Program-made: the position numbers and the translations under genes
Assembly: GCF_003428335.1 (NCBI RefSeq)
Contig: NZ_CP031704.1
Span: forward strand, 2,170,001-2,234,000
Source of the DNA: Solimonas sp. K1W22B-7
GTDB taxonomy: Bacteria > Pseudomonadota > Gammaproteobacteria > Nevskiales > Nevskiaceae
DNA: 64,000 nt
Direction of reading: 5' to 3'
The notes under the pieces: generated by a model
What the model saw: only the letters and a program-made list of their open reading frames with translations
Databases searched by the model: none
What the model was told of the DNA's origin: nothing
Shown: in pieces, positions 1 through 64,000 of the stretch
Numbering within the stretch: position 1 is the stretch's first letter
How the letters are laid out: the number at the start of each line of letters is the position of its first letter

Positions 1-1
1 C

Positions 2-1795
<1,794 letters not shown>

Positions 1796-1802
1796 GAACC
1801 CT

Positions 1803-2639
1803 ATGAAACTCTGCGGACGCGAGATTGGCCTTGAACAGCCGCTGTTCCTGATTGCCGGCCCGGACACCCTGGAATCGCAGGACCTGGCGCTGGAAGTCGC
1901 CGGCCACATCAAGCCGATCGCAGACAAGCTCGGCATCCTGTACATCTTCAAGGGCAGCTTCGACAAGGCCAACCGCAGCTCGCACAAGAGCTACCGCGGC
2001 CCGGGCCTCGAAGGCGGCCTGAAGATCATGGAAGAGGTCAAGAAGCAGATCGGCGTGCCGGTGCTGACCGACGTGCACGAGGACACGCCGCTGGGCGAGG
2101 TCGCCTCGGTGATCGACGTGATCCAGACCCCGGCCTTCCTCTGCCGCCAGACCAACTTCATGCAGAGCGTCGCCAGGACCGGCCGGCCGATCAACGTGAA
2201 GAAGGGCCAGTTCATGTCGCCCTGGGAGATGGGCAACGTCATCGAGAAGATGACCGCCGTCGCCCCGCACCAGTTCATGCTCTGCGAGCGCGGCTTCAGC
2301 TTCGGCTACAACAACCTGGTCGCCGACATGCGCGGCCTGGCCATCATGCGCAAGTACGCGCCCGTGGTGTTCGACGGCACGCACACCGTGCAGCTGCCGG
2401 GCGGGCAGGGCAACGCTTCCGGCGGCATGCGCGAAATGATCCCCGTGCTGGCCCGCGCCGCCATCGGCGCCGGCGTTTCCGGCCTGTTCCTGGAAACCCA
2501 CCCCGACCCCGACTCCGCCCTCTGCGACGGCCCCAACTCGCTGCCGCTGAATCTCATCGGCAACCTGCTGGAGACGCTGGTGGAACTGGACCGGCTGGTG
2601 AAGAAGAGCGGGCTGCTCGAGAAACAGCTCGGCGCTTAA
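1803..2639 (+). CDS. kdsA: 3-deoxy-8-phosphooctulonate synthase (KDO-8-P synthase)
   Basis: Condenses arabinose 5-phosphate with phosphoenolpyruvate to give KDO-8-phosphate for lipopolysaccharide inner core. 278 residues, normal length. Family motifs include [36 protein letters not shown] and LETHPDPD. Odd point: the N-terminal strand reads IAGPDTLES. Metal-dependent members have Cys at the D position (IAGPC) and metal-independent members have Asn (GGMN), so this enzyme has Asp. The later CDGPNSLPL resembles the metal-independent E. coli/Neisseria type, while the overall sequence is closer to the IAGP-type enzymes. Translationally close to pyrG. A hairpin with a T-run follows the stop. Confidence 0.95.
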
Positions 2640-2659
2640 GAGGCTTTCAAGAGGCCACG

Positions 2660-2691
2660 AAACCCTTCTTCCTTCGGGAGAGGGGTTTTTG
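2660..2691 (+). terminator. Intrinsic terminator after kdsA
   Basis: Imperfect GC-rich stem (5' arm AACCCTTCTTCC, TTCG loop, 3' arm GGAGAGGGGTT) running into a T-tract, 20 bases after the kdsA stop. It separates pyrG-kdsA from the following accessory genes. Confidence 0.7.
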
Positions 2692-2786
2692 CTTATTGGG
2701 GCGCGCAATGTTGTCCCCAGTCCGGCGAAACGCAAGGTTGTAGATGCGCTGCTGCGCTGTAGCACGGTCCGAAAAGGTAAACGGAA

Positions 2787-3020
2787 GTGACACCCAGGGA
2801 TGTTGGTTACTTGCTGGAAACGCTTTGCGTAGATCTAGGCTATTGCTTGCCTCCGGAGATTCAGAATCGGCTGTGCAGCGATCCACCCGGCAGCGTCGCC
2901 GAGTTCGTTGATGCCGTACTTTTGGCGGAAGGCTTTACTCCTGCGCTGGTCGCCCGTGAACAGAGGCAAGCTTTGACACTGCGAGTCGAGAAGGTATTTC
3001 GCCGCTTTGGCCGTGTCTGA
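2787..3020 (+). CDS. Small conserved-looking hypothetical protein
   Basis: 77 residues from a GTG start preceded by GAAAAGG about 11 bases upstream. The protein is compact, mostly helical in appearance and slightly acidic (start MTPRDVGYLLETLC, then DLGYCLPPE, VDAVLLAEGF, end RVEKVFRRFGRV). It has no signal peptide or membrane segment and two Cys in the first third. The sensible amino-acid composition and clear ribosome-binding site argue for a real gene, but I do not recognise the family. It sits alone between the kdsA terminator and a 325-base gap. Confidence 0.55.
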   Translation: MTPRDVGYLLETLCVDLGYCLPPEIQNRLCSDPPGSVAEFVDAVLLAEGFTPALVAREQRQALTLRVEKVFRRFGRV

Positions 3021-3345
3021 CCGGAAATGTTTCCTGGCCGGGTAGGAAGCCGCGGGGTTGCGGCCCGCATCGCTCGCGCCGTCCCGACCTGCGGGCTGCG
3101 CTTACCATTTCCCGGTCTGGTCCATCCCCTCGCCTCGATGACCTGACGGTATCGTCATGTTGCGGAATGGTTCTGGGACACGGCAGCATCGGTGCTGCGA
3201 GCCGGGCGAGTATCGCGGCCGCAGGGCGGGTTTCTCCAGCAAAACCGGACTGCGCGTTGCCGTGGCCGAGTCTGCGGTGACGGTGTTTGCCCCGGGCTCA
3301 TGAACGCATTGACAACAACCATCCAAGCAGAGGGAGCCGACACTC
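3021..3345. other. 325-base intergenic region
   Basis: No supportable gene on either strand: the open frames crossing it have poor composition and no ribosome-binding site. A TTGACA-like hexamer lies at about 3309 upstream of the lipoprotein gene, but I see no convincing -10 at the right distance. A GAGGGAG ribosome-binding site sits just before ATG 3346. Confidence 0.5.
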
Positions 3346-4923
3346 ATGTATCTGGCGAATAGCGCGTCGCATCGGATGAAGCCCAGGGGGTTCTCCATGC
3401 TTCGCTGCATGGTCATGCTCGAGTTGTTCTGGCTCATGCTGCTGGCAGGCTGCGCCACGCCGGCTTCACGGGTGGGGGAGCGTCCGATGAGTGCGGACGA
3501 AGGAATCGTACGAGTCTCGCTTGCAGCGAATACGGGGCAGGTCGCGTCATGGAGCAGCATCGAGGTGACGCAAGTCGATGATAGCGGGGCGGCGGTTTCT
3601 TCCGGTCGAAAGTTTGCCCTGGTTCGCGTAGGTGGGCCCTACACCCGCGGGGCGGTCATGGGGGCGGTCCGGCTGTCTGGAATCCTTCCGGAAGGTGGCT
3701 ACAAGGTCAGCAGGCTGGTGGATGATCGCACCAGCCAGTTCGTGGACCTGAAGGGTGGCGCCGATCGCCTTGGAACGTTCCGGGTCAGGGCCGGGCAGAC
3801 CAGCGATCTGGGCACGCTCCTGGTCGTCATCCAGTTCAAGGCGGTGGCGATTGCGCGAATCGACGAAGCCACTACCGGCAATCCGGCCCAGGTCGCGGCG
3901 GCAGGGACTGCAAGTGGGGCGTGGGATCGCCCGGACCCCAAGAGCGCGGACATCCTGGCCTACGCGCTTCAGCATGCGGCCGGTATTTTCGATGTCTGCG
4001 AATTGCAGAACGGCCAGGTGGTGGCCGCGAGCCGGATGGGCACCGTGCTGGTCAGGGAGAGTGCGCGTACATGGAAACGCAAGCGTGTCGCCGGGATCGA
4101 AGATGTCTATGCGATCGCGACGTATCCGGGCGCAGTCGATGCTGCGAAATTCGTCGTCGGTGGTGAATCAAACCTGCTGGCCATCGTCGGCAACAATGAA
4201 GTCCGTCGGATAAACGCACCCCTGCCGGCAGGCAGCATCGTATCCCTGCATCACAATCCTGCGGGTAGTGCGTGGGTGTTGCTGCTGCAGGACGAGGAAC
4301 TGATGCTCCGTGCCTACAGTGCACCAGGACTGGAATCCGGGGTCTGGAAGGAGTTGTACTCGGTCAAGCTGGAGTCTCCCTATCCCAAGGTACAAAGGCC
4401 GCGGCTGAGTGTGGTAAAGCATCCGGGCTCGATCACCATCGGCATCGAGGACCTGAAGCAGGATGTCGTGGTCAACATCAATTTCGAGACAGGCGCTGTC
4501 CGGCCGATAGCGGTCGACCGGATTGCCGGAGTCCTTGCGCCCACTGCCGGCGGAATCCTGAGCGCGGGGGTGAGAGGCTGGAATTTCAAGCAGATCTATT
4601 CGTTCGACGAGGGATTGAACTGGATGTCTCTGCCCGAGAACATGACCAGCTACCTGCCGACGGTCTTTCCATCGAAATCGGTCGAGATTTTCCGGGATGC
4701 CCAATCGGCGGTGAACTACGTTTCCGGTGACGCGCCGGTAGGCAAGATCAAGATCTCCCTGGATGGAGGCGCTACCTGGACAGAGTCTTCGCGGGTGCCG
4801 CAGGGCAAATGGTATGTGGTTCCGGGCGGCACCATTTTCGTATCGCCCAGCGATGCCATGCTCACCAGCATTTCCGAGTCCAGCAACAACGGCCTTTCCT
4901 GGACGGAGGCCATCGTCCCATAG
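3346..4923 (+). CDS. Lipoprotein with Asp-box (BNR/sortilin-like) repeats
   Basis: Predicted outer-membrane or periplasmic lipoprotein. A hydrophobic segment ends in the lipobox LLAGC (about residues 32-36), so the functional start may be ATG 3376 or 3397 rather than 3346, although 3346 has the best ribosome-binding site (GAGGGAG). The first ~170 residues look beta-rich. The C-terminal part resembles a beta-propeller, with Asp-box-like motifs SFDEGLNWMSL, SLDGGATWTES and SSNNGLSWTEA. Function unknown; such propellers often bind glycans or proteins. Codon use looks less GC-biased than in the flanking housekeeping genes, suggesting later acquisition. It heads a run of same-strand unknown genes up to 6577. 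Confidence 0.75.
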   Translation: MYLANSASHRMKPRGFSMLRCMVMLELFWLMLLAGCATPASRVGERPMSADEGIVRVSLAANTGQVASWSSIEVTQVDDSGAAVSSGRKFALVRVGGPYTRGAVMGAVRLSGILPEGGYKVSRLVDDRTSQFVDLKGGADRLGTFRVRAGQTSDLGTLLVVIQFKAVAIARIDEATTGNPAQVAAAGTASGAWDRPDPKSADILAYALQHAAGIFDVCELQNGQVVAASRMGTVLVRESARTWKRKRVAGIEDVYAIATYPGAVDAAKFVVGGESNLLAIVGNNEVRRINAPLPAGSIVSLHHNPAGSAWVLLLQDEELMLRAYSAPGLESGVWKELYSVKLESPYPKVQRPRLSVVKHPGSITIGIEDLKQDVVVNINFETGAVRPIAVDRIAGVLAPTAGGILSAGVRGWNFKQIYSFDEGLNWMSLPENMTSYLPTVFPSKSVEIFRDAQSAVNYVSGDAPVGKIKISLDGGATWTESSRVPQGKWYVVPGGTIFVSPSDAMLTSISESSNNGLSWTEAIVP

Positions 4924-5012
4924 CATCGTAGAGCGGGTGGTGACCCGTCTGTCACGAAAGGCGGATGTCCTTCCTTCCGGCTACCCTCGGACTTGAAATG
5001 CATGAGGAAATC

Positions 5013-5693
5013 ATGAAAGGCCGACGATTCTTCAATTGGCTGTGGCGTGCCAACGCGCTCATCATCTTCGTCGCCGGCCTTCTGGCCGTGAGCGTGCTTC
5101 TGTTCGCCCTGTACATGCTGGTAGCGGACCTGACGGGTACCCGGCACGCGTCCAACGTCATGGCCGTTGCCGGACAGGAGATCGACAACACGAAGGCGTC
5201 GCTCTCGGAGTTCTCGCGCATCGACGGCACTCCACTGCTGCGCGCCACCCTGTACGTCGAGCAGGAGTTCGCCTATGGGTCGGGATCGAAAGAAACCCAG
5301 GCGGTCCAGAACGAACTCTACTTCGACATGGAAACCAGCAAGTCCTATTGGCTGATTCCCGGGTACAAGGGCCTCATCGTGGACCGGTACCGGATGCCTG
5401 ACGATGAGTACAGGGACAATCCCAGGCCTGCGCGGGCGTCCGCCTATGCACTGGTGGAGAAGGACAGCAATGGCGATGGGAAACTGACCGGCAGCGACCT
5501 GAAGGAAATCGCCGTATCGGGGCCGGCCGGCAAGCCGCTGCATCGCACGGGAACCCTCGTCGAGAGCATCGACGGTACGCAGGTTGATGACAAGGGAGCC
5601 GTGGCGCTCATTTTCTATACTGCCGACGGAAAATTCCGTTTTCAGAAGATCGACCTGGATACCGGCAAGGTGTCCCTGGACTCCGCGCTCTAG
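5013..5693 (+). CDS. Membrane-anchored protein with an EF-hand-like calcium loop
   Basis: About 226 residues from ATG 5013, chosen because GAGGAAA lies just upstream; in-frame ATG 4998 and 4965 are also possible. A single N-terminal membrane segment (about residues 16-40, ALIIFVAGLLAVSVLLFALY) is followed by a soluble, probably periplasmic domain. The loop DSNGDGKLTGSD matches a canonical EF-hand calcium-binding pattern at about residues 150-161. Family not recognised. Its position 89 bases after the lipoprotein gene suggests they act together at the cell envelope, but this is inference. Confidence 0.7.
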   Translation: MKGRRFFNWLWRANALIIFVAGLLAVSVLLFALYMLVADLTGTRHASNVMAVAGQEIDNTKASLSEFSRIDGTPLLRATLYVEQEFAYGSGSKETQAVQNELYFDMETSKSYWLIPGYKGLIVDRYRMPDDEYRDNPRPARASAYALVEKDSNGDGKLTGSDLKEIAVSGPAGKPLHRTGTLVESIDGTQVDDKGAVALIFYTADGKFRFQKIDLDTGKVSLDSAL

Positions 5694-5712
5694 CGGAAAC
5701 TGAGGCAATCAG

Positions 5713-6225
5713 ATGTCCTCGATCACAGCATGTGCGGTTCCGGCCGGAACACTTCTGGATGCCCACCGGCTAGGCGGCAGCTATACGGACTGCTTCGTGA
5801 CGGAGATCGCCCAGGCCGTGTCGCATGCGCAGTACGTGGAAGCCTTCTACACCACGGCCCTGTTCAAGACCGAGCGGCTCATCCTGTCCCTGGTGCTGCT
5901 GAAGCCCTCGACGGATCGTCAGGCCCGGGAACTGGCCCTGGGGCAGCGCGATTCCTTCGCTGCCTGGCAGGTCGAGAAGCGGGACGAAGATCAGCTGATC
6001 CTGGCCGCCGGACGTACGAGGTCATGGCTCATGGTGGCGCCTGCACCCACTCCGGGAGTGATGGCCACGCGCCTGTACTTCGGATCCGCCATCGTTCCCG
6101 CCAGGGGTGCAAGGGCGGGCAGCAATCCCTTGGGTTCCGGATTCAGCGCCTTGCTGGGCTTTCACCAGCTCTACTCGCGGGGGCTGCTGCACGCGGCCAG
6201 GACGAGACTGGAGAGAGGGCGCTGA
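5713..6225 (+). CDS. Hypothetical protein, possible SRPBCC/DUF2867-like fold
   Basis: 170 residues with no signal peptide or membrane segment. Notable stretches are GSYTDCFVTEI, TERLILSLVLLKPSTD, GRTRSWLMVAP and ATRLYFGSAIVP, ending in an arginine-rich helix. The alternation of strands with a long C-terminal helix faintly recalls SRPBCC-type proteins such as DUF2867, but I cannot confirm this. It starts 19 bases after the EF-hand gene and is followed closely by a small membrane protein gene, so these three probably form one transcript. Confidence 0.65.
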   Translation: MSSITACAVPAGTLLDAHRLGGSYTDCFVTEIAQAVSHAQYVEAFYTTALFKTERLILSLVLLKPSTDRQARELALGQRDSFAAWQVEKRDEDQLILAAGRTRSWLMVAPAPTPGVMATRLYFGSAIVPARGARAGSNPLGSGFSALLGFHQLYSRGLLHAARTRLERGR

Positions 6226-6259
6226 TGGCTTGTGCGATCGCTGGGGCCGCAGGTCCATC

Positions 6260-7976
<1,717 letters not shown>

Positions 7977-7986
7977 GCTTGACAAC

Positions 7987-8265
7987 ATGAGCAACCGCGT
8001 CGCCATTGCAGTTCTCGCCCTGATGTTGACGGGGCTGCAGTGGCGGCTGTGGGTTGCCGACGGGGGGGTAGCCCATACCCACCGGCTCAAGGCGCAGGTC
8101 CAGGCCCAGCAGGAAGAGAACGCCAAGCTGATGGCCCGCAACGCCGCCCGCGATGCCGAAGTGCGCGACCTGGGCAGCGGCACCGCCGCCATCGAGGCCC
8201 GCGCCCGCACCACCCTGGGCATGATCAAGGCGAACGAGACCTTCTATCTCGTGGTGGCGCAGTAG
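7987..8265 (+). CDS. ftsB: Cell division protein FtsB
   Basis: 92 residues. One N-terminal membrane helix (VAIAVLALMLTGLQWRLWV) is followed by a coiled coil (LKAQVQAQQEENAKLMARN) and the conserved tail IEARARTTLGMIKANETFY, the FtsB/DivIC pattern. FtsB joins FtsL and FtsQ in the divisome. ATG 7987 fits family length. The order eno-ftsB-ispD-ispF is standard in gammaproteobacteria and supports the call despite the short length. Confidence 0.93.
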   Translation: MSNRVAIAVLALMLTGLQWRLWVADGGVAHTHRLKAQVQAQQEENAKLMARNAARDAEVRDLGSGTAAIEARARTTLGMIKANETFYLVVAQ

Positions 8266-8290
8266 CTCCGCGCGCAGGCCTTAGCCCGCT

Positions 8291-9001
8291 GTGAATTCCA
8301 AGGCGCGTTACTGGGCCGTGCTCCCCGCCGCCGGCGGTGGCACGCGCATGGGCCTGGCCCGTCCCAAGCAGTACCTTCCCCTGCGCGGCCGCTCGCTGAT
8401 CGAGTGGAGCCTGGCGCCGTTCCTGGAATCCGAATGGATCGACGGGGTGGTGGTGGTCCTGGCCCGCAACGACGCCGAGTTTTCCCGCCTGCCGATCGCA
8501 CGGCACCCCAAGATCGTCACCACCATCGGCGGGGCCGCCCGCGCGGAATCGGTCCTGGCCGGCCTCGAGGCCGTGGCCCAGCGCACCAGTGCCTTCGGCG
8601 AGGTCTATGCCCTGGTGCATGACGCCGCGCGGCCCTGCGTCGCCTGGAACGACATCGAAAAGCTCTGCGACGAGGCGGCCGACGAGCATGGCGGCCTGCT
8701 GGCCCTGCCGGTCAGCGACACCCTGAAGAAAGCCAGGAAGGGCAAGGTCGCCGGCACGGTGGACCGCGAGTTCGTCTGGCGCGCGCAGACGCCGCAACTG
8801 TTCCGCGTGGACCTGCTGGTGCAGGCCCTGCGGGAGTGCGACGAGCGCGGTCTGGCGGTCACCGACGAGGCCGGCGCCATGGAACGGGCCGGCTACAAGC
8901 CGCGCCTGGTGCGCGGCAGCGAGAGCAACATCAAGGTGACCTATCCCGAAGACCTGCGCCTGGCTGAGTTCTGGCTGGCGCAACAGGAGAGCAGTCCTTG
9001 A
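8291..9001 (+). CDS. ispD: 2-C-methyl-D-erythritol 4-phosphate cytidylyltransferase
   Basis: Transfers CMP from CTP to MEP in the non-mevalonate isoprenoid pathway. 236 residues from a GTG start. Nucleotide-binding motif [11 protein letters not shown] followed by PKQYLPL; further family motifs [31 protein letters not shown] and [10 protein letters not shown]. The stop overlaps the ispF start in a TTGA junction, so the two enzymes of the same pathway are translationally coupled. Confidence 0.96.
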
Positions 9002-9480
9002 ATTTCCGTATCGGCCACGGTTTCGACGCCCATCGCATCGAGGCGGGCGAGGGTGTCCACCTCGGCGGCGTCTTCATCCCCTGCGCCTGGCGCATCATCG
9101 CCCACTCCGACGGTGACGCCATGATCCACGCCCTCTGCGACGCCCTGCTGGGCGCCATCGGCGGCGGCGACATCGGCAAGCTGTTTCCCGACACCGATGC
9201 GCAGTTCCAGGGCATCGACAGCCGCCGCCTGCTGGCCGAGGTCATGCGCCGCGTGCGCGAGGCCGGCTACGGCGTGGTCAACGCCGACCTGACGCTGATC
9301 GCCCAGGTGCCGCGGGTCTCACCGCATACCCAGGCGATGCGCGAGGTGCTGGCCGCGGACCTCGGCGTGGACCTGGCCTGCGTCAACGTCAAGGCCACCA
9401 CCAACGAGGGCATGGGGCACATCGGCCGGAAGGAAGGCATCGCCGCGCACGCCGTGGTGCTGCTGTCGGCCGGCGGCTAG
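8998..9480 (+). CDS. ispF: 2-C-methyl-D-erythritol 2,4-cyclodiphosphate synthase
   Basis: Cyclises CDP-ME 2-phosphate to MEcPP. 160 residues. Zinc ligands and active-site motifs are present: [35 protein letters not shown], and the C-terminal [18 protein letters not shown]. The only start giving the family N-terminus is TTG 8998, overlapping the ispD TGA; downstream starts would delete the metal-binding GFDAH, so a TTG start is well supported. Confidence 0.96.
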
Positions 9481-9521
9481 GCAGGCACTGAAGGAAACAC
9501 GGCGCGCTGCCGGGCTCTCCC

Positions 9522-10730
9522 ATGGATATCTGGCAGGAACTCGGCTGCGAGCCGACCCGCGATCCCCGCGAGATCAAGCGCGCCTACGCGGCACTGCTGC
9601 GCCAGGTGCGCCCGGAGGACGATCCGGAACGCTTCCAGCGGCTGCGCAGCGCCTACGAACTGGCGATCGAATGGACCCGGGACGAGGAGCCGCCGCTCCC
9701 GCCGCTGCAAGCCCCCCGCTTACCGCAGGTCGAGCCGGATACGGGCGTGCCGCCGGGTTTGGCAAAGGAGCTCTGTGAGGGCCTGCTGGCCCAGCCGCGC
9801 GAGCGACGCGTCGGCTGGCTTGGCCAGCAACTGCACCGCGAGGACCGTGTCGCGCTGGAGTTCCAGGGAGATCTGCAGCGGGAGATGCTGGGCCTGCTGC
9901 TCAAGGAGTTCGATCGCTACCACGGCCTTGCCGCGACCTGCGAGACCTACTTCAACTGGTCCGAGCCCTGGCGCGACCTGGGCGATGCCGAGGCATGGCT
10001 GACGGAGCTGAGGTCGCGCGTCTGGGCTCGTGCATGGCGCGAGAAGCTCGCGGCGAAACGGGAGCGCGAGTCGCGGCGGCAGAGCCGGGCGCTGGATCTG
10101 CTCGGCGCTCCGGTCGACGAGAGGCGGTTCCGCAGGTTCGCGTGGTGGGAGAACAACCGCGAGGCGATGAGCCAGCTGCTCCATACCCTGGAGTCCCTCA
10201 AGTCCCAGGTCCTGCGCTTCGAGACGCGCCCCGAAGCGGTGAGCTGGTGGATGCGCTACCTGCTGGAGCGCCCGCTGAGCGTCGAGTCCCTCATCAAGCT
10301 GATCGGACTGTGCCTGGGCCTTGCGCCGCTGTTCACGCTCGCAATCCAGCAATGGGCCCGCGAGTCGGCGGGTCCCAGGATTCTGCATCACCCCTTGCCG
10401 GCCGCTGTGCTGGCCCTGCTGCTGGCTGCGCTGCCGCTGCTGGTCGCACAGGGCAGCGCGATATGGCGACGCCAGTCGCTGCGGCCCGGAAGCCTGGCGA
10501 CCAGGCTGCAGTCCTGGCAACAGGAGCCGGGGCCGCGAAACCTGTGGTCGATTGCCATGGTGTCGCTCTCCACGCTGACCGTGGGCGCAGGGTTCAGCCC
10601 CTGGCTGGGGCTCTTCGCCGTTCCGGCTTTCCTGCTGCTGAGTCCGCGCATGCCGCGGGACCCCCTGGCCTGGATGTCGCTGGTTTTCCTGGTGATGGGG
10701 ATGATGGGCCTGAAGTCGCAACTGCAGTAG
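9522..10730 (+). CDS. J-like domain protein with C-terminal membrane helices
   Basis: 402 residues. Residues 1-50 (MDIWQELGCEPTRDPREIKR, then AYAALLRQVRPEDDPERFQR and LRSAYELA) have the helix pattern of a DnaJ J domain, but the DnaK-stimulating HPD tripeptide is replaced by RPED, so it is unlikely to act as a normal Hsp40. A central charged, helical region (about 85-240) contains several Arg-rich stretches. The C-terminus has about four membrane helices (roughly 258-280, 292-315, 345-372, 383-398). Cytosolic J-like head plus membrane tail suggests a scaffold or assembly factor. It ends facing a minus-strand lipoprotein gene, with a long hairpin between them. Confidence 0.75.
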   Translation: MDIWQELGCEPTRDPREIKRAYAALLRQVRPEDDPERFQRLRSAYELAIEWTRDEEPPLPPLQAPRLPQVEPDTGVPPGLAKELCEGLLAQPRERRVGWLGQQLHREDRVALEFQGDLQREMLGLLLKEFDRYHGLAATCETYFNWSEPWRDLGDAEAWLTELRSRVWARAWREKLAAKRERESRRQSRALDLLGAPVDERRFRRFAWWENNREAMSQLLHTLESLKSQVLRFETRPEAVSWWMRYLLERPLSVESLIKLIGLCLGLAPLFTLAIQQWARESAGPRILHHPLPAAVLALLLAALPLLVAQGSAIWRRQSLRPGSLATRLQSWQQEPGPRNLWSIAMVSLSTLTVGAGFSPWLGLFAVPAFLLLSPRMPRDPLAWMSLVFLVMGMMGLKSQLQ

Positions 10731-10770
10731 GCCGGTATCCGCATGCCGGGTGCTGGCGGCGTCCTCCGCT

Positions 10771-10833
10771 CGCCAGGGCCTGTTAACACTACAGCAGTCA
10801 CAGCGACTGCCGTAGTGTTAACAGGCCCTGGCG
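10771..10833. terminator. Long palindromic hairpin between convergent genes
   Basis: Two 29-base arms (10771-10799 and 10805-10833) with one mismatch and a 5-base loop. The arms begin CGCCAGGGCC and contain the AT-rich core TGTTAACACTAC. It abuts the stop codon of the minus-strand lipoprotein gene (10834) and follows the plus-strand J-like gene, so it probably works as a bidirectional terminator. Its length and symmetry also fit a mobile palindromic unit. Confidence 0.7.
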
Positions 10834-11532
10834 CTACGGTGTCGGGCCGGCAGGTTCGGCCGGCGGTGTCGGCGCTGGCGTGCTGCTGCTGGGCTCTTCA
10901 ATCAGCGACTGCTCGACGGCCTGCACCGCGGCAACCGCCTCTGCGTCCTGTGTCGCGGCTGCAGCCGGGGCGGGTTCGGTTGGCGGCATCTCTACTGCGA
11001 CAGGCGCAGGGACGGGTGCAGGCTCGACCACCGGCGGCGCAGGGGCGGGCGGCGGTGCGACCGCGACTACCGGCTTGGCGACCGGCGCCGGCGGATGGCT
11101 GCCGGACATCAGCTTCGCCGGCTTGCCGACGCGCAGCAACTCCGAGTAGTTCACGTTGTGCTGCGGGTCGTAGCAGACGCGGATGCGAACCTTGTCGTTG
11201 CCCACCGAGGCCTCGACCGGGTTGGTCACCATTTCACTGATGCCCAGCGTGCCGATCGCCAGCAGCGAGTACCCCGCTGCGCGCAGGTACTTGAGGCCGC
11301 CGGAGCCTTCCTCGAAGGAGAAGATGTCGCAGTTGCCCGCTGCGGCCGATGCCATGGGTTGCCCCAGTTCGGCGCGGACCAGGTCGCGATCCGTCCCGAC
11401 CTCCAGGACGTCGTAGTCCTTTTCGGCCGGCTTGTTCAATGCGCGTCCCGCGGCGCAACCGGCAAGACTCAAGACACAAGCTGACAGCACCAGCGCCCTG
11501 AACAGGCGCCGGCCGATATTTTTGCTATCCAT
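10834..11532 (-). CDS. Proline/alanine-rich lipoprotein
   Basis: 232 residues from ATG 11532 (MDSKNIGRR), chosen because it gives a textbook lipoprotein signal: ALVLSACVLSLAGC. The mature part has a conserved-looking domain of about 120 residues (VGTDRDLVRAELGQPM, FSFEEGSGG, CYDPQHNVNYSELLRVGKPA). Its VGTDRDLVRAELGQP stretch resembles the start of SmpA/OmlA-type small envelope domains, which test lipid or protein contacts, but this is weak. The last ~90 residues are a low-complexity Pro/Ala/Glu linker of the kind that spans the periplasm or reaches into peptidoglycan. Confidence 0.75.
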   Translation of the reverse strand: MDSKNIGRRLFRALVLSACVLSLAGCAAGRALNKPAEKDYDVLEVGTDRDLVRAELGQPMASAAAGNCDIFSFEEGSGGLKYLRAAGYSLLAIGTLGISEMVTNPVEASVGNDKVRIRVCYDPQHNVNYSELLRVGKPAKLMSGSHPPAPVAKPVVAVAPPPAPAPPVVEPAPVPAPVAVEMPPTEPAPAAAATQDAEAVAAVQAVEQSLIEEPSSSTPAPTPPAEPAGPTP

Positions 11533-11637
11533 GGAATGTTCCCCCGAACATTGATGCGAGCAGGATACCCGATGGGAAACGGGAGACACTGCGGGCTCGG
11601 TGCGCAGGAGGGGGATTGACGCGGCCACGCTGCGTTG

Positions 11638-11690
11638 GGGTCTGCCACCCATTCCCCGATCGCTGCGACCGGGGAATGGGTGGCAGACCC
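11638..11690. repeat. Perfect-stem palindrome upstream of the methyltransferase gene
   Basis: Arms 11638-11662 and 11666-11690 pair over 25 bases with a single mismatch (outer 20 perfect) around a 3-base loop. The outer arm begins GGGTCTGCCACCC. It lies 51 bases before the TTG start of the methyltransferase gene and about 105 bases upstream of the divergent lipoprotein gene. It could be a mobile palindrome or a leader hairpin. Confidence 0.75.
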
Positions 11691-11741
11691 TAAGTCCGGA
11701 CGTTCCGGTAATCTGCAGGTGAAGCAAAAACGGAGCGCCGC

Positions 11742-12590
11742 TTGCAGCCTGATCCGCACGCACAGGAAGGAGTCTGGACCCGCCATTCGGGCCAGTGGCA
11801 GCGCATCGGTTCGCCGCTGAAGCCACTGCCCGAGGATGCACGGCGCGCCCTGTCGCTGGTGCAGCCGGCGCTGGCGGAGGCGGGCTTGCCATCGAAGGTG
11901 CTGGTGCTGGGCGTTACCCAGGAACTGGTGCAGCTGCCCTGGCCGGCCGGGGGCCGCCTGCTGGCGGTGGATCACAGCGGCCCGATGATCGCCTCGCTGT
12001 GGCGCCCCAGTACGGCAGTGTCTTCGGAAGTCCTGCGGGCGCGCTGGCAGGAGCTGCCGCTGCCAGATGCTTCGGTCACCGCGATCGTCGGCGACGGCTC
12101 CCTCAACGCCCTGCCGTCCCTGGCCGGGATACCGGCGGTGCTGTCCGAGGCGCGGCGCGTGCTGCGTCCGGCGGGCCTGATGGCGCTGCGCTGCTTCATC
12201 CGGCCCGACCGGCAGGAGAGCCTGGAGGCGGTGCGCGACGCGGCCCTGCAGGGGCAGGTGGGCAGCTTCCACGCGCTGAAATGGCGGGTGGCGATGGCCT
12301 TGCCCGCCGATGCCGGTTTCAGCGTTGCGGTGACCGATATCCTCGCAAGCTTCGAGCAACTGTTTCCGGATCGCGACGAGCTGGCGCGCCGCGCGGGCTG
12401 GCCGCGCGAGAGCACCGACACCATCGAGGCCTACCGCGGTACCGATACCCGTTACTGCTTCCCGACACTCGCCGCGCTGGCCGAGGTTGCCGCGCCGCAT
12501 TTCAGCATCGTCGAACAGCGTTGCGGCGAGTACGAACTGGCCGAGCGCTGTCCCACGCTCTGCTTCCGGCCGCTGCCAGAGTCCGCATGA
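11742..12590 (+). CDS. Class I SAM-dependent methyltransferase-like protein
   Basis: 282 residues from TTG 11742, preceded by CGGAG at 6 bases; no ATG gives a better N-terminus. Rossmann methyltransferase order: motif I-like strand KVLVLGVTQELVQLP, acidic loop LLAVDHSGPMI, a motif IV-like ASVTAIVGDGSLNALPS, then the motif VI-like EARRVLRPAGLMALRCF. The glycine-rich loop is atypical (LGVTQEL), so cofactor binding needs testing. It overlaps the next gene by 4 bases (ATGA), so it is translationally coupled to a cyanophycin-synthetase-like protein. A role modifying that product or its precursor is inferred. Confidence 0.8.
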   Translation: MQPDPHAQEGVWTRHSGQWQRIGSPLKPLPEDARRALSLVQPALAEAGLPSKVLVLGVTQELVQLPWPAGGRLLAVDHSGPMIASLWRPSTAVSSEVLRARWQELPLPDASVTAIVGDGSLNALPSLAGIPAVLSEARRVLRPAGLMALRCFIRPDRQESLEAVRDAALQGQVGSFHALKWRVAMALPADAGFSVAVTDILASFEQLFPDRDELARRAGWPRESTDTIEAYRGTDTRYCFPTLAALAEVAAPHFSIVEQRCGEYELAERCPTLCFRPLPESA

Positions 12591-14509
12591 GCCTGCGCCT
12601 GGCCGACGCGCCCTGCGCGATGCCGGGCTACGCCTATGGATTGCGGCATCCCGGCCTGCTGGTCAGCGTCTCGATGCCTGCCGGGGAGTCGCTGCAGGCG
12701 CTGCGCTCCCTGCCGGCCTGGCTGGTCCAGATCCTGGGTCTGCCGGTCGAACAAGCCGGCGGCTTGCTCGAAGAAAACCTGGAGGCAGGGGACATCCTGC
12801 TGCAGGGCATGCTGGCACTGCAGCGTGCTGCGGGCCTGCCGCTGCAGGAACCGGGGCGGGTGGTCGCTGCCCGTGTGGGCCACTGGCTGGCGGTGCTGCC
12901 GCTGCTGCAGCGGGGCGAGGCCGCCGCGGCGGCGGCTTTCGGCTGGCTGCTGCGGGCCTGCAACGCAACGCTGGCCGGCGAGGACCTTCAGCCGCTGCAG
13001 GCGGAACTGCCGGGCGTGCTGGGCGCCCTGGCCGCGTTGTTGTCGTCCGGCTCCAATGCCGCGCATTTCATGCGCACGGCCCAGGCGCTGGGCATTCCCT
13101 GTCGCCAGCGTGCGGGTGGCGTGATCCAGTTCGGCGAAGGCGCGCGTGCGCGCTGGCTGGTCAGCTCCTTCACCGACCAGACCTCGCATATCGCCGCGCG
13201 GCTGGCGCGGCACAAGGCGCAGGCTTCGGCGATGCTGGCCGAGGCCGGCATCCCGGTGCCGCGCCAGGTCACAGTGGCCACGGCGGAGGCGGCTGTGCAG
13301 GCTGCCGCGGCTTTGGGCTACCCGGTGGTGATCAAGCCCGAGGACACCGAGGGCGGCATCGCCGTCGCTCCCGGCCTGGGCACGCCGGAGGAGGTGCGTG
13401 CCGCCTTCGAGACGGCCTCGCGCTACAGCCGCAGCATCCTGCTGGAAAGCCATGTCGAAGGCCGCGACTATCGCCTCAACGTGTTCCAGGGTGAGCTGGT
13501 CTGGGCCATCGAGCGTCAGCCCGCCAGCGTCACCGGCGACGGCCGCGCACCGGTGCGGGAGCTGCTGCAGCGGCTCAATGCCGATCCGCGGCGTGGAGCG
13601 GGCAAGGGAGCCAGGCTGCGTCGCGTGGAACTGGACGAGGAGGCCTTGTCCTTGCTGCGCAAGGCCGGCCTGGGGCCCGACGACGTGCCGGCCGAAGGGC
13701 GCGTCCTGCGCCTGCGGCGGGTCGCCAACATCGGTGCGGGCGCGGTCCCCGTGCCGGTGTTCGACCAGGTGCATCCGGACAACGCCCGGCTGGCGATACG
13801 CGCCGCCGAGGCCCTGGGGCTGGACCTGGCCGGCGTCGACCTGCTGATCCCCGACATCGCGCGCTCCTGGCACGAGGGCGGTGCCGCGGTCTGCGAGGTC
13901 AATGGCCAGCCGACCCTGGGGCAGATCACCAGCGCCCATCTCTATCCGCTGATCCTCGGTCGCCTGGTGCGGGGCAATGGCCGCATCCCGACCGCGCTGG
14001 TGATCGGCGCCGGTGAGGGCAGCGGCCTGCTGGCCGGTATCGCGGCGCGGCTGGGTGCTGCGGGGTTGCGCGTCGGTTGCGTGGGCCGGCAGGGCGTCAC
14101 GGCAGCTGGGGAGCGCATCGCCGCCGGGCCCGTCGGCAGCTTCGCCGGCGGCCGCATGCTGGTGGCCCACCGCGGCGTCGATGCCGCCCTGGTCGCGGTG
14201 GACGATGCCGGCCTGCTCGACACGGGGCTGCCGTTTGCGCGCTACGACCTGCTGGTGCTGGCGGGCGCGGAGATCGCCGCTGCCGAAGGCCAGGCGGCTA
14301 CCCCGGAAACCCTGCTGCGCGAAGTGCTCAGGCTGGTTCACCCGGCCTGCGACGGCGAGGTGCTGGCCCTCGCAGGCGCCGCACAGGGTTTGCCGCCACC
14401 TGCCAGCGCCAGCTCACCCTGGCTGGCCGAGGTGCCAGATGAAAGCGAGCTGGCGGCGCGGGCCGCCGCAGCCCTGCTGGCGGCGGATCATAGGCCTTCG
14501 GCCAGGTAA
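12587..14509 (+). CDS. Cyanophycin-synthetase-like ATP-grasp protein with P-loop-less Mur-like domain
   Basis: 640 residues. Residues about 1-187: CphA-like N-terminal region. About 188-455: ATP-grasp domain with the CphA-type entry SSFTDQTSHIAARLARHKAQ, the lysine strand GYPVVIKPED, LLESHVEGRDYRLNVFQGEL, RVANIGAG, VFDQVHPDNARLA and metal-ligand strand AAVCEVNGQPTLG. The glycine-rich loop is DTEGGIAV rather than the usual DGNHGRG. About 467-640: aligns in pattern with the CphA Mur-ligase domain (SFAGGRMLVAHRGVDAALVA) but the ATP P-loop GTNGKTT is replaced by GAGEGSG. A full CphA is about 870 residues, so this is shorter and probably has one active ligase site. Coupled to the upstream methyltransferase. 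Substrate unknown. Confidence 0.8.
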   Translation: MSLRLADAPCAMPGYAYGLRHPGLLVSVSMPAGESLQALRSLPAWLVQILGLPVEQAGGLLEENLEAGDILLQGMLALQRAAGLPLQEPGRVVAARVGHWLAVLPLLQRGEAAAAAAFGWLLRACNATLAGEDLQPLQAELPGVLGALAALLSSGSNAAHFMRTAQALGIPCRQRAGGVIQFGEGARARWLVSSFTDQTSHIAARLARHKAQASAMLAEAGIPVPRQVTVATAEAAVQAAAALGYPVVIKPEDTEGGIAVAPGLGTPEEVRAAFETASRYSRSILLESHVEGRDYRLNVFQGELVWAIERQPASVTGDGRAPVRELLQRLNADPRRGAGKGARLRRVELDEEALSLLRKAGLGPDDVPAEGRVLRLRRVANIGAGAVPVPVFDQVHPDNARLAIRAAEALGLDLAGVDLLIPDIARSWHEGGAAVCEVNGQPTLGQITSAHLYPLILGRLVRGNGRIPTALVIGAGEGSGLLAGIAARLGAAGLRVGCVGRQGVTAAGERIAAGPVGSFAGGRMLVAHRGVDAALVAVDDAGLLDTGLPFARYDLLVLAGAEIAAAEGQAATPETLLREVLRLVHPACDGEVLALAGAAQGLPPPASASSPWLAEVPDESELAARAAAALLAADHRPSAR

Positions 14510-14537
14510 GCCCCGCTCCCGCTGTGGATCGGAACCC

Positions 14538-15317
14538 TCAACCGCCCGTCAGTAGGCTTCTGACCTGTGCCTGCGTGAAGGCCGTCGTCGAGAGGAGCAG
14601 CTCATCGATACGTCCGGGGAACGAGGGAGTCGTTTCGGGGATGCCGCCCAGGAAAAGGTCGTTGTGCACCGTCTGGACAGGTGCTGAGAGGCTCACACGG
14701 CTGTTCTCTTCGCCATTGAGGTAGATCACCGCAGTGCTGCCGTCATAGACCAGGGCGATGTGGGTCCACTGCTGGTCGGAGAGCAGCGAGGCGCTGCGGA
14801 TGAGGGAGAAGGGCGCGCCGTTGTTGGGGGGATAGAGCAGCAGCTCCAGGCGATTCTCGCGCAGACGCAACTTGAAGCTCTGTACGCCGAAATCGTTGCC
14901 GCCGAGGATCGGGTAGATCGTTTCGGTGGAAGCGGAGACTGGCCGTACCCACATCGCCATGGTGATCTGGTTGTTCGGAAAATCGATGTAGAGGCTGCCA
15001 TTCCCGTTGACATCGCCATGACAGCAGATATCGAACAGCACGTGGGCCGACGGCTGGGCGGTGAAGTCCACGCCCCGGCCAAAGCGGCCTTCGGTTCGCT
15101 GGACGCCGACCAGCGTTCCATGGAAGGCGTTGAAGCGGCTATTGGTGGCCGTGCTGCCGCTCTCTTCATCGAACTTATAGAAGGCGGTTGACCCGAATTC
15201 GCCGTCGTTGTCGCCACCGCCACCTCCGCTGCCGCAGGCGGTGATGCCACAGGCCAGAAGGCCCAGCAGTGCGAATCGGAAGGGCCTGAAGGCGCTGGCG
15301 GCGAAAGATGAGTTCAT
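14538..15317 (-). CDS. Lipoprotein with LamG/concanavalin-like domain
   Basis: 259 residues from ATG 15317 (MNSSFAAS). Lipobox in LLACGITACGSGGGGG; a second Cys makes the exact cleavage site uncertain. The mature part is a single LamG-like jelly roll of about 200 residues: FYKFDEESGSTATN, GRGVDFTAQPS, ITMAMWVRPVS, QWTHIALVYDGSTAVIYLNG, PGRIDELLLS. This is the usual layout of Laminin_G_3 domains, which bind carbohydrates or other ligands at the cell surface. Convergent with the ATP-grasp gene, 28 bases apart, with no clear terminator. In-frame codons upstream of 15317 were excluded because they would bury the signal peptide. Confidence 0.8.
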   Translation of the reverse strand: MNSSFAASAFRPFRFALLGLLACGITACGSGGGGGDNDGEFGSTAFYKFDEESGSTATNSRFNAFHGTLVGVQRTEGRFGRGVDFTAQPSAHVLFDICCHGDVNGNGSLYIDFPNNQITMAMWVRPVSASTETIYPILGGNDFGVQSFKLRLRENRLELLLYPPNNGAPFSLIRSASLLSDQQWTHIALVYDGSTAVIYLNGEENSRVSLSAPVQTVHNDLFLGGIPETTPSFPGRIDELLLSTTAFTQAQVRSLLTGG

Positions 15318-15401
15318 GGAGTGCGTGGTCTCTGGAGTTTCGTGGAACACCAGCAGTCTAACGGGGAGCGAACGGAGCGCGTCACCTGTTCGCGTCACCT
15401 G

Positions 15402-15818
15402 TCAAAGGGGCAAGCCACCCGGTATCGACTCCGCCGCCCGCGCTTCCACCTCGTAGCGGTTGTCCCAGTAGGCGCGTCCGCCGGCGCGCCAGGCGCGCCA
15501 TGAGGCCCAGAGATAGAGGAAGGGAAACAGCAGGCCCCAGCGCTCGTACTGCCGCACATGGGCCAGTTCGTGGGCCAGGGTGCGTTCCAGCGTGGCGGCG
15601 TCGCGCGCCAGCACCAGGTGGCCGATCGTGATCGCTCCGATCCAGCTGCGCGCCAGCAGCCAGCCGGTCAGGCCGCCGCAGGCGAACAGGGCGCCGGTGT
15701 CGCCCAGCCGGCGCCATTGCAAGCTGCCGCCCGCCAGCGCCGGCAGGGCCAGCAGCAGGCCGGCCAGGGACCAGGGCAGGGGCCAGGCCAGCCGCAACAG
15801 GCGGCCGATGGGGCTCAT
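15402..15818 (-). CDS. HELAH-motif membrane protein (putative zinc peptidase-like)
   Basis: 138 residues from ATG 15818, which overlaps the end of the Smr gene by 4 bases. Two N-terminal hydrophobic segments, then HELAHVRQYERWG, an HExxH zinc-binding motif, and a downstream NRYEVEARAAE that could provide the third ligand Glu. Short for a peptidase, so it may be a conserved membrane-associated minimal metalloprotein rather than an active protease. Coupled translation with the Smr protein suggests a co-regulated pair. Confidence 0.7.
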   Translation of the reverse strand: MSPIGRLLRLAWPLPWSLAGLLLALPALAGGSLQWRRLGDTGALFACGGLTGWLLARSWIGAITIGHLVLARDAATLERTLAHELAHVRQYERWGLLFPFLYLWASWRAWRAGGRAYWDNRYEVEARAAESIPGGLPL

Positions 15819-16357
15819 GCCGCCGCGCGGCGCAGCAGCACGTAGACCGCGCCGGTGCCGCCGTCCACCTGGCGCGCCGAGCAGAACGCCAGCACGTCGC
15901 GGCGCTTGCGCAGCCAGCCGTCGAGCAGGGACTTGATCACCGGCCCGGAATTGGGCGAGCCGTTGCCCTTGCCATGGATGATGCGCACGCAGCGCAGGTC
16001 CTGGTCCTGGCAATACGCCAGGAACTCGGTGACGGCCGCGCGCGCCCGGTCGCGGTTGAGGCCGTGCAGGTCCAGTTCCTTCTCCAGCCGGTACTGGCCG
16101 CGGCGCAGCTTGCGGTAGACGCTGTCCTGGATGCCGTCGGCCCGGTAGGAGAGGGTGTCGCCGCTCTCGAACAGCTCGGAGGGCTCCTCCAGCAGTTCCC
16201 GCATGACCTCACGGTCGTCGGCCTCGCGCTGGCGCGGCCGGGTGGACAGGCGCTGGCCGCCCAGCGTGACGTGCTCGCTGGGGGCCTTGGGACGCACGTC
16301 CCGTACCGCCTCGCGGAACAGCGCGCTGTCGTCTTCGTCGGGGGCTGGCTTCGCCAT
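15815..16357 (-). CDS. Smr domain protein
   Basis: 180 residues from ATG 16357 ([10 protein letters not shown]), preceded by AAGGA. The N-terminal half is charged and probably extended. The C-terminal Smr (small MutS-related) domain starts at [17 protein letters not shown] and includes [13 protein letters not shown] and AVYVLLRR. Smr domains are nicking endonuclease-type folds; free-standing proteins of this size (YfcN/SmrA/SmrB-like) act in nucleic-acid or ribosome-rescue processing. The DLHG and HGKG signatures are intact. Divergent from surE, with 70 bases between starts. Confidence 0.88.
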
Positions 16358-16427
16358 GAAAAATCCTTGTCGCGGGAACATCATAGCGCCCCAAACCGGT
16401 AAACTAGCGCCAGCTCATTCCGTAAGC

Positions 16428-17174
16428 ATGAAAATCCTGCTCTCCAACGACGACGGCTGCATGGCGCCAGGCCTTCGCTGCCTGCACGAACACCTGCGCA
16501 AGCATCACGAGGTCACCGTGGTGGCGCCCGACCGCAACCGCAGCGGCGCCAGCAACTCGCTGACCCTGCTCAACCCGATCCGTGCGCAATGCCACCCGGA
16601 CGGCGTCTACTGCGTCGACGGCACGCCCACCGACAGCGTCCACCTGGCGCTGACCGGCCTGCTGGAGACCAAGCCCGACATGGTGGTTTCCGGCATCAAC
16701 GCCGGCGCCAACCTGGGCGACGACACGCTGTATTCCGGTACCGTCGCCGCCGCCATGGAAGGCCGCCACCTGGGCTATTCGGCGATCGCCGTGTCCTGCG
16801 TGTCGCATAGCCCGAAGCACTACGAGACCGCGGCGCGGGTGACCCTGCGCCTGGTCGAGCGGCTGGCGGAAGACCCGCTGCCTGGCGACACCATCCTCAA
16901 CGTCAACGTGCCGGACATCCCCTGGGAGCAGCTGCAGGGCTTCGAGGTGACGCGCCTGGGCAACCGCCATCGCGCCGAGGCCGTGACCAGGGCCGCCGAC
17001 CCGCGCGGCCGGACGATCTACTGGATCGGCGCCGCCGGTGGCGAGGCCGACTGCGGCCCCGGCACCGACTTCTACGCCGTGGCGCGGAACCGCGCCTCGA
17101 TCACGCCGATCCTGGTGGACCTGACGCGACACAACCTGCTGGACCGGCTCGGACAATGGGCAAGCCGCCTTTGA
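16428..17174 (+). CDS. surE: 5'-nucleotidase SurE
   Basis: Metal-dependent nucleotide phosphatase of stationary-phase and stress survival. 248 residues, standard. [15 protein letters not shown] holds the Asp-Asp metal ligands; [23 protein letters not shown] and [20 protein letters not shown] complete the active site. Its last 19 bases overlap the start of pcm. The order surE-pcm-dedA-nlpD is the familiar survival cluster of gammaproteobacteria. Confidence 0.97.
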
Positions 17175-17869
17175 GATACGACCTGCGCAACAGGACGCCG
17201 GCGCAGGCCCGCGCCGCTGCAACCGCGACCGCGCCAGCGGTGCCGGCGCCACGCTCGCGCCTGCTCGACGAACTGCGCCGCCTCGGCATCACCGACGAGA
17301 AGGTGCTGGCGGCGATGGCCAAGGTGCCGCGCCATGAGTTCGTGGCCGAGGCGCTGAAGACCCGCGCCTACGACAACGACGCGCTGCCGATCGGCCATGC
17401 CCAGACCATCTCGCAGCCCTACATCGTGGCGCTGATGACGCAGCTGCTGCTGCAGGGCAAGCGGCTGAAGCGCGTGCTGGAGATCGGTACCGGCAGCGGC
17501 TTCCAGACCGCCGTGCTGGCCGACCTGGTCGACCTGGTGTTCACGGTGGAGCGCATCAAGCCGCTGTCCGAAGTGGCGCGCAAGCGCCTCACCGAGCTGG
17601 GCTGCCGCAACGTGCACTTCGGCTATGCCGACGGCATGCAGGGCTGGCTGCCGCATTCACCCTACGACGGCATCCTGGTCACCGCCGGCGCCGAGAGCGT
17701 GCCGCCGGCACTGCTGGCCCAGCTCGACAAGGGTGGCCGCCTGGTGATCCCGGTGGGGCCGCAGGGCCGGCAGGTGCTGCGCGTGATCGACCGCCGCATC
17801 ACCGGCTCCTTCAAGGAGCAGGACGTGACGCCGGTGAGCTTCGTGCCGCTGCTGGCGGGCAAGGCCTGA
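17156..17869 (+). CDS. pcm: Protein-L-isoaspartate O-methyltransferase
   Basis: Repairs isomerised Asp/Asn residues by methylating L-isoaspartate with SAM. 237 residues, including a basic/Ala-rich N-terminal extension of about 30 residues before the core. Motifs: [38 protein letters not shown] (SAM site) and [10 protein letters not shown]. Overlaps surE by 19 bases and touches the dedA start. Confidence 0.96.
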
Positions 17870-18474
17870 TGGAGGCCTTCGGCCTGTGGCTCAGCGGCAT
17901 CCTGGCCCACATGGGCTATGCCGAGATCGTGTTCCTGATGGCGCTGGAGTCGAGCCTGTTCCCGGTGCCCTCGGAGCTGGTGATGATCCCGGCCGGGTAT
18001 CTCGCCGCCAAGGGTCAGCTCAACCCCTTCCTGGCGGTGGCCGCCGGTGGCCTGGGCTCGATCATCGGCGCCAGCGCCAACTATGCGCTGGGGCGCTATG
18101 CCGGCCGTGCCTTCCTGCTGCGTTATGGCCGCTACTTCCTGATCAACGAGCGCAAGTATCATGAGGCCGAAGCGCTGTTCCTGAAGAACGCCAACCTGGC
18201 CACGTTCGTTGGACGCCTGCTGCCCGTGATCCGTCACCTGATATCGCTGCCCGCCGGCGTATTCGGCATGCGCCTGCTGCCGTTCGTGCTCATTACCGGC
18301 CTGGGTGCCACGCTGTGGTGCGCGGTGCTGGTGGCGGCCGGCTACTTCTTCGGCGAGCCGGCGATCCAGGCGATCACCGAGTACACGCACGAGGTCGGTC
18401 TGGTGGCGGTGCTGCTGACGGCGGCTTTCGGCCTGTGGTTCCTGCTGCGCCGCCGGCCGGGTGGGGCGGCATGA
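17869..18474 (+). CDS. DedA family membrane protein
   Basis: 201 residues, several membrane helices. Typical DedA/SNARE-associated features: ESSLFPVPSELVMIPAGYLA, ASANYALGRYAGR and the FVGRLLPVIRHLISLPAG re-entrant signature. DedA proteins include lipid flippases such as undecaprenyl-phosphate translocases; the exact substrate cannot be told here. It starts directly at the end of pcm, and its TGA overlaps the nlpD ATG. Confidence 0.92.
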   Translation: MEAFGLWLSGILAHMGYAEIVFLMALESSLFPVPSELVMIPAGYLAAKGQLNPFLAVAAGGLGSIIGASANYALGRYAGRAFLLRYGRYFLINERKYHEAEALFLKNANLATFVGRLLPVIRHLISLPAGVFGMRLLPFVLITGLGATLWCAVLVAAGYFFGEPAIQAITEYTHEVGLVAVLLTAAFGLWFLLRRRPGGAA

Positions 18475-19322
18475 AGACCCTGCCGCGTTCCCTGGCCCTG
18501 GCGCTCTGCGCCACCCTGCTCGCCGGCTGTGCCGGACTGGGTTCCTGGGAACAGGGCGAGCGCAAGGTCTACAACGGCAAGACCAAGGCGGTCGCCGAGG
18601 CGCCGGCCCGGCCGGAGCGCCCGGTGGGCGCCGACGACCACCTGGTGCAGCGCGGCGACACGGTCTACGCCATCGCCTTCCGCAACAATCTGGATTTCCG
18701 CGAGCTGGCGCGCTGGAACGGCATCGGCTCCGACTACCTGATCCGCCCGGGCCAGGTGCTGCGCCTGAAGGCTCCCCCGGCACCGCCGCCGGCGCGCTAC
18801 AGCGAGGGTGACGTCGAGACCACGGCGGCGCCCGAGGCCGACGTCGCGCCGATCAAGTCCGAGCCGATCACCGCCGCCACCCCGCCGCCGCCGCTGGAGC
18901 CACCCGGCGCCGTGGTGGTGGATACCGTCGGCTTCCAGTGGACCTGGCCGACCAACGGCACGGTTTCGCGCGGCTACGAGCCGGCGCAGGGCAACAAGGG
19001 CCTGGATTTCACCGGCAAGGTCGGCCAGCCGGTGTTCGCCGCCGCCCCGGGGCGGGTGGTCTACAGCGGCAACGCCCTGAAGGGCTACGGCGAGCTGATC
19101 ATCATCAAGCACGACGAGGTCCACCTGTCGGCCTACGGCTACAACCGCCAGCGTCACGTCAAGGAAGGCGACGTGGTGACCACCGGCCAGCCGATCGGCG
19201 AAATGGGCTCGGGGCCGGAGAACAAGCCCCTGCTGCATTTCGAGATCCGCGAGCGCGGCAAGCCGGTCAACCCGGTCGGTTTCCTGCCCGCCAAGGGCAA
19301 GCCGGCCGCCAAGTCCGGCTGA
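18471..19322 (+). CDS. nlpD: NlpD-type lipoprotein, LysM and degenerate LytM domains
   Basis: 283 residues. Lipobox ATLLAGCAG; LysM domain HLVQRGDTVYAIAFRNNLDF at about residues 54-100; Pro-rich linker; M23/LytM domain at about 165-275. The zinc-ligand pattern is degenerate (GNKGLDF and LSAYGYN), exactly as in E. coli NlpD, so it should act as an amidase activator (AmiC type) in daughter-cell separation, not as a hydrolase. In many relatives rpoS follows; here it does not. Confidence 0.93.
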   Translation: MKTLPRSLALALCATLLAGCAGLGSWEQGERKVYNGKTKAVAEAPARPERPVGADDHLVQRGDTVYAIAFRNNLDFRELARWNGIGSDYLIRPGQVLRLKAPPAPPPARYSEGDVETTAAPEADVAPIKSEPITAATPPPPLEPPGAVVVDTVGFQWTWPTNGTVSRGYEPAQGNKGLDFTGKVGQPVFAAAPGRVVYSGNALKGYGELIIIKHDEVHLSAYGYNRQRHVKEGDVVTTGQPIGEMGSGPENKPLLHFEIRERGKPVNPVGFLPAKGKPAAKSG

Positions 19323-19382
19323 AAACGCGCCGGAACGTCCGGTAAACCCGCTGTACGGGCGGTTTGCAGGGGCTTCTGTGCA

Positions 19383-19411
19383 TTGAACATCCGGCCCGGC
19401 GACTTGATAAT
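19383..19411 (+). promoter_or_regulatory. Putative sigma-70 promoter of alaC-hom
   Basis: TTGAAC and GATAAT separated by 17 bases, 62 bases before the alaC start. It is the first good promoter match after nlpD and supports a separate alaC-hom transcript. A 12-base palindrome (19462-19473, GAAGGTACCTTC) touches the start codon. Confidence 0.5.
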
Positions 19412-19473
19412 ACGCGCCCTTTTTCCCCCTAACTGACGGAACTCCCTGCGAAATCCGTCATGAAGGTACCTTC

Positions 19474-20664
19474 GTGAAGAATGAATTTCCCCGCATCCAG
19501 CGACTCCCTCCCTACGTCTTCAACGTCATTGGCGAACTGAAGAAGGGTGCCCGAGCTCGCGGCGAGGACGTCATCGACTTCTCGATGGGCAACCCCGACC
19601 AGGCCACGCCCAAGCACATCGTCGACAAGCTGGTTGAGGTGGTGCAGCGCGAAGACCCGGCGGTGTTCCGCTATTCCGTGTCCAAGGGCATCCCGCGCCT
19701 GCGCCGAGCGATCACGCGCTGGTACAAGACCCGCTTCGACGTGGACCTGGATCCCGAGACCGAGGCCGTCGCCACGATCGGCTCCAAGGAAGGCCTGGCG
19801 CACCTGATGCTCGCCACGCTGGACCGCGGCGACGTGGTGATGGTGCCGAACCCGGCTTACCCGATTCACCCGTATGGCGCGGTCATCGCGGGTGCCGACG
19901 TGCGCCACGTGCGCCTGACGCCGGGCACCGATTTCTTCGCCGAGCTGGAGAAGGCGATCAAGGAATGCTGGCCGCGGCCCAAGTTCCTGATCCTGAACTT
20001 CCCCGGCAACCCGACCGCCGAGTGCGTCGAGCTCGACTTCTTCGAGCGCGTCGTGGCCATGGCCAAGGAATACGACTTCTGGGTGATCCACGACATCGCC
20101 TACGCCGACATCGTGTTCGACGGCTGGAAAGCGCCGTCGTTCCTGCAGGTGCCGGGTGCCAAGGACGTGGGCGTGGAGTTCTTCACGCTGTCCAAGAGCT
20201 ACAACATGCCGGGCTGGCGCACCGGCTTCATGTGCGGCAACAAGGAGCTGTGCACCGCCCTGTCGCGCATGAAGAGCTACCTGGACTACGGCACCTTCAC
20301 GCCGATGCAGGTCGCCTCCATCGCCGCGCTGGAAGGCCCGCAGGACTGCGTGCATGAAATCGCGCAGATGTACCAGGAGCGCCGCGACGTGATGTGCGAG
20401 GGTCTGCACGCGGCCGGCTGGAGCGTCACCATTCCCAAGGCCAGCATGTTCATCTGGGCCAAGATTCCCGAGCCCTTCGCCAAGCTCGGCAGCCTGGAGT
20501 TCGCCAAGCTGATGATGAACGAGGCCAAGGTTGCCGTGTCGCCGGGCATCGGCTTCGGCGAGTACGGCGACGACCATGTGCGCTTCGCACTGATCGAGAA
20601 CGAGCACCGTACGCGCCAGGCCATGCGTGGTATCAAGAAAATGTTGAAGGAAGCGAAGGTATGA
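19474..20664 (+). CDS. alaC: Alanine-type class I/II aminotransferase (AlaC-like)
   Basis: PLP-dependent aminotransferase, fold type I. 396 residues from a GTG start. Motifs: [46 protein letters not shown], the PLP lysine in [14 protein letters not shown], and the substrate-carboxylate Arg in [12 protein letters not shown]. The N-terminal [11 protein letters not shown] is typical of AlaC/YfdZ (glutamate-pyruvate aminotransferase). Its TGA overlaps the hom ATG, so it is translated with homoserine dehydrogenase. This arrangement is common in gamma- and betaproteobacteria and ties it to aspartate-family amino-acid metabolism. Confidence 0.93.
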
Positions 20665-21968
20665 AGCCTGTCCGGGTTGGCCTGATTGGTCTTGGCACTG
20701 TAGGCCAGGGCGTCATCAAGGTCCTGCGTGAGAACGCCGAGGAAATCAGCCGCCGTGTCGGTCGCCCGGTGATCGTCACGCATGCCAGCGCCCGCGACCT
20801 GTCGCGCGAGCGCGGCGTGGACCTGTCGGGCATCCAGGTCACCACCGATTCGATGAGCATCGCCCGCGATGCCGACGTCGACGTGGTGGCCGAACTGATC
20901 GGTGGCCACTCGCCGGCGGCCGAGCTGATCCTGGCCGCGATTGCGCGCGGCAAGTCCGTGGTCACCGCCAACAAGGCGCTGATCGCGCAGGACGGCAACC
21001 GCATCTTCGAGGCGGCCCGCGCCGCCAACGTCGTCGTGGCCTTCGAGGCCGCGGTGGCGGGTGGCATCCCGATCATCAAGGCGATCCGCGAGGGCCTGGC
21101 CGGCAACCGCATCGAGAGCGTCGCCGGCATCATCAACGGCACCTGCAACTACATCCTCACGCAGATGACCGAGAAGGGCGAAGACTTCGCCGACGCCCTG
21201 GCCGCCGCGCAGAAGCTCGGCTATGCCGAGGCCGACCCGACCTTCGACATCGAGGGCGTCGACGCCGCGCACAAGCTGACGATCCTGGCTTCGATCGCCT
21301 TCGGCATTCCGCTGTCGTTCTCCTCGGTGGCCACCGAGGGCATCACCCGCGTCACCTCGCAGGACATCGCCAACGCACGCCAGCTGGGCTACCGCATCAA
21401 GCTGCTCGGCATCGCCAAGCGCAGCGAGGGCGGGGTGGAGCTGCGCGTGCAGCCCACCTTCATTCCCGAGGACAAGCTGCTGGCCAAGGTCGACGGCGTG
21501 CTGAACTCGGTGCTGGTCAAGGGCAATGCGGTCGGCCAGGTCGGCTTCTATGGCCGCGGCGCCGGCAGCGAGGCCACCGCCTCGTCGGTGGTCGCCGACA
21601 TCGTCGACATCGCCCGTGCCCTGACCATGGACGCGCGCTACGCCGTGCCGGCGCTGGCCTTCCAGCCCGACGCGGTCAAGCCGCTGCCGATCGTGCCGGA
21701 AGCCGAGACCGAGTCCGCCAACTACCTGAGCCTGCGTGTCGCCGACGAGCCGGGCGTGCTGTCCAAGCTCACCGCGATCCTGGCCGCCCACGACATCAGC
21801 GTGGAAGCGATCATCCAGCGCGAGCCGCACGACGGCGAGGATGCCAAGGTGGCGCTGATCACCTCGGTGGTGTCGGAACAGCGCCTCGCCACCGCGATGG
21901 CGGAGATGCAGACCCTGCCGTTCGTGCGCGAGGGTGTGGCGCGCTTCCGTGTCGAGAAGTTCGACTGA
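20661..21968 (+). CDS. hom: Homoserine dehydrogenase
   Basis: Reduces aspartate semialdehyde to homoserine for threonine and methionine. 435 residues, monofunctional (no aspartokinase domain). N-terminal Rossmann motif [12 protein letters not shown], catalytic region [31 protein letters not shown] and [14 protein letters not shown]-terminal ACT domain (about 350-430, [18 protein letters not shown]) for feedback control by threonine. Confidence 0.97.
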
Positions 21969-21973
21969 CCATC

Positions 21974-22045
21974 AGTCCGCAAATGAACGCAAATGAACGC
22001 GAATGTAAGACTGCATTTGCGTTGATTCGCGTTCATTTGCGGACT
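21974..22045. repeat. Dispersed palindromic repeat, copy 1
   Basis: Arms start and end with AGTCCGCAAATGAACGC and its complement (17 bases perfect), with a partly paired interior built from short CGCAAATGAACGC-like words. A second, diverged copy lies at 56571-56646. It lies 6 bases after hom and before the GNAT gene. Confidence 0.85.
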
Positions 22046-22073
22046 GCATGAGCTTTTGCTGCAAGTGCCCCCG

Positions 22074-22655
22074 ATGAAGTTGGATCCAGTGACGCTGGCA
22101 GGCCGGCATGTGCGCCTGGAGCCGCTGGGCCTGCAGCACATCGACGCGCTGGCCGAGGCCGGCACCGATCCGGCGATCTGGACCTGGTACCCGCAGTCCG
22201 CCCAGGGCCCCGAGCGCACGCGTGCCTGGGTGCAGCAGGCGCTGGACTGGCAGGCCAACGGCCTGGTGCTGCCCTTCGCGCAGATCGACGCCGCCAGCGG
22301 CCGGGTCATCGGCAGTACCCGCTTTGCCGCGATCGAGGCCGCGCACCGCCGTGCCGAGATCGGCTGGACCTGGCTGACCCCGGCGTTCCAGCGCACCGCG
22401 GTCAACACCGAGTCCAAGTACCTGATGCTGCGCCATGCCTTCGAGACCCTGGGCCTGATTCGGGTCGAGTTCAAGACCGACTCCGGCAACCAGGCCTCGC
22501 GCCGCGCCCTGGCGCGTATCGGCGCCACCGAGGAAGGCATCTTCCGCAACCACATGATCATGGAGAGTGGCCGCCTGCGGCACTCGGTGTACTTCAGCAT
22601 CATCGACAGCGACTGGCCGGCGGTGAAAGCCGGCCTGGAACGCAAACTGGCGTAA
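22074..22655 (+). CDS. GNAT family N-acetyltransferase (RimJ/RimL-like)
   Basis: 193 residues from ATG 22074. Typical RimJ/RimL acetyltransferase layout: LAGRHVRLEPLGLQHIDAL, a WTWYP segment, GSTRFAAI, HRRAEIGWTWLTPAFQRT (acetyl-CoA region) and the C-terminal NQASRRALARIGATEEGIFR. Substrate not predictable (protein N-termini or a small amine). It sits between hom and thrC, where thrB might be expected. Its stop TAA is inside a TAAAAT that could serve as the thrC -10. Confidence 0.88.
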   Translation: MKLDPVTLAGRHVRLEPLGLQHIDALAEAGTDPAIWTWYPQSAQGPERTRAWVQQALDWQANGLVLPFAQIDAASGRVIGSTRFAAIEAAHRRAEIGWTWLTPAFQRTAVNTESKYLMLRHAFETLGLIRVEFKTDSGNQASRRALARIGATEEGIFRNHMIMESGRLRHSVYFSIIDSDWPAVKAGLERKLA

Positions 22656-22689
22656 AATCCACCCTTTCTGCACCCCTAGAGAATCCGAC

Positions 22690-23811
22690 GTGACCCGCTA
22701 TACCGGCCTGATCGACCAATACCGCTCCCGCCTGCCGTTTGCCCCGGAGGTCCGTGCGATCTCGCTGGGCGAGGGCCGCACGCCGCTGATCCGCCTGGAG
22801 AACATCCCCGGCCTGGTCGGCTTCGAGGGTGAAATCTACGTCAAGTTCGAGGGCCTGAACCCGACCGGCTCCTTCAAGGACCGCGGCATGACCGCGGCCG
22901 TGACCCAGGCCGTGCACGAGGGCTCGCGCGCCATCATCTGCGCCTCCACCGGCAATACCTCGGCCGCCGCCGCCGCTTTCGCTTCGCGCGCCGGCATCAC
23001 CGCCTTCGTGCTGATCCCGGAAGGCAAGATCGCGCTGGGCAAGCTGGCCCAGGCCGTGGTCCATGGTGCCGTGGTGGTGCAGATCCAGGGCAACTTCGAC
23101 GACGGCATGCGCCTGGTCAAGGAAGTGGCCCAGACCGCGCCGGTCACCATCGTCAACTCGATCAACCCGTTCCGCCTGCAGGGCCAGAAGACCGCCGCTT
23201 TCGAGATCGTCGAGGCCCTGGGCCGCGCGCCGGACTACCACTGCCTGCCGGTCGGCAACGCCGGCAACATCACCGCGCACTGGATCGGTTATTCCGAGGT
23301 GTCCGGCTTCAACACCGCCGCCAACACCCTGCCGCCGGAACTGCGCAAGTACAGCACCGATGCGCTGGTGTCGAACCGTCCGAAGATGGTCGGCTTCCAG
23401 GCTGCCGGCTCTGCGCCCTTCATGCGCGGCGCGCCGGTGAAGGACCCGGAGACCGTCGCCACCGCGATCCGCATCGGCGATCCGCAGTCCTGGAGCCAGG
23501 CCTGGGTCGTGCAGAAGGAGTCGGGCGGCTGGTTCGACGAGTGCACGGACGAAGAGATCCTGAAGACGCAGCGCTTCCTGGCCGAGAAGGAAGGCGTGTT
23601 CTGCGAGCCGGCCTCCGCCGCCTCGCTCTGCGGCGCGCTGCGCGACATCAAGGCCGGCAAGATCGACCAGGGCAGCACCGTGGTCTGCACGCTGACCGGC
23701 AACGGCCTGAAGGACCCGGACATCATCGTCAAGGGTGGCCTGCAGGGCCTGATCCAGGTGCCGGCGGATCGCTCGGCAGTCGAGAAGGCGTTGCTGGATC
23801 GCTTGAGCTGA
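22690..23811 (+). CDS. thrC: Threonine synthase
   Basis: PLP enzyme converting O-phosphohomoserine to threonine. 373 residues from a GTG start. PLP lysine motif GLNPTGSFKDRGM, then CASTGNTSAAAAAFASRAG, the phosphate loop PVGNAGNITAHW and C-terminal STVVCTLTGNGLKDP. This is the shorter threonine synthase class, without the long N-terminal domain. No homoserine kinase gene is adjacent. Confidence 0.96.
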   Translation: MTRYTGLIDQYRSRLPFAPEVRAISLGEGRTPLIRLENIPGLVGFEGEIYVKFEGLNPTGSFKDRGMTAAVTQAVHEGSRAIICASTGNTSAAAAAFASRAGITAFVLIPEGKIALGKLAQAVVHGAVVVQIQGNFDDGMRLVKEVAQTAPVTIVNSINPFRLQGQKTAAFEIVEALGRAPDYHCLPVGNAGNITAHWIGYSEVSGFNTAANTLPPELRKYSTDALVSNRPKMVGFQAAGSAPFMRGAPVKDPETVATAIRIGDPQSWSQAWVVQKESGGWFDECTDEEILKTQRFLAEKEGVFCEPASAASLCGALRDIKAGKIDQGSTVVCTLTGNGLKDPDIIVKGGLQGLIQVPADRSAVEKALLDRLS

Positions 23812-23860
23812 GAATACGAATAAACCTACTGCACGACCCGATCTTGCATCTGCGTTGCTC

Positions 23861-23878
23861 GCCGTACTTCTGTACGGC
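23861..23878. repeat. Intergenic hairpin before recJ
   Basis: GCCGTAC and GTACGGC (7 bases, perfect) around TTCT, in a 159-base gap between thrC and recJ. The surrounding GC-skewed text looks like a repeat unit, but I see no second copy in this window. No T-tract, so terminator function is doubtful. Confidence 0.45.
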
Positions 23879-23970
23879 TGTGCGCCGCAGCCGCAACCTC
23901 GGGCCGCTCGCTACGGTTTCTTCGCATTCTCAAAGACCTGTTGTTGTGGACTAACAGAGGGCCTGTTCCC

Positions 23971-25674
23971 GTGACCCTGCTGATCCGCTCCCGTCCCACC
24001 GCCGAATCCGGCGGCTTCCCCGACTCGCTGCACCCGGTGCTGCGCCGCATCTACGCGGCGCGCGGCGTCGAGGCGGCGCAGCTGTCGCTGGAACTCAAGC
24101 ACCTGCTGCCGCCGGCCGGCCTGCGCGGCATCGGGGCGGCGGCGGAACTGCTGGCCGATGCGATCGAGGCGGGCGAGGGCATCGTCATCGCCGGTGACTA
24201 CGACGCCGACGGCGCCACCGGCACCGCGCTGGGCGTGCTGGGCCTGCGCGCGCTGGGTGCAGCGGAAGTCTTCTACGTGGTGCCCGACCGCTTCCGCATG
24301 GGCTACGGCCTGTCGCCGGAGCTGGCGGAAATGGCGGCCGCGACCGGCGCCGGCGTGCTGGTGACGGTGGACAATGGCATTGCCAGCCTCGCCGGCGTGA
24401 GCCATGCGCAGGAACTGGGCATGAGCGTGGTGGTCACCGACCATCACCTGCCGGGCCCCGAACTGCCCTTGGCCGATGCCATCGTCAATCCCAACCAGCC
24501 GGGCTGTACGTTCGCCTCAAAGGCGATGGCCGGCGTCGGCGTGATGTTCTACCTGCTGCTGGCCCTGCGCGCCGAGCTGCGCGGCCGCGGCGCCTTCGAG
24601 GGCGGCACCGAGCCCAACCTGTCGGAGTGGCTGGACCTGGTCGCGCTCGGCACCGTCGCCGACCTTGCGCGCCTGGACTACAACAACCGCATCCTGGTGG
24701 AGAACGGCCTGCGCCGCATCCGCGCTGGGCGTGCGCGGCCGGGCCTGCTGGCGCTGCTGAAGCTGGCGGGGCGCGAGAGCAACCGCGTCGGTTCCATCGA
24801 CCTCGGCTTCGCCCTGGGCCCGCGCATCAACGCCGCCGGCCGCCTCGACGACATCCGCACCGGCATCGACTGCCTGCTGGCGGAGACCGAGGAAGAGGCG
24901 CAGGCGCTGGCCGCGCAGCTCGACCGCTTCAACCGCGAGCGCCGCGAACTGCAGACCCAGATGAACGAAGAAGCGCTGGTGCTGAGTGAGGACAGCACTG
25001 CGGTCGGCGTGGTGCTGTTCGACGAGGACTGGCACGAGGGCATCGTTGGCCTGGTTGCTTCCAAGATCAAGGAGCGCCGCCACCGGCCCGCCATCGCCTT
25101 TGCGCGCGCGCAGGAAGCCGGCGTGCTGAAGGGCTCCGCGCGTTCCATCGACGGTCTGCACGTGCGCGACGCGCTGGCGGCGATCGACGCGCGTCACCCC
25201 GGCCTGATCGGCCGCTTCGGCGGCCACGCCATGGCCGCGGGCCTGAGCCTGCCGGAAGCGAACCTCACGGCGTTCTCCGACGCCTTCGATGCGATCTGCC
25301 GCGAGTGGCTCAGCGAGGCGCAGCTGCAGCGCGTGCTGGAGACCGACGGCGAGCTGCATGCCGAAGACCTGCAGATCGACACCGCGCGCCTGCTGGAACA
25401 CGCTGGCCCCTGGGGCCAGGGCTTCCCGGAGCCGATGTTCGAGGGGCGCTTCGAGGTACTGGACGCGCGCCTGATCGGCGCCGAGGGCCAGCACGCCAAG
25501 TACCGCCTGCGCAGCGCCGCCGGCGGCGCGCCGCTGACCGCGGTGGACTTCCACGGCGGCGAGCGCCTGCAGTCACCGCGCGGCAAGCTGCAGGCGGTGT
25601 TCACGCTGGCGGTGAACCGCTGGCAGGGCGCGGAGTCGCTGGATCTGCGGATCGAACATCTGCAGGCGGTTTGA
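23971..25674 (+). CDS. recJ: Single-stranded-DNA-specific exonuclease RecJ
   Basis: 5'-3' ssDNA exonuclease of recombination and mismatch repair. 567 residues from GTG 23971, chosen over an upstream TTG because AGAGGG precedes it and the N-terminus then matches the family. DHH-type motifs: AGDYDADGATGTAL, VTVDNGI, VVTDHHLPG, NPNQPGC. The DHHA1 part follows with GFALGPRINAAGRLDD, DEDWHEGIVGLVASKIKE and RFGGHAMAAGLSL, then the C-terminal OB-like region. Convergent with the next gene. Confidence 0.96.
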   Translation: MTLLIRSRPTAESGGFPDSLHPVLRRIYAARGVEAAQLSLELKHLLPPAGLRGIGAAAELLADAIEAGEGIVIAGDYDADGATGTALGVLGLRALGAAEVFYVVPDRFRMGYGLSPELAEMAAATGAGVLVTVDNGIASLAGVSHAQELGMSVVVTDHHLPGPELPLADAIVNPNQPGCTFASKAMAGVGVMFYLLLALRAELRGRGAFEGGTEPNLSEWLDLVALGTVADLARLDYNNRILVENGLRRIRAGRARPGLLALLKLAGRESNRVGSIDLGFALGPRINAAGRLDDIRTGIDCLLAETEEEAQALAAQLDRFNRERRELQTQMNEEALVLSEDSTAVGVVLFDEDWHEGIVGLVASKIKERRHRPAIAFARAQEAGVLKGSARSIDGLHVRDALAAIDARHPGLIGRFGGHAMAAGLSLPEANLTAFSDAFDAICREWLSEAQLQRVLETDGELHAEDLQIDTARLLEHAGPWGQGFPEPMFEGRFEVLDARLIGAEGQHAKYRLRSAAGGAPLTAVDFHGGERLQSPRGKLQAVFTLAVNRWQGAESLDLRIEHLQAV

Positions 25675-25684
25675 GCGACGGTCT

Positions 25685-25702
25685 GCAGGGTGCGTACCCT
25701 GC
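25685..25702. terminator. Short hairpin between convergent genes
   Basis: GCAGGGT and ACCCTGC (7 bases) around a 4-base loop in the 32-base gap between recJ and the DUF255 gene. No T-tract; a weak shared terminator at best. Confidence 0.4.
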
Positions 25703-25706
25703 GAAG

Positions 25707-27464
25707 CTATTTCGCCGCCGCCAGTTTGGCGATCGCCTCCGCGTATTTCCCAGCTTCGAAACTCGGCAGCGAGCAGCGGCCGTTGCCGCAGACATAGCCG
25801 GCAGCACGCGGGAACTTGGGGTACTCCACGTCGGCGTTCGCCAGCGGCCCTTCCTTGCGGTCCCACCACTCCAGCCGCCGGTAGCCGCCGGGCGTGCGCA
25901 GCGCGATGTCGTAGAGGCCGCGTGCCGCGGCATCGCCCTTGCCGCCGACCACCACCAGGTGCAGCGGATCGCGGCCCAGTTCCTCGTCGGCGAGCAGGAT
26001 GCCGGCTTCCTCGAAGGCGTCTTCCACCACGCGCTCACTGGCGAGGTAACGCATCGCGTGATGCGCGGCCTCGCCATGCGCCTTGCGGCCGCCGTAGTGG
26101 CGCAGCAGGTTGAAGTGGCGTACCAGCGAGATGTTCTCCGCCAGGTCCGGCAGCGGTGCCAGCGGTGAGCGCCCGGCTTTCGCGGTGAGGTAGCCGGCGG
26201 GCTTCGCCTGGAACGCACGGATGATGGCATCGGAGGCCGCCACCGATTGCTGCAGCCAGCGACGCTCGCCGGTGACGCGGTACAGCGCCAGGAAGGCGCG
26301 CGCCGGCGCCAGGCAATCGCCGAGGTAGCGCTGGCCGTCGTCGCGCTGGCCGTGGCGGAAACAGCCATCGCGCCCGCGCCGTTCGCGCAGCAGCCAGTCG
26401 CCGGCTGCGATCGCGGCCTGCAGCGCAGCCGCATCGCCGGAGACCTCGTACAGCGTCGCCAGTGCCTCGGCCGCCTGGCCGGTGGCGTCGGCGTAGAGCG
26501 AACGGTCGATGCGCGGCAGGCCGCGCGCGCGCCGTCCGGCGTCGTCCAGGGCGTAGTAGTCGTGGGCCTTCTCGCCGGGTACCAGGTCGGCGTCCTGGCT
26601 GACGTAGAAGCCGCCGCCGGGATCGCGCAGGAAGCCCAGCAGGTAGTCGCGCATCGCCTGCGCCGCGTGCAGGTCCGCGGGGCGCTGCAGCCGCGCCCAG
26701 GCCAAGGCATAGATGCGCAGCACGCCGGCCTGCGTGCGCATGATCTTTTCGTAGTGGGGGTGCTGCCAGTCGCTGCCGGTGGAGTACTGGTAGGCCCCGC
26801 CCCAGACCGGATCGATCAGCGCCTGGGCCGCATCCAGTGTCTGTTCGGCCTTGCGCCGTTCGGCTGGATCGTCGGCATGCGCCAGCGCGTACTCGACGCT
26901 GTCGCGGTCGATGAACTTCTGCGCCGTCGCCAGGCCGCCGAATCGGGTGTCGTAGGAAAGCTCATGGCGTTGCAGCAGCCGCGCACGGGCCTCCGCTGTC
27001 AGCGAGGGCTGGGCGGCCGCGGCGACCGCCACGCCGCCGAGCGACTCGGGGCTGGGGTCGCGCTCGATGGCTTCGAGCAGGCGCAGGAAATCCTGCGGTG
27101 CGATGTAGCCGGCGCGCTTGACGATCTCGCTGCCGTCCGGCGCCAGGAAGATCAGCGCGGGCCAGCCGTAGTCGCGGTAGCGGTTGGCCAGCAGCGGGTT
27201 GGCATCATGGTCGACCTTCAGCGCCACGTAGTGCCGCGCCAGGGCCCGGCGCACCGCGGGATCGGCCAGCGTCTGCTCCTGCATCACGTGGCACCAGTGG
27301 CACCAGCGTGCTTCCAGGTAGAGGAACACCGGGCGCTGGCTGCGTCGTGCCTCGGCAAAGGCCTGGGCGGGATCGCTGAGCCAGCGGGGCTCCGCCGGTG
27401 CGGCGGCCAGGGCCTGCAGCGGCAGCAGCAGGGCCAGCAGGAGAGTCGGCAGGAAGCGGGGCAT
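25707..27464 (-). CDS. Secreted DUF255 (thioredoxin-fold) protein
   Basis: 585 residues. Signal peptide at 1-20 (LLLALLLPLQALAAAP). A thioredoxin-fold domain (about 25-145) carries RWCHWCHVMQEQTLADP with a CxxC and the cis-Pro region YGWPALIFLAPDG. It is followed by an (alpha/alpha)6-type domain with KFIDRDSVEYAL, YEKIMRTQAGVLRIYALA and a C-terminal CGNGRCSLP. DUF255/YyaL/SSP411-type proteins are usually cytosolic; the signal peptide here suggests a periplasmic redox or thiol-linked role. ATG 27464 gives the signal peptide; further upstream codons do not belong to the gene. Confidence 0.87.
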   Translation of the reverse strand: MPRFLPTLLLALLLPLQALAAAPAEPRWLSDPAQAFAEARRSQRPVFLYLEARWCHWCHVMQEQTLADPAVRRALARHYVALKVDHDANPLLANRYRDYGWPALIFLAPDGSEIVKRAGYIAPQDFLRLLEAIERDPSPESLGGVAVAAAAQPSLTAEARARLLQRHELSYDTRFGGLATAQKFIDRDSVEYALAHADDPAERRKAEQTLDAAQALIDPVWGGAYQYSTGSDWQHPHYEKIMRTQAGVLRIYALAWARLQRPADLHAAQAMRDYLLGFLRDPGGGFYVSQDADLVPGEKAHDYYALDDAGRRARGLPRIDRSLYADATGQAAEALATLYEVSGDAAALQAAIAAGDWLLRERRGRDGCFRHGQRDDGQRYLGDCLAPARAFLALYRVTGERRWLQQSVAASDAIIRAFQAKPAGYLTAKAGRSPLAPLPDLAENISLVRHFNLLRHYGGRKAHGEAAHHAMRYLASERVVEDAFEEAGILLADEELGRDPLHLVVVGGKGDAAARGLYDIALRTPGGYRRLEWWDRKEGPLANADVEYPKFPRAAGYVCGNGRCSLPSFEAGKYAEAIAKLAAAK

Positions 27465-27531
27465 GGCGGCGGACCGGTGAGGCGTTACCCCACCATACGC
27501 GCCGCGGCGGCCGCGGAATGCGGCGCGGGTC

Positions 27532-30500
27532 TCAGCTCGAGGCGAACACCAGCGGCACCGCGCGCGACAGCGCGTTGCCCTGCAGGTAGTCGGCGCCGAC
27601 ACGGCGCCACAGGTCGGCCAGGCGCGGATCGTCGAGGTTGTGCACAATCAGGCGGCGTTCCAGCGCACGCGCCAGGCGCAGCGTGGACTCCGCCAGGGCC
27701 TGCTCCGCCGGGTCGCTGGCGGCGGCAGGGTAGAGCGTGGCGTCCACGCGCAGGAACTCGGCCGGCAGGCTGCGCAGCAGGGCCAGCTCGCCGGCGCCGC
27801 GGGCACTGAAGCCGTCGATCGCCAGGCGGCAGCCCATGGAACGCAGCGTGCTGGCAAAGCCCGCCGCCGACTGCGGATGGGCCAGCAGCGCTTTCTGGTC
27901 GGCCATGAAGCAGATGCGGTCCGGCGTCACGGCGTTGCTCTGGCCCAGCAGCTCGATCACGCTGTCGATGAAGCGCGGGTCGATCAGGGACACGCCGGAC
28001 AGCGGGATGAACAGCAGCGACAGTTCGCCCAGCATGTCCGCTTGCCGCGCCAGCTGCCCGAGGATGCGCTGCACGGTCCAGCGGTCCAGCTCTCCGGCGA
28101 GGCGCTGGCGCTCGGCGGCCGGCATGAAGCCCGGGGCCGGCGTCCAGAAGCCTTCCTCGTCCTCCAGCGCCAGCTGCAGTTCCAGCATCTGGCCGCGCCG
28201 CGGCTGTGCCGCCTGCAGGCCCTGCGTGGTCAGGTGCAGCAGCCCCTGTTCCAGGCCGTTGCGGATGCGCCTTGCCCAGATCGCGTCGTCGGACGGCGCG
28301 CGGTGGCGGCTCATGCTGTCGTCGTAGACCTTGATGCTGTTGCGGCCGGCGCGCTTGGCGGCGCCGCAGGCTTCCTCGGCGCGGCGCAGCACTTCCTGCG
28401 CGCCCTCGGAGCCGCCGTTGAACTCGGTGATGCCGATGCTCAGCGTCAGGTTGTACTGCCGCGCTTCCCAGGCGAAGCGGGTGGAGGCCACCGTGCGGCG
28501 CAGGGCCTCCGCAAAGGTGCGGGCGCGATCGGCGCTGGAGTTGCCCAGCACGATCGTGAAGCGGTCGGCGCCGATGCGGAACAGCTCGCCGGCACTGCCG
28601 GTGAGGTTGACCAGCAGCTCCGCCAGGCGGCTCAGCACGGCATCGCCGGCGGCGAGGCTGCCGCTGTCGGAAACGCGCGAGAACTGATCCAGGTCCAGCC
28701 ACAGCATGGCGTGGCTGCGCGGCGCCAGCTTGGCGGCGTCGACCAGTTCGCGCACCCGCTGCTCGCAGGCGCCGCGCAGGGGCAGGCCGGTCAGCGGGTC
28801 CTTGAGCCCGGCGACACGCACCGACTCGGTGGCCGGCAAGCCTGCGGCGGCGGCCGCGGCGGTCACCGCGCTGCGCTCGCGCAGCACGACCACGGCGCCG
28901 GCGATGCGGTTGCTGCGCGTGCGGATCGGCGTGGCCGTGGCCAGTACCGGCCGCTCGGGGCCGCCGCGCGGCACGATGACGAGATTGTCGCCCTGTTCGA
29001 TGCGCGTGCCGCGTTCCATCGCGGTGCGCGCGAGATCCGCCGTGGTGTCGCCGCCACTCTCGCTGCCGGAGTGGCGGGTCACGCAGACGTCCGCGAAGGC
29101 CTGGCCGCGCGCGGTCTTCAGCGCATGGCCGGTGAGGCGTTCGGCCGCCGGGTTCATGTCCTCGACACGGCCGTTCTCGTCGGTGCTGATCACCGCCTCG
29201 TCCAGCGCCTGCAGCGCCAGGGAGTGACGCTCCAGCTGGCGCGTGCCCTGTTCCTGCAGCTTGCGGCGCTCGCTGGTCTCGGTGGCCAGCTGCGAGTTGA
29301 TGCTGATGTTGCGGTCGGTGACGTCGCGCAACTGGCGCACGCGCTCGTTGTGCCAATGGGCGAACAGGCCGAGCTCGTTGGCCGCCCTGTCGTTGCCGAG
29401 CAGGCCCAGGCTGTCGTTGGTGCCGGAGGTCTCCGACATGCGTTCCACCATGCGTCCCAGCGGGCCCAGCACCAGCACGCCGAAGCCGAAGTAGAGCAGG
29501 GCGAGCAGGAGCGCCAGCGCGCCGGCGGTGACCAGCAGCGTGCGCAGGAACAGGATATCGACGCCGGCGAAACCCTCGCTGGCCGAGGTCACGCGCAGCA
29601 GTCGCCAGCCGGGGTAGCCGAGTTCGAAGGCGGAGACATAGCTGCGGCCGCCGATCACCGGGTCGCTGTCCAGCAGCACGAAGCCGGGCTTGGACTCCCA
29701 CAGCGGGCGGTCCTTGCCGCCCATCCACAGGGCCAGCAGCGTGGTCTGGGCTTCCTCCGCGGACAGTTCGCGGGTATCGGCCTTGAGTTTCCTGGCGGCG
29801 CCGGCCAGCGGCGATTTCTGGAACTCCGCCAGCAGCTCCTCGTTGCGCTGGTGCAGTGCCAGCGCCAGCGGGTTGTAGGCGCCGAACTGCTGGGCCAGGC
29901 CGGCGAGGTTGAGCAGCTTGTCCTGCGGCAGCTTGCCGGCCAGGGCCGGCGAGGCGGCGAGGATGTTGCTGTCGGTGTCGAGCAGCAGCGAGTAGCCATG
30001 TTCGCCGCCGGTGCGCGCAGCGAAGGTCTCCAGCAGCCTGGTGACCGGCAGCGCCACGGTGACCACGCCGCTGAAGCGTCCGTCCCTGTCGAAGGGCAGG
30101 CTGCAGATCAGGGTTGCCGCCTTGGACAGGGGGTCGCGTACGCTCAGGCTCCAGCTGCAGCGCGGGTCCTTGAGTTCGCGCGCCGGCGTGTACCAGCGCT
30201 CATGCCAGTAGGGCACCACGCGCGCGTCGTTGTAGTCCTCGCGCGGCTGCAGGCGGCCGTCGCTGCCGCGCATCCACAGCAGGCTGGCGCGTTCCACGCC
30301 GGGGCGCAGGGTGTTGGGTTCGGGCCAGATGCCGACCGCGGCGTACAGCGGATTGTCGGCAACCAATGCCGGGACCAGGCTGCGCAGATGGTCGGGCGAG
30401 GCATGCGGCAGCAGCGCGGCGATGCTGCGCGCGCTGTCCTCGGCGGAACGCGCCAGCTGGTCCATCTGCAATGCCAGGCGGCGGCCGCTTTCCTGCTCGT

Positions 30501-30678
30501 AGCGGAAGGTCTCGCCGGCGAGATCGTCGCGTACCAGGAACTTGCCGGCGATCGCGGCAGCCGCCAGCGCCAGCAGGAACAGCACCACCAGCGTCGCGGC
30601 GAGCTTGAACTGCAGCGTTTCGTGCCAGCGCAGGACTGGCAGCGATGCGGCTTGTGGGGTGGGGGCCTGTGCATTCAT
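27532..30678 (-). CDS. Membrane sensor with dCache-HAMP-PAS and degenerate GGDEF and EAL domains
   Basis: 1048 residues from ATG 30678 (a TTG at 30684 is in frame). Membrane helix about 22-43; periplasmic Cache-like sensor about 45-375; second helix about 379-405 (LVTAGALALLLALLYFGFGV); HAMP; PAS (about 483-600, LDEAVISTDENGRVEDMNPA). GGDEF domain (about 620-770) begins LKDPLTGLPLRG, but the active-site loop reads GADRF instead of GGDEF. The EAL-like domain (about 807-1048) has LELQLALED in place of EALLR, IDGF in place of DDFG and IVHNLDDP in place of AEGVE. Both catalytic functions should be lost, so a c-di-GMP receptor or signalling-adaptor role is inferred. Downstream of sufS by 120 bases. 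Confidence 0.85.
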   Translation of the reverse strand: MNAQAPTPQAASLPVLRWHETLQFKLAATLVVLFLLALAAAAIAGKFLVRDDLAGETFRYEQESGRRLALQMDQLARSAEDSARSIAALLPHASPDHLRSLVPALVADNPLYAAVGIWPEPNTLRPGVERASLLWMRGSDGRLQPREDYNDARVVPYWHERWYTPARELKDPRCSWSLSVRDPLSKAATLICSLPFDRDGRFSGVVTVALPVTRLLETFAARTGGEHGYSLLLDTDSNILAASPALAGKLPQDKLLNLAGLAQQFGAYNPLALALHQRNEELLAEFQKSPLAGAARKLKADTRELSAEEAQTTLLALWMGGKDRPLWESKPGFVLLDSDPVIGGRSYVSAFELGYPGWRLLRVTSASEGFAGVDILFLRTLLVTAGALALLLALLYFGFGVLVLGPLGRMVERMSETSGTNDSLGLLGNDRAANELGLFAHWHNERVRQLRDVTDRNISINSQLATETSERRKLQEQGTRQLERHSLALQALDEAVISTDENGRVEDMNPAAERLTGHALKTARGQAFADVCVTRHSGSESGGDTTADLARTAMERGTRIEQGDNLVIVPRGGPERPVLATATPIRTRSNRIAGAVVVLRERSAVTAAAAAAGLPATESVRVAGLKDPLTGLPLRGACEQRVRELVDAAKLAPRSHAMLWLDLDQFSRVSDSGSLAAGDAVLSRLAELLVNLTGSAGELFRIGADRFTIVLGNSSADRARTFAEALRRTVASTRFAWEARQYNLTLSIGITEFNGGSEGAQEVLRRAEEACGAAKRAGRNSIKVYDDSMSRHRAPSDDAIWARRIRNGLEQGLLHLTTQGLQAAQPRRGQMLELQLALEDEEGFWTPAPGFMPAAERQRLAGELDRWTVQRILGQLARQADMLGELSLLFIPLSGVSLIDPRFIDSVIELLGQSNAVTPDRICFMADQKALLAHPQSAAGFASTLRSMGCRLAIDGFSARGAGELALLRSLPAEFLRVDATLYPAAASDPAEQALAESTLRLARALERRLIVHNLDDPRLADLWRRVGADYLQGNALSRAVPLVFASS

Positions 30679-30798
30679 CGGCAAAGGTCATGATTACACA
30701 GGGAACAGCGCGGCCGCAGCCCCCTGTTGTAGAGCAGGTATCCCTGCCGGCCCGTGCTGCGACGAACGGTCGGGACGAACGGTCGCCGCGCGCCGGCT

Positions 30799-32016
30799 TC
30801 AGCCGAACAGCCGGACCACCTTGTGCAGTGCAGCAACCAGCTGGTCGATGTCGTCCTGGCCGTTGTACGCCGCCAGCGAGGCGCGGGCGGTGGCGGGCAG
30901 GCCGTAGCGCTCCATCAGCGGCATCGTGCAGTGGTGGCCGGTGCGGATCGCCACGCCCTCCTGGTCCAGAATGCTGCCGATGTCGTGCGGGTGCGCACCG
31001 TCCATCACGAAGGACAGGATGCCGCCCTTGTTGCGCGCGGTGCCGATCAGGCGCAGGCCCGGCACGGCGGCCACCCGCGGCGTGGCGTACTCCAGCAGCG
31101 CGTGCTCGTGGGCGGCGATCGCTTCCAGGCCGACCGACTCGATCCAGTCCAGCGCCGCGGCAAAGCCGATGGCGCCGGCCATGTCCGGGGTGCCGGCCTC
31201 GAACTTGTAGGGCACGTCGTTCCAGGTGCTGCCGTCGAAGGACACGGTGCGGATCATGTCGCCGCCGCCATGCCAGGGCGGCATCGCTTCCAGGTGCTCG
31301 CGCTTCGCCACCAGCGCGCCGAAGCCGGTGGGGCCGTAGGCCTTGTGCGCCGAGCAGACGTAGAAGTCCGCGCCCAGGGCAGTCCAGTCCACCGGCACGT
31401 GGGCGATGGCCTGGGCACCATCCACCAGCACCGGGATGCCGCGGGCCTTGGCCTCGCGGATCATCTCGGCCACCGGGTTGATCGTGCCCAGCGAGTTGGA
31501 AACGTGCACCACCGAGATCAGCTTCGTGCGTGGGCCGATCAGCTTCAGCCACTCCTCGAAGACCAGCTCGCCGGCGTCGTTCACCGGCGCAGCCACGGTC
31601 TTCGCGCCCGCCAGCTGCCAGGGCACGATGTTGGAATGGTGCTCCATGCCGGTCAGCAGCACCTCGTCGCCCGGCTGGATGCGCGGCGCCAGGAAGCTGC
31701 GCGCCACCAGGTTGATCGCTTCCGAAGTGCCGCGGGTGAAGACCACCTGCTCCCGCGGCGCATTGAACCAGCGCGCGATGCGGTCGCGCGCGCCCTCGTA
31801 GAGGCCGGTGGCGCGTTCCGCCAACTCGTGTACCGCGCGGTGCACGTTGGCGTTGGAGGTACGGTAGTAGCTGTCCATCGCGCGCAGCACGCTTTCCGGC
31901 TTCTGCGTGGTGGCGGCGTTGTCGAGATAGGCGAGGCGCTTGCCGCGCACCTGCTCGCGCAGGATCGGGAAGTCGGCGCGCACGCGCGCCAGGTCGAAAG
32001 CCCCGGCGTCGCTCAC
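30799..32016 (-). CDS. sufS: Cysteine desulfurase SufS
   Basis: Removes sulfur from cysteine for Fe-S cluster assembly. 405 residues from GTG 32016, which overlaps the sufD stop by 4 bases. PLP sites: YLDNAATTQKP, HHSNIVPW, DGAQAIAHVPVD, PLP lysine in CSAHKAYGPTG; persulfide Cys in RTGHHCTMPLM. This is a type II (SufS/CsdA) desulfurase, which normally needs SufE or SufU; neither is next to it here. Confidence 0.96.
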   Translation of the reverse strand: MSDAGAFDLARVRADFPILREQVRGKRLAYLDNAATTQKPESVLRAMDSYYRTSNANVHRAVHELAERATGLYEGARDRIARWFNAPREQVVFTRGTSEAINLVARSFLAPRIQPGDEVLLTGMEHHSNIVPWQLAGAKTVAAPVNDAGELVFEEWLKLIGPRTKLISVVHVSNSLGTINPVAEMIREAKARGIPVLVDGAQAIAHVPVDWTALGADFYVCSAHKAYGPTGFGALVAKREHLEAMPPWHGGGDMIRTVSFDGSTWNDVPYKFEAGTPDMAGAIGFAAALDWIESVGLEAIAAHEHALLEYATPRVAAVPGLRLIGTARNKGGILSFVMDGAHPHDIGSILDQEGVAIRTGHHCTMPLMERYGLPATARASLAAYNGQDDIDQLVAALHKVVRLFG

Positions 32017-33107
32017 TGCAGGGCCTCCAGCTGCGCCGTGTCCGGCAGCTGGCGCAGCAGGCGCTTGGTGATGCGGCTGCGCACGTCGTCCAGGCGGATG
32101 TGCTGCAGGATCTCGTGGGCAAAGGTCCAGGTCAGCAGGGCGCGGGCGGTGGCCTCCGGCAGGCCGCGCGAGCGCAGGTAGAACAGCGCCTCGTCGTCGA
32201 GCTGGCCGAAGGTGGCGCCATGCGCGCACTTCACGTCATCGGCGTAGATCTCGAGTTCCGGCTTGGCATTGATCTCGGCGCCGGGCGACAGGATCAGGTT
32301 GGCGATGCGCTGCTCGGAGTCGGTCTTCTGCGCGTCCTTGTGGACGCGGATCATGCCGTTGAACACGCCGCGCGCCTTGTCGCGGGCGATGCCGCGGTAC
32401 TGCTCGCGGCTGCTGCAATGCGGCGCGCGATGCTCGATGCGCGTGTGGTTGTCGACGTGACCGTTGCCGGCCGGCGCATACAGGCCATGCATGTGGATCG
32501 ACGCGCCGGGCTCGGCGAGATCCACGTTGAGATCGTGGCGCGACAGGCGGCCGCCGAGGTCGATCGTCACCACGTCGGCGCAGGCGTCGCGTGCCAGGTG
32601 CAGGTTGATGCGCGTCAGGCGGTGCGCGTCGGCACCGGCGTCGTTGACGCGGATCAGGTGCAGGCGTGCACCGGCGTCGAGCCTGATGTCGGCGAAGATC
32701 GTCTGGAACACCGCCTCGCCGGAGGTGTTGAGGATCAGCGTCGCCTCGCTGCCGCGCTCCAGGTGCAGGCGGTGGCGCTGGTGGGCGCGGTCGGCCGGGC
32801 GGATCGGTGCTTCGAGCTGCGTGTTGGCGGCGATGCGCTGTTCGCTGGCGCCGCCGGCGAAGGCGGCGTTGAGCGCGTCCAGCGCGTCGCTGAAACCGGC
32901 GCCGGCAGCGCCGGCTTCAGCCTCGGGGTTCAGCGCGCTCTCGGACAGTGCCGCGAACGGCGCCAGGTCGGTGTACTTCCACTCTTCGAGATCGGTGGAG
33001 GGCAGGCCGCCGGCAAGAAAGGCGTCCAGTGCCTTGCGCCGCGCGTCGGTGCGCGCCGGCGCGGGCAGCGCCTCGAAGGCGCGGCGGAAAGTGTCGAGGT
33101 CGAGCAT
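32013..33107 (-). CDS. sufD: Fe-S cluster assembly protein SufD
   Basis: 364 residues from ATG 33107. Scaffold partner of SufB and SufC in the SufBC2D complex. Family features: STDLEEWKYTDL near the N-terminus, then the beta-helix region and DDVKCAHGATFGQLDDEALF, RSRGLPEATARALLTWTFA. It starts one base after the sufC stop. Confidence 0.95.
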   Translation of the reverse strand: MLDLDTFRRAFEALPAPARTDARRKALDAFLAGGLPSTDLEEWKYTDLAPFAALSESALNPEAEAGAAGAGFSDALDALNAAFAGGASEQRIAANTQLEAPIRPADRAHQRHRLHLERGSEATLILNTSGEAVFQTIFADIRLDAGARLHLIRVNDAGADAHRLTRINLHLARDACADVVTIDLGGRLSRHDLNVDLAEPGASIHMHGLYAPAGNGHVDNHTRIEHRAPHCSSREQYRGIARDKARGVFNGMIRVHKDAQKTDSEQRIANLILSPGAEINAKPELEIYADDVKCAHGATFGQLDDEALFYLRSRGLPEATARALLTWTFAHEILQHIRLDDVRSRITKRLLRQLPDTAQLEALQ

Positions 33108-33108
33108 C

Positions 33109-33855
<747 letters not shown>

Positions 33856-33900
33856 GGCGTTTATGGCTCGAACCTAGCGGTTCTGGCTGAGCGTGGGTTT

Positions 33901-35364
<1,464 letters not shown>

Positions 35365-35366
35365 GT

Positions 35367-35822
35367 TCAGCGTGCCGTTGATGCGGCGGAAATGAACTGG
35401 ATCGGCATCTCGGCGCGGCGTTGCGGCGCGGCGAGCTGGTCCAGGGTGACGGCCTCCAGGGCCTCGCGGATCGCGGTATTGATCAGGCGCCAGCCGTGGC
35501 GGGTGCCGCACTGCGACTCCAGGCCGCAGCTGCCTTCGTGGATCGAGCACTCCGTGACCCCGATGGGGCCTTCCAGCGCCCGGATCACGTCCGCCACCGA
35601 CACCTGGCCCGGCGCCCGCACCAGCCGGTAGCCGCCATGGGCCCCGCGGGTGGATTCGAGCAGCCCACCACGAGTCAATGTTTTCAACAGCTTGGCGACG
35701 GTTGGAGCAGGGATATGGCTGCGTTCGGCCAGTTCCATGCCGGTATGCACGCGCGCCGGCTCGGCGGCGACGAGCGTCATCACCACCGTGGCGTAGTCGG
35801 CCAGCTTGCTGAGCTTGAGCAT
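35367..35822 (-). CDS. Rrf2-family SUF regulator (IscR/SufR-like)
   Basis: 151 residues. Winged-helix DNA-binding domain at about 1-80 ([46 protein letters not shown]). Three Cys in the spacing C-x6-C-x5-C ([16 protein letters not shown]), the pattern that holds an Fe-S cluster in this family. As first gene of the suf operon it probably represses it when clusters are plentiful. A candidate operator sits just upstream of its start. Confidence 0.93.
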
Positions 35823-35830
35823 AGAAAGAA

Positions 35831-35843
35831 GACCAAAAGAGTC
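35831..35843 (-). promoter_or_regulatory. Candidate Rrf2/IscR-type operator
   Basis: On the minus strand GACTCTTTTGGTC, 9 to 21 bases upstream of the regulator ATG. It resembles the core of the IscR type 1 site (GACT, 5 bases, AGTC) with one base off. Position over the start region fits autoregulation by cluster-bound protein. A perfect CTGCTGCG-A-CGCAGCAG palindrome lies further upstream at 35862-35878. Confidence 0.4.
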
Positions 35844-35964
35844 CTGATTGCGGATATGTTACTGCTGCGACGCAGCAGGGACAAGCTTTTGGGGGGTCTG
35901 CCGTAGCTCTGACGCACGCTGGAGTCCGGTCAGGTTCTTGGTTGGTGATTGACGGACTGGATGC

Positions 35965-36995
35965 CGTGAGTTCACAAACCAAATGCAACACCCTATTACG
36001 AGGGTGCTGCAATGGGACGCAAGAGCTTTGAGCAGTTTGGAATCGAGGAACGGTGTGAGATTTCCCGTCGGCGCCAAGCCGGGGAGTCGATCCGGCAAAT
36101 TGCGGCAGCTCTGGATCGCGCGCCATCGAGCATTTCTCGGGAACTGAAGCGCAACACTGGCGCGACGGGCTACCAGAGCGTCTATGCCGGCGAGCAAGCT
36201 CGGGCGCGCCGCTGGCAAGGTAGCCGGCTTCTGCGTGATGCCGAGCTGCAAGCCAGGGTTCTGGAGGGATTGCGCCGAGGCTGGTCTCCCGAGCAGGTAT
36301 CGCGGCGGCTGGCTCAGCAGGATCTGCAGATCAGCTACGAGAGCATCTATCGCTTCATTGCCGCCCAGATCGCCCGGACCAACGACTTTTCCTGGCGTCT
36401 CTATCTGCCCCGTGCCAAGAGCAAGCGCGGCTTCCGTGGCCGCAAGGGCGGCAGCCCGGCAGAGCACATCCAGCAGCGGGTTTCGATCGAAAAGCGCCCC
36501 AAGGCTGCGGCTGACCGGCGCCAGGCGGGACACTGGGAAGCCGACCTGATGCTCTTTGCGCGCTATGGCCAAGCCATCCTGACCCTGCATGAGCGAACGT
36601 CCCGGCTGACCGCCATCGTCCGCCAGCCCAGCAAGGCCGCTGCGCCGGTGGCGCAAACCCTCCAGGCCTTGCTGGCCCCACTGCCCCCAGCCCTGCGCCG
36701 CAGCATCACCTTCGACAACGGCACCGAATTCGCCTTGCACTACACCCTGCATCAGCCCCTGGGCTTGCAGACCTATTTCTGCGATCCGCATTCCCCCTGG
36801 CAGAAGGGTGGCGTCGAGAATGCCAACGGGCGTTTGCGCCGCTGGCTACCCCGGGGAACCAACGTCGAAGACCTCTCACCAGACCAACTCTTGCAGATCG
36901 CTCAGATCTACAATCACACGCCACGCAAGTGCCTCGGCTTCAAAACCCCTGCCGAGGTCTTCGCCAAAGTGTTGCATTTCAAATGTGAATCCACC
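35965..36995 (+). mobile_element. IS30-family insertion sequence (complete)
   Basis: About 1031 bases. The terminal inverted repeats are 35966-35991 (GTGAGTTCAC...AAATGCAACAC) and 36969-36994, 26 bases with 6 mismatches. Flanking TGC at 35962-35964 and 36996-36998 is a likely 3-base target duplication. Removing the element and one TGC rebuilds an unbroken GGATGCCGGC-TTTC-GCCGGCAT palindrome, so it inserted into a REP-like unit. Confidence 0.85.
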
Positions 36996-37016
36996 TGCCG
37001 GCTTTCGCCGGCATGA
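36012..37016 (+). CDS. IS30-family transposase
   Basis: 334 residues, intact. N-terminal helix-turn-helix region ([20 protein letters not shown], then [20 protein letters not shown]). The DDE catalytic domain: first Asp in GHWEADLML, second in ITFDNGTEF, Glu in [17 protein letters not shown]. The open frame reads through the right inverted repeat and uses a stop 21 bases outside the element, so the last ~7 residues come from the flanking REP. The native C-terminus is therefore probably slightly altered, with no expected effect on catalysis. Likely still active or recently so. Confidence 0.93.
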
Positions 37017-37019
37017 CGG
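36996..37019. repeat. Right half of REP palindrome split by IS30
   Basis: TGCCGGCTTTCGCCGGCATG and following ACGG form the right-hand part of a REP-like unit; the left remnant GGACTGGATGC is at 35954-35964. Confidence 0.75.
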
Positions 37020-37054
37020 TTTGGGGCGAACTTAGCCCGGTTTCGCGCAGGGGT

Positions 37055-37122
37055 CGTAGGGTGCGCATTGCGCACCATGAATCTCGGCCGGCCTGGGACG
37101 CGTGCGCGATGCGCACCCTACG
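37055..37122. repeat. Inverted-repeat element (GTAGGGTGCGCATTGCGCAC type)
   Basis: Arms 37055-37075 and 37102-37122, 21 bases with one mismatch, 26-base spacer. Directly before it, 37034-37050 carries a fragment AGCCCGGTTTCGCGCAG of another repeat family. Lies between the IS and the lipoprotein stop. Confidence 0.8.
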
Positions 37123-37150
37123 GAACTGTGGATGGGCTGTCGTCGCGGGC

Positions 37151-37654
37151 TCAGCGACCTGCCGCTCTCGCCGAGAAGCCGAGGGGAACCAGCGCCGGTC
37201 CCGGGTCGTAGAAGTTGATGTAGAGCGTCGCCGGCGCAGCCTGGCCCGCATAGGTCACACGAAACGCATCAAGCATGCCGCCGCCCATGATGTCGTTGGG
37301 TGATTCGAACGGACAACAGGAGCCCATGCGTTCGTATTCGATCACTTCACCTGCGGGTCCGCGCAGGCCATTGAGATAGGCCTTTTCGCGACGCGGGCCT
37401 TCCCTCAGCGGGCCTCCGACACGGACCGGGTTTTGCTGGGTGTAGCCATAGCCCGGGTCGGTGGCTTTCTGCTCCAGGCGAAGATAGTCCTCTCCGGAAT
37501 CGCTCCGGCCAAACGGGACTCCGCGACCCTTGGCAACGGTCACCCCCAGGATGGTGGGCGCCGTGGCCGGGGCGGCGGGAGGTGTGACCGGCGCGGAGGC
37601 ACAGCCGGCCGCCAGCAAGGCAGCGCAGCTCAGGATTGCGGCAAGTACTCGCAT
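37151..37654 (-). CDS. Small lipoprotein of the family often mis-annotated as 2-dehydro-3-deoxyphosphooctonate aldolase
   Basis: 167 residues from ATG 37654. Lipobox CAALLAAGCAS. The mature protein has the recognisable family motifs GPRREKAYLNGLRGPAGE, YERMGSCCPFESPN and LDAFRVTYAGQ, ending in a strand LYINFYDPGP. Members are commonly labelled with an aldolase name in databases, but a periplasmic lipoprotein of this size has no such active site; function unknown. Surrounded on both sides by repeat elements. Confidence 0.75.
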   Translation of the reverse strand: MRVLAAILSCAALLAAGCASAPVTPPAAPATAPTILGVTVAKGRGVPFGRSDSGEDYLRLEQKATDPGYGYTQQNPVRVGGPLREGPRREKAYLNGLRGPAGEVIEYERMGSCCPFESPNDIMGGGMLDAFRVTYAGQAAPATLYINFYDPGPALVPLGFSARAAGR

Positions 37655-37990
37655 GGATTCCCCGACTCGGAACGGCTGGCGATGCAGCAGTGCCGGAAAG
37701 CAGGTCCGGTCAGTTGCTGTCCGCGGATGATGCCTTGGACCGAGCCCGCAACGCGACCTGACGCGATCGTCAGGATCGACCGCAGAGGGGTGGCGCCAGG
37801 CGGGTGGACGACTTTCGCGCAGCGAAGCCGGGGGCGCCGTGTCATCGCTTGTAGGGTGGGAGCATCCCGCCGGCAACTGCTCCTGCGTTGCCCTACCTCG
37901 GGCATCCATGCCCTCGCCTTCCGCGACCGGCGGGATGCTCCCGCCCTACGATATCTACATCGACTGCTGGATGAAGGCGGGGACGAGCTT
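37655..37990. other. 336-base repeat-bearing region without a gene
   Basis: Upstream part holds the lipoprotein promoter region (none recognised with confidence) and a fragment TTTCGCGCAGCGAAGCCGG at about 37813. The second half is the inverted repeat 37851-37949. Open frames crossing it on either strand have repeat-derived composition and no ribosome-binding site. Confidence 0.6.
37851..37949. repeat. Inverted-repeat element (GTAGGGTGGGAGCATCCCGC type)
   Basis: Arms 37851-37873 and 37927-37949, 23 bases with one mismatch, 53-base spacer that contains further partial GCCCTACCTCGGGC symmetry. Confidence 0.8.
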
Positions 37991-38323
37991 TTATGGGGTT
38001 GCCGACACTCCCGGATCGACCGGGTCGCAGGAAGCGCTCGTGGCGTTCACTCCGAAGGTATCGGTGATTGGCAGCCCGGTGAACAGCTTTGCTGCCGCCG
38101 CCAGATGTTCGGGCACATGCAGCAGAAAGCCCATGAGAAGCCGCGACAGCTCCTCCTGACTGGGCGCGTCCGGATTGATGCAGAAGCGGTGCCATGCGTC
38201 CAGGTCTTCAAGCCAGTCCGTCATGTGAAAGGCCACACCATGAGCGGTTGCGGCATCCAGTTGTGCTTGCTGCAGCGCCAGCATCTCGATTCGCGACGCG
38301 ATTCGAGCGGAGTCGAATGCCAT
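37991..38323 (-). CDS. Small hypothetical protein
   Basis: 110 residues from ATG 38323 with a strong AAGGAG site 7 bases upstream. Soluble and helical, start MAFDSARIASRIEMLALQQA, centre MTDWLEDLDAWHRFC, then PSQEELSRLLMGFLLHVPEH. Family not recognised. Real because of the ribosome-binding site and composition. Flanked by repeat elements on both sides. Confidence 0.6.
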   Translation of the reverse strand: MAFDSARIASRIEMLALQQAQLDAATAHGVAFHMTDWLEDLDAWHRFCINPDAPSQEELSRLLMGFLLHVPEHLAAAAKLFTGLPITDTFGVNATSASCDPVDPGVSATP

Positions 38324-38356
38324 GTGCGCTCCTTGTGAACAAACGTAGAGACGAAC

Positions 38357-38433
38357 GTAGCCCGGTTTCGCGCAGCGAAGCCGGGAAGAGCCCTGAAGTG
38401 CGCTCCCGGCTTGCCTGCGGCAAACCGGGCTAC
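38357..38433. repeat. Inverted-repeat element (GTAGCCCGGTTTCGCGCAGC type)
   Basis: Arms 38357-38386 and 38404-38433, about 30 bases each with a few mismatches. Fragments of the same family occur at 37034-37050 and about 37813-37831, so it is a dispersed family. Confidence 0.8.
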
Positions 38434-38454
38434 GGGATGAGCGAAGCTTCTGCG

Positions 38455-39360
38455 TTAGCGGATCGGCTCGGGGCAATCGAACTTGTTCGCCCCCAGCACC
38501 GCGCGATACCGATCCGGAAAATTCGTGAACATCCCGTCCACGCACAGTGCCGCCACGCGCTCCAGGTCCTCGGTCTCGTTGACCGTGTACGGATGCACCG
38601 CCAGGCCCAGCCCATGCGCCTGCTGCACGAGGCTGGCGTTCACGTCCGACACCGGCGGGCCCACGCCGAAGCTGTACGCGGCGATCAGCGGCAGGGTCGC
38701 GGCATTGGTGGTCGCCGGCTGCATCAGCTGGATCAGCGGGATTTCCGGATCGAGCCGGCGCATTTCCAGCAGCACGGTGGGGATGAAGGACTGCACCAGG
38801 ACCTTGTGCCTGGTCACCGCGCCGTCGCGCAGCCCGTACTTCGCCATCAGGTCCAGCAGGCGCTGCGCCACCGAAGGCGGCGTCAGGTCCAGGCCGGGCT
38901 TGATCTCGATGTAGTAGTTCACGTCCTTGCCGTAGCGCTGGAACACTTCCTCCAGCGTCGGGATCTTCTGGCCGGCGTACTCGGGCCGCGCGCGGTCCGG
39001 ATAGGTTTCGTTGAACCAGCTGCCCATGTCGCAGGTTTTCAGCTGCTCCAGGGTCTTGCTGCCGACCGAACCGCTGCAGTTTTCCGCCGGCCCGCGTGCC
39101 GTGCGGTTCAGCGTGGTGTCGTGCAGGCAGACCAGCACGCCATCGGCAGTGGCATAGACGTCCTGCTCGATGTACTCGGCGCCCATCGCCAGCGCCTGGT
39201 CGTAGGCGGCAAAGGTGTGCTCCGGCGCGTGGCCGGAAGCGCCGCGGTGGGCGACGATGACCTGGTCGGTCTTCAGGGCCGGCGTGCCGGCGCCGCCGGG
39301 GGCGACCGAGGAACTGCAGCCGGCCAGCAGGGCGGCGGCGAGGAACAGGGCGTGACGCAT
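38455..39360 (-). CDS. Glycerophosphodiester phosphodiesterase lipoprotein
   Basis: 301 residues from ATG 39360, preceded by GGAG; ATG 39372 is possible. Lipobox AAALLAGCSS. GDPD TIM-barrel motifs: VAHRGASGHAPEHT, EYIEQDVYATADGVLVCLHD (catalytic His and Glu/Asp), NYYIEIKPG, and the final VDGMFTNFPDR. Hydrolyses glycerophosphodiesters from phospholipid turnover in the envelope to glycerol 3-phosphate plus alcohol. Divergent from the thioesterase gene with 40 bases between starts. Confidence 0.92.
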   Translation of the reverse strand: MRHALFLAAALLAGCSSSVAPGGAGTPALKTDQVIVAHRGASGHAPEHTFAAYDQALAMGAEYIEQDVYATADGVLVCLHDTTLNRTARGPAENCSGSVGSKTLEQLKTCDMGSWFNETYPDRARPEYAGQKIPTLEEVFQRYGKDVNYYIEIKPGLDLTPPSVAQRLLDLMAKYGLRDGAVTRHKVLVQSFIPTVLLEMRRLDPEIPLIQLMQPATTNAATLPLIAAYSFGVGPPVSDVNASLVQQAHGLGLAVHPYTVNETEDLERVAALCVDGMFTNFPDRYRAVLGANKFDCPEPIR

Positions 39361-39400
39361 GCGATACTCCATGAATATCCGCACAGGGTAACCGCAGCGC

Positions 39401-39856
39401 ATGACAGAACAAGCAAAGCCGGCGCCCGCCTGGGACGTGGCCAACCCCTACGTCCAGGCCATCACGGTCGGCCCCGAGCACCTCGACGCCTTCGGCCACA
39501 CCAACAACGTGGTCTACCTGCAGTGGCTGGAGAAGGTCGCCTGGGCGCACTCGGTGAGCCTGGGCTTCGGCTTCGAGGACTACGAGCGCACAGGCGTGGG
39601 CTGTGTCGCGCGCCGGCATGAGCTGGACTACCTGGCGGCGACCTTTGCCGGCGACGAGCTGCTGGCGGCCACCTGGATCCACGAGAACGACGGCAAGCTG
39701 AGCATGTGGCGCCGTTACCAGATCATCCGCGCCAGCGACGGCAAGACCGTGCTGCGCGGCCAGACCCACTGGGTCTGCATCGACATGAAGACCGGCCGGC
39801 CGCGGCGCCAGCCGGAGGAATTCCTGAAGGCCTACGTGCCGGCCACTCCCAGGTAG
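39401..39856 (+). CDS. Hot-dog fold acyl-CoA thioesterase
   Basis: 151 residues. 4HBT/YbgC-type signature: VGPEHLDAFGHTNNVVYLQW with the family HxNN, then LDYLAATFAGDELLAATWI and a C-terminal strand GKTVLRGQTHWVCIDMKTGRP. Substrate chain not predictable. Convergent with the giant exoprotein gene, hairpin between. Confidence 0.88.
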   Translation: MTEQAKPAPAWDVANPYVQAITVGPEHLDAFGHTNNVVYLQWLEKVAWAHSVSLGFGFEDYERTGVGCVARRHELDYLAATFAGDELLAATWIHENDGKLSMWRRYQIIRASDGKTVLRGQTHWVCIDMKTGRPRRQPEEFLKAYVPATPR

Positions 39857-39860
39857 CAAT

Positions 39861-39886
39861 GCAGGAGCCGGCAAGCTGGCTCCTGC
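39861..39886. terminator. Hairpin between thioesterase and exoprotein genes
   Basis: GCAGGAGCC and GGCTCCTGC around an 8-base loop in the 40-base convergent gap. Probably a bidirectional terminator; the TGCAGGAGCC motif also resembles dispersed repeats of related bacteria. Confidence 0.55.
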
Positions 39887-39896
39887 ACCCCAGGCT

Positions 39897-42800
39897 TCAT
39901 TCGCAGGCCTCGCCGTCGCGGCTCTTCTCCTCCACTTCGCCGTCGTCGTCGTCGGTTTCGGGTGCCAGCGCCTCGTAGTAGGCGTTGATCTGGTCGACCA
40001 CGGTTGAATAGAAGGTGCTGCGGTCGGTTTCCACGCCGCCGCCCAGCACCAGCACCTGGCCGTTGGTGCGGATCGGCTCGGCGATCAGCACCCTGGAGCT
40101 GGTGGCGAAGACGAAGTTGGTACGGCTGGGCAGCACGTCCACCACCAGCTGGTCGCTGATCTGGATGCCGGCCTCGTAGTCGCTGCCGCCGATCACCACG
40201 GTGTTGTCGGCCAGGCCCGATTGCAGCACCAGCTGGCCCAGGTTGGCGATGCCGCCGCCGACCTGGAACTGCGGATCGCCGGTCTGGTCGGTGCGGCCAT
40301 CGTTCAGCACCGGGCGATCGCCCAGGTTGCGGCTGCCATCGTCGTTGTTGAAGGTGCCCAGGTTGGGGATGACGCGGTTGTCCTCGGTGGCCAGGCGGTC
40401 CTTGACGCTGTCCAGGCCCGCGTCGGTGACATCCACGCTTTCGGTGAAGAAGGGCAGGTTCACCAGCGGATCCAGGTGCACCAGCGTGCCGTCGTTCAGC
40501 GCCAGCGAGCCCAGGCGCATGGTATTGGCCTGGATGTGCAGGTAATCGCCGGCCAGTTCCACCTGCGCCAGTGCCACGGTCGGCGCGCTGAAGTAGGCAT
40601 TGGGCTGCGCCGAAACCGGCAGGGAGCCCGGCAGGCCCTGGCCGATCTGCTGCAGCAGCACGGCGTCGCCGCCGTCCTGCGCCAGTCCGCTGCCGACACG
40701 AACCAGGCCGGCGAGGCGGATCGTCTCGCTGGCCACCACATCCAGGCCGCCGGCGTCGATCAGGGTGCCGGCATCGCTGAGGATGCGCGCGCCCTCGAGC
40801 CGCACGCGGTCGCCGCTGACCACGGTGACGCCGCCGCTGGTCTGGCTGTCGTCGGCCAGCTGCAGCAGGCCGCCGCTCAGGTGAACCTGCTCGCCGTGCA
40901 GGTTCGCGGCCGAAACCGCCAGCGAGTCCGAGGCCATGACCTGCAGGCTGCCTGCGTCGATGTTGGCGCTGATGAAGACGTTCGGCGCCTCCACGCTCAG
41001 CAGGTCCGCGCTCAGCGTCGGCGCGCCGGAGGGCGTCACGATCTCCAGGTACTCGCGTGCCAGCAGGTGGCTTTCGCCGATGGTGGAATCCTGGTTGAAA
41101 TAGATGAAGGCGTTGTCGGCGCTGACGTCGCGGAAGGCGATGCGCCCGTCGTTGGCGTTGAGCAGCAGGCCGCCGCTGAAGCGCGAGCTGCTGTCGGCGT
41201 CGCCGACCGTGAAGCTGCCGACCGAGCCGGTTTCGCGGATGTCGCCGTCGACCCGCAGTTCGCCGTCCATGGCCGAGCCACTGCGCTCCAGCAGCAGGTC
41301 GGCACCGGAAGCGGCGATCGCACTGTCGCCCTGCACGCTGGCGAGCGTGCCGCCGAGCGTGAGGTCGCCATCGACATAGAGGTTGCCCTCGGTCGCGGTG
41401 AGATAGGCATAGCTGCCGTTGAGGAAGGCGCCGTTGGCGGCGTCCACCGACTGCACCGTGCCGGTGATCGACAGCGGGCCGGCGAGACGGACGTTGCCGG
41501 CATCGGCGTCGGCCCAGAAGCCGGAGCCGCTGACGGTCAGGTCGTCGCCCGAGACCACGCTGCCGAGCTGGCCGGCGACCGTGACCGGGCCCTGCAGATT
41601 GACGTCACCCTGCAGGCTCTTGAAGGAAGCGAAGGCGCCATAGGTGAAGAGGCGCTCGCCGGCATTGACCGATTCGAGCTGGCCGCTGACTTCGACACGT
41701 CCGCCGACCAGGGTATCGCCGGCCAGATCCTGGCTGCCGGAGAATACGAAGACATCGGCACCGAAGGCGCCGCTGTCGTTCAGCGCGGTGAAAGCGCCCA
41801 GGGTGCCGCTGACCAGCAGGTCGCCATCGACGCGGAATTCGCCGTCGGGCAGGGCCAGGAGTTCGGCGCCCGAGGCGAAGCCGAGCTGCTCGGCACTGAC
41901 GCTGCCCAGCGTGCCGTCGACGCGGACCGTGCCACCGATCGCCACGGATCCGGCGATGGTCATTAGATTGGCATAGGCGCCATTGACGAAGACGCCGTTG
42001 AATCCGGTGACGTTGCCGGTGCTGCCGTTGATAACCAGGTCGCCGTCGACGCGGAAGTCGCTGTTGACGGTGAACACCTCCAGCTCGGCGGCGCGCGCGG
42101 ACAGGTCGGACTCCGCCGACACGCTGCCGAGGGTGCCCGTAGCGCTGAAATTGCCACCGATGTGCAGATCGCCCTGGCGCGCATCGAGGCCGGCCTGGAC
42201 CCCGTTGACGGTGACGTCGTTGGCGCCGCTCACCGTGCCGGTGGTGCCGGTCAGGGCGACATCGCCGGCGACATCGAGCTGGCCACCGAGGATCTGCACG
42301 TCGAGTTCCGTGGCGAGTGCGGAAACGTTGGAGAAGGCGGTGACGCTGTCGAGCCTGCCGCTGGCGGTGAAGGTCTTGCCGAGCAGGATATCGCCACCCT
42401 GCACGACATCGAACTCGACGCTGATGGCGTTGATGAAGGAATTGCTGAAGGTGCTGACGGCGCCGTTGCGGCCGCTCAGCGAGACGTCGCCGTCGAGCTG
42501 GATGGAGCCGGAGATCGTCGTGATGCTGATTTCGGTCGCGCGCGCGAACAGTCCGTTGCCGGCGGTGGTGGAGTCGAGTCTGCCGTCGGCGGTCAAATTG
42601 CCGTTCACCACGACGTTGCCGGCGCCGCCGGAGTCGAAGTCGATGGCGGTCATGCTGAGGAAGACGCCATTGCTGGAGCTGCTGTCGCCCGCCTGCACTG
42701 TGCCGGTGGTGCCGTGCAGCGTGACGTCGCCGCCGATGCCGATCGCGCCGCTCTGGTGCGTGGTCAGCGAGACGCTGGTGGCCCTGGCTTCCAGGGCTGC

Positions 42801-45800
42801 CGATGGCGCATCCGGGTCGGTGCTGCCGACCGCGGCGAGGCTGCCATCGACGCTGAGCCCGCCGCCGATGAGGATGCCGAAGTTGCTGTTCATCTCCAGG
42901 TAACTGCCGGAGACCTTCGAGACGTCGCCGGTCGTCACGACGCCGGTCGCGCCGTCCAGCGAGACGCTGCCGTCGATGCTGATGAACTGGCCGTTGACCA
43001 CCACGTCCGCGGCATCGGCGCCCACGCCGAAGCCGCTGGTGCTTGCCCCCAGCGAGCCGGTGGCGCTGAGATCGCCATGCAGTACCACGCCATTGCCGCC
43101 CAGCTTCACGACCGCACCGTTGCTGAAGCTGAGGAAGCCCAGCTCGGAGACGCCGGTGTGGCCGGTTGCGACGACATCGCCGTTGACGATCACCAGGCCG
43201 GCGGTCGCATCGGCTATCAGCGCGACGGCCTGGGCATGCGATTCGCCGCCGACGGTGACCGAGCTCAGCGTGCCCAGCGAGCCTTCGGCGCCAAGGCTGC
43301 CGCCCAGCGTGATGTCGCCGCCCAGCGAGGTCAGTCCGAGGGCACTGCCGATGGCGGTGCTCTCCGCGCCGCCGAGGACGAAGCCGGTCTCGCCGGTGAG
43401 GCTGACATCGCCGTCCACCGTGATGGTCTGGCCGACGATCCGCATCTCGGCCGCTTCCGCGAACAGGAAGTCGCCGGCCGTGGTGGAGTCCAGGACGCCG
43501 TTGGCGGTGACGCTGCCATGCAGCACGACATCGCCGTTGACCGCGAACAGTTCGGCGAAGACGCCGTTGCTGTCGCTGTCGCTGCCCACCTCGATCGTGC
43601 CGGTGGTGCCCTCGAGCAGGATGTCGCCGTCGATCGTCAGCGCGTCGCCGCCGGCGGCCAGCGTCATGTTGGCCGCGCGGGCGGAGAGGTCGGCCGGGTT
43701 CGGCAGCAGGGTGCTGCCGTGGACCGACTGCAGCGCCCCGATGACGCTGAGGCCGCCGCCCAGCCCGATGGCGCCGTCAGCCTTCAGGTCCAGCAGCGCG
43801 CCAGACACCTGGGAGGATTCTCCGGCGATCACCGCGCCGGTCCGGCCGTTCACGCTCAGGTCGTGCGCGACGAGGATGTCCGCTGTCGAAGCGATCTCCA
43901 CGCGGGTGGCTTGGGCACGGAGGGAATCCCCGCCCTCGGTGGCGTCGAGCAGGCCGATCACCTCCAGGCCGCCCTGCAGTTCCACTCCGGCGCCTTTCAG
44001 CGCCAGCTGCACGCCATTGCTGGCGCTGGAGTTGCCCAGGAAGGCGCTGCCGTTATGGCCATTGGCGTAGACATCGCCGGTCACGGTCAATGCCCCGCCA
44101 GCCTGGGCGAGCAGCGACACCGCCTGCGCCCCCGAGGAATCGCCACCGGAGACCAGGTCGATACTGCCCACGGCGTCGATGCCGCCCAGGCGGGCGTCGC
44201 CGGTCGCCACCAGTTCCAGGTAGCTGCCGGCGGCAAATGTCGAACCGGCGGCGGCGACGCTGCCAGTCTTGCCCTCCAGCCCGACGATGCCGACGATCTC
44301 GATATTGGCGGCGTGCACGATCAGGTCCGCCGCGCGTGCCACGAGGCTGCCGGCGCTGCCGGTGGAGACCAGCCCGCCGATGACGCCGAGATTGCCGCCG
44401 ATGTGGACATCGCCCAGCGCGCTCAGCCCCAGCGAGGCGCCGGAGGCGAAGACGGAATCGCCGGCGCCGATCGAGCCGGTCTGGCCGTTCAGCAGCAGGT
44501 TGCCGTCGGCGATGATGTTCTGCCCGGAGATGCTGAGTTCCGCTGCCCGGCCGCCGACGCCGCTGCCGGCACCGAGGTCCGCAAGACTGCCGACGGCGCC
44601 GACGTTGCCATGCAGCAGGACGTCGCCGTCGGCCTGCAGGCTGAGGAATACACCGTTGCTGAAGCTGCTGTCGCCGACGCCGACGGTGCCGGCATGACCC
44701 TCTGCATACAGAGTGCCATCGGCCTCGATGGAGCCGCCCCGGGCCCTGACTGCGAAGTCGGCGGCGCGGACCTCGGCACCGGAACTGGCGCCGACCTCGG
44801 TGATCTGTCCGATCACCCGCACATTGCCGCCGAACTGCACGTCGCCGGCGCGCTGGTCCACGAACAGGGAGGCGCCATTGACGGAAAGGCCGTTGTCGGC
44901 GCCTGCGGAGGCCACGCTGCCGGAGACATCGAAGCTGGAGGCAATCGTCAGTTTCCCGCCATCGGCGACGAACTCGGCGTAACCGCCCCTCGCGCCCACC
45001 GATCCGGTGGCGCCGAGTTCGCCGACCTGTCCGCTGATGCTGACCGCGCCGTTGACCTGCGTTTCTCCACCGATCGCGCCAACCTGGAAGAAGCTGCCGA
45101 TGACTTCGCTGCTGTTGTCGATGCCGAAGAGATCGACGTTGCCGGTCATGGTCACCGGCCCGCCGAGCGTGACCTGCACCGTCGCCGGCCGGCCGTCGTC
45201 CAGCGCGCTGCCCAGGGATATCTCGCTGCCGCGGGCGGCGATGCGGGCGGTGCCGTTGACGAGCGCGATGCTGCCGTCCACCGTGATGCTGTCCTCGACG
45301 GTCACCGTGCCGCCATGCGCGCGGACGATCAGCTCCGAGCCGAGCGCCGACCAGTCGACGTTGCCGGTGACCGCGCCGATCGTGCCATTCATTTCGATGG
45401 GGCCGGTGATCGTCACGTCGCCGTCGGCGGCGTCGAATTCGGCATAGCTGCCGCGCACCGCGAAGTTGTCGGCGCCGTCGAAACGGTTGACGCTGCCGGT
45501 CTGCTCCAGGCCGCCGTCAAGCAGGATGTCGCCGCCGCTGGCGATCTCCAGGCGGCTGCCGGCGACTGCGCCGAACTGCGGGTTGCCCACGTCCACCGCG
45601 CCGGCCAGCTTGATGTTGCCCGACACGGTGACGTCACCGCCGGCCTGCAGGTAGACGTTGTTGCGCGCGTCGATCGCGCCGGTGCCGAGGCTGCCGTACT
45701 GCGAGACCAGCGACAGGCTGGCGCCGTCGCTGCCACCGGCGGCGTGCGCGAGGTTTCCCGCCTGCAGGTCGTCGGCCGCCTCCAGGATGATGAATTCCCG

Positions 45801-47060
45801 GCTCAGGATGCTGCCGACCGTGAGCGTGCCGCTGTCGCGCCCGGTATAGGCCTGTACGCTGCCGTCGAGCAGCAGGCTGTCGCCCGCGCCGGCGAAACTG
45901 ACCGAGCCGCTGCTGCCGCGATCGTAGGTATTGCCGTCGTGGGTGCTGCCGATCCCGAGCAGCAGGAAGCCGCCGCTACCCGGGGTGGCGCTGGACCGGC
46001 CGTCGATCGCGCCGTCGGCGAGGGTTTCCACCGTGACCGAGTCGCGGGCCACGAGGCCGACGTTGCTGCCCTGCTGCAGCAGGTTCTCCAGCTGCCCTTC
46101 GCAGAGTGCGGCGCTGCAGCCGGCGGCGGGGCCGCCGCCGACGGTCAGCTGGTCGGCTTCGACGACGATCTCGCCGCCGGCTTGTCCGGCGGCGCCTGCC
46201 GTCCCGATGTCGCCGACCTGGCCGATGTCGCCGCCCTGCGCGATCAGGGTGATCTCGCCCGCACTGTCGTCGATCGAGGTGGCGCGGATGCGGCCACTGT
46301 TGTTCAGCGCCTGGCCGGCCATCAGCCGGGCGACGTGCGCGCTCATCACCACGCGGCCGCCTTCGGCCATCAGGTCGCCGCTGTTGAATGCACCGGTGCT
46401 ATCGCCGATCGCGTCGGCATCGATCGCGAAGCCGATCAGGCCTTCGGCGTCCAGCGACAGCGTCATCGCCGAGCCGGAGAGCAGGGCGACCTTGCCGAGC
46501 CTGGCCTGGACCAGGTTCTCGTTGCTCACATGACCGCTGGCGAGCACCACGAAGCCGCCGTCGGCGCTGACGATCTCGCCCCGGTTGACGACGCTGCCGG
46601 CGGCAGCGGGATCACCGGCGAAGACCATGTTGCCGTCGAGGAAGTCCTGGTCGGCGATGTCGAAGGTGGTGGCCACCAGCGAGCCGGTATCGACGCGCGA
46701 CCCTGCGCCGAACATCACGCCCTGCGGGTTGACGATGAAGACGCGACCGTTGGCCGAGAGGTTGCCGAGGATTTCGGAGGGCAGGCCGCCGACCACGCGG
46801 TTGAGCACCGCCGCCGATGCGCTGGGCTGCACGAACTGCACGAACTCGCCGCTGCCGATCGAGAAGTCCTGCCAGTTGATGATCGCCGAGGAAGAGGTCT
46901 GGTCGATGCGGACCGTGTTGGCGGAGGGGTTGGCGATCGTCGCGGCGCCGCCCACCACCACCCCGCCCATGGGATTGGCCCAGGCGAAGCCCGGCGCAAA
47001 CGCCGCCATGGCCAAGGCACTGATACGGCGTCTGCGAAACCTGTGCGGTTTGCTGTTCAT
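39897..47060 (-). CDS. Giant two-partner-secretion exoprotein (FHA/HMW-like TpsA)
   Basis: 2387 residues. Signal region at 1-28 (SALAMAAFAPGFAWANP) with a basic MNSKPHRFRRRR start. TPS/haemagglutination domain at about 29-300: WQDFSIGSGEFVQFVQPS, GNLSANGRVFIVNPQGVMFG, GGFVVLASGHVSN. A Cys pair CSAALC sits near 314. About 480-1780: long array of alternating ~35-40-residue repeats of the form VDGDVSLSGxTGxV and GDIxLGGxLxxxGxLxS, expected to form a right-handed beta-helix. The C-terminus turns acidic (ETDDDDGEVEEKSRDGEACE). Likely secreted surface fibre or adhesin, but no TpsB (POTRA-FhaC barrel) gene lies in the window. The shadow frames on the other strand are artefacts of GC-rich repeats. 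Confidence 0.9.
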   Translation of the reverse strand: MNSKPHRFRRRRISALAMAAFAPGFAWANPMGGVVVGGAATIANPSANTVRIDQTSSSAIINWQDFSIGSGEFVQFVQPSASAAVLNRVVGGLPSEILGNLSANGRVFIVNPQGVMFGAGSRVDTGSLVATTFDIADQDFLDGNMVFAGDPAAAGSVVNRGEIVSADGGFVVLASGHVSNENLVQARLGKVALLSGSAMTLSLDAEGLIGFAIDADAIGDSTGAFNSGDLMAEGGRVVMSAHVARLMAGQALNNSGRIRATSIDDSAGEITLIAQGGDIGQVGDIGTAGAAGQAGGEIVVEADQLTVGGGPAAGCSAALCEGQLENLLQQGSNVGLVARDSVTVETLADGAIDGRSSATPGSGGFLLLGIGSTHDGNTYDRGSSGSVSFAGAGDSLLLDGSVQAYTGRDSGTLTVGSILSREFIILEAADDLQAGNLAHAAGGSDGASLSLVSQYGSLGTGAIDARNNVYLQAGGDVTVSGNIKLAGAVDVGNPQFGAVAGSRLEIASGGDILLDGGLEQTGSVNRFDGADNFAVRGSYAEFDAADGDVTITGPIEMNGTIGAVTGNVDWSALGSELIVRAHGGTVTVEDSITVDGSIALVNGTARIAARGSEISLGSALDDGRPATVQVTLGGPVTMTGNVDLFGIDNSSEVIGSFFQVGAIGGETQVNGAVSISGQVGELGATGSVGARGGYAEFVADGGKLTIASSFDVSGSVASAGADNGLSVNGASLFVDQRAGDVQFGGNVRVIGQITEVGASSGAEVRAADFAVRARGGSIEADGTLYAEGHAGTVGVGDSSFSNGVFLSLQADGDVLLHGNVGAVGSLADLGAGSGVGGRAAELSISGQNIIADGNLLLNGQTGSIGAGDSVFASGASLGLSALGDVHIGGNLGVIGGLVSTGSAGSLVARAADLIVHAANIEIVGIVGLEGKTGSVAAAGSTFAAGSYLELVATGDARLGGIDAVGSIDLVSGGDSSGAQAVSLLAQAGGALTVTGDVYANGHNGSAFLGNSSASNGVQLALKGAGVELQGGLEVIGLLDATEGGDSLRAQATRVEIASTADILVAHDLSVNGRTGAVIAGESSQVSGALLDLKADGAIGLGGGLSVIGALQSVHGSTLLPNPADLSARAANMTLAAGGDALTIDGDILLEGTTGTIEVGSDSDSNGVFAELFAVNGDVVLHGSVTANGVLDSTTAGDFLFAEAAEMRIVGQTITVDGDVSLTGETGFVLGGAESTAIGSALGLTSLGGDITLGGSLGAEGSLGTLSSVTVGGESHAQAVALIADATAGLVIVNGDVVATGHTGVSELGFLSFSNGAVVKLGGNGVVLHGDLSATGSLGASTSGFGVGADAADVVVNGQFISIDGSVSLDGATGVVTTGDVSKVSGSYLEMNSNFGILIGGGLSVDGSLAAVGSTDPDAPSAALEARATSVSLTTHQSGAIGIGGDVTLHGTTGTVQAGDSSSSNGVFLSMTAIDFDSGGAGNVVVNGNLTADGRLDSTTAGNGLFARATEISITTISGSIQLDGDVSLSGRNGAVSTFSNSFINAISVEFDVVQGGDILLGKTFTASGRLDSVTAFSNVSALATELDVQILGGQLDVAGDVALTGTTGTVSGANDVTVNGVQAGLDARQGDLHIGGNFSATGTLGSVSAESDLSARAAELEVFTVNSDFRVDGDLVINGSTGNVTGFNGVFVNGAYANLMTIAGSVAIGGTVRVDGTLGSVSAEQLGFASGAELLALPDGEFRVDGDLLVSGTLGAFTALNDSGAFGADVFVFSGSQDLAGDTLVGGRVEVSGQLESVNAGERLFTYGAFASFKSLQGDVNLQGPVTVAGQLGSVVSGDDLTVSGSGFWADADAGNVRLAGPLSITGTVQSVDAANGAFLNGSYAYLTATEGNLYVDGDLTLGGTLASVQGDSAIAASGADLLLERSGSAMDGELRVDGDIRETGSVGSFTVGDADSSSRFSGGLLLNANDGRIAFRDVSADNAFIYFNQDSTIGESHLLAREYLEIVTPSGAPTLSADLLSVEAPNVFISANIDAGSLQVMASDSLAVSAANLHGEQVHLSGGLLQLADDSQTSGGVTVVSGDRVRLEGARILSDAGTLIDAGGLDVVASETIRLAGLVRVGSGLAQDGGDAVLLQQIGQGLPGSLPVSAQPNAYFSAPTVALAQVELAGDYLHIQANTMRLGSLALNDGTLVHLDPLVNLPFFTESVDVTDAGLDSVKDRLATEDNRVIPNLGTFNNDDGSRNLGDRPVLNDGRTDQTGDPQFQVGGGIANLGQLVLQSGLADNTVVIGGSDYEAGIQISDQLVVDVLPSRTNFVFATSSRVLIAEPIRTNGQVLVLGGGVETDRSTFYSTVVDQINAYYEALAPETDDDDGEVEEKSRDGEACE

Positions 47061-47294
47061 TCTTGCTGTTTCCCCCGGCGGCCCACCGCAATGCTGTCAG
47101 CAGTGGTGCCTGGCCGTCGTGTGGCGCGTCACAGCGCGGCGTTTTCGGCATTCTGCGCCATCCGCCGGGCTCCGGGGTGGCCGAAACCGGCTGTTTCATC
47201 ACGGTTTTATCAAATGAACAGCGATACACTCGGCCCTGCGGACACGAGGGGGCTTCCTGCTCCTGCGTCCATCAACCCCGAAGGAACCCGTCAC

Positions 47295-48803
47295 ATGCTG
47301 CAACGCGGCTCGCCCTGGAATGCCCTGATCCCCCGTGCCCTGCTGCTCGGCACCGTGCTGACCCTGGTGACGGCCTGCGGCGGCGGCGGTGGCGGGAGCG
47401 ACGGCGGCGGCGGAGCCGAGCGCCTCGGCGCCTCGGCCAAGCTGGCGCAGGTCTGTGCCGTGCCCCGCAGCGGCAGCAGTCCGATCACCGGCCGACGCTA
47501 TCGCGACGTACAGGGCGCCCTGGCCGACGAGCGTGCCTGGCTTGCCGCCTACATGCAGCAGGTCTACCTGTTCTACCGCGACATCCCGGCCGTGGACGGC
47601 AGCCTGTTCACCGCAACGCGCTACGGCAGCCCGCAGAACGCGATGGGGGCCTACTTCTACAGCCTGCTGACGCCGCAGCGCACTTCGTCCGGCAAGGAAA
47701 GGGACGCCTACAGCTTCGTCTATCCCACCCTGGCCTGGGAGGCCCTGTCGGAGGAGGGGCGGGTGCTGGGCTACGGGATGACGCTGTCCTGGCCCGAAGG
47801 GGAGTATCCGACGATCGCCCAGGTGGATCCGGGCAAGGCCGCGGCGACCGCCGGGCTGCTGCGCGGCCTGCAGATCCTGGCAGTGGACGGCGACGACGCC
47901 AGCGCGGCAACGAGGCGGGTCTATGACGGGCTCTTCCCGGAGACGGTCGGCGAGCGTCACCGCCTGACCGTACGCAACCCGGGTACCGGTGCGAGCAGCG
48001 ACTACCTGCTGGACTCCATGGAACTGACGCTGACGCCGGTGCGCAACGTCAAGGTCCTGCCGACCGCCGGCACCCCGGTGGGCTACCTGCAGTTCGACGA
48101 TCACATCGACACCTCCGAGGGCCGGCTGATCGACGCGATCGGCCAGCTCAAGGCCGCCGGCGTCGGCGACCTGGTGCTGGACATGCGCTACAACGGTGGC
48201 GGCTATCTGGATATCGCCGCGGAACTGGCCTACATGGTGGCCGGCCCGGCGCAGACCGCCGGCAAGGTCTTCACCCTTCAGCAGTTCAATGACCATCACC
48301 CGTACCGCAACGATCCGCTGAGCGACACGCCGTTCCACTCCCGCTCGCAGGGCTTCGACCCGGCGGTGCCGGCCGGGCGCGAGCTGCCGCAGCTGGGCCT
48401 GTCGCGGGTGTTCGTGCTGGTCACCGGCGACACCTGCTCGGCCAGCGAGGCCCTGGTCAACGGCCTGCGCGGCGCCGGCATCCAGGTGGTGCTGGTCGGT
48501 TCCGCCACCTGCGGCAAGCCCTACGGCTTTTTCGCCCAGGACAATTGCGGCATGTCCTACTTCGCGATCGAGTTCCGCGGCGTCAACCAACTGGGCTTCG
48601 GCGACTACGCCGACGGCATGCCGGTGACCTGTGCCGCGGACGACGACTTCGGCCATGCGCTGGGCGATCCCGCGGAGGGCATGCTGGCGGGCGCCCTGTA
48701 CTGGCGCCAGAACGGCAACTGCGCCGCCAGCCTGGCCAAGCGCGGCAGCCTGCCGCCGCGGATGATCCGCGAGCCGCAGCGCCAGAACGCCTGGCTGCGC
48801 TGA
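47295..48803 (+). CDS. S41-family peptidase lipoprotein (CtpA-like)
   Basis: 502 residues from ATG 47295 (AAGGAA 10 bases upstream). Lipobox LVTACGGGGGG. PDZ-like region about 175-240 (PTIAQVDPGKAAATAGLLRG), then the S41 core: VGYLQFDDHID, DLVLDMRYNGGGYLDIAAEL, the Ser nucleophile in TGDTCSASEALVNGL and Lys in SATCGKPYGF. Four or more Cys in the C-terminal half may form disulfides. Divergent from the exoprotein gene (234 bases between starts); a processing role for that exoprotein is possible but unproven. Confidence 0.88.
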   Translation: MLQRGSPWNALIPRALLLGTVLTLVTACGGGGGGSDGGGGAERLGASAKLAQVCAVPRSGSSPITGRRYRDVQGALADERAWLAAYMQQVYLFYRDIPAVDGSLFTATRYGSPQNAMGAYFYSLLTPQRTSSGKERDAYSFVYPTLAWEALSEEGRVLGYGMTLSWPEGEYPTIAQVDPGKAAATAGLLRGLQILAVDGDDASAATRRVYDGLFPETVGERHRLTVRNPGTGASSDYLLDSMELTLTPVRNVKVLPTAGTPVGYLQFDDHIDTSEGRLIDAIGQLKAAGVGDLVLDMRYNGGGYLDIAAELAYMVAGPAQTAGKVFTLQQFNDHHPYRNDPLSDTPFHSRSQGFDPAVPAGRELPQLGLSRVFVLVTGDTCSASEALVNGLRGAGIQVVLVGSATCGKPYGFFAQDNCGMSYFAIEFRGVNQLGFGDYADGMPVTCAADDDFGHALGDPAEGMLAGALYWRQNGNCAASLAKRGSLPPRMIREPQRQNAWLR

Positions 48804-48812
48804 CAGGCCGTC

Positions 48813-49238
48813 CTACACCAGCCAGACCAACCGCGGCGCTTCGCCCAGGCGGGCGACGACGATGGCGTTCTGGCGGTAGCGCCGCCCCAGGGCACTGGCG
48901 AGTCCGCGCGGCGGGTCCACCAGCAGGAAGCCCGCCTCGTCGGGCCAGCGGCCGTCCGGATCGCGATGCAGGGCGGGGTAGTGCGCCAGGCCGTACTCCC
49001 TCAGCCCGGCCGCCATCGCCTGGACGCGCAGGCGGTTCTGCCAGGCCAGCAGCGGCCGCGAGCGCGGATTGCAGGGCGTGACCAGCGCCCAGTCGCTGCG
49101 GCAGCCGGCCTGTTCGGCCAGGCGCTGCGCGGCGCGCGGCTCCTGCCGCCCGATGCGCAGCTCCAGCACCTCCGCCGGCAGCTGCACCAGGTAGCGCGTG
49201 CGCCGGTAGGCCTCTTCCAGCGCCCGGCGCGCGTTCAT
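48813..49238 (-). CDS. DUF3293 domain protein
   Basis: 141 residues from ATG 49238, which overlaps the hydrolase stop by 4 bases. Motifs of the DUF3293 family: LEEAYRRTRYLVQLP, ALVTPCNPRSRPLLAWQNRL, DPDGRWPDEAGFLLVD and ALGRRYRQNAIVVA. Function unknown; it is coupled to an alpha/beta hydrolase. Confidence 0.85.
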   Translation of the reverse strand: MNARRALEEAYRRTRYLVQLPAEVLELRIGRQEPRAAQRLAEQAGCRSDWALVTPCNPRSRPLLAWQNRLRVQAMAAGLREYGLAHYPALHRDPDGRWPDEAGFLLVDPPRGLASALGRRYRQNAIVVARLGEAPRLVWLV

Positions 49239-49759
49239 GCGCCGGCTCCCGCTGCCGCGCGCTGCAGCAGCCGCCCGAACAGCAGGGCCAGGGTGTCGAG
49301 CTGGTCGTTGAGGCCGTGGTCGGCGTCGAGCAGATGCAGTTCGGCGCGGTGGCGCCGCGCGAACTCGATGCCGCGCTCCGGCGGCACGATGTCGTCGTTC
49401 CAGCCGTGAACGACGCTGCACAGCGCCGGCACGCCCCGCGGTTCTTCCTCCCAGCCGGGGAAGTACAGCGCCGGGGCCATCAGGAACAGCGCCTGCGGGC
49501 GCAGCGCCGCGCAGGCCTGGGCGGAAACGTAGCCGCCCATGCTGGAGCCGACCAGCACCAGGCTGCGCCCGGCCCGCGGCGCCAGGGCCAGCAACTGGGC
49601 CACGCGCGCCCGCGGATCATGCGTGTGACTATAATCCGGACTGATGACCTCGAAACCGTGCCCGCGGGCAGTGCCGGCGAGATGGTTGATCTTGGTGCCC
49701 CAGGGACCGGATTCCTTGCCATGGGCGAAAACCACGAGACGATCGGGAATGTCTTTCAT
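49235..49759 (-). CDS. Small alpha/beta hydrolase
   Basis: 174 residues. Oxyanion-type start VVFAHGKESGPWGTK, nucleophile elbow VLVGSSMGGYVS, Asp in HGWNDDIVPP and His in DADHGLNDQ. YqiA/thioesterase-like minimal hydrolase. Substrate unknown. Starts only 30 bases from the divergent small gene at 49790. Confidence 0.87.
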   Translation of the reverse strand: MKDIPDRLVVFAHGKESGPWGTKINHLAGTARGHGFEVISPDYSHTHDPRARVAQLLALAPRAGRSLVLVGSSMGGYVSAQACAALRPQALFLMAPALYFPGWEEEPRGVPALCSVVHGWNDDIVPPERGIEFARRHRAELHLLDADHGLNDQLDTLALLFGRLLQRAAAGAGA

Positions 49760-49789
49760 GTCTGAGCGTTGCCGGACGACAGGATCATT

Positions 49790-50104
49790 ATGAAGCCCGA
49801 GAAGCCGAAGCGGTCAGCCGAAGAGCGCCTGAGCCTGGCGGAGCGCCGCCGCAAGCGCCGCCGCGAGCGCAAGGAACCGCTGGAAGTGCGCATGACCATG
49901 CGCTTCAAGTTCGGCGACGAGCCGGACGACATCATCACCATGATGGAGGACCGTCCGGTACCGATGGTCGACAGCGTCTTCAAGAACCGCGACAGCATCG
50001 TGCGCGGTTTCGTCAGCCTCCTGCTGCGCGCGGGGCTCAAGCAGCCCAAGGTCGCCAGCGAAATCTTCCCCCTGGTCAAACTCCTCCGCGGCAAGCGTTC
50101 ATGA
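49790..50104 (+). CDS. Small charged hypothetical protein
   Basis: 104 residues from ATG 49790 with AGGA 5 bases upstream; 49769 is an alternative. Very basic N-terminal stretch (ERLSLAERRRKRRRERKEP) then MRFKFGDEPDDIITMMEDRP and a short helix. The Arg block suggests nucleic-acid or membrane binding. Overlaps the next gene by 4 bases. Family not recognised. Confidence 0.6.
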   Translation: MKPEKPKRSAEERLSLAERRRKRRRERKEPLEVRMTMRFKFGDEPDDIITMMEDRPVPMVDSVFKNRDSIVRGFVSLLLRAGLKQPKVASEIFPLVKLLRGKRS

Positions 50105-50394
50105 GAGCCATACAGATCTTCAATGCCGTCGCGCTGGCGACGGCGGCAGCCTTCGCCGCGACCATGGGTGCGGTCGCCATCATGTACGCCGTCTACCTCG
50201 ACGCCGAGCCGCGCCTGCGCGAGGACTGGGCTGCGGTGATGACCACCGTCATCGTGTTCGTGGTGCTGATGCTGCTGTCGGGCCTGGCCTTCCATGCCCA
50301 CCGCCGCGACAAGTCCTGGCGCTGGCCGGCGGAGGCGCTGCTGCTGTCCGGCATCGCCGTCGGCGGCGGGGTGCTCTACCGGGCGCTGGTCTAG
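50101..50394 (+). CDS. Small membrane protein
   Basis: 97 residues with three hydrophobic segments (about 8-30, 45-65, 78-95). ATGA overlap with the upstream charged protein indicates translational coupling. Function unknown. Confidence 0.6.
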   Translation: MRAIQIFNAVALATAAAFAATMGAVAIMYAVYLDAEPRLREDWAAVMTTVIVFVVLMLLSGLAFHAHRRDKSWRWPAEALLLSGIAVGGGVLYRALV

Positions 50395-50410
50395 GACCTG
50401 TCGACGCCCC

Positions 50411-51820
50411 ATGGAACCGACACCCCCGCGGCAATGGGAGCCGCTGAGCCTGGTCCCGATCCTTGCCGGCCTGTGCTGGCTGCTGCCGCAGGAAGGCTGG
50501 GGCTGGCTGCTGTGGGCGCTGATCCCCGGCATCCTGCTGCTGGCCAGCGGCACGGCCCTGCTGCTGTTCCCCGGTGATCCGCGTATCTCCGCCTACATGG
50601 CCCTGGGCAGCGCCGTCGGCGTGCTGTTCTTCCTGCCGGCCTGGATCGCCGGCAGCTTCGGGTCGGCAGTGCTGGCGCTGGCGGGGAGCGTCGCCGGCTT
50701 CATGACGGCCGGGCGCGCGGCGCTGCTGCGCGAGCCGCAGCCGCTGGAGGCGCCGGCGCCGGACACCGGCCCGCGCATGGACATCAAGGTGGGCATGGAC
50801 GAGGCCGTGCTGGGTTACTTCGTCGGTGGAGCGCGGCTGCCGGGCGCGGAGCAGGCCCAGCAGGTCTGCCGCCAGGCCGAGCAGATGCTGGCGGTGTATC
50901 GCCAGCGCGGCTTCGACCGCGATCCTTCGCTGCTGCATGCCGCGCCGCCGCCGCCGTCCAGCACCAATGTCCAGAAGGCCCGGCACCGCGGCCAGGACTA
51001 CGAGCTGCTGCGCTTCGACAGCGGCTTTGCGCCCGATGCGGGCCTGCCCGGGGCTGCCGCCTGGAAGGGGCACGCGGCCAACAACGAATGCCACGTGCGC
51101 CTGCTGCGGCATCCCGGCCCGCCGCGGCCCTGGCTGCTGTGCATCCACGGCTACCGCATGGGCGACACCTGGCTGGACTTCAGCCTGTTCAGCCCGCGCT
51201 GGCTGCACCAGCGCATGGGCTTCAACATCATCCAGCCGGTGCTGCCGCTGCACGGGCCGCGCCGCGGCGGTGCCCGCAGCGGCGACCACTATCTCGACGG
51301 CGATCCGCTGGACCTGGTCCACGCCCAGAGCCAGGCGCTGTGGGACCTGCGCCGCAGCCTGGCCTGGCTGCGCCACAGCGAGGGCAAGCCCCGGGTCGGC
51401 GTGCTGGGCTATTCCCTCGGGGGTTACAACACCGCCCTGCTGGCGTCCTACGAGCGTCAACTGGATTTCGCGGTGGCGATCATCCCGGTCATGGACTTCG
51501 CCTCGGCGCTGATGCGCTTCCTGCCGCCGGCGCATCTGCGCTACTACCGCCACTACGGCCTGGACGAGCAGCGCTACCGCGAGATCCTGCAGGTGGTGTC
51601 GCCGCTGGCGCGCGCGCCGCTGCTGCCGCGCGAACGCCTGCACGTGGTGGCCGCCACGGCCGACCGCATCGTGCTGCCGCAGCATCCGCTGATGCTGGGC
51701 CGGCACTGGAACGTACCGGTGACCTGGTACCAGGGCTCCCACCTGAGCATCCGCTACGAGCGCGAACCGGGGCAGGTACTGCGTCACGCCGCGCTGAGCG
51801 CCGGCTGGCCGGTGACCTAG
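50411..51820 (+). CDS. Membrane-anchored alpha/beta hydrolase
   Basis: 469 residues from ATG 50411. About four N-terminal membrane helices (residues 15-105), then a cytosolic or periplasmic hydrolase domain: WLLCIHGYRMGDTW, nucleophile elbow VGVLGYSLGGYNTALLAS, a possible Asp in ATADRIVLP and a C-terminal His in YQGSHLSIRYERE. Fused membrane region plus hydrolase is unusual. Substrate unknown. Follows the small membrane gene by 16 bases. Confidence 0.8.
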   Translation: MEPTPPRQWEPLSLVPILAGLCWLLPQEGWGWLLWALIPGILLLASGTALLLFPGDPRISAYMALGSAVGVLFFLPAWIAGSFGSAVLALAGSVAGFMTAGRAALLREPQPLEAPAPDTGPRMDIKVGMDEAVLGYFVGGARLPGAEQAQQVCRQAEQMLAVYRQRGFDRDPSLLHAAPPPPSSTNVQKARHRGQDYELLRFDSGFAPDAGLPGAAAWKGHAANNECHVRLLRHPGPPRPWLLCIHGYRMGDTWLDFSLFSPRWLHQRMGFNIIQPVLPLHGPRRGGARSGDHYLDGDPLDLVHAQSQALWDLRRSLAWLRHSEGKPRVGVLGYSLGGYNTALLASYERQLDFAVAIIPVMDFASALMRFLPPAHLRYYRHYGLDEQRYREILQVVSPLARAPLLPRERLHVVAATADRIVLPQHPLMLGRHWNVPVTWYQGSHLSIRYEREPGQVLRHAALSAGWPVT

Positions 51821-51920
51821 GTCGTTTCCGGCCGCCGGGCGGTACGCGCGATTTCGCTCCGGGATCGCAGTGGGCAGGCTAGAATCGGGCAACTGACTTT
51901 TCTCTCCCCCTGGACCCTTC

Positions 51921-53042
51921 ATGAAACGAGTTGCCATTACCGGCACCGGTCTCTTTACCCCGCCGCACAGCATCAGCAACGATGAGCTGGTGGCCTGCTA
52001 CAACAGCTATGTCGAGCGCTACAACACTGAAAACGCGGCGGAAATCGCCGCCGGCAGCACCCCGGCCCTGGCGCCGTCCTCGTCCGAGTTCATCCTCAAG
52101 GCCTCCGGCATCAAGTCGCGCTACGTGATGGACAAGCAGGGCGTGCTGGACGTGGACGTGATGCGTCCCCAGTACCGCACCCGCGACGACGAAGAGCCGT
52201 CGATCATGGTGGAGATGGGCCTGGCCGCCGCGCGGCAGGCACTGGAACGCGCCGGCCGCAAGCCGGAAGACGTGGATTTCGTGCTGGTGGCCTGCTCCAA
52301 CATGCAGCGCGGCTATCCGGCGATGGCGGTGGAGCTGCAGCATCACCTCGGCATCAGCGGCTACGGCTACGACATGAACGTCGCCTGCGCCTCGGCGGCC
52401 TTCGGCATCCAGGCGGCGGTCGATGCCGTGCGCAACGGCAGCGCCAGGGCCGCCCTGGTGGTGAGCCCCGAGATCTGCTCCGGCCATCTGAATTTCCGCA
52501 ATCGCGACTGCCACTTCATCTTCGGCGACGCCTGCACCGCGGTGCTGGTGGAGCCGCTGGACACCGCGGTGTCGCAGCAGAGCTTCGAGGTGCTCGGCAC
52601 CCGGCTGCAGACGCAGTATTCCAACAACATCCGCAACAACTTCGGCTTCCTCAACGCCTGCGAGCAGCCGCCGCGCCGCTGGGACGAGGTGCTGTTCCAC
52701 CAGGAAGGCCGCAAGGTGTTCAAGGAAGTGGTGCCCATCGCCACCGACCTGATCGTCGGCCACCTCAAGGACCTGGGCCTGGCGCCGGAGTCGGTGCGCC
52801 GCTTCTTCCTGCACCAGGCCAACCTGGGCATGAACCAGCTGATCTCCAAGCGCGTGCTGGGCCGCGACCCGGGCCCCGACGAGGCGCCGGTGACGCTGGA
52901 CGAGTACGCCAATACCAGCTCCGCCGGTTCGGTGATCGCCTTCCACAAGCACCACGAAGACCTCGAGTCCGGCGACCTGGCGGTGCTCTGCGCCTTCGGT
53001 GCCGGCTACTCGGCCGGCTCCGTGGTGATGAAGCGCGTCTGA
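51921..53042 (+). CDS. fabY: Beta-ketoacyl-ACP synthase III-like (FabY/FabH2 type)
   Basis: Starts fatty-acid synthesis or elongates acyl chains from an acyl primer plus malonyl-ACP. 373 residues. Long N-terminus of the Pseudomonas FabH2/PA3286 type (GLFTPPHSISNDELVACYN). Catalytic triad: Cys at about 156 (NVACASAAFG), His at about 298 (LHQANLGMN), Asn at about 331 (YANTSSAGS). Transcription probably starts in the 100-base gap upstream, where TAGAAT is visible at about 51880 without a good -35. sppA follows after 52 bases. Confidence 0.9.
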   Translation: MKRVAITGTGLFTPPHSISNDELVACYNSYVERYNTENAAEIAAGSTPALAPSSSEFILKASGIKSRYVMDKQGVLDVDVMRPQYRTRDDEEPSIMVEMGLAAARQALERAGRKPEDVDFVLVACSNMQRGYPAMAVELQHHLGISGYGYDMNVACASAAFGIQAAVDAVRNGSARAALVVSPEICSGHLNFRNRDCHFIFGDACTAVLVEPLDTAVSQQSFEVLGTRLQTQYSNNIRNNFGFLNACEQPPRRWDEVLFHQEGRKVFKEVVPIATDLIVGHLKDLGLAPESVRRFFLHQANLGMNQLISKRVLGRDPGPDEAPVTLDEYANTSSAGSVIAFHKHHEDLESGDLAVLCAFGAGYSAGSVVMKRV

Positions 53043-53094
53043 ACCGGTTCCCGCGCCCACGGTCCAAGCGCGACCTCCTGCCAGTCATCGATCC

Positions 53095-54981
53095 ATGAGC
53101 GAAAGCGAACAGAAATCCTCCTCGGCCCTGGGCCGCTTCTTCGGGCGCATCTGGAAAATCGCGGTCTTCATCTACCGCGCCCTTTTCGTCATCAGCCTGA
53201 TGATCGGCCTGTTCGTGATGTTCACGTTCTTCAGCGGCGGCGGAGCCCCCAAGGTCGACGACAACGTCGCCCTGGTGCTGGCGCCCAGCGGCGCGCTGGT
53301 CGAGCAGATCGACCAGGACCCGGGACAGCACCTGCTGGAGAGCTTCCGTGGCGAGCCGCCCTCGCAGACCCCGCTGCGTGACCTGATCGACGCACTGGAC
53401 CTGGCGCGCGACGACAAGCGCATCGCCTTCGCCGTGCTCAAGCTCGACGCGCTGGGCAGCGCCGGCCTGCCGCAGCTGGAGGAACTGGGCGCCGCGATCA
53501 AGCGCTTCCAGGCTTCCGGCAAGAAGGTCATCGCCTACAGCCCCTGGTACGAGCAGGCGCCGTATTTCGCCGCCGCGCTGGCCGACGAGATCGTGGTGGA
53601 CCCGCAGGGCATGGTCCATGTCGAAGGCTTCAGCGTCTACCAGAACTACTTCAAGGACGCGCTCGACAAGCTGGGCGTGCGCATCAACGTGTTCCGCGTC
53701 GGCGAATACAAGTCGGCGGTGGAGCCGTTCACGCGCAACGACATGTCGGAGGACGCGCGCAAGGCCAACATCGCCTGGCTGGGCGACCTCTGGACCGACT
53801 ACACCAAGGGCGTTGGCGCGGCGCGCAAGCTGCCCGAGAACGGCGTGCTCAACTACGTCACCGGCATGCGCCAGGCGCTGCAGGACGGCGGCGGCGACAC
53901 CGCGGCCTACGCCAAGAAGAGCGGCCTGGTGACGCATGTCGAGACGCTCAAGCAATTCCGCCAGCGCATGGGCGCCATCGTCGGTATCGACGACGACCAC
54001 GGCAGCTTCCGCCAGGTGCATTTCAGCGAGTACCTGCGCGCGGTGCACCATGACAAGCACGAGAAGCCCATCGGCAAGGGCGGCAAGGTGGCACTGGTGG
54101 TGGTGCAGGGCGAGATCGTCGATGGTCCGGGCGATGTCGGCCAGGCCGGCGGCGATACCATCTCCGACCTGCTCGACCAGGCACGGCGCGACGAGGATGT
54201 CGCTGCCGTCGTGCTGCGTGTCGATTCCCCGGGCGGCAGCGTCTGGGCCTCCGAGCAGATCCGCCGCGAAGTGGAGGCACTGAAGGCCGAGGGCAAGCCG
54301 GTGGTGGCCTCCATGTCCACCGTCGCCGCCAGTGGCGGCTACTGGATCTCGATGGATGCCAACCAGATCTGGGCGCACAGCACCACGATCACCGGCTCGA
54401 TCGGCATCTTCGGCCTGATCCCCACCATCGACCAGGGCCTGGCCAAGATCGGTGTGCATACGGACGGCGTCGGCACCACGCCGCTGGCCGGCAGCCTGCG
54501 CCTGGATCGCCCGCTGTCGCCGGAAATCTCCTCGATCATCCAGTCGCAGATCGACAAGGGCTATCGCGACTTCATCGGCGGCGTCGCCAAGGCGCGCAAG
54601 CTGCCGGTGGCGAAGGTCGACGAAATCGCCCGCGGCCGCGTCTGGAGCGGCGGCGAGGCCAAGACCCTGGGCTTGGTCGACAAACTCGGCGATCTCGACC
54701 AGGCGGCGGATGCCGCGGCCAAGCTGGCCGGCCTGGATCCGGAAAGCTACGAACTGGATGAGTACCGCCCGGATCGCGGCTTCCCCTTCGACATGCTGCT
54801 GCCGTTCTCCAGCAGCATCAAGCTCGACTTCCTGCCGCAGGGCACCACGCGCTGGCTGGCAGGCCTGCTGCAGCGCACCGACGCCGAGCGCGCCCTGCGC
54901 GGCCTCAACGATCCGCGCGGCATGTACGCCAACTGCTACTGCACGCCGAGCATGGGCGGCGGCAACATCCTGGGACGTTGA
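53095..54981 (+). CDS. sppA: Signal peptide peptidase SppA (67-kDa type)
   Basis: 628 residues, tandem S49 domains. One membrane anchor at about 26-48. N-terminal half gives the catalytic Lys (about 206, VGEYKSAVEPFTR); C-terminal half gives Ser (about 413, STVAASGGYWIS) with DSPGGSVWASEQI. Cleaves leftover signal peptides in the inner membrane. Its stop touches the next start (TGATG). Confidence 0.94.
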   Translation: MSESEQKSSSALGRFFGRIWKIAVFIYRALFVISLMIGLFVMFTFFSGGGAPKVDDNVALVLAPSGALVEQIDQDPGQHLLESFRGEPPSQTPLRDLIDALDLARDDKRIAFAVLKLDALGSAGLPQLEELGAAIKRFQASGKKVIAYSPWYEQAPYFAAALADEIVVDPQGMVHVEGFSVYQNYFKDALDKLGVRINVFRVGEYKSAVEPFTRNDMSEDARKANIAWLGDLWTDYTKGVGAARKLPENGVLNYVTGMRQALQDGGGDTAAYAKKSGLVTHVETLKQFRQRMGAIVGIDDDHGSFRQVHFSEYLRAVHHDKHEKPIGKGGKVALVVVQGEIVDGPGDVGQAGGDTISDLLDQARRDEDVAAVVLRVDSPGGSVWASEQIRREVEALKAEGKPVVASMSTVAASGGYWISMDANQIWAHSTTITGSIGIFGLIPTIDQGLAKIGVHTDGVGTTPLAGSLRLDRPLSPEISSIIQSQIDKGYRDFIGGVAKARKLPVAKVDEIARGRVWSGGEAKTLGLVDKLGDLDQAADAAAKLAGLDPESYELDEYRPDRGFPFDMLLPFSSSIKLDFLPQGTTRWLAGLLQRTDAERALRGLNDPRGMYANCYCTPSMGGGNILGR

Positions 54982-55772
54982 TGCCGAAAGTCAGCGCCGG
55001 CGACGTCGATATCCACTACGTCGAGGCGGGCTCCGGCCCGCCACTGGTGCTGGTCCATGGTCTCGGCGGGTCCTGGGCCGACTGGGACTACCAGATCAAC
55101 GCCTTCAGCCCGCACTACCGTGTGCTGGCGCCGGACCTGCGTGGCTTCGGCGACACGCCCATCGGCGCGCGTGAGCCCGGCGTGCTGCAGTTCGTCGAGG
55201 ACCTGCGCGGCTTCCTCGACGCCACCGGCGTCGACAGCTGCCTGCTGGTGGGGCACAGCATGGGCGGCGCGGTCTGCCTGCAGTTCTCGCTGCAGTATCC
55301 GCATCGCGTGCAGCGCCTGGTCATCACCAACAGCGTGCCGGGTTTCAAGCCGCGCACGCTGCGGCAGTACTTCGAGATCGGCTACCGCCTGTTCGTGATG
55401 AGCCTGCTGGGACCGGCGCGGCTGTCGCGCATCAGTGCCCAGCGCATGTTCCCGGGGCCCGAGAATGAGGGCCTGCGCGCCAAGGTGATCGCGCGCGGCG
55501 CGCGCAATACCCGCCGCGCCTATCTCGGCTCCCTGCGCCGCCTCACCGCCTGGTCGGTGATCGACCGCCTGGCAGAACTGCAGATGCCGACCCTGGTGAT
55601 CGGCGCCGGCCAGGACTACTTCGGGCACGACGACGTGGTGAAGTTCGCCCACGCACTGCCGCGCGGCTACCTGCACTGGTTCCCGGTGGGCCGCCACGGC
55701 CTGCCCTCGGAGGCGCCGGAGGCCTTCAACCCGGTGCTGCTGAAATTCCTGCGCCGCAAGGTCAAGCCGTGA
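54981..55772 (+). CDS. Alpha/beta hydrolase
   Basis: 263 residues from ATG 54981. Core motifs: LVLVHGLGGSWADW, nucleophile elbow LLVGHSMGGAVCLQFS, Asp in VIGAGQDYFGHDD and His in PVGRHGLPSEAP. Similar to 2-hydroxymuconate-semialdehyde or lipase-type hydrolases; substrate unknown. Stop overlaps murI start. Confidence 0.9.
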   Translation: MPKVSAGDVDIHYVEAGSGPPLVLVHGLGGSWADWDYQINAFSPHYRVLAPDLRGFGDTPIGAREPGVLQFVEDLRGFLDATGVDSCLLVGHSMGGAVCLQFSLQYPHRVQRLVITNSVPGFKPRTLRQYFEIGYRLFVMSLLGPARLSRISAQRMFPGPENEGLRAKVIARGARNTRRAYLGSLRRLTAWSVIDRLAELQMPTLVIGAGQDYFGHDDVVKFAHALPRGYLHWFPVGRHGLPSEAPEAFNPVLLKFLRRKVKP

Positions 55773-56536
55773 ACGCCGCGCCGTTGGGCGTGTTCGATTC
55801 CGGCGTCGGCGGCATCTCGGTGCTGCGGGAGATCCGCCGCCTGCTGCCGCGCGAGGACCTGGTCTACTACGCCGACAGCGGCCATTGCCCCTACGGCGGC
55901 AAGACGCGCGAGCAGATCCAGGCGCGCGCCGTGGCGATCACCGAATTCCTGATGGCACGCGGTGCCAAGCTGATCGTGGTGGCCTGCAACACCGCCACCA
56001 TCGCCGCGGTGGAGCATTTGCGCGCGACCTACCCGATCCCCTTCGTCGGCATGGAGCCGGCGGTGAAGCCGGCCGTGGCGCAGACGCGCAGCGGCGTGGT
56101 CGGCGTGCTCGCCACCGGCGCCGCCCTGGCCGGCGACAAGTTCCACAAGCTGGTGGCCGATCATGCGCGCGACGTGCGCATCATCACCCAGCCCTGTCCG
56201 GGCCTGGTGGAGCAGGTCGAAGCCGGCCTGCTGGATGCGCCCGAAACGCGTGCCCTGGTGGAGCGCTATACCGCGCCGCTGCTGCAGCAGGGCGCCGACG
56301 TGATGGTACTGGGCTGCACCCACTATCCCTTCCTGCGTCCGCTGATCCAGGACGTGACGGGCAAGGGCGTCAGCCTGATCGACACCGGCGCCGCCGTGGC
56401 GCGACAGGCGCAGCGGCTGCTGGAGCGCGAAGGGCTGGCCAGCGACGCCGAGCGGGTGGGGTGCATCGAGTGGCACAGCAGCGGCGATGCGGCGCAGCTG
56501 GAGCGGTTGCGGCCGTTGCTTATGGGTGAAACCTGA
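55769..56536 (+). CDS. murI: Glutamate racemase
   Basis: Makes D-glutamate for peptidoglycan. 255 residues, GTG start. GVFDSGVGGISVLREI, YADSGHCPYG, the two catalytic Cys in VVACNTATIA and LGCTHYPFL. Overlaps the hydrolase by 4 bases. Confidence 0.96.
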   Translation: MNAAPLGVFDSGVGGISVLREIRRLLPREDLVYYADSGHCPYGGKTREQIQARAVAITEFLMARGAKLIVVACNTATIAAVEHLRATYPIPFVGMEPAVKPAVAQTRSGVVGVLATGAALAGDKFHKLVADHARDVRIITQPCPGLVEQVEAGLLDAPETRALVERYTAPLLQQGADVMVLGCTHYPFLRPLIQDVTGKGVSLIDTGAAVARQAQRLLEREGLASDAERVGCIEWHSSGDAAQLERLRPLLMGET

Positions 56537-56570
56537 TCGATCGCTCCTCGCTGGGGCGTCAAAGAAATGC

Positions 56571-56646
56571 TGTCCGCAAATGAGCGCAAATAAACGCGAA
56601 TTTAAGGAATCGGGATTTGCGTTTATTCGCGTTCATTTGCGGACTG
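56571..56646. repeat. Dispersed palindromic repeat, copy 2
   Basis: TGTCCGCAAATGAGCGCAAA at the left and GTTCATTTGCGGACTG at the right, matching copy 1 (21974-22045) in word structure with substitutions. Between murI and nadC (convergent). Frames through it give the familiar spurious CVHLR/RVHLR-type peptides. Confidence 0.85.
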
Positions 56647-56665
56647 AATGGCTTTTGAGGCTGAG

Positions 56666-57514
56666 CTACGCAAACCGCATCGACAGATCCACCGCCCGCA
56701 CATGCTTGGTGATCCCACCGATGGCGATGCGATCCACCCCGCACTCCGCATAGCCGCGCACGTTCTGCAGCGTCGCGCCGCCGGAATACTCGATCACCGT
56801 CTTGCCGCCGCGGGCGCGGTGCTCGCGCACCAGGCGCACGGCCTCGCGCAGGTCGGGCAGGCTGAAGTCGTCCACCAGCAGCAGGTCCACGTCGGCCTCC
56901 AGCGCCGCACGCGCCTCCTCCATCGTCTCCGCCTCCGTCATCAGCGGCACGCCGGCATCGAGTGCGCGGGCGTTGGCGATGGCCTGGCGGATGCCGCCGG
57001 CCGCGGCGATGTGGTTTTCCTTGATCAGGATGCCGTCGTAGAGGCCGATGCGGTGGTTGATGCCGCCGCCGCAGACCACGGCGTACTTCTGCGCGTTGCG
57101 CAGGCCGGGCAGGGTCTTGCGCGTGTCGGCGATGCGCGCGCCGGTGCCGGCCACCGCATCGACGTACTGGCGCACGGCGGTGGCGGTGCCCGACAGGGTC
57201 TGCAGGAAGTTCAGCGCCGGGCGCTCGCCGGTCAGCAGCGCGCGGGCAGGGCCCTTCAGCTCGTAGAGCCGCTGGTCGGGAGCGACCTGCTGGCCCTCGG
57301 CAATCAGCCAGTTCACTTCGATGGCGGGATCCAGCTGGCGGAACACCTCGTCCACCCAGGGGCGCCCGCAGATCACCGCGTCCTCGCGCGAGATCACGTA
57401 GGCGCGGCCCTGTTCGGCGGCGGGCACCAGGCGGGCGGTGACGTCGCCGCTGCCGACGTCTTCGGCCAGCGCGTGGGCGACGGTGTCGCGGATATCCGAG
57501 GCAATGGCCGGCAC
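56666..57514 (-). CDS. nadC: Nicotinate-nucleotide pyrophosphorylase (quinolinate phosphoribosyltransferase)
   Basis: 282 residues from GTG 57514. NAD de novo pathway. Motifs: ALAEDVGSGDVTARLVP, LNFLQTLSGTATA, TRKTLPGLRNAQKYAV, GGGINHRIGLYDGILIKENH, and IEYSGGATLQNVRGYAE. Starts 4 bases after argF. Confidence 0.95.
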   Translation of the reverse strand: MPAIASDIRDTVAHALAEDVGSGDVTARLVPAAEQGRAYVISREDAVICGRPWVDEVFRQLDPAIEVNWLIAEGQQVAPDQRLYELKGPARALLTGERPALNFLQTLSGTATAVRQYVDAVAGTGARIADTRKTLPGLRNAQKYAVVCGGGINHRIGLYDGILIKENHIAAAGGIRQAIANARALDAGVPLMTEAETMEEARAALEADVDLLLVDDFSLPDLREAVRLVREHRARGGKTVIEYSGGATLQNVRGYAECGVDRIAIGGITKHVRAVDLSMRFA

Positions 57515-57518
57515 GGTC

Positions 57519-58415
57519 TTATCCCAGCAGCAGGAATTCGAGCAGCGCCATCTGCGCCCACAGGCGATTCTCCGCCTCGTCGTAGATCACCGATTGCGGC
57601 CCGTCGATGACCTCCGCGCTGACTTCCTCGCCGCGGTGGGCGGGCAGGCAGTGCAGGAAGATCGCCTCGGGCCTTGCGCGCTGCATCAGCGCGGCGTCGA
57701 CCTGGTAGCCGCTGAAGGCGGCCAGGCGGCGCTGGGTCTCGGCCTCCTGGCCCATGCTGGTCCAGGTATCGGTGATGACCACGTCGGCGCCGGTCGCCGC
57801 GCTGGCGGCATCGGACACCAGTTCGATGCGGGCGCCGCCGGCGCGAACGATTTCCTGCGCCGGCTCGTAGCCCTTGGGGCTGGCGATCCTGAGCTTGAAG
57901 TCGAACAGCTGCGCCGCCTCGATGAAGGAGTGGCAGACGTTGTTGCCGTCGCCGATCCAGGCCGCGGTCTTGCCCTTGGGGCTGCCGCGGTGCTCGGTCC
58001 AGACCTGCATGTCCGCCAGCAGCTGGCAGGGGTGGTGCAGGTTCGACAGGCCGTTGATCACCGGCACGCGCGAATGGCGCGCCAGCTCTTCCTGGTCGGC
58101 CTGGGAGTCGTTGCGGATCATGATCGCGTCGCACATGCGCGACAGCACGTTGGCGGTGTCGCTGAGCGGCTCGTCGCGGCCCATCTGCGTGGCGCTGGCG
58201 CTGAGGAACAGGGCATGCCCGCCGAACTTCACCATGCCGGACTCGAAGCTGACGCGCGTACGCGTCGAGTTCTTGGTGAAGAGCATGGCCAGCGTCTTGC
58301 CGACGAAGGGGCGATGCGCGGGGTCGCGGTCGCGCTTGAGGGTGATCGCGCGCTCGACGATCCGCTGCGCTTCCTGCGCGCTCAGGTCGGACAGCTTCAG
58401 AAAATGGCGGGGCAT
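57519..58415 (-). CDS. argF: Ornithine carbamoyltransferase
   Basis: Makes citrulline for arginine synthesis. 298 residues. Carbamoyl-phosphate motif FTKNSTRTRVSFES; NLHHPCQLLADMQ; GDGNNVCHSFI; ornithine motif FLHCLPAHRGEEV. Ends just before nadC. Confidence 0.96.
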   Translation of the reverse strand: MPRHFLKLSDLSAQEAQRIVERAITLKRDRDPAHRPFVGKTLAMLFTKNSTRTRVSFESGMVKFGGHALFLSASATQMGRDEPLSDTANVLSRMCDAIMIRNDSQADQEELARHSRVPVINGLSNLHHPCQLLADMQVWTEHRGSPKGKTAAWIGDGNNVCHSFIEAAQLFDFKLRIASPKGYEPAQEIVRAGGARIELVSDAASAATGADVVITDTWTSMGQEAETQRRLAAFSGYQVDAALMQRARPEAIFLHCLPAHRGEEVSAEVIDGPQSVIYDEAENRLWAQMALLEFLLLG

Positions 58416-58424
58416 ACGGTTCCC

Positions 58425-58467
58425 TGAAAAAGCAAAAGGGCCGCTCTCGCTCGAGCGGCCCCCTTTG
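58425..58467 (-). terminator. Intrinsic terminator of sodB
   Basis: On the minus strand, GGGCCGCTC and GAGCGGCCC around a 6-base loop followed by CTTTTGCTTTTT. It lies 16 bases after the sodB stop and before the argF start. Confidence 0.8.
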
Positions 58468-58482
58468 CGGTGTGGCTCTACT

Positions 58483-59058
<576 letters not shown>

Positions 59059-59124
59059 TGATTTGATTCCTTTTGTTGCTAAGCGACGCCGCGGGCGCGC
59101 CGGCCGGCTGCAAGTGGGGCGGAC

Positions 59125-59153
59125 AAAATAGGCGAGCGTCGCGGTAAATTCAA
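59125..59153 (-). promoter_or_regulatory. Putative sigma-70 promoter of sodB
   Basis: On the minus strand TTGAAT, 17-base spacer, TATTTT, 66 bases before the ATG. No Fur-like box was identified with confidence. Confidence 0.6.
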
Positions 59154-59210
59154 TACCGCGCATGGGCTTGGACAGGCTTGGACCGGGAATCAGCACGGAA
59201 ATTGCAATGG

Positions 59211-59238
59211 TTCCAACCGGGGGCAGGGCGCGTATAAT
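59211..59238 (+). promoter_or_regulatory. Putative sigma-70 promoter of grxD
   Basis: TTCCAA and a perfect TATAAT separated by 16 bases, 41 bases before the grxD start. Confidence 0.6.
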
Positions 59239-59279
59239 CCGCGCCCGCCGTACCTATATCAGCGGCCGGAGAAGGCAAA

Positions 59280-59609
59280 ATGGACGCGCTGCAGCGCATC
59301 AAGCAACAGGTTACCGACAACCCGATCATGATCTACATGAAGGGTACGCCGGATTTCCCGCAGTGCGGTTTTTCCGCTCGTGCGACCCAGGCCATCAAGG
59401 CCTGCAATGTTCCGTTCTCCTACGTGAACATCTTCGAAGACGAGGAGGTCTACCGCGCCCTGCCGAAGTACGCCAACTGGCCGACCTTCCCCCAGCTCTA
59501 CGTCAAGGGCGAACTGGTGGGGGGCTGCGACATCACGATCGACCTGTTCCAGTCGGGCGAGCTGCAGAAAATGCTGCAGGAAGCGGTCGCGGACCAGAAA
59601 GCGGCCTGA
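59280..59609 (+). CDS. grxD: Monothiol glutaredoxin (Grx4 type)
   Basis: 109 residues. CGFS active site (Cys about 29, PQCGFSARA), KGTPDFP, WPTFPQLYVKGELVGGCDI. Binds and passes on [2Fe-2S] clusters. The suf operon is elsewhere in the window. Confidence 0.95.
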   Translation: MDALQRIKQQVTDNPIMIYMKGTPDFPQCGFSARATQAIKACNVPFSYVNIFEDEEVYRALPKYANWPTFPQLYVKGELVGGCDITIDLFQSGELQKMLQEAVADQKAA

Positions 59610-59626
59610 TTTCCGCCGGTTTCACG

Positions 59627-59654
59627 AAAAACGCCCGCTCGAGCGGGCGTTTTT
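59627..59654. terminator. Bidirectional terminator
   Basis: Perfect 14-base palindrome, AAAAACGCCCGCTC and its complement with no spacer, giving a T-tract on both strands between grxD and the convergent DJ-1-like gene. Confidence 0.85.
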
Positions 59655-59684
59655 CGTTGTGGCTGCCAGTGTGACTACCGGCCC

Positions 59685-60227
59685 TCAGGCCGCCAGCAGG
59701 CCCTGGGCCACCGACTTGCGCTGGTCGGCGCCGCGCAGCACCTCCACCAGCTGCAGGCCGAAGGCCAGGGCGCTGGCCGGTCCCTGGCCGGTGACGCAGT
59801 GGCCGTCGACCACCACCGGCAGGTCGACGTAGTGCAGCAGCTGTTCGCGGAAGGCGGGGTAGCAGGTGGCCTTCTTGCCGTCCAGCAGGCCGTGGCGCGA
59901 CAGCACCAGCGCCGGCGAGGCGCAGATCGCCCCGGTCCAGCGGTGGGCCTGGCGCTGGGCCTTGAGTTTCTCGACCAGGCCGGCATGGTCCGACAGGGCC
60001 TGGGCCCCCTTCTCGCCACCGGGCAGCACGATCAGGTCGAAGTCCCGGCCGCCAACATCGGTCCAGAGTGCTTCCGCGGTCAGCATCACGCCGCGGGTAC
60101 CTTCCACCGCAAAGCTGGATTCGATGCTGGCGACGGTGACCTCGACGTCGCCCCGGCGCAGGACATTGATGATGGTTACGGCCTCCAGGGACTCCGATCC
60201 ATGGGCGACGACTACCAGTGCATTCAT
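59685..60227 (-). CDS. DJ-1/PfpI family protein
   Basis: 180 residues from ATG 60227 (GGGAG upstream). Class I glutamine-amidotransferase-like fold with nucleophile Cys in GAICASPALVLSRHG and Glu in GSESLEAVTIIN. DJ-1/YajL-type stress proteins; chaperone or deglycase function debated. Divergent from icd, with 108 bases between. Confidence 0.9.
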   Translation of the reverse strand: MNALVVVAHGSESLEAVTIINVLRRGDVEVTVASIESSFAVEGTRGVMLTAEALWTDVGGRDFDLIVLPGGEKGAQALSDHAGLVEKLKAQRQAHRWTGAICASPALVLSRHGLLDGKKATCYPAFREQLLHYVDLPVVVDGHCVTGQGPASALAFGLQLVEVLRGADQRKSVAQGLLAA

Positions 60228-60335
60228 ATGGAAAACTCCCCTCGTTGTAGGCGCTTGCGCGCGCGGGCACGGTGGTAGAATGCCACAGCCTTTTTCGCTT
60301 CCGCCCATTTATAAAAAATAACCCGGAGAACGAAG

Positions 60336-62105
<1,770 letters not shown>

Positions 62106-62131
62106 GCCGTGCCGCTGTCCGGATTCACCAG

Positions 62132-62157
62132 GGGCGGCCGCGAGCCGCCCTTTTTTT
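62132..62157 (+). terminator. Intrinsic terminator after icd
   Basis: GGGCGGC and GCCGCCC around a 5-base loop followed by seven T. Confidence 0.9.
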
Positions 62158-62170
62158 GCCAGGAGGAAGC

Positions 62171-62932
62171 ATGAGTCTCGGCTTGTTCGTGATCGGCGAT
62201 GAAATCCTGTCGGGCAAGCGCCAGGACAAGCACCTGTCGAAGGTGATCGGCCTGCTGGGCGAGCGCGGCATCGCGCTGGACTGGGCGCAGTTCCTGGGCG
62301 ACGACCAGGACCGCATCGCCGGGGCCATCGCCGCCGTGGCGCGACGCGGCGATACCTTGCTGTCCTGCGGCGGCATCGGCGCCACGCCCGACGACTGCAC
62401 CCGCCAGGCCGCCGCCCAGGCCTTCGGCCGGCCGATCGCCCGCCACCCCGAGGCCGAGGCGCTGATCCTGGCGCAGTACGGCGACCAGGCCCGGCCCAAC
62501 CGCGTGCTGATGGCGGATTTCCCAGCCGGGGCGGAGCTGATCCCCAACCCGGTGAACCGGGTGGCGGGGTTTTCGGTGGGGCAGTGCTACTTCGTCCCCG
62601 GGTTCCCGGAAATGGCCTGGCCGATGCTGGAATGGGTGCTGGATCAGCGCCTGCGCCCGCTGCACCAGGCCGAGCCGCCGGTGGAGTTCTCGCTCAACGC
62701 CATCGGCCCCGTCACCGAGGGCGACCTGCTGCCGCTGATGCGGGACACCCTGGCGCGCTACCCGGGCATCAAGCTGTCGAGCCTGCCGTTCCGCGGCTCG
62801 CCGGAACGGCCGCGGCAGATCGAATTCGGCTTCAAGGGCCCACGGGCCGAAGCGGCCGCGGCGTATGCCAGCTTCCGCGAGGGGCTGAAGGCCTGGCCGG
62901 AAGTGCAGGTGGAGGAGTTGAGCAGGCCTTGA
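62171..62932 (+). CDS. CinA/MoaB-type molybdopterin-binding domain protein
   Basis: 253 residues from ATG 62171 with strong AGGAGGAAGC. The MoCF-like fold: GLFVIGDEILSGKRQDKHLS, LLSCGGIGATPDDCTRQAAA, CYFVPGFPEMAWPML. Resembles the N-terminal domain of CinA (ADP-ribose/NMN-related) without the deamidase C-terminal domain. Exact substrate unknown. Confidence 0.87.
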   Translation: MSLGLFVIGDEILSGKRQDKHLSKVIGLLGERGIALDWAQFLGDDQDRIAGAIAAVARRGDTLLSCGGIGATPDDCTRQAAAQAFGRPIARHPEAEALILAQYGDQARPNRVLMADFPAGAELIPNPVNRVAGFSVGQCYFVPGFPEMAWPMLEWVLDQRLRPLHQAEPPVEFSLNAIGPVTEGDLLPLMRDTLARYPGIKLSSLPFRGSPERPRQIEFGFKGPRAEAAAAYASFREGLKAWPEVQVEELSRP

Positions 62933-62941
62933 GGAAACGGA

Positions 62942-63015
62942 TGTAGGAGCGGCTGTCAGCCGCGAACGCCGGTCATCATGGCAACCGGCCCTCGCGGCTG
63001 ACAGCCGCTCCTACA
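62942..63015. repeat. TGTAGGAGCGGCT-type palindrome
   Basis: Perfect arms 62942-62965 and 62992-63015 (24 bases) with an inner GCCGGT/ACCGGC stem. Known REP family style of Pseudomonas and Xanthomonas relatives. Between convergent genes, so may act as terminator. Confidence 0.85.
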
Positions 63016-63022
63016 AAAGCCC

Positions 63023-63886
63023 TCAGGTCTCCGCCGCCGGTACCCGCCGCCACCCCACCATCACGCAGGTCGCCACCACCAGCAGCATGCCCAGGGCCGA
63101 CCACCCGTCCAGCTTCTCGTCCCAGAGCCACCAGGCGAGCAGGGCGGAGAACACCACCGCGGTGTAGGTGAAGGGCCCCACCAGCGCCGCCGGCGCCCAG
63201 GCGTAGGCCCGGGTCAGGTTGAGCTGGCCGACGGTGGCGGTGACGCCGGCGCAAACCAGCAGGCCCAGGGTGGGGAGGTCCGGTGTCTGCCAGGCCCAGA
63301 GCAGGGGGATGGCCGAGATCGCGGTGGCCATGACCATGAAGTACAGCACGATGCGCTGCGCCGGCTCGGTATCGGAGATGCGCCGGATGCTGACCATGGC
63401 GCAGCCCGCCAGGATGCCGGAAGCGGCGCCGACGATGCCGGCCAGCGAGTCGATCTGCGCGGCGCCCGGCTTGACGATGAAGGCGATGCCGACCAGGCCC
63501 AGCAGCGCCGCCGGAAAGGCGATCATGGGGGGACGCTCGCCGATCCAGGCCCAGGCGATGAAGGGCACCCACAGGGGAGTGGAGTAGGTCAGCAGCATGG
63601 CCTCGGCCAGCGGCAGTCTTGCAATGGCGTAGAAGAAGGCATACATGGCCAGTACGCCGAAGCTGGCGCGCCAGAGGTGGCCGCCGACGCGCTCGGACTT
63701 GAGACTGTCGGCGCCCTGGCGCAGGGCCCAGGGCATCAGGACCAGCAGGCTGACCAGGCAGCGGAAGAACACCACGATTTCGTTGGGCGCGGATGCGCTG
63801 GCCGCCTTGACGCAGACCCCGGTGATCGAAAAAGCGGCGGCGGCATAGATCGCGTGTGCGGCGCCGCGCTTGAGGTCGTTTTGCAT
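63023..63886 (-). CDS. EamA/DMT family transporter
   Basis: 287 residues from ATG 63886; ATG 63919 adds 11 residues and is possible. Ten membrane helices in two EamA halves: AIYAAAAFSITGVCVKAAS, the internal AEAMLLTYSTPLWVPFIAW, and ALVGPFTYTAVVFSALLAWW. Exporter of metabolites of unknown identity. An upstream gene may begin at ATG 63983, beyond what can be read. Confidence 0.9.
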   Translation of the reverse strand: MQNDLKRGAAHAIYAAAAFSITGVCVKAASASAPNEIVVFFRCLVSLLVLMPWALRQGADSLKSERVGGHLWRASFGVLAMYAFFYAIARLPLAEAMLLTYSTPLWVPFIAWAWIGERPPMIAFPAALLGLVGIAFIVKPGAAQIDSLAGIVGAASGILAGCAMVSIRRISDTEPAQRIVLYFMVMATAISAIPLLWAWQTPDLPTLGLLVCAGVTATVGQLNLTRAYAWAPAALVGPFTYTAVVFSALLAWWLWDEKLDGWSALGMLLVVATCVMVGWRRVPAAET

Positions 63887-64000
63887 GATGGAAGGAATGG
63901 GGGGAGCGACAGGTGGCATGGAAGCGGTATAAAGAAACCAAGGAAAGCCCCCGCCACCACTGCTAAATTTTACCGCAACGTATGGAGCGCCGAGGATGGC

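Follow-up and report, generated by a model that had tools for sequence, protein, structure and literature searches.

A methyltransferase gene overlapping a gene for a CphA-like ligase with one remaining active site in Solimonas

In Solimonas sp. K1W22B-7, a class I methyltransferase gene overlaps the gene for a shortened relative of cyanophycin synthetase. On balance, we favour a small mobile two-gene module in which an ATP-grasp enzyme forms an amide bond and a methyltransferase modifies the substrate or the product. Briefly, the ligase would be a descendant of cyanophycin synthetase without the arginine-adding Mur site, working via its ATP-grasp site alone. It would activate a carboxylate as an acyl phosphate (Arg296 and Arg310 are kept). 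The acyl phosphate would then be joined to an amine, though not to aspartate as in cyanophycin. Acid, amine or product would be the target of the coupled methyltransferase, and the output would be a methylated amide or peptide-like small molecule. We infer these catalytic steps from residues and relatives. The catalytic activity, the substrates and the small-molecule nature of the product are predictions of the same kind.

The window is the whole stretch of DNA that was analysed (64,000 nucleotides). Features are listed in Table 1; the methyltransferase is P0001 and the ligase P0002. A preliminary description of this DNA had a 4-base ATGA overlap joining a class I methyltransferase to a CphA-like gene. 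Both open reading frames were confirmed and the coordinates were right. The overlap suggests translational coupling. The pair lies in an islet flanked by ispF on one side and by a conserved gene (at 15430) on the other. In congeners G002 and G003, these conserved flanks almost adjoin and the whole islet of approximately 6 kb is missing. In congener G001, a LamG-like gene stands alone at this position. A search of the three congeners for a ligase homologue gave no match. Hence, the pair is probably mobile or often lost.

Table 1. Positions of the gene pair, its domains and its motifs in the window.
Feature	Position	Strand	Details
Class I SAM-methyltransferase-like gene	11742..12590	+	TTG start; 282 aa; GGAG ~8 nt upstream
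CphA-like single-site ligase gene (P0002)	12587..14509	+	ATG start; 640 aa
ATGA overlap, methyltransferase stop / ligase start	12587..12590	+	Read from sequence
N domain, aa 1-153	12587..13045	+	HxxEH absent
G (ATP-grasp) domain, aa 154-465	13046..13981	+	Residue alignment to TeCphA1
Degenerate Mur-core domain, aa 466-640, without Mur lid	13982..14506	+	Sequence, fold match, domain identities
G-loop DTEGG, Gly at CphA1 His267 position	13343..13357	+	Residue table
Family signature EVNGQPTLG where CphA1 reads EVNAGPGFR	13895..13921	+	Residue table
Mur P-loop relic GAGEGSG	14006..14026	+	Alignment
~6-kb islet with methyltransferase-ligase pair	9481..15429	.	Flank comparison with congeners

Besides the pair, the islet encodes a protein with weak likeness to J-domains (9522-10730) and has one lipoprotein-like and one LamG-like gene. 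A perfect 20-bp inverted repeat, GGTCTGCCACCCATTCCCCG, with an 11-bp loop (11639-11689) lies in the gap that separates the methyltransferase gene from the divergent lipoprotein gene. It is present as a single copy within the window and could represent either a hairpin with a regulatory role or an element of the REP type. Elsewhere in the window, a surface protein of 2387 aa (39897-47060) resembles filamentous-haemagglutinin-type exoproteins.

P0002 was compared with models of known families. Matches to the cyanophycin synthetase models PRK14016 (E 1.7e-95) and TIGR02068 (E 4e-82) scored 321 and 276.5 bits, far under the cut-offs of 877 and 850, respectively. On these scores, membership of the CphA1 family was rejected. 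Similarity to the sequences of solved CphA1 and CphA2 proteins (E 6e-65) is far past chance. PF08443 also matched (E 7.5e-10), and the Lys/Lys/Asp/Glu/Asn nucleotide and Mg site of the ATP-grasp superfamily is present. Structure prediction against CphA, proposed in the preliminary description, was run for the ligase using AlphaFold2 and 18 related sequences (pLDDT 89, pTM 0.85). The model has the cyanophycin-synthetase fold and matches both CphA1 (7wae_C; Z 30.3, 615 residues) and CphA2 (7ta5; Z 25.8, 568 residues) along its whole length. It comprises an N domain, an ATP-grasp (G) domain and a Mur core (M), with no Mur lid, as in CphA2. Homology to CphA1 (7wae, 7lgm, 7lg5) spans the full 640 residues (Z 25-30) and includes the ATP-grasp Lys/Lys/Arg/Arg/Asp/Glu/Asn set. 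The fold and chemistry of the ligase belong to a known superfamily.

Unlike CphA1, P0002 has no working Mur P-loop, no Mur lid and none of His267, Gly456, Arg458 and HxxEH. Sites were tabulated for 13 family members and three CphA1 controls, using the residue roles assigned to TeCphA1 (PMC9427784). P0002 residues K210, K250, R296 and R310 equate to TeCphA1 K220, K261, R309 and R323; N381, D418, E437 and N439 equate to N394, D431, E450 and N452. In CphA1 numbering, Lys220, Lys261, Arg309, Arg323, Asp431, Glu450 and Asn452 are conserved in 13/13 members. His267 is altered to Gly, Arg or Gln in all 13. Gly456 is replaced, Arg458 is changed to Gly and the Mur P-loop is lost, each in 13/13 aligned members. 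The controls retain His267, Gly456, Arg458 and the Mur P-loop, as well as the ATP-grasp residues; position 215 varies among them.

The substitutions in P0002 itself are His267 to Gly256, Gly456 to Thr443, Arg458 to Gly445 and Glu215 to Arg. In CphA1, Glu215 binds the polymer arginine, Arg458 binds aspartate and Gly456 is the oxyanion residue (PMC9427784). Because the aspartate and polymer-arginine residues are gone, the ligase probably uses substrates other than those of cyanophycin. His267 is important for catalysis in CphA1, and a ligase that lacks it may have low or changed activity. HxxEH, the primer-cleaving motif of many CphA1s, is absent from CphA2 (PMC9262961). It was sought in the N domain of P0002 and is absent there; one CphA1 control also lacks it.

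The preliminary description had read the P-loop as GAGEGSG (GTNGKTT in CphA), found no G-rich DGNHGRG loop and proposed a single remaining ligase site. The alignment bears out the first two points. No intact P-loop is present (GTNGKT is missing), P0002 ends before the lid, and KPEDTEGGIAVA stands in the G-loop in place of the CphA1 sequence KPxDGNHGRGVS. For the third, domain identities are informative. Between P0002 and its nearest homologues, identity is 50-54% in the G domain, 28-36% in the M domain and 22-32% in the N domain. In two CphA1 pairs, G and M identities are about equal (60/64 and 50/47). Thus, unlike in CphA1, the Mur domain has diverged faster than the ATP-grasp domain. This is the pattern that loss of Mur activity, with retention of ATP-grasp activity, would give. 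The proposal of a single site agrees with this faster drift, with the kept ATP-grasp catalytic residues and with the family-wide loss of the P-loop.

A tree was built from the ATP-grasp part only, with two signature stretches excluded. The 13 members form one side of a branch (support 99/95), opposite 31 CphA1-type rows. The signature EVN-x-[QRS]P-x-[LIV]-G, allowing for minor variants, separates the clade from cyanophycin synthetases. It is shared by a 14th member (L124; EVNARPHIG, His267 to Gly), found after the tree. L096, L097, L101 and the second loci of those genes, L073-L075, hold CphA1 or other CphA-like proteins and were excluded from the family. Homologues in the clade are proteobacterial. 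They are also rare: samples of 398 genomes from the phylum, 385 from one other class and 185 from the window's own class each contained a few. A single-sequence search of genome contigs returned two relatives only. The other members came from profile searches of sampled genomes, and hence the true spread of the clade is wider than the members listed. A plasmid search for CphA-like relatives gave only a partial match, to a Mesorhizobium CphA. We found no description of the clade in the open-access literature, which is part of the whole. The member in G641 (L091 8754-11000) has approximately 100 additional N-terminal residues with a TPR-like look.

As the preliminary description had suggested, genomes were searched for the same gene pair. 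A homologous methyltransferase adjoins the ligase in three genomes beyond the window. This makes four genomes in all, from two classes and with two gene orders. In G839 (L124), the methyltransferase is 52% identical and the ligase starts 4 bp past its stop. In G641 (L091), the order is reversed; the ligase precedes the methyltransferase, with an ATGA overlap. Hence, in two of the three the genes overlap or are 4 bp apart. In G187 (L064), the methyltransferase is 30% identical and a gap of ~60 bp separates the genes.

Four syntenic sphingomonad-type loci (L026, L088, L089, L090) have a different methyltransferase directly upstream of the ligase. Its similarity to P0001 is too slight to be useful (E 0.006), and we rejected the idea of one methyltransferase family throughout. 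A CapK-like AMP ligase is encoded in the same stretch of all four loci, with a chorismate-binding enzyme in L088 and another methyltransferase in L026. In L088 (13905-14681 and neighbours), the chorismate-binding enzyme, CapK-like AMP ligase and methyltransferases are accompanied by amidase-like and SDR genes, together with a protein of 259 aa that fits no known family. The group has the look of a biosynthetic cluster not yet described, part of which gives way to an enolase-type protein in L090.

No methyltransferase was found among the adjoining genes in L025, L065 and L092-L095. Sulfotransferases occur near the ligase in L025 and L094, and type I phosphodiesterases in L092 and L093. Other members have a glycosyltransferase or a P450-like gene nearby, the P450 having been identified by reading the sequence rather than by a model match. 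Enzymes of this tailoring type fit a biosynthetic setting. The phosphodiesterase-like genes (L092 7344-8984, L093 11905-13494) lie, in two genomes, near a second CphA-like copy. The preliminary description had envisaged a methyltransferase-linked amide-forming system. Of this, the single ligase site and the methyltransferase coupling stand. Not every member has an adjoining methyltransferase, and three congeners gave no ligase match. The members with no adjoining methyltransferase count against the two-gene module, as does a SAM-binding Gly-rich loop reduced to one Gly in the methyltransferase.

P0001 matches PF08241 above the cut-off (E 2e-7). Its AlphaFold2 model (pLDDT 80) best matches RebM, CysG, CcbJ and CypM in Foldseek. 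Together, these place P0001 in the class I SAM methyltransferases, with a Rossmann-like class I fold. The Foldseek list is dominated by the common fold and points to no substrate. Motif I reads LGVTxEL in place of the canonical glycine-rich loop, and the conserved Asp after strand 2 is present. LGVTxEL or near variants occur in 6/6 aligned homologues, with one invariant Gly. A role in anti-phage defence was rejected; PADLOC gave no relevant match, and mad2 on the methyltransferase (E 0.002) was read as a methyltransferase-domain match only.

Profile matches to the methyltransferase were found in 5/349 genomes of the phylum and 4/347 genomes of one class. In four genomes of one family, a CapK-like AMP ligase gene comes next after the methyltransferase gene; its product shares 41% identity with the CapK-like ligase of the sphingomonad loci. 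In two closely read genomes these genes overlap by 4 bp (TTGA, GTGA), if the near-cognate starts are right. In three genomes of another genus, the methyltransferase gene is divergent from that of a small protein, P0003, with ATP-grasp-like motifs judged by eye (VIVKSN, FDFV...LLDANKTPG). The P0003 genes (L098 8643-9497, L099 2201-3055, L100 10337-11266) are near groES/groEL. P0003 had no Pfam match and no PDB match, and profile comparison with the CphA-like family gave no support. The methyltransferase adjoins a known or possible carboxylate-activating enzyme in 11/11 genomes. A broader reading, which we offer tentatively, is an exchangeable two-part logic. The LGVT-motif methyltransferase would be coupled, often by 4-base overlaps, to whichever carboxylate-activating enzyme the host has: CphA-derived ligase, CapK-like AMP ligase or divergent ATP-grasp-like small protein. 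All such pairs would yield methylated products of a single chemical type (amides or esters), an undescribed metabolite class.

Known enzymes offer partial parallels. Ngg (N-acetylglutaminylglutamine synthetase, TIGR03103) and GshF have ATP-grasp domains related to that of P0002 (1e-42). They make small dipeptides, not polymers, and are a precedent for the proposed use of the ligase. Unlike P0002, they have other accessory domains (acetyltransferase, GshA part) and no Mur core, so the similarity is at the domain level only. In mycosporine synthesis, at the MysB/MysC step, an O-methyltransferase and an ATP-grasp ligase act in turn on one small molecule. Their ATP-grasp and methyltransferase families differ from those of the window pair, and the parallel is in logic only. 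PMC9918943 deals with the mycosporine cluster.

The ligase could instead modify a macromolecule. Acting in a RimK- or graspetide-like manner, it would attach an amino acid to a protein or ribosomally made peptide, or form an amide on it; the methyltransferase would cap or esterify the same target. The relationship between the ATP-grasp domain and RimK is consistent with this. So too are genes for secreted proteins close to some homologues: a large repeat protein adjoins L025, L064 has type I secretion genes nearby, and in L117 an RTX-type repeat protein is next to the methyltransferase. ATP-grasp ligases operate in graspetide clusters, and O-methyltransferases of RiPP pathways have been described alongside such enzymes (PMC8939145, PMC10787088). 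However, the secreted-protein neighbours vary by locus and are missing from most, and no conserved short precursor gene was noticed in an unsystematic reading of the loci. We consider this explanation unlikely.

We give less weight still to the idea that the methyltransferase is a chance neighbour and that each host uses the ligase by itself. In its favour, class I methyltransferase genes are common, and six members were seen with none adjacent. Chance adjacency sits poorly with recurrence of the homologous pair in two classes and two gene orders, with genes that overlap by 4 bp or stand 4 bp apart in three of the four genomes, and with a second, unrelated methyltransferase beside the ligase in a further clade.

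CphA2 is a cyanobacterial beta-Asp-Arg polymerase and, to our knowledge, is not coupled to any methyltransferase. It is the closest known design to P0002, though P0002 lacks key residues. Like CphA2 (7ta5, 8fxh/8fxi), P0002 has an N domain, an ATP-grasp domain and a Mur core without P-loop or lid, a length in the range of ~630-640 aa and one active site. The ATP/Mg residues and catalytic Arg309 are present, and HxxEH is absent from both (PMC9262961). Even so, a polymerase of the CphA2 type is very improbable. In short sequence searches, 7ta5 reads EINAAPGI, retaining Gly456 (Thr443 in P0002), and has an acidic residue at 215. The changes at 456, 458 and 215 remove the aspartate and polymer-arginine contacts (PMC9427784). 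CphA2 is also described from cyanobacteria (PMC10206079). Furthermore, no source of the dipeptide was recognised; no CphA1 was found in the window's own genome, and a model of one cyanophycinase type had no match there. For this reason, cyanophycin metabolism in this genome is unlikely and was rejected as an explanation.

That P0002 is a decaying, functionless CphA1 remnant would fit the loss of two of three CphA1 active sites, the sporadic occurrence and the absence from congeners, but is scarcely credible given an open, stop-free frame, a high-confidence fold and an ATP-grasp domain that is better conserved than the N and M domains throughout a diverse clade.

So far, cyanophycin synthetases (CphA1 and CphA2) have been known for the synthesis of a single polymer. 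If the two-gene module that we favour is real, a separate and widely scattered clade in Proteobacteria would have turned the cyanophycin-synthetase scaffold to other amide chemistry, with a single working site, altered substrate residues and conserved methyltransferase partners. The clade supplies defined gene pairs for assay.
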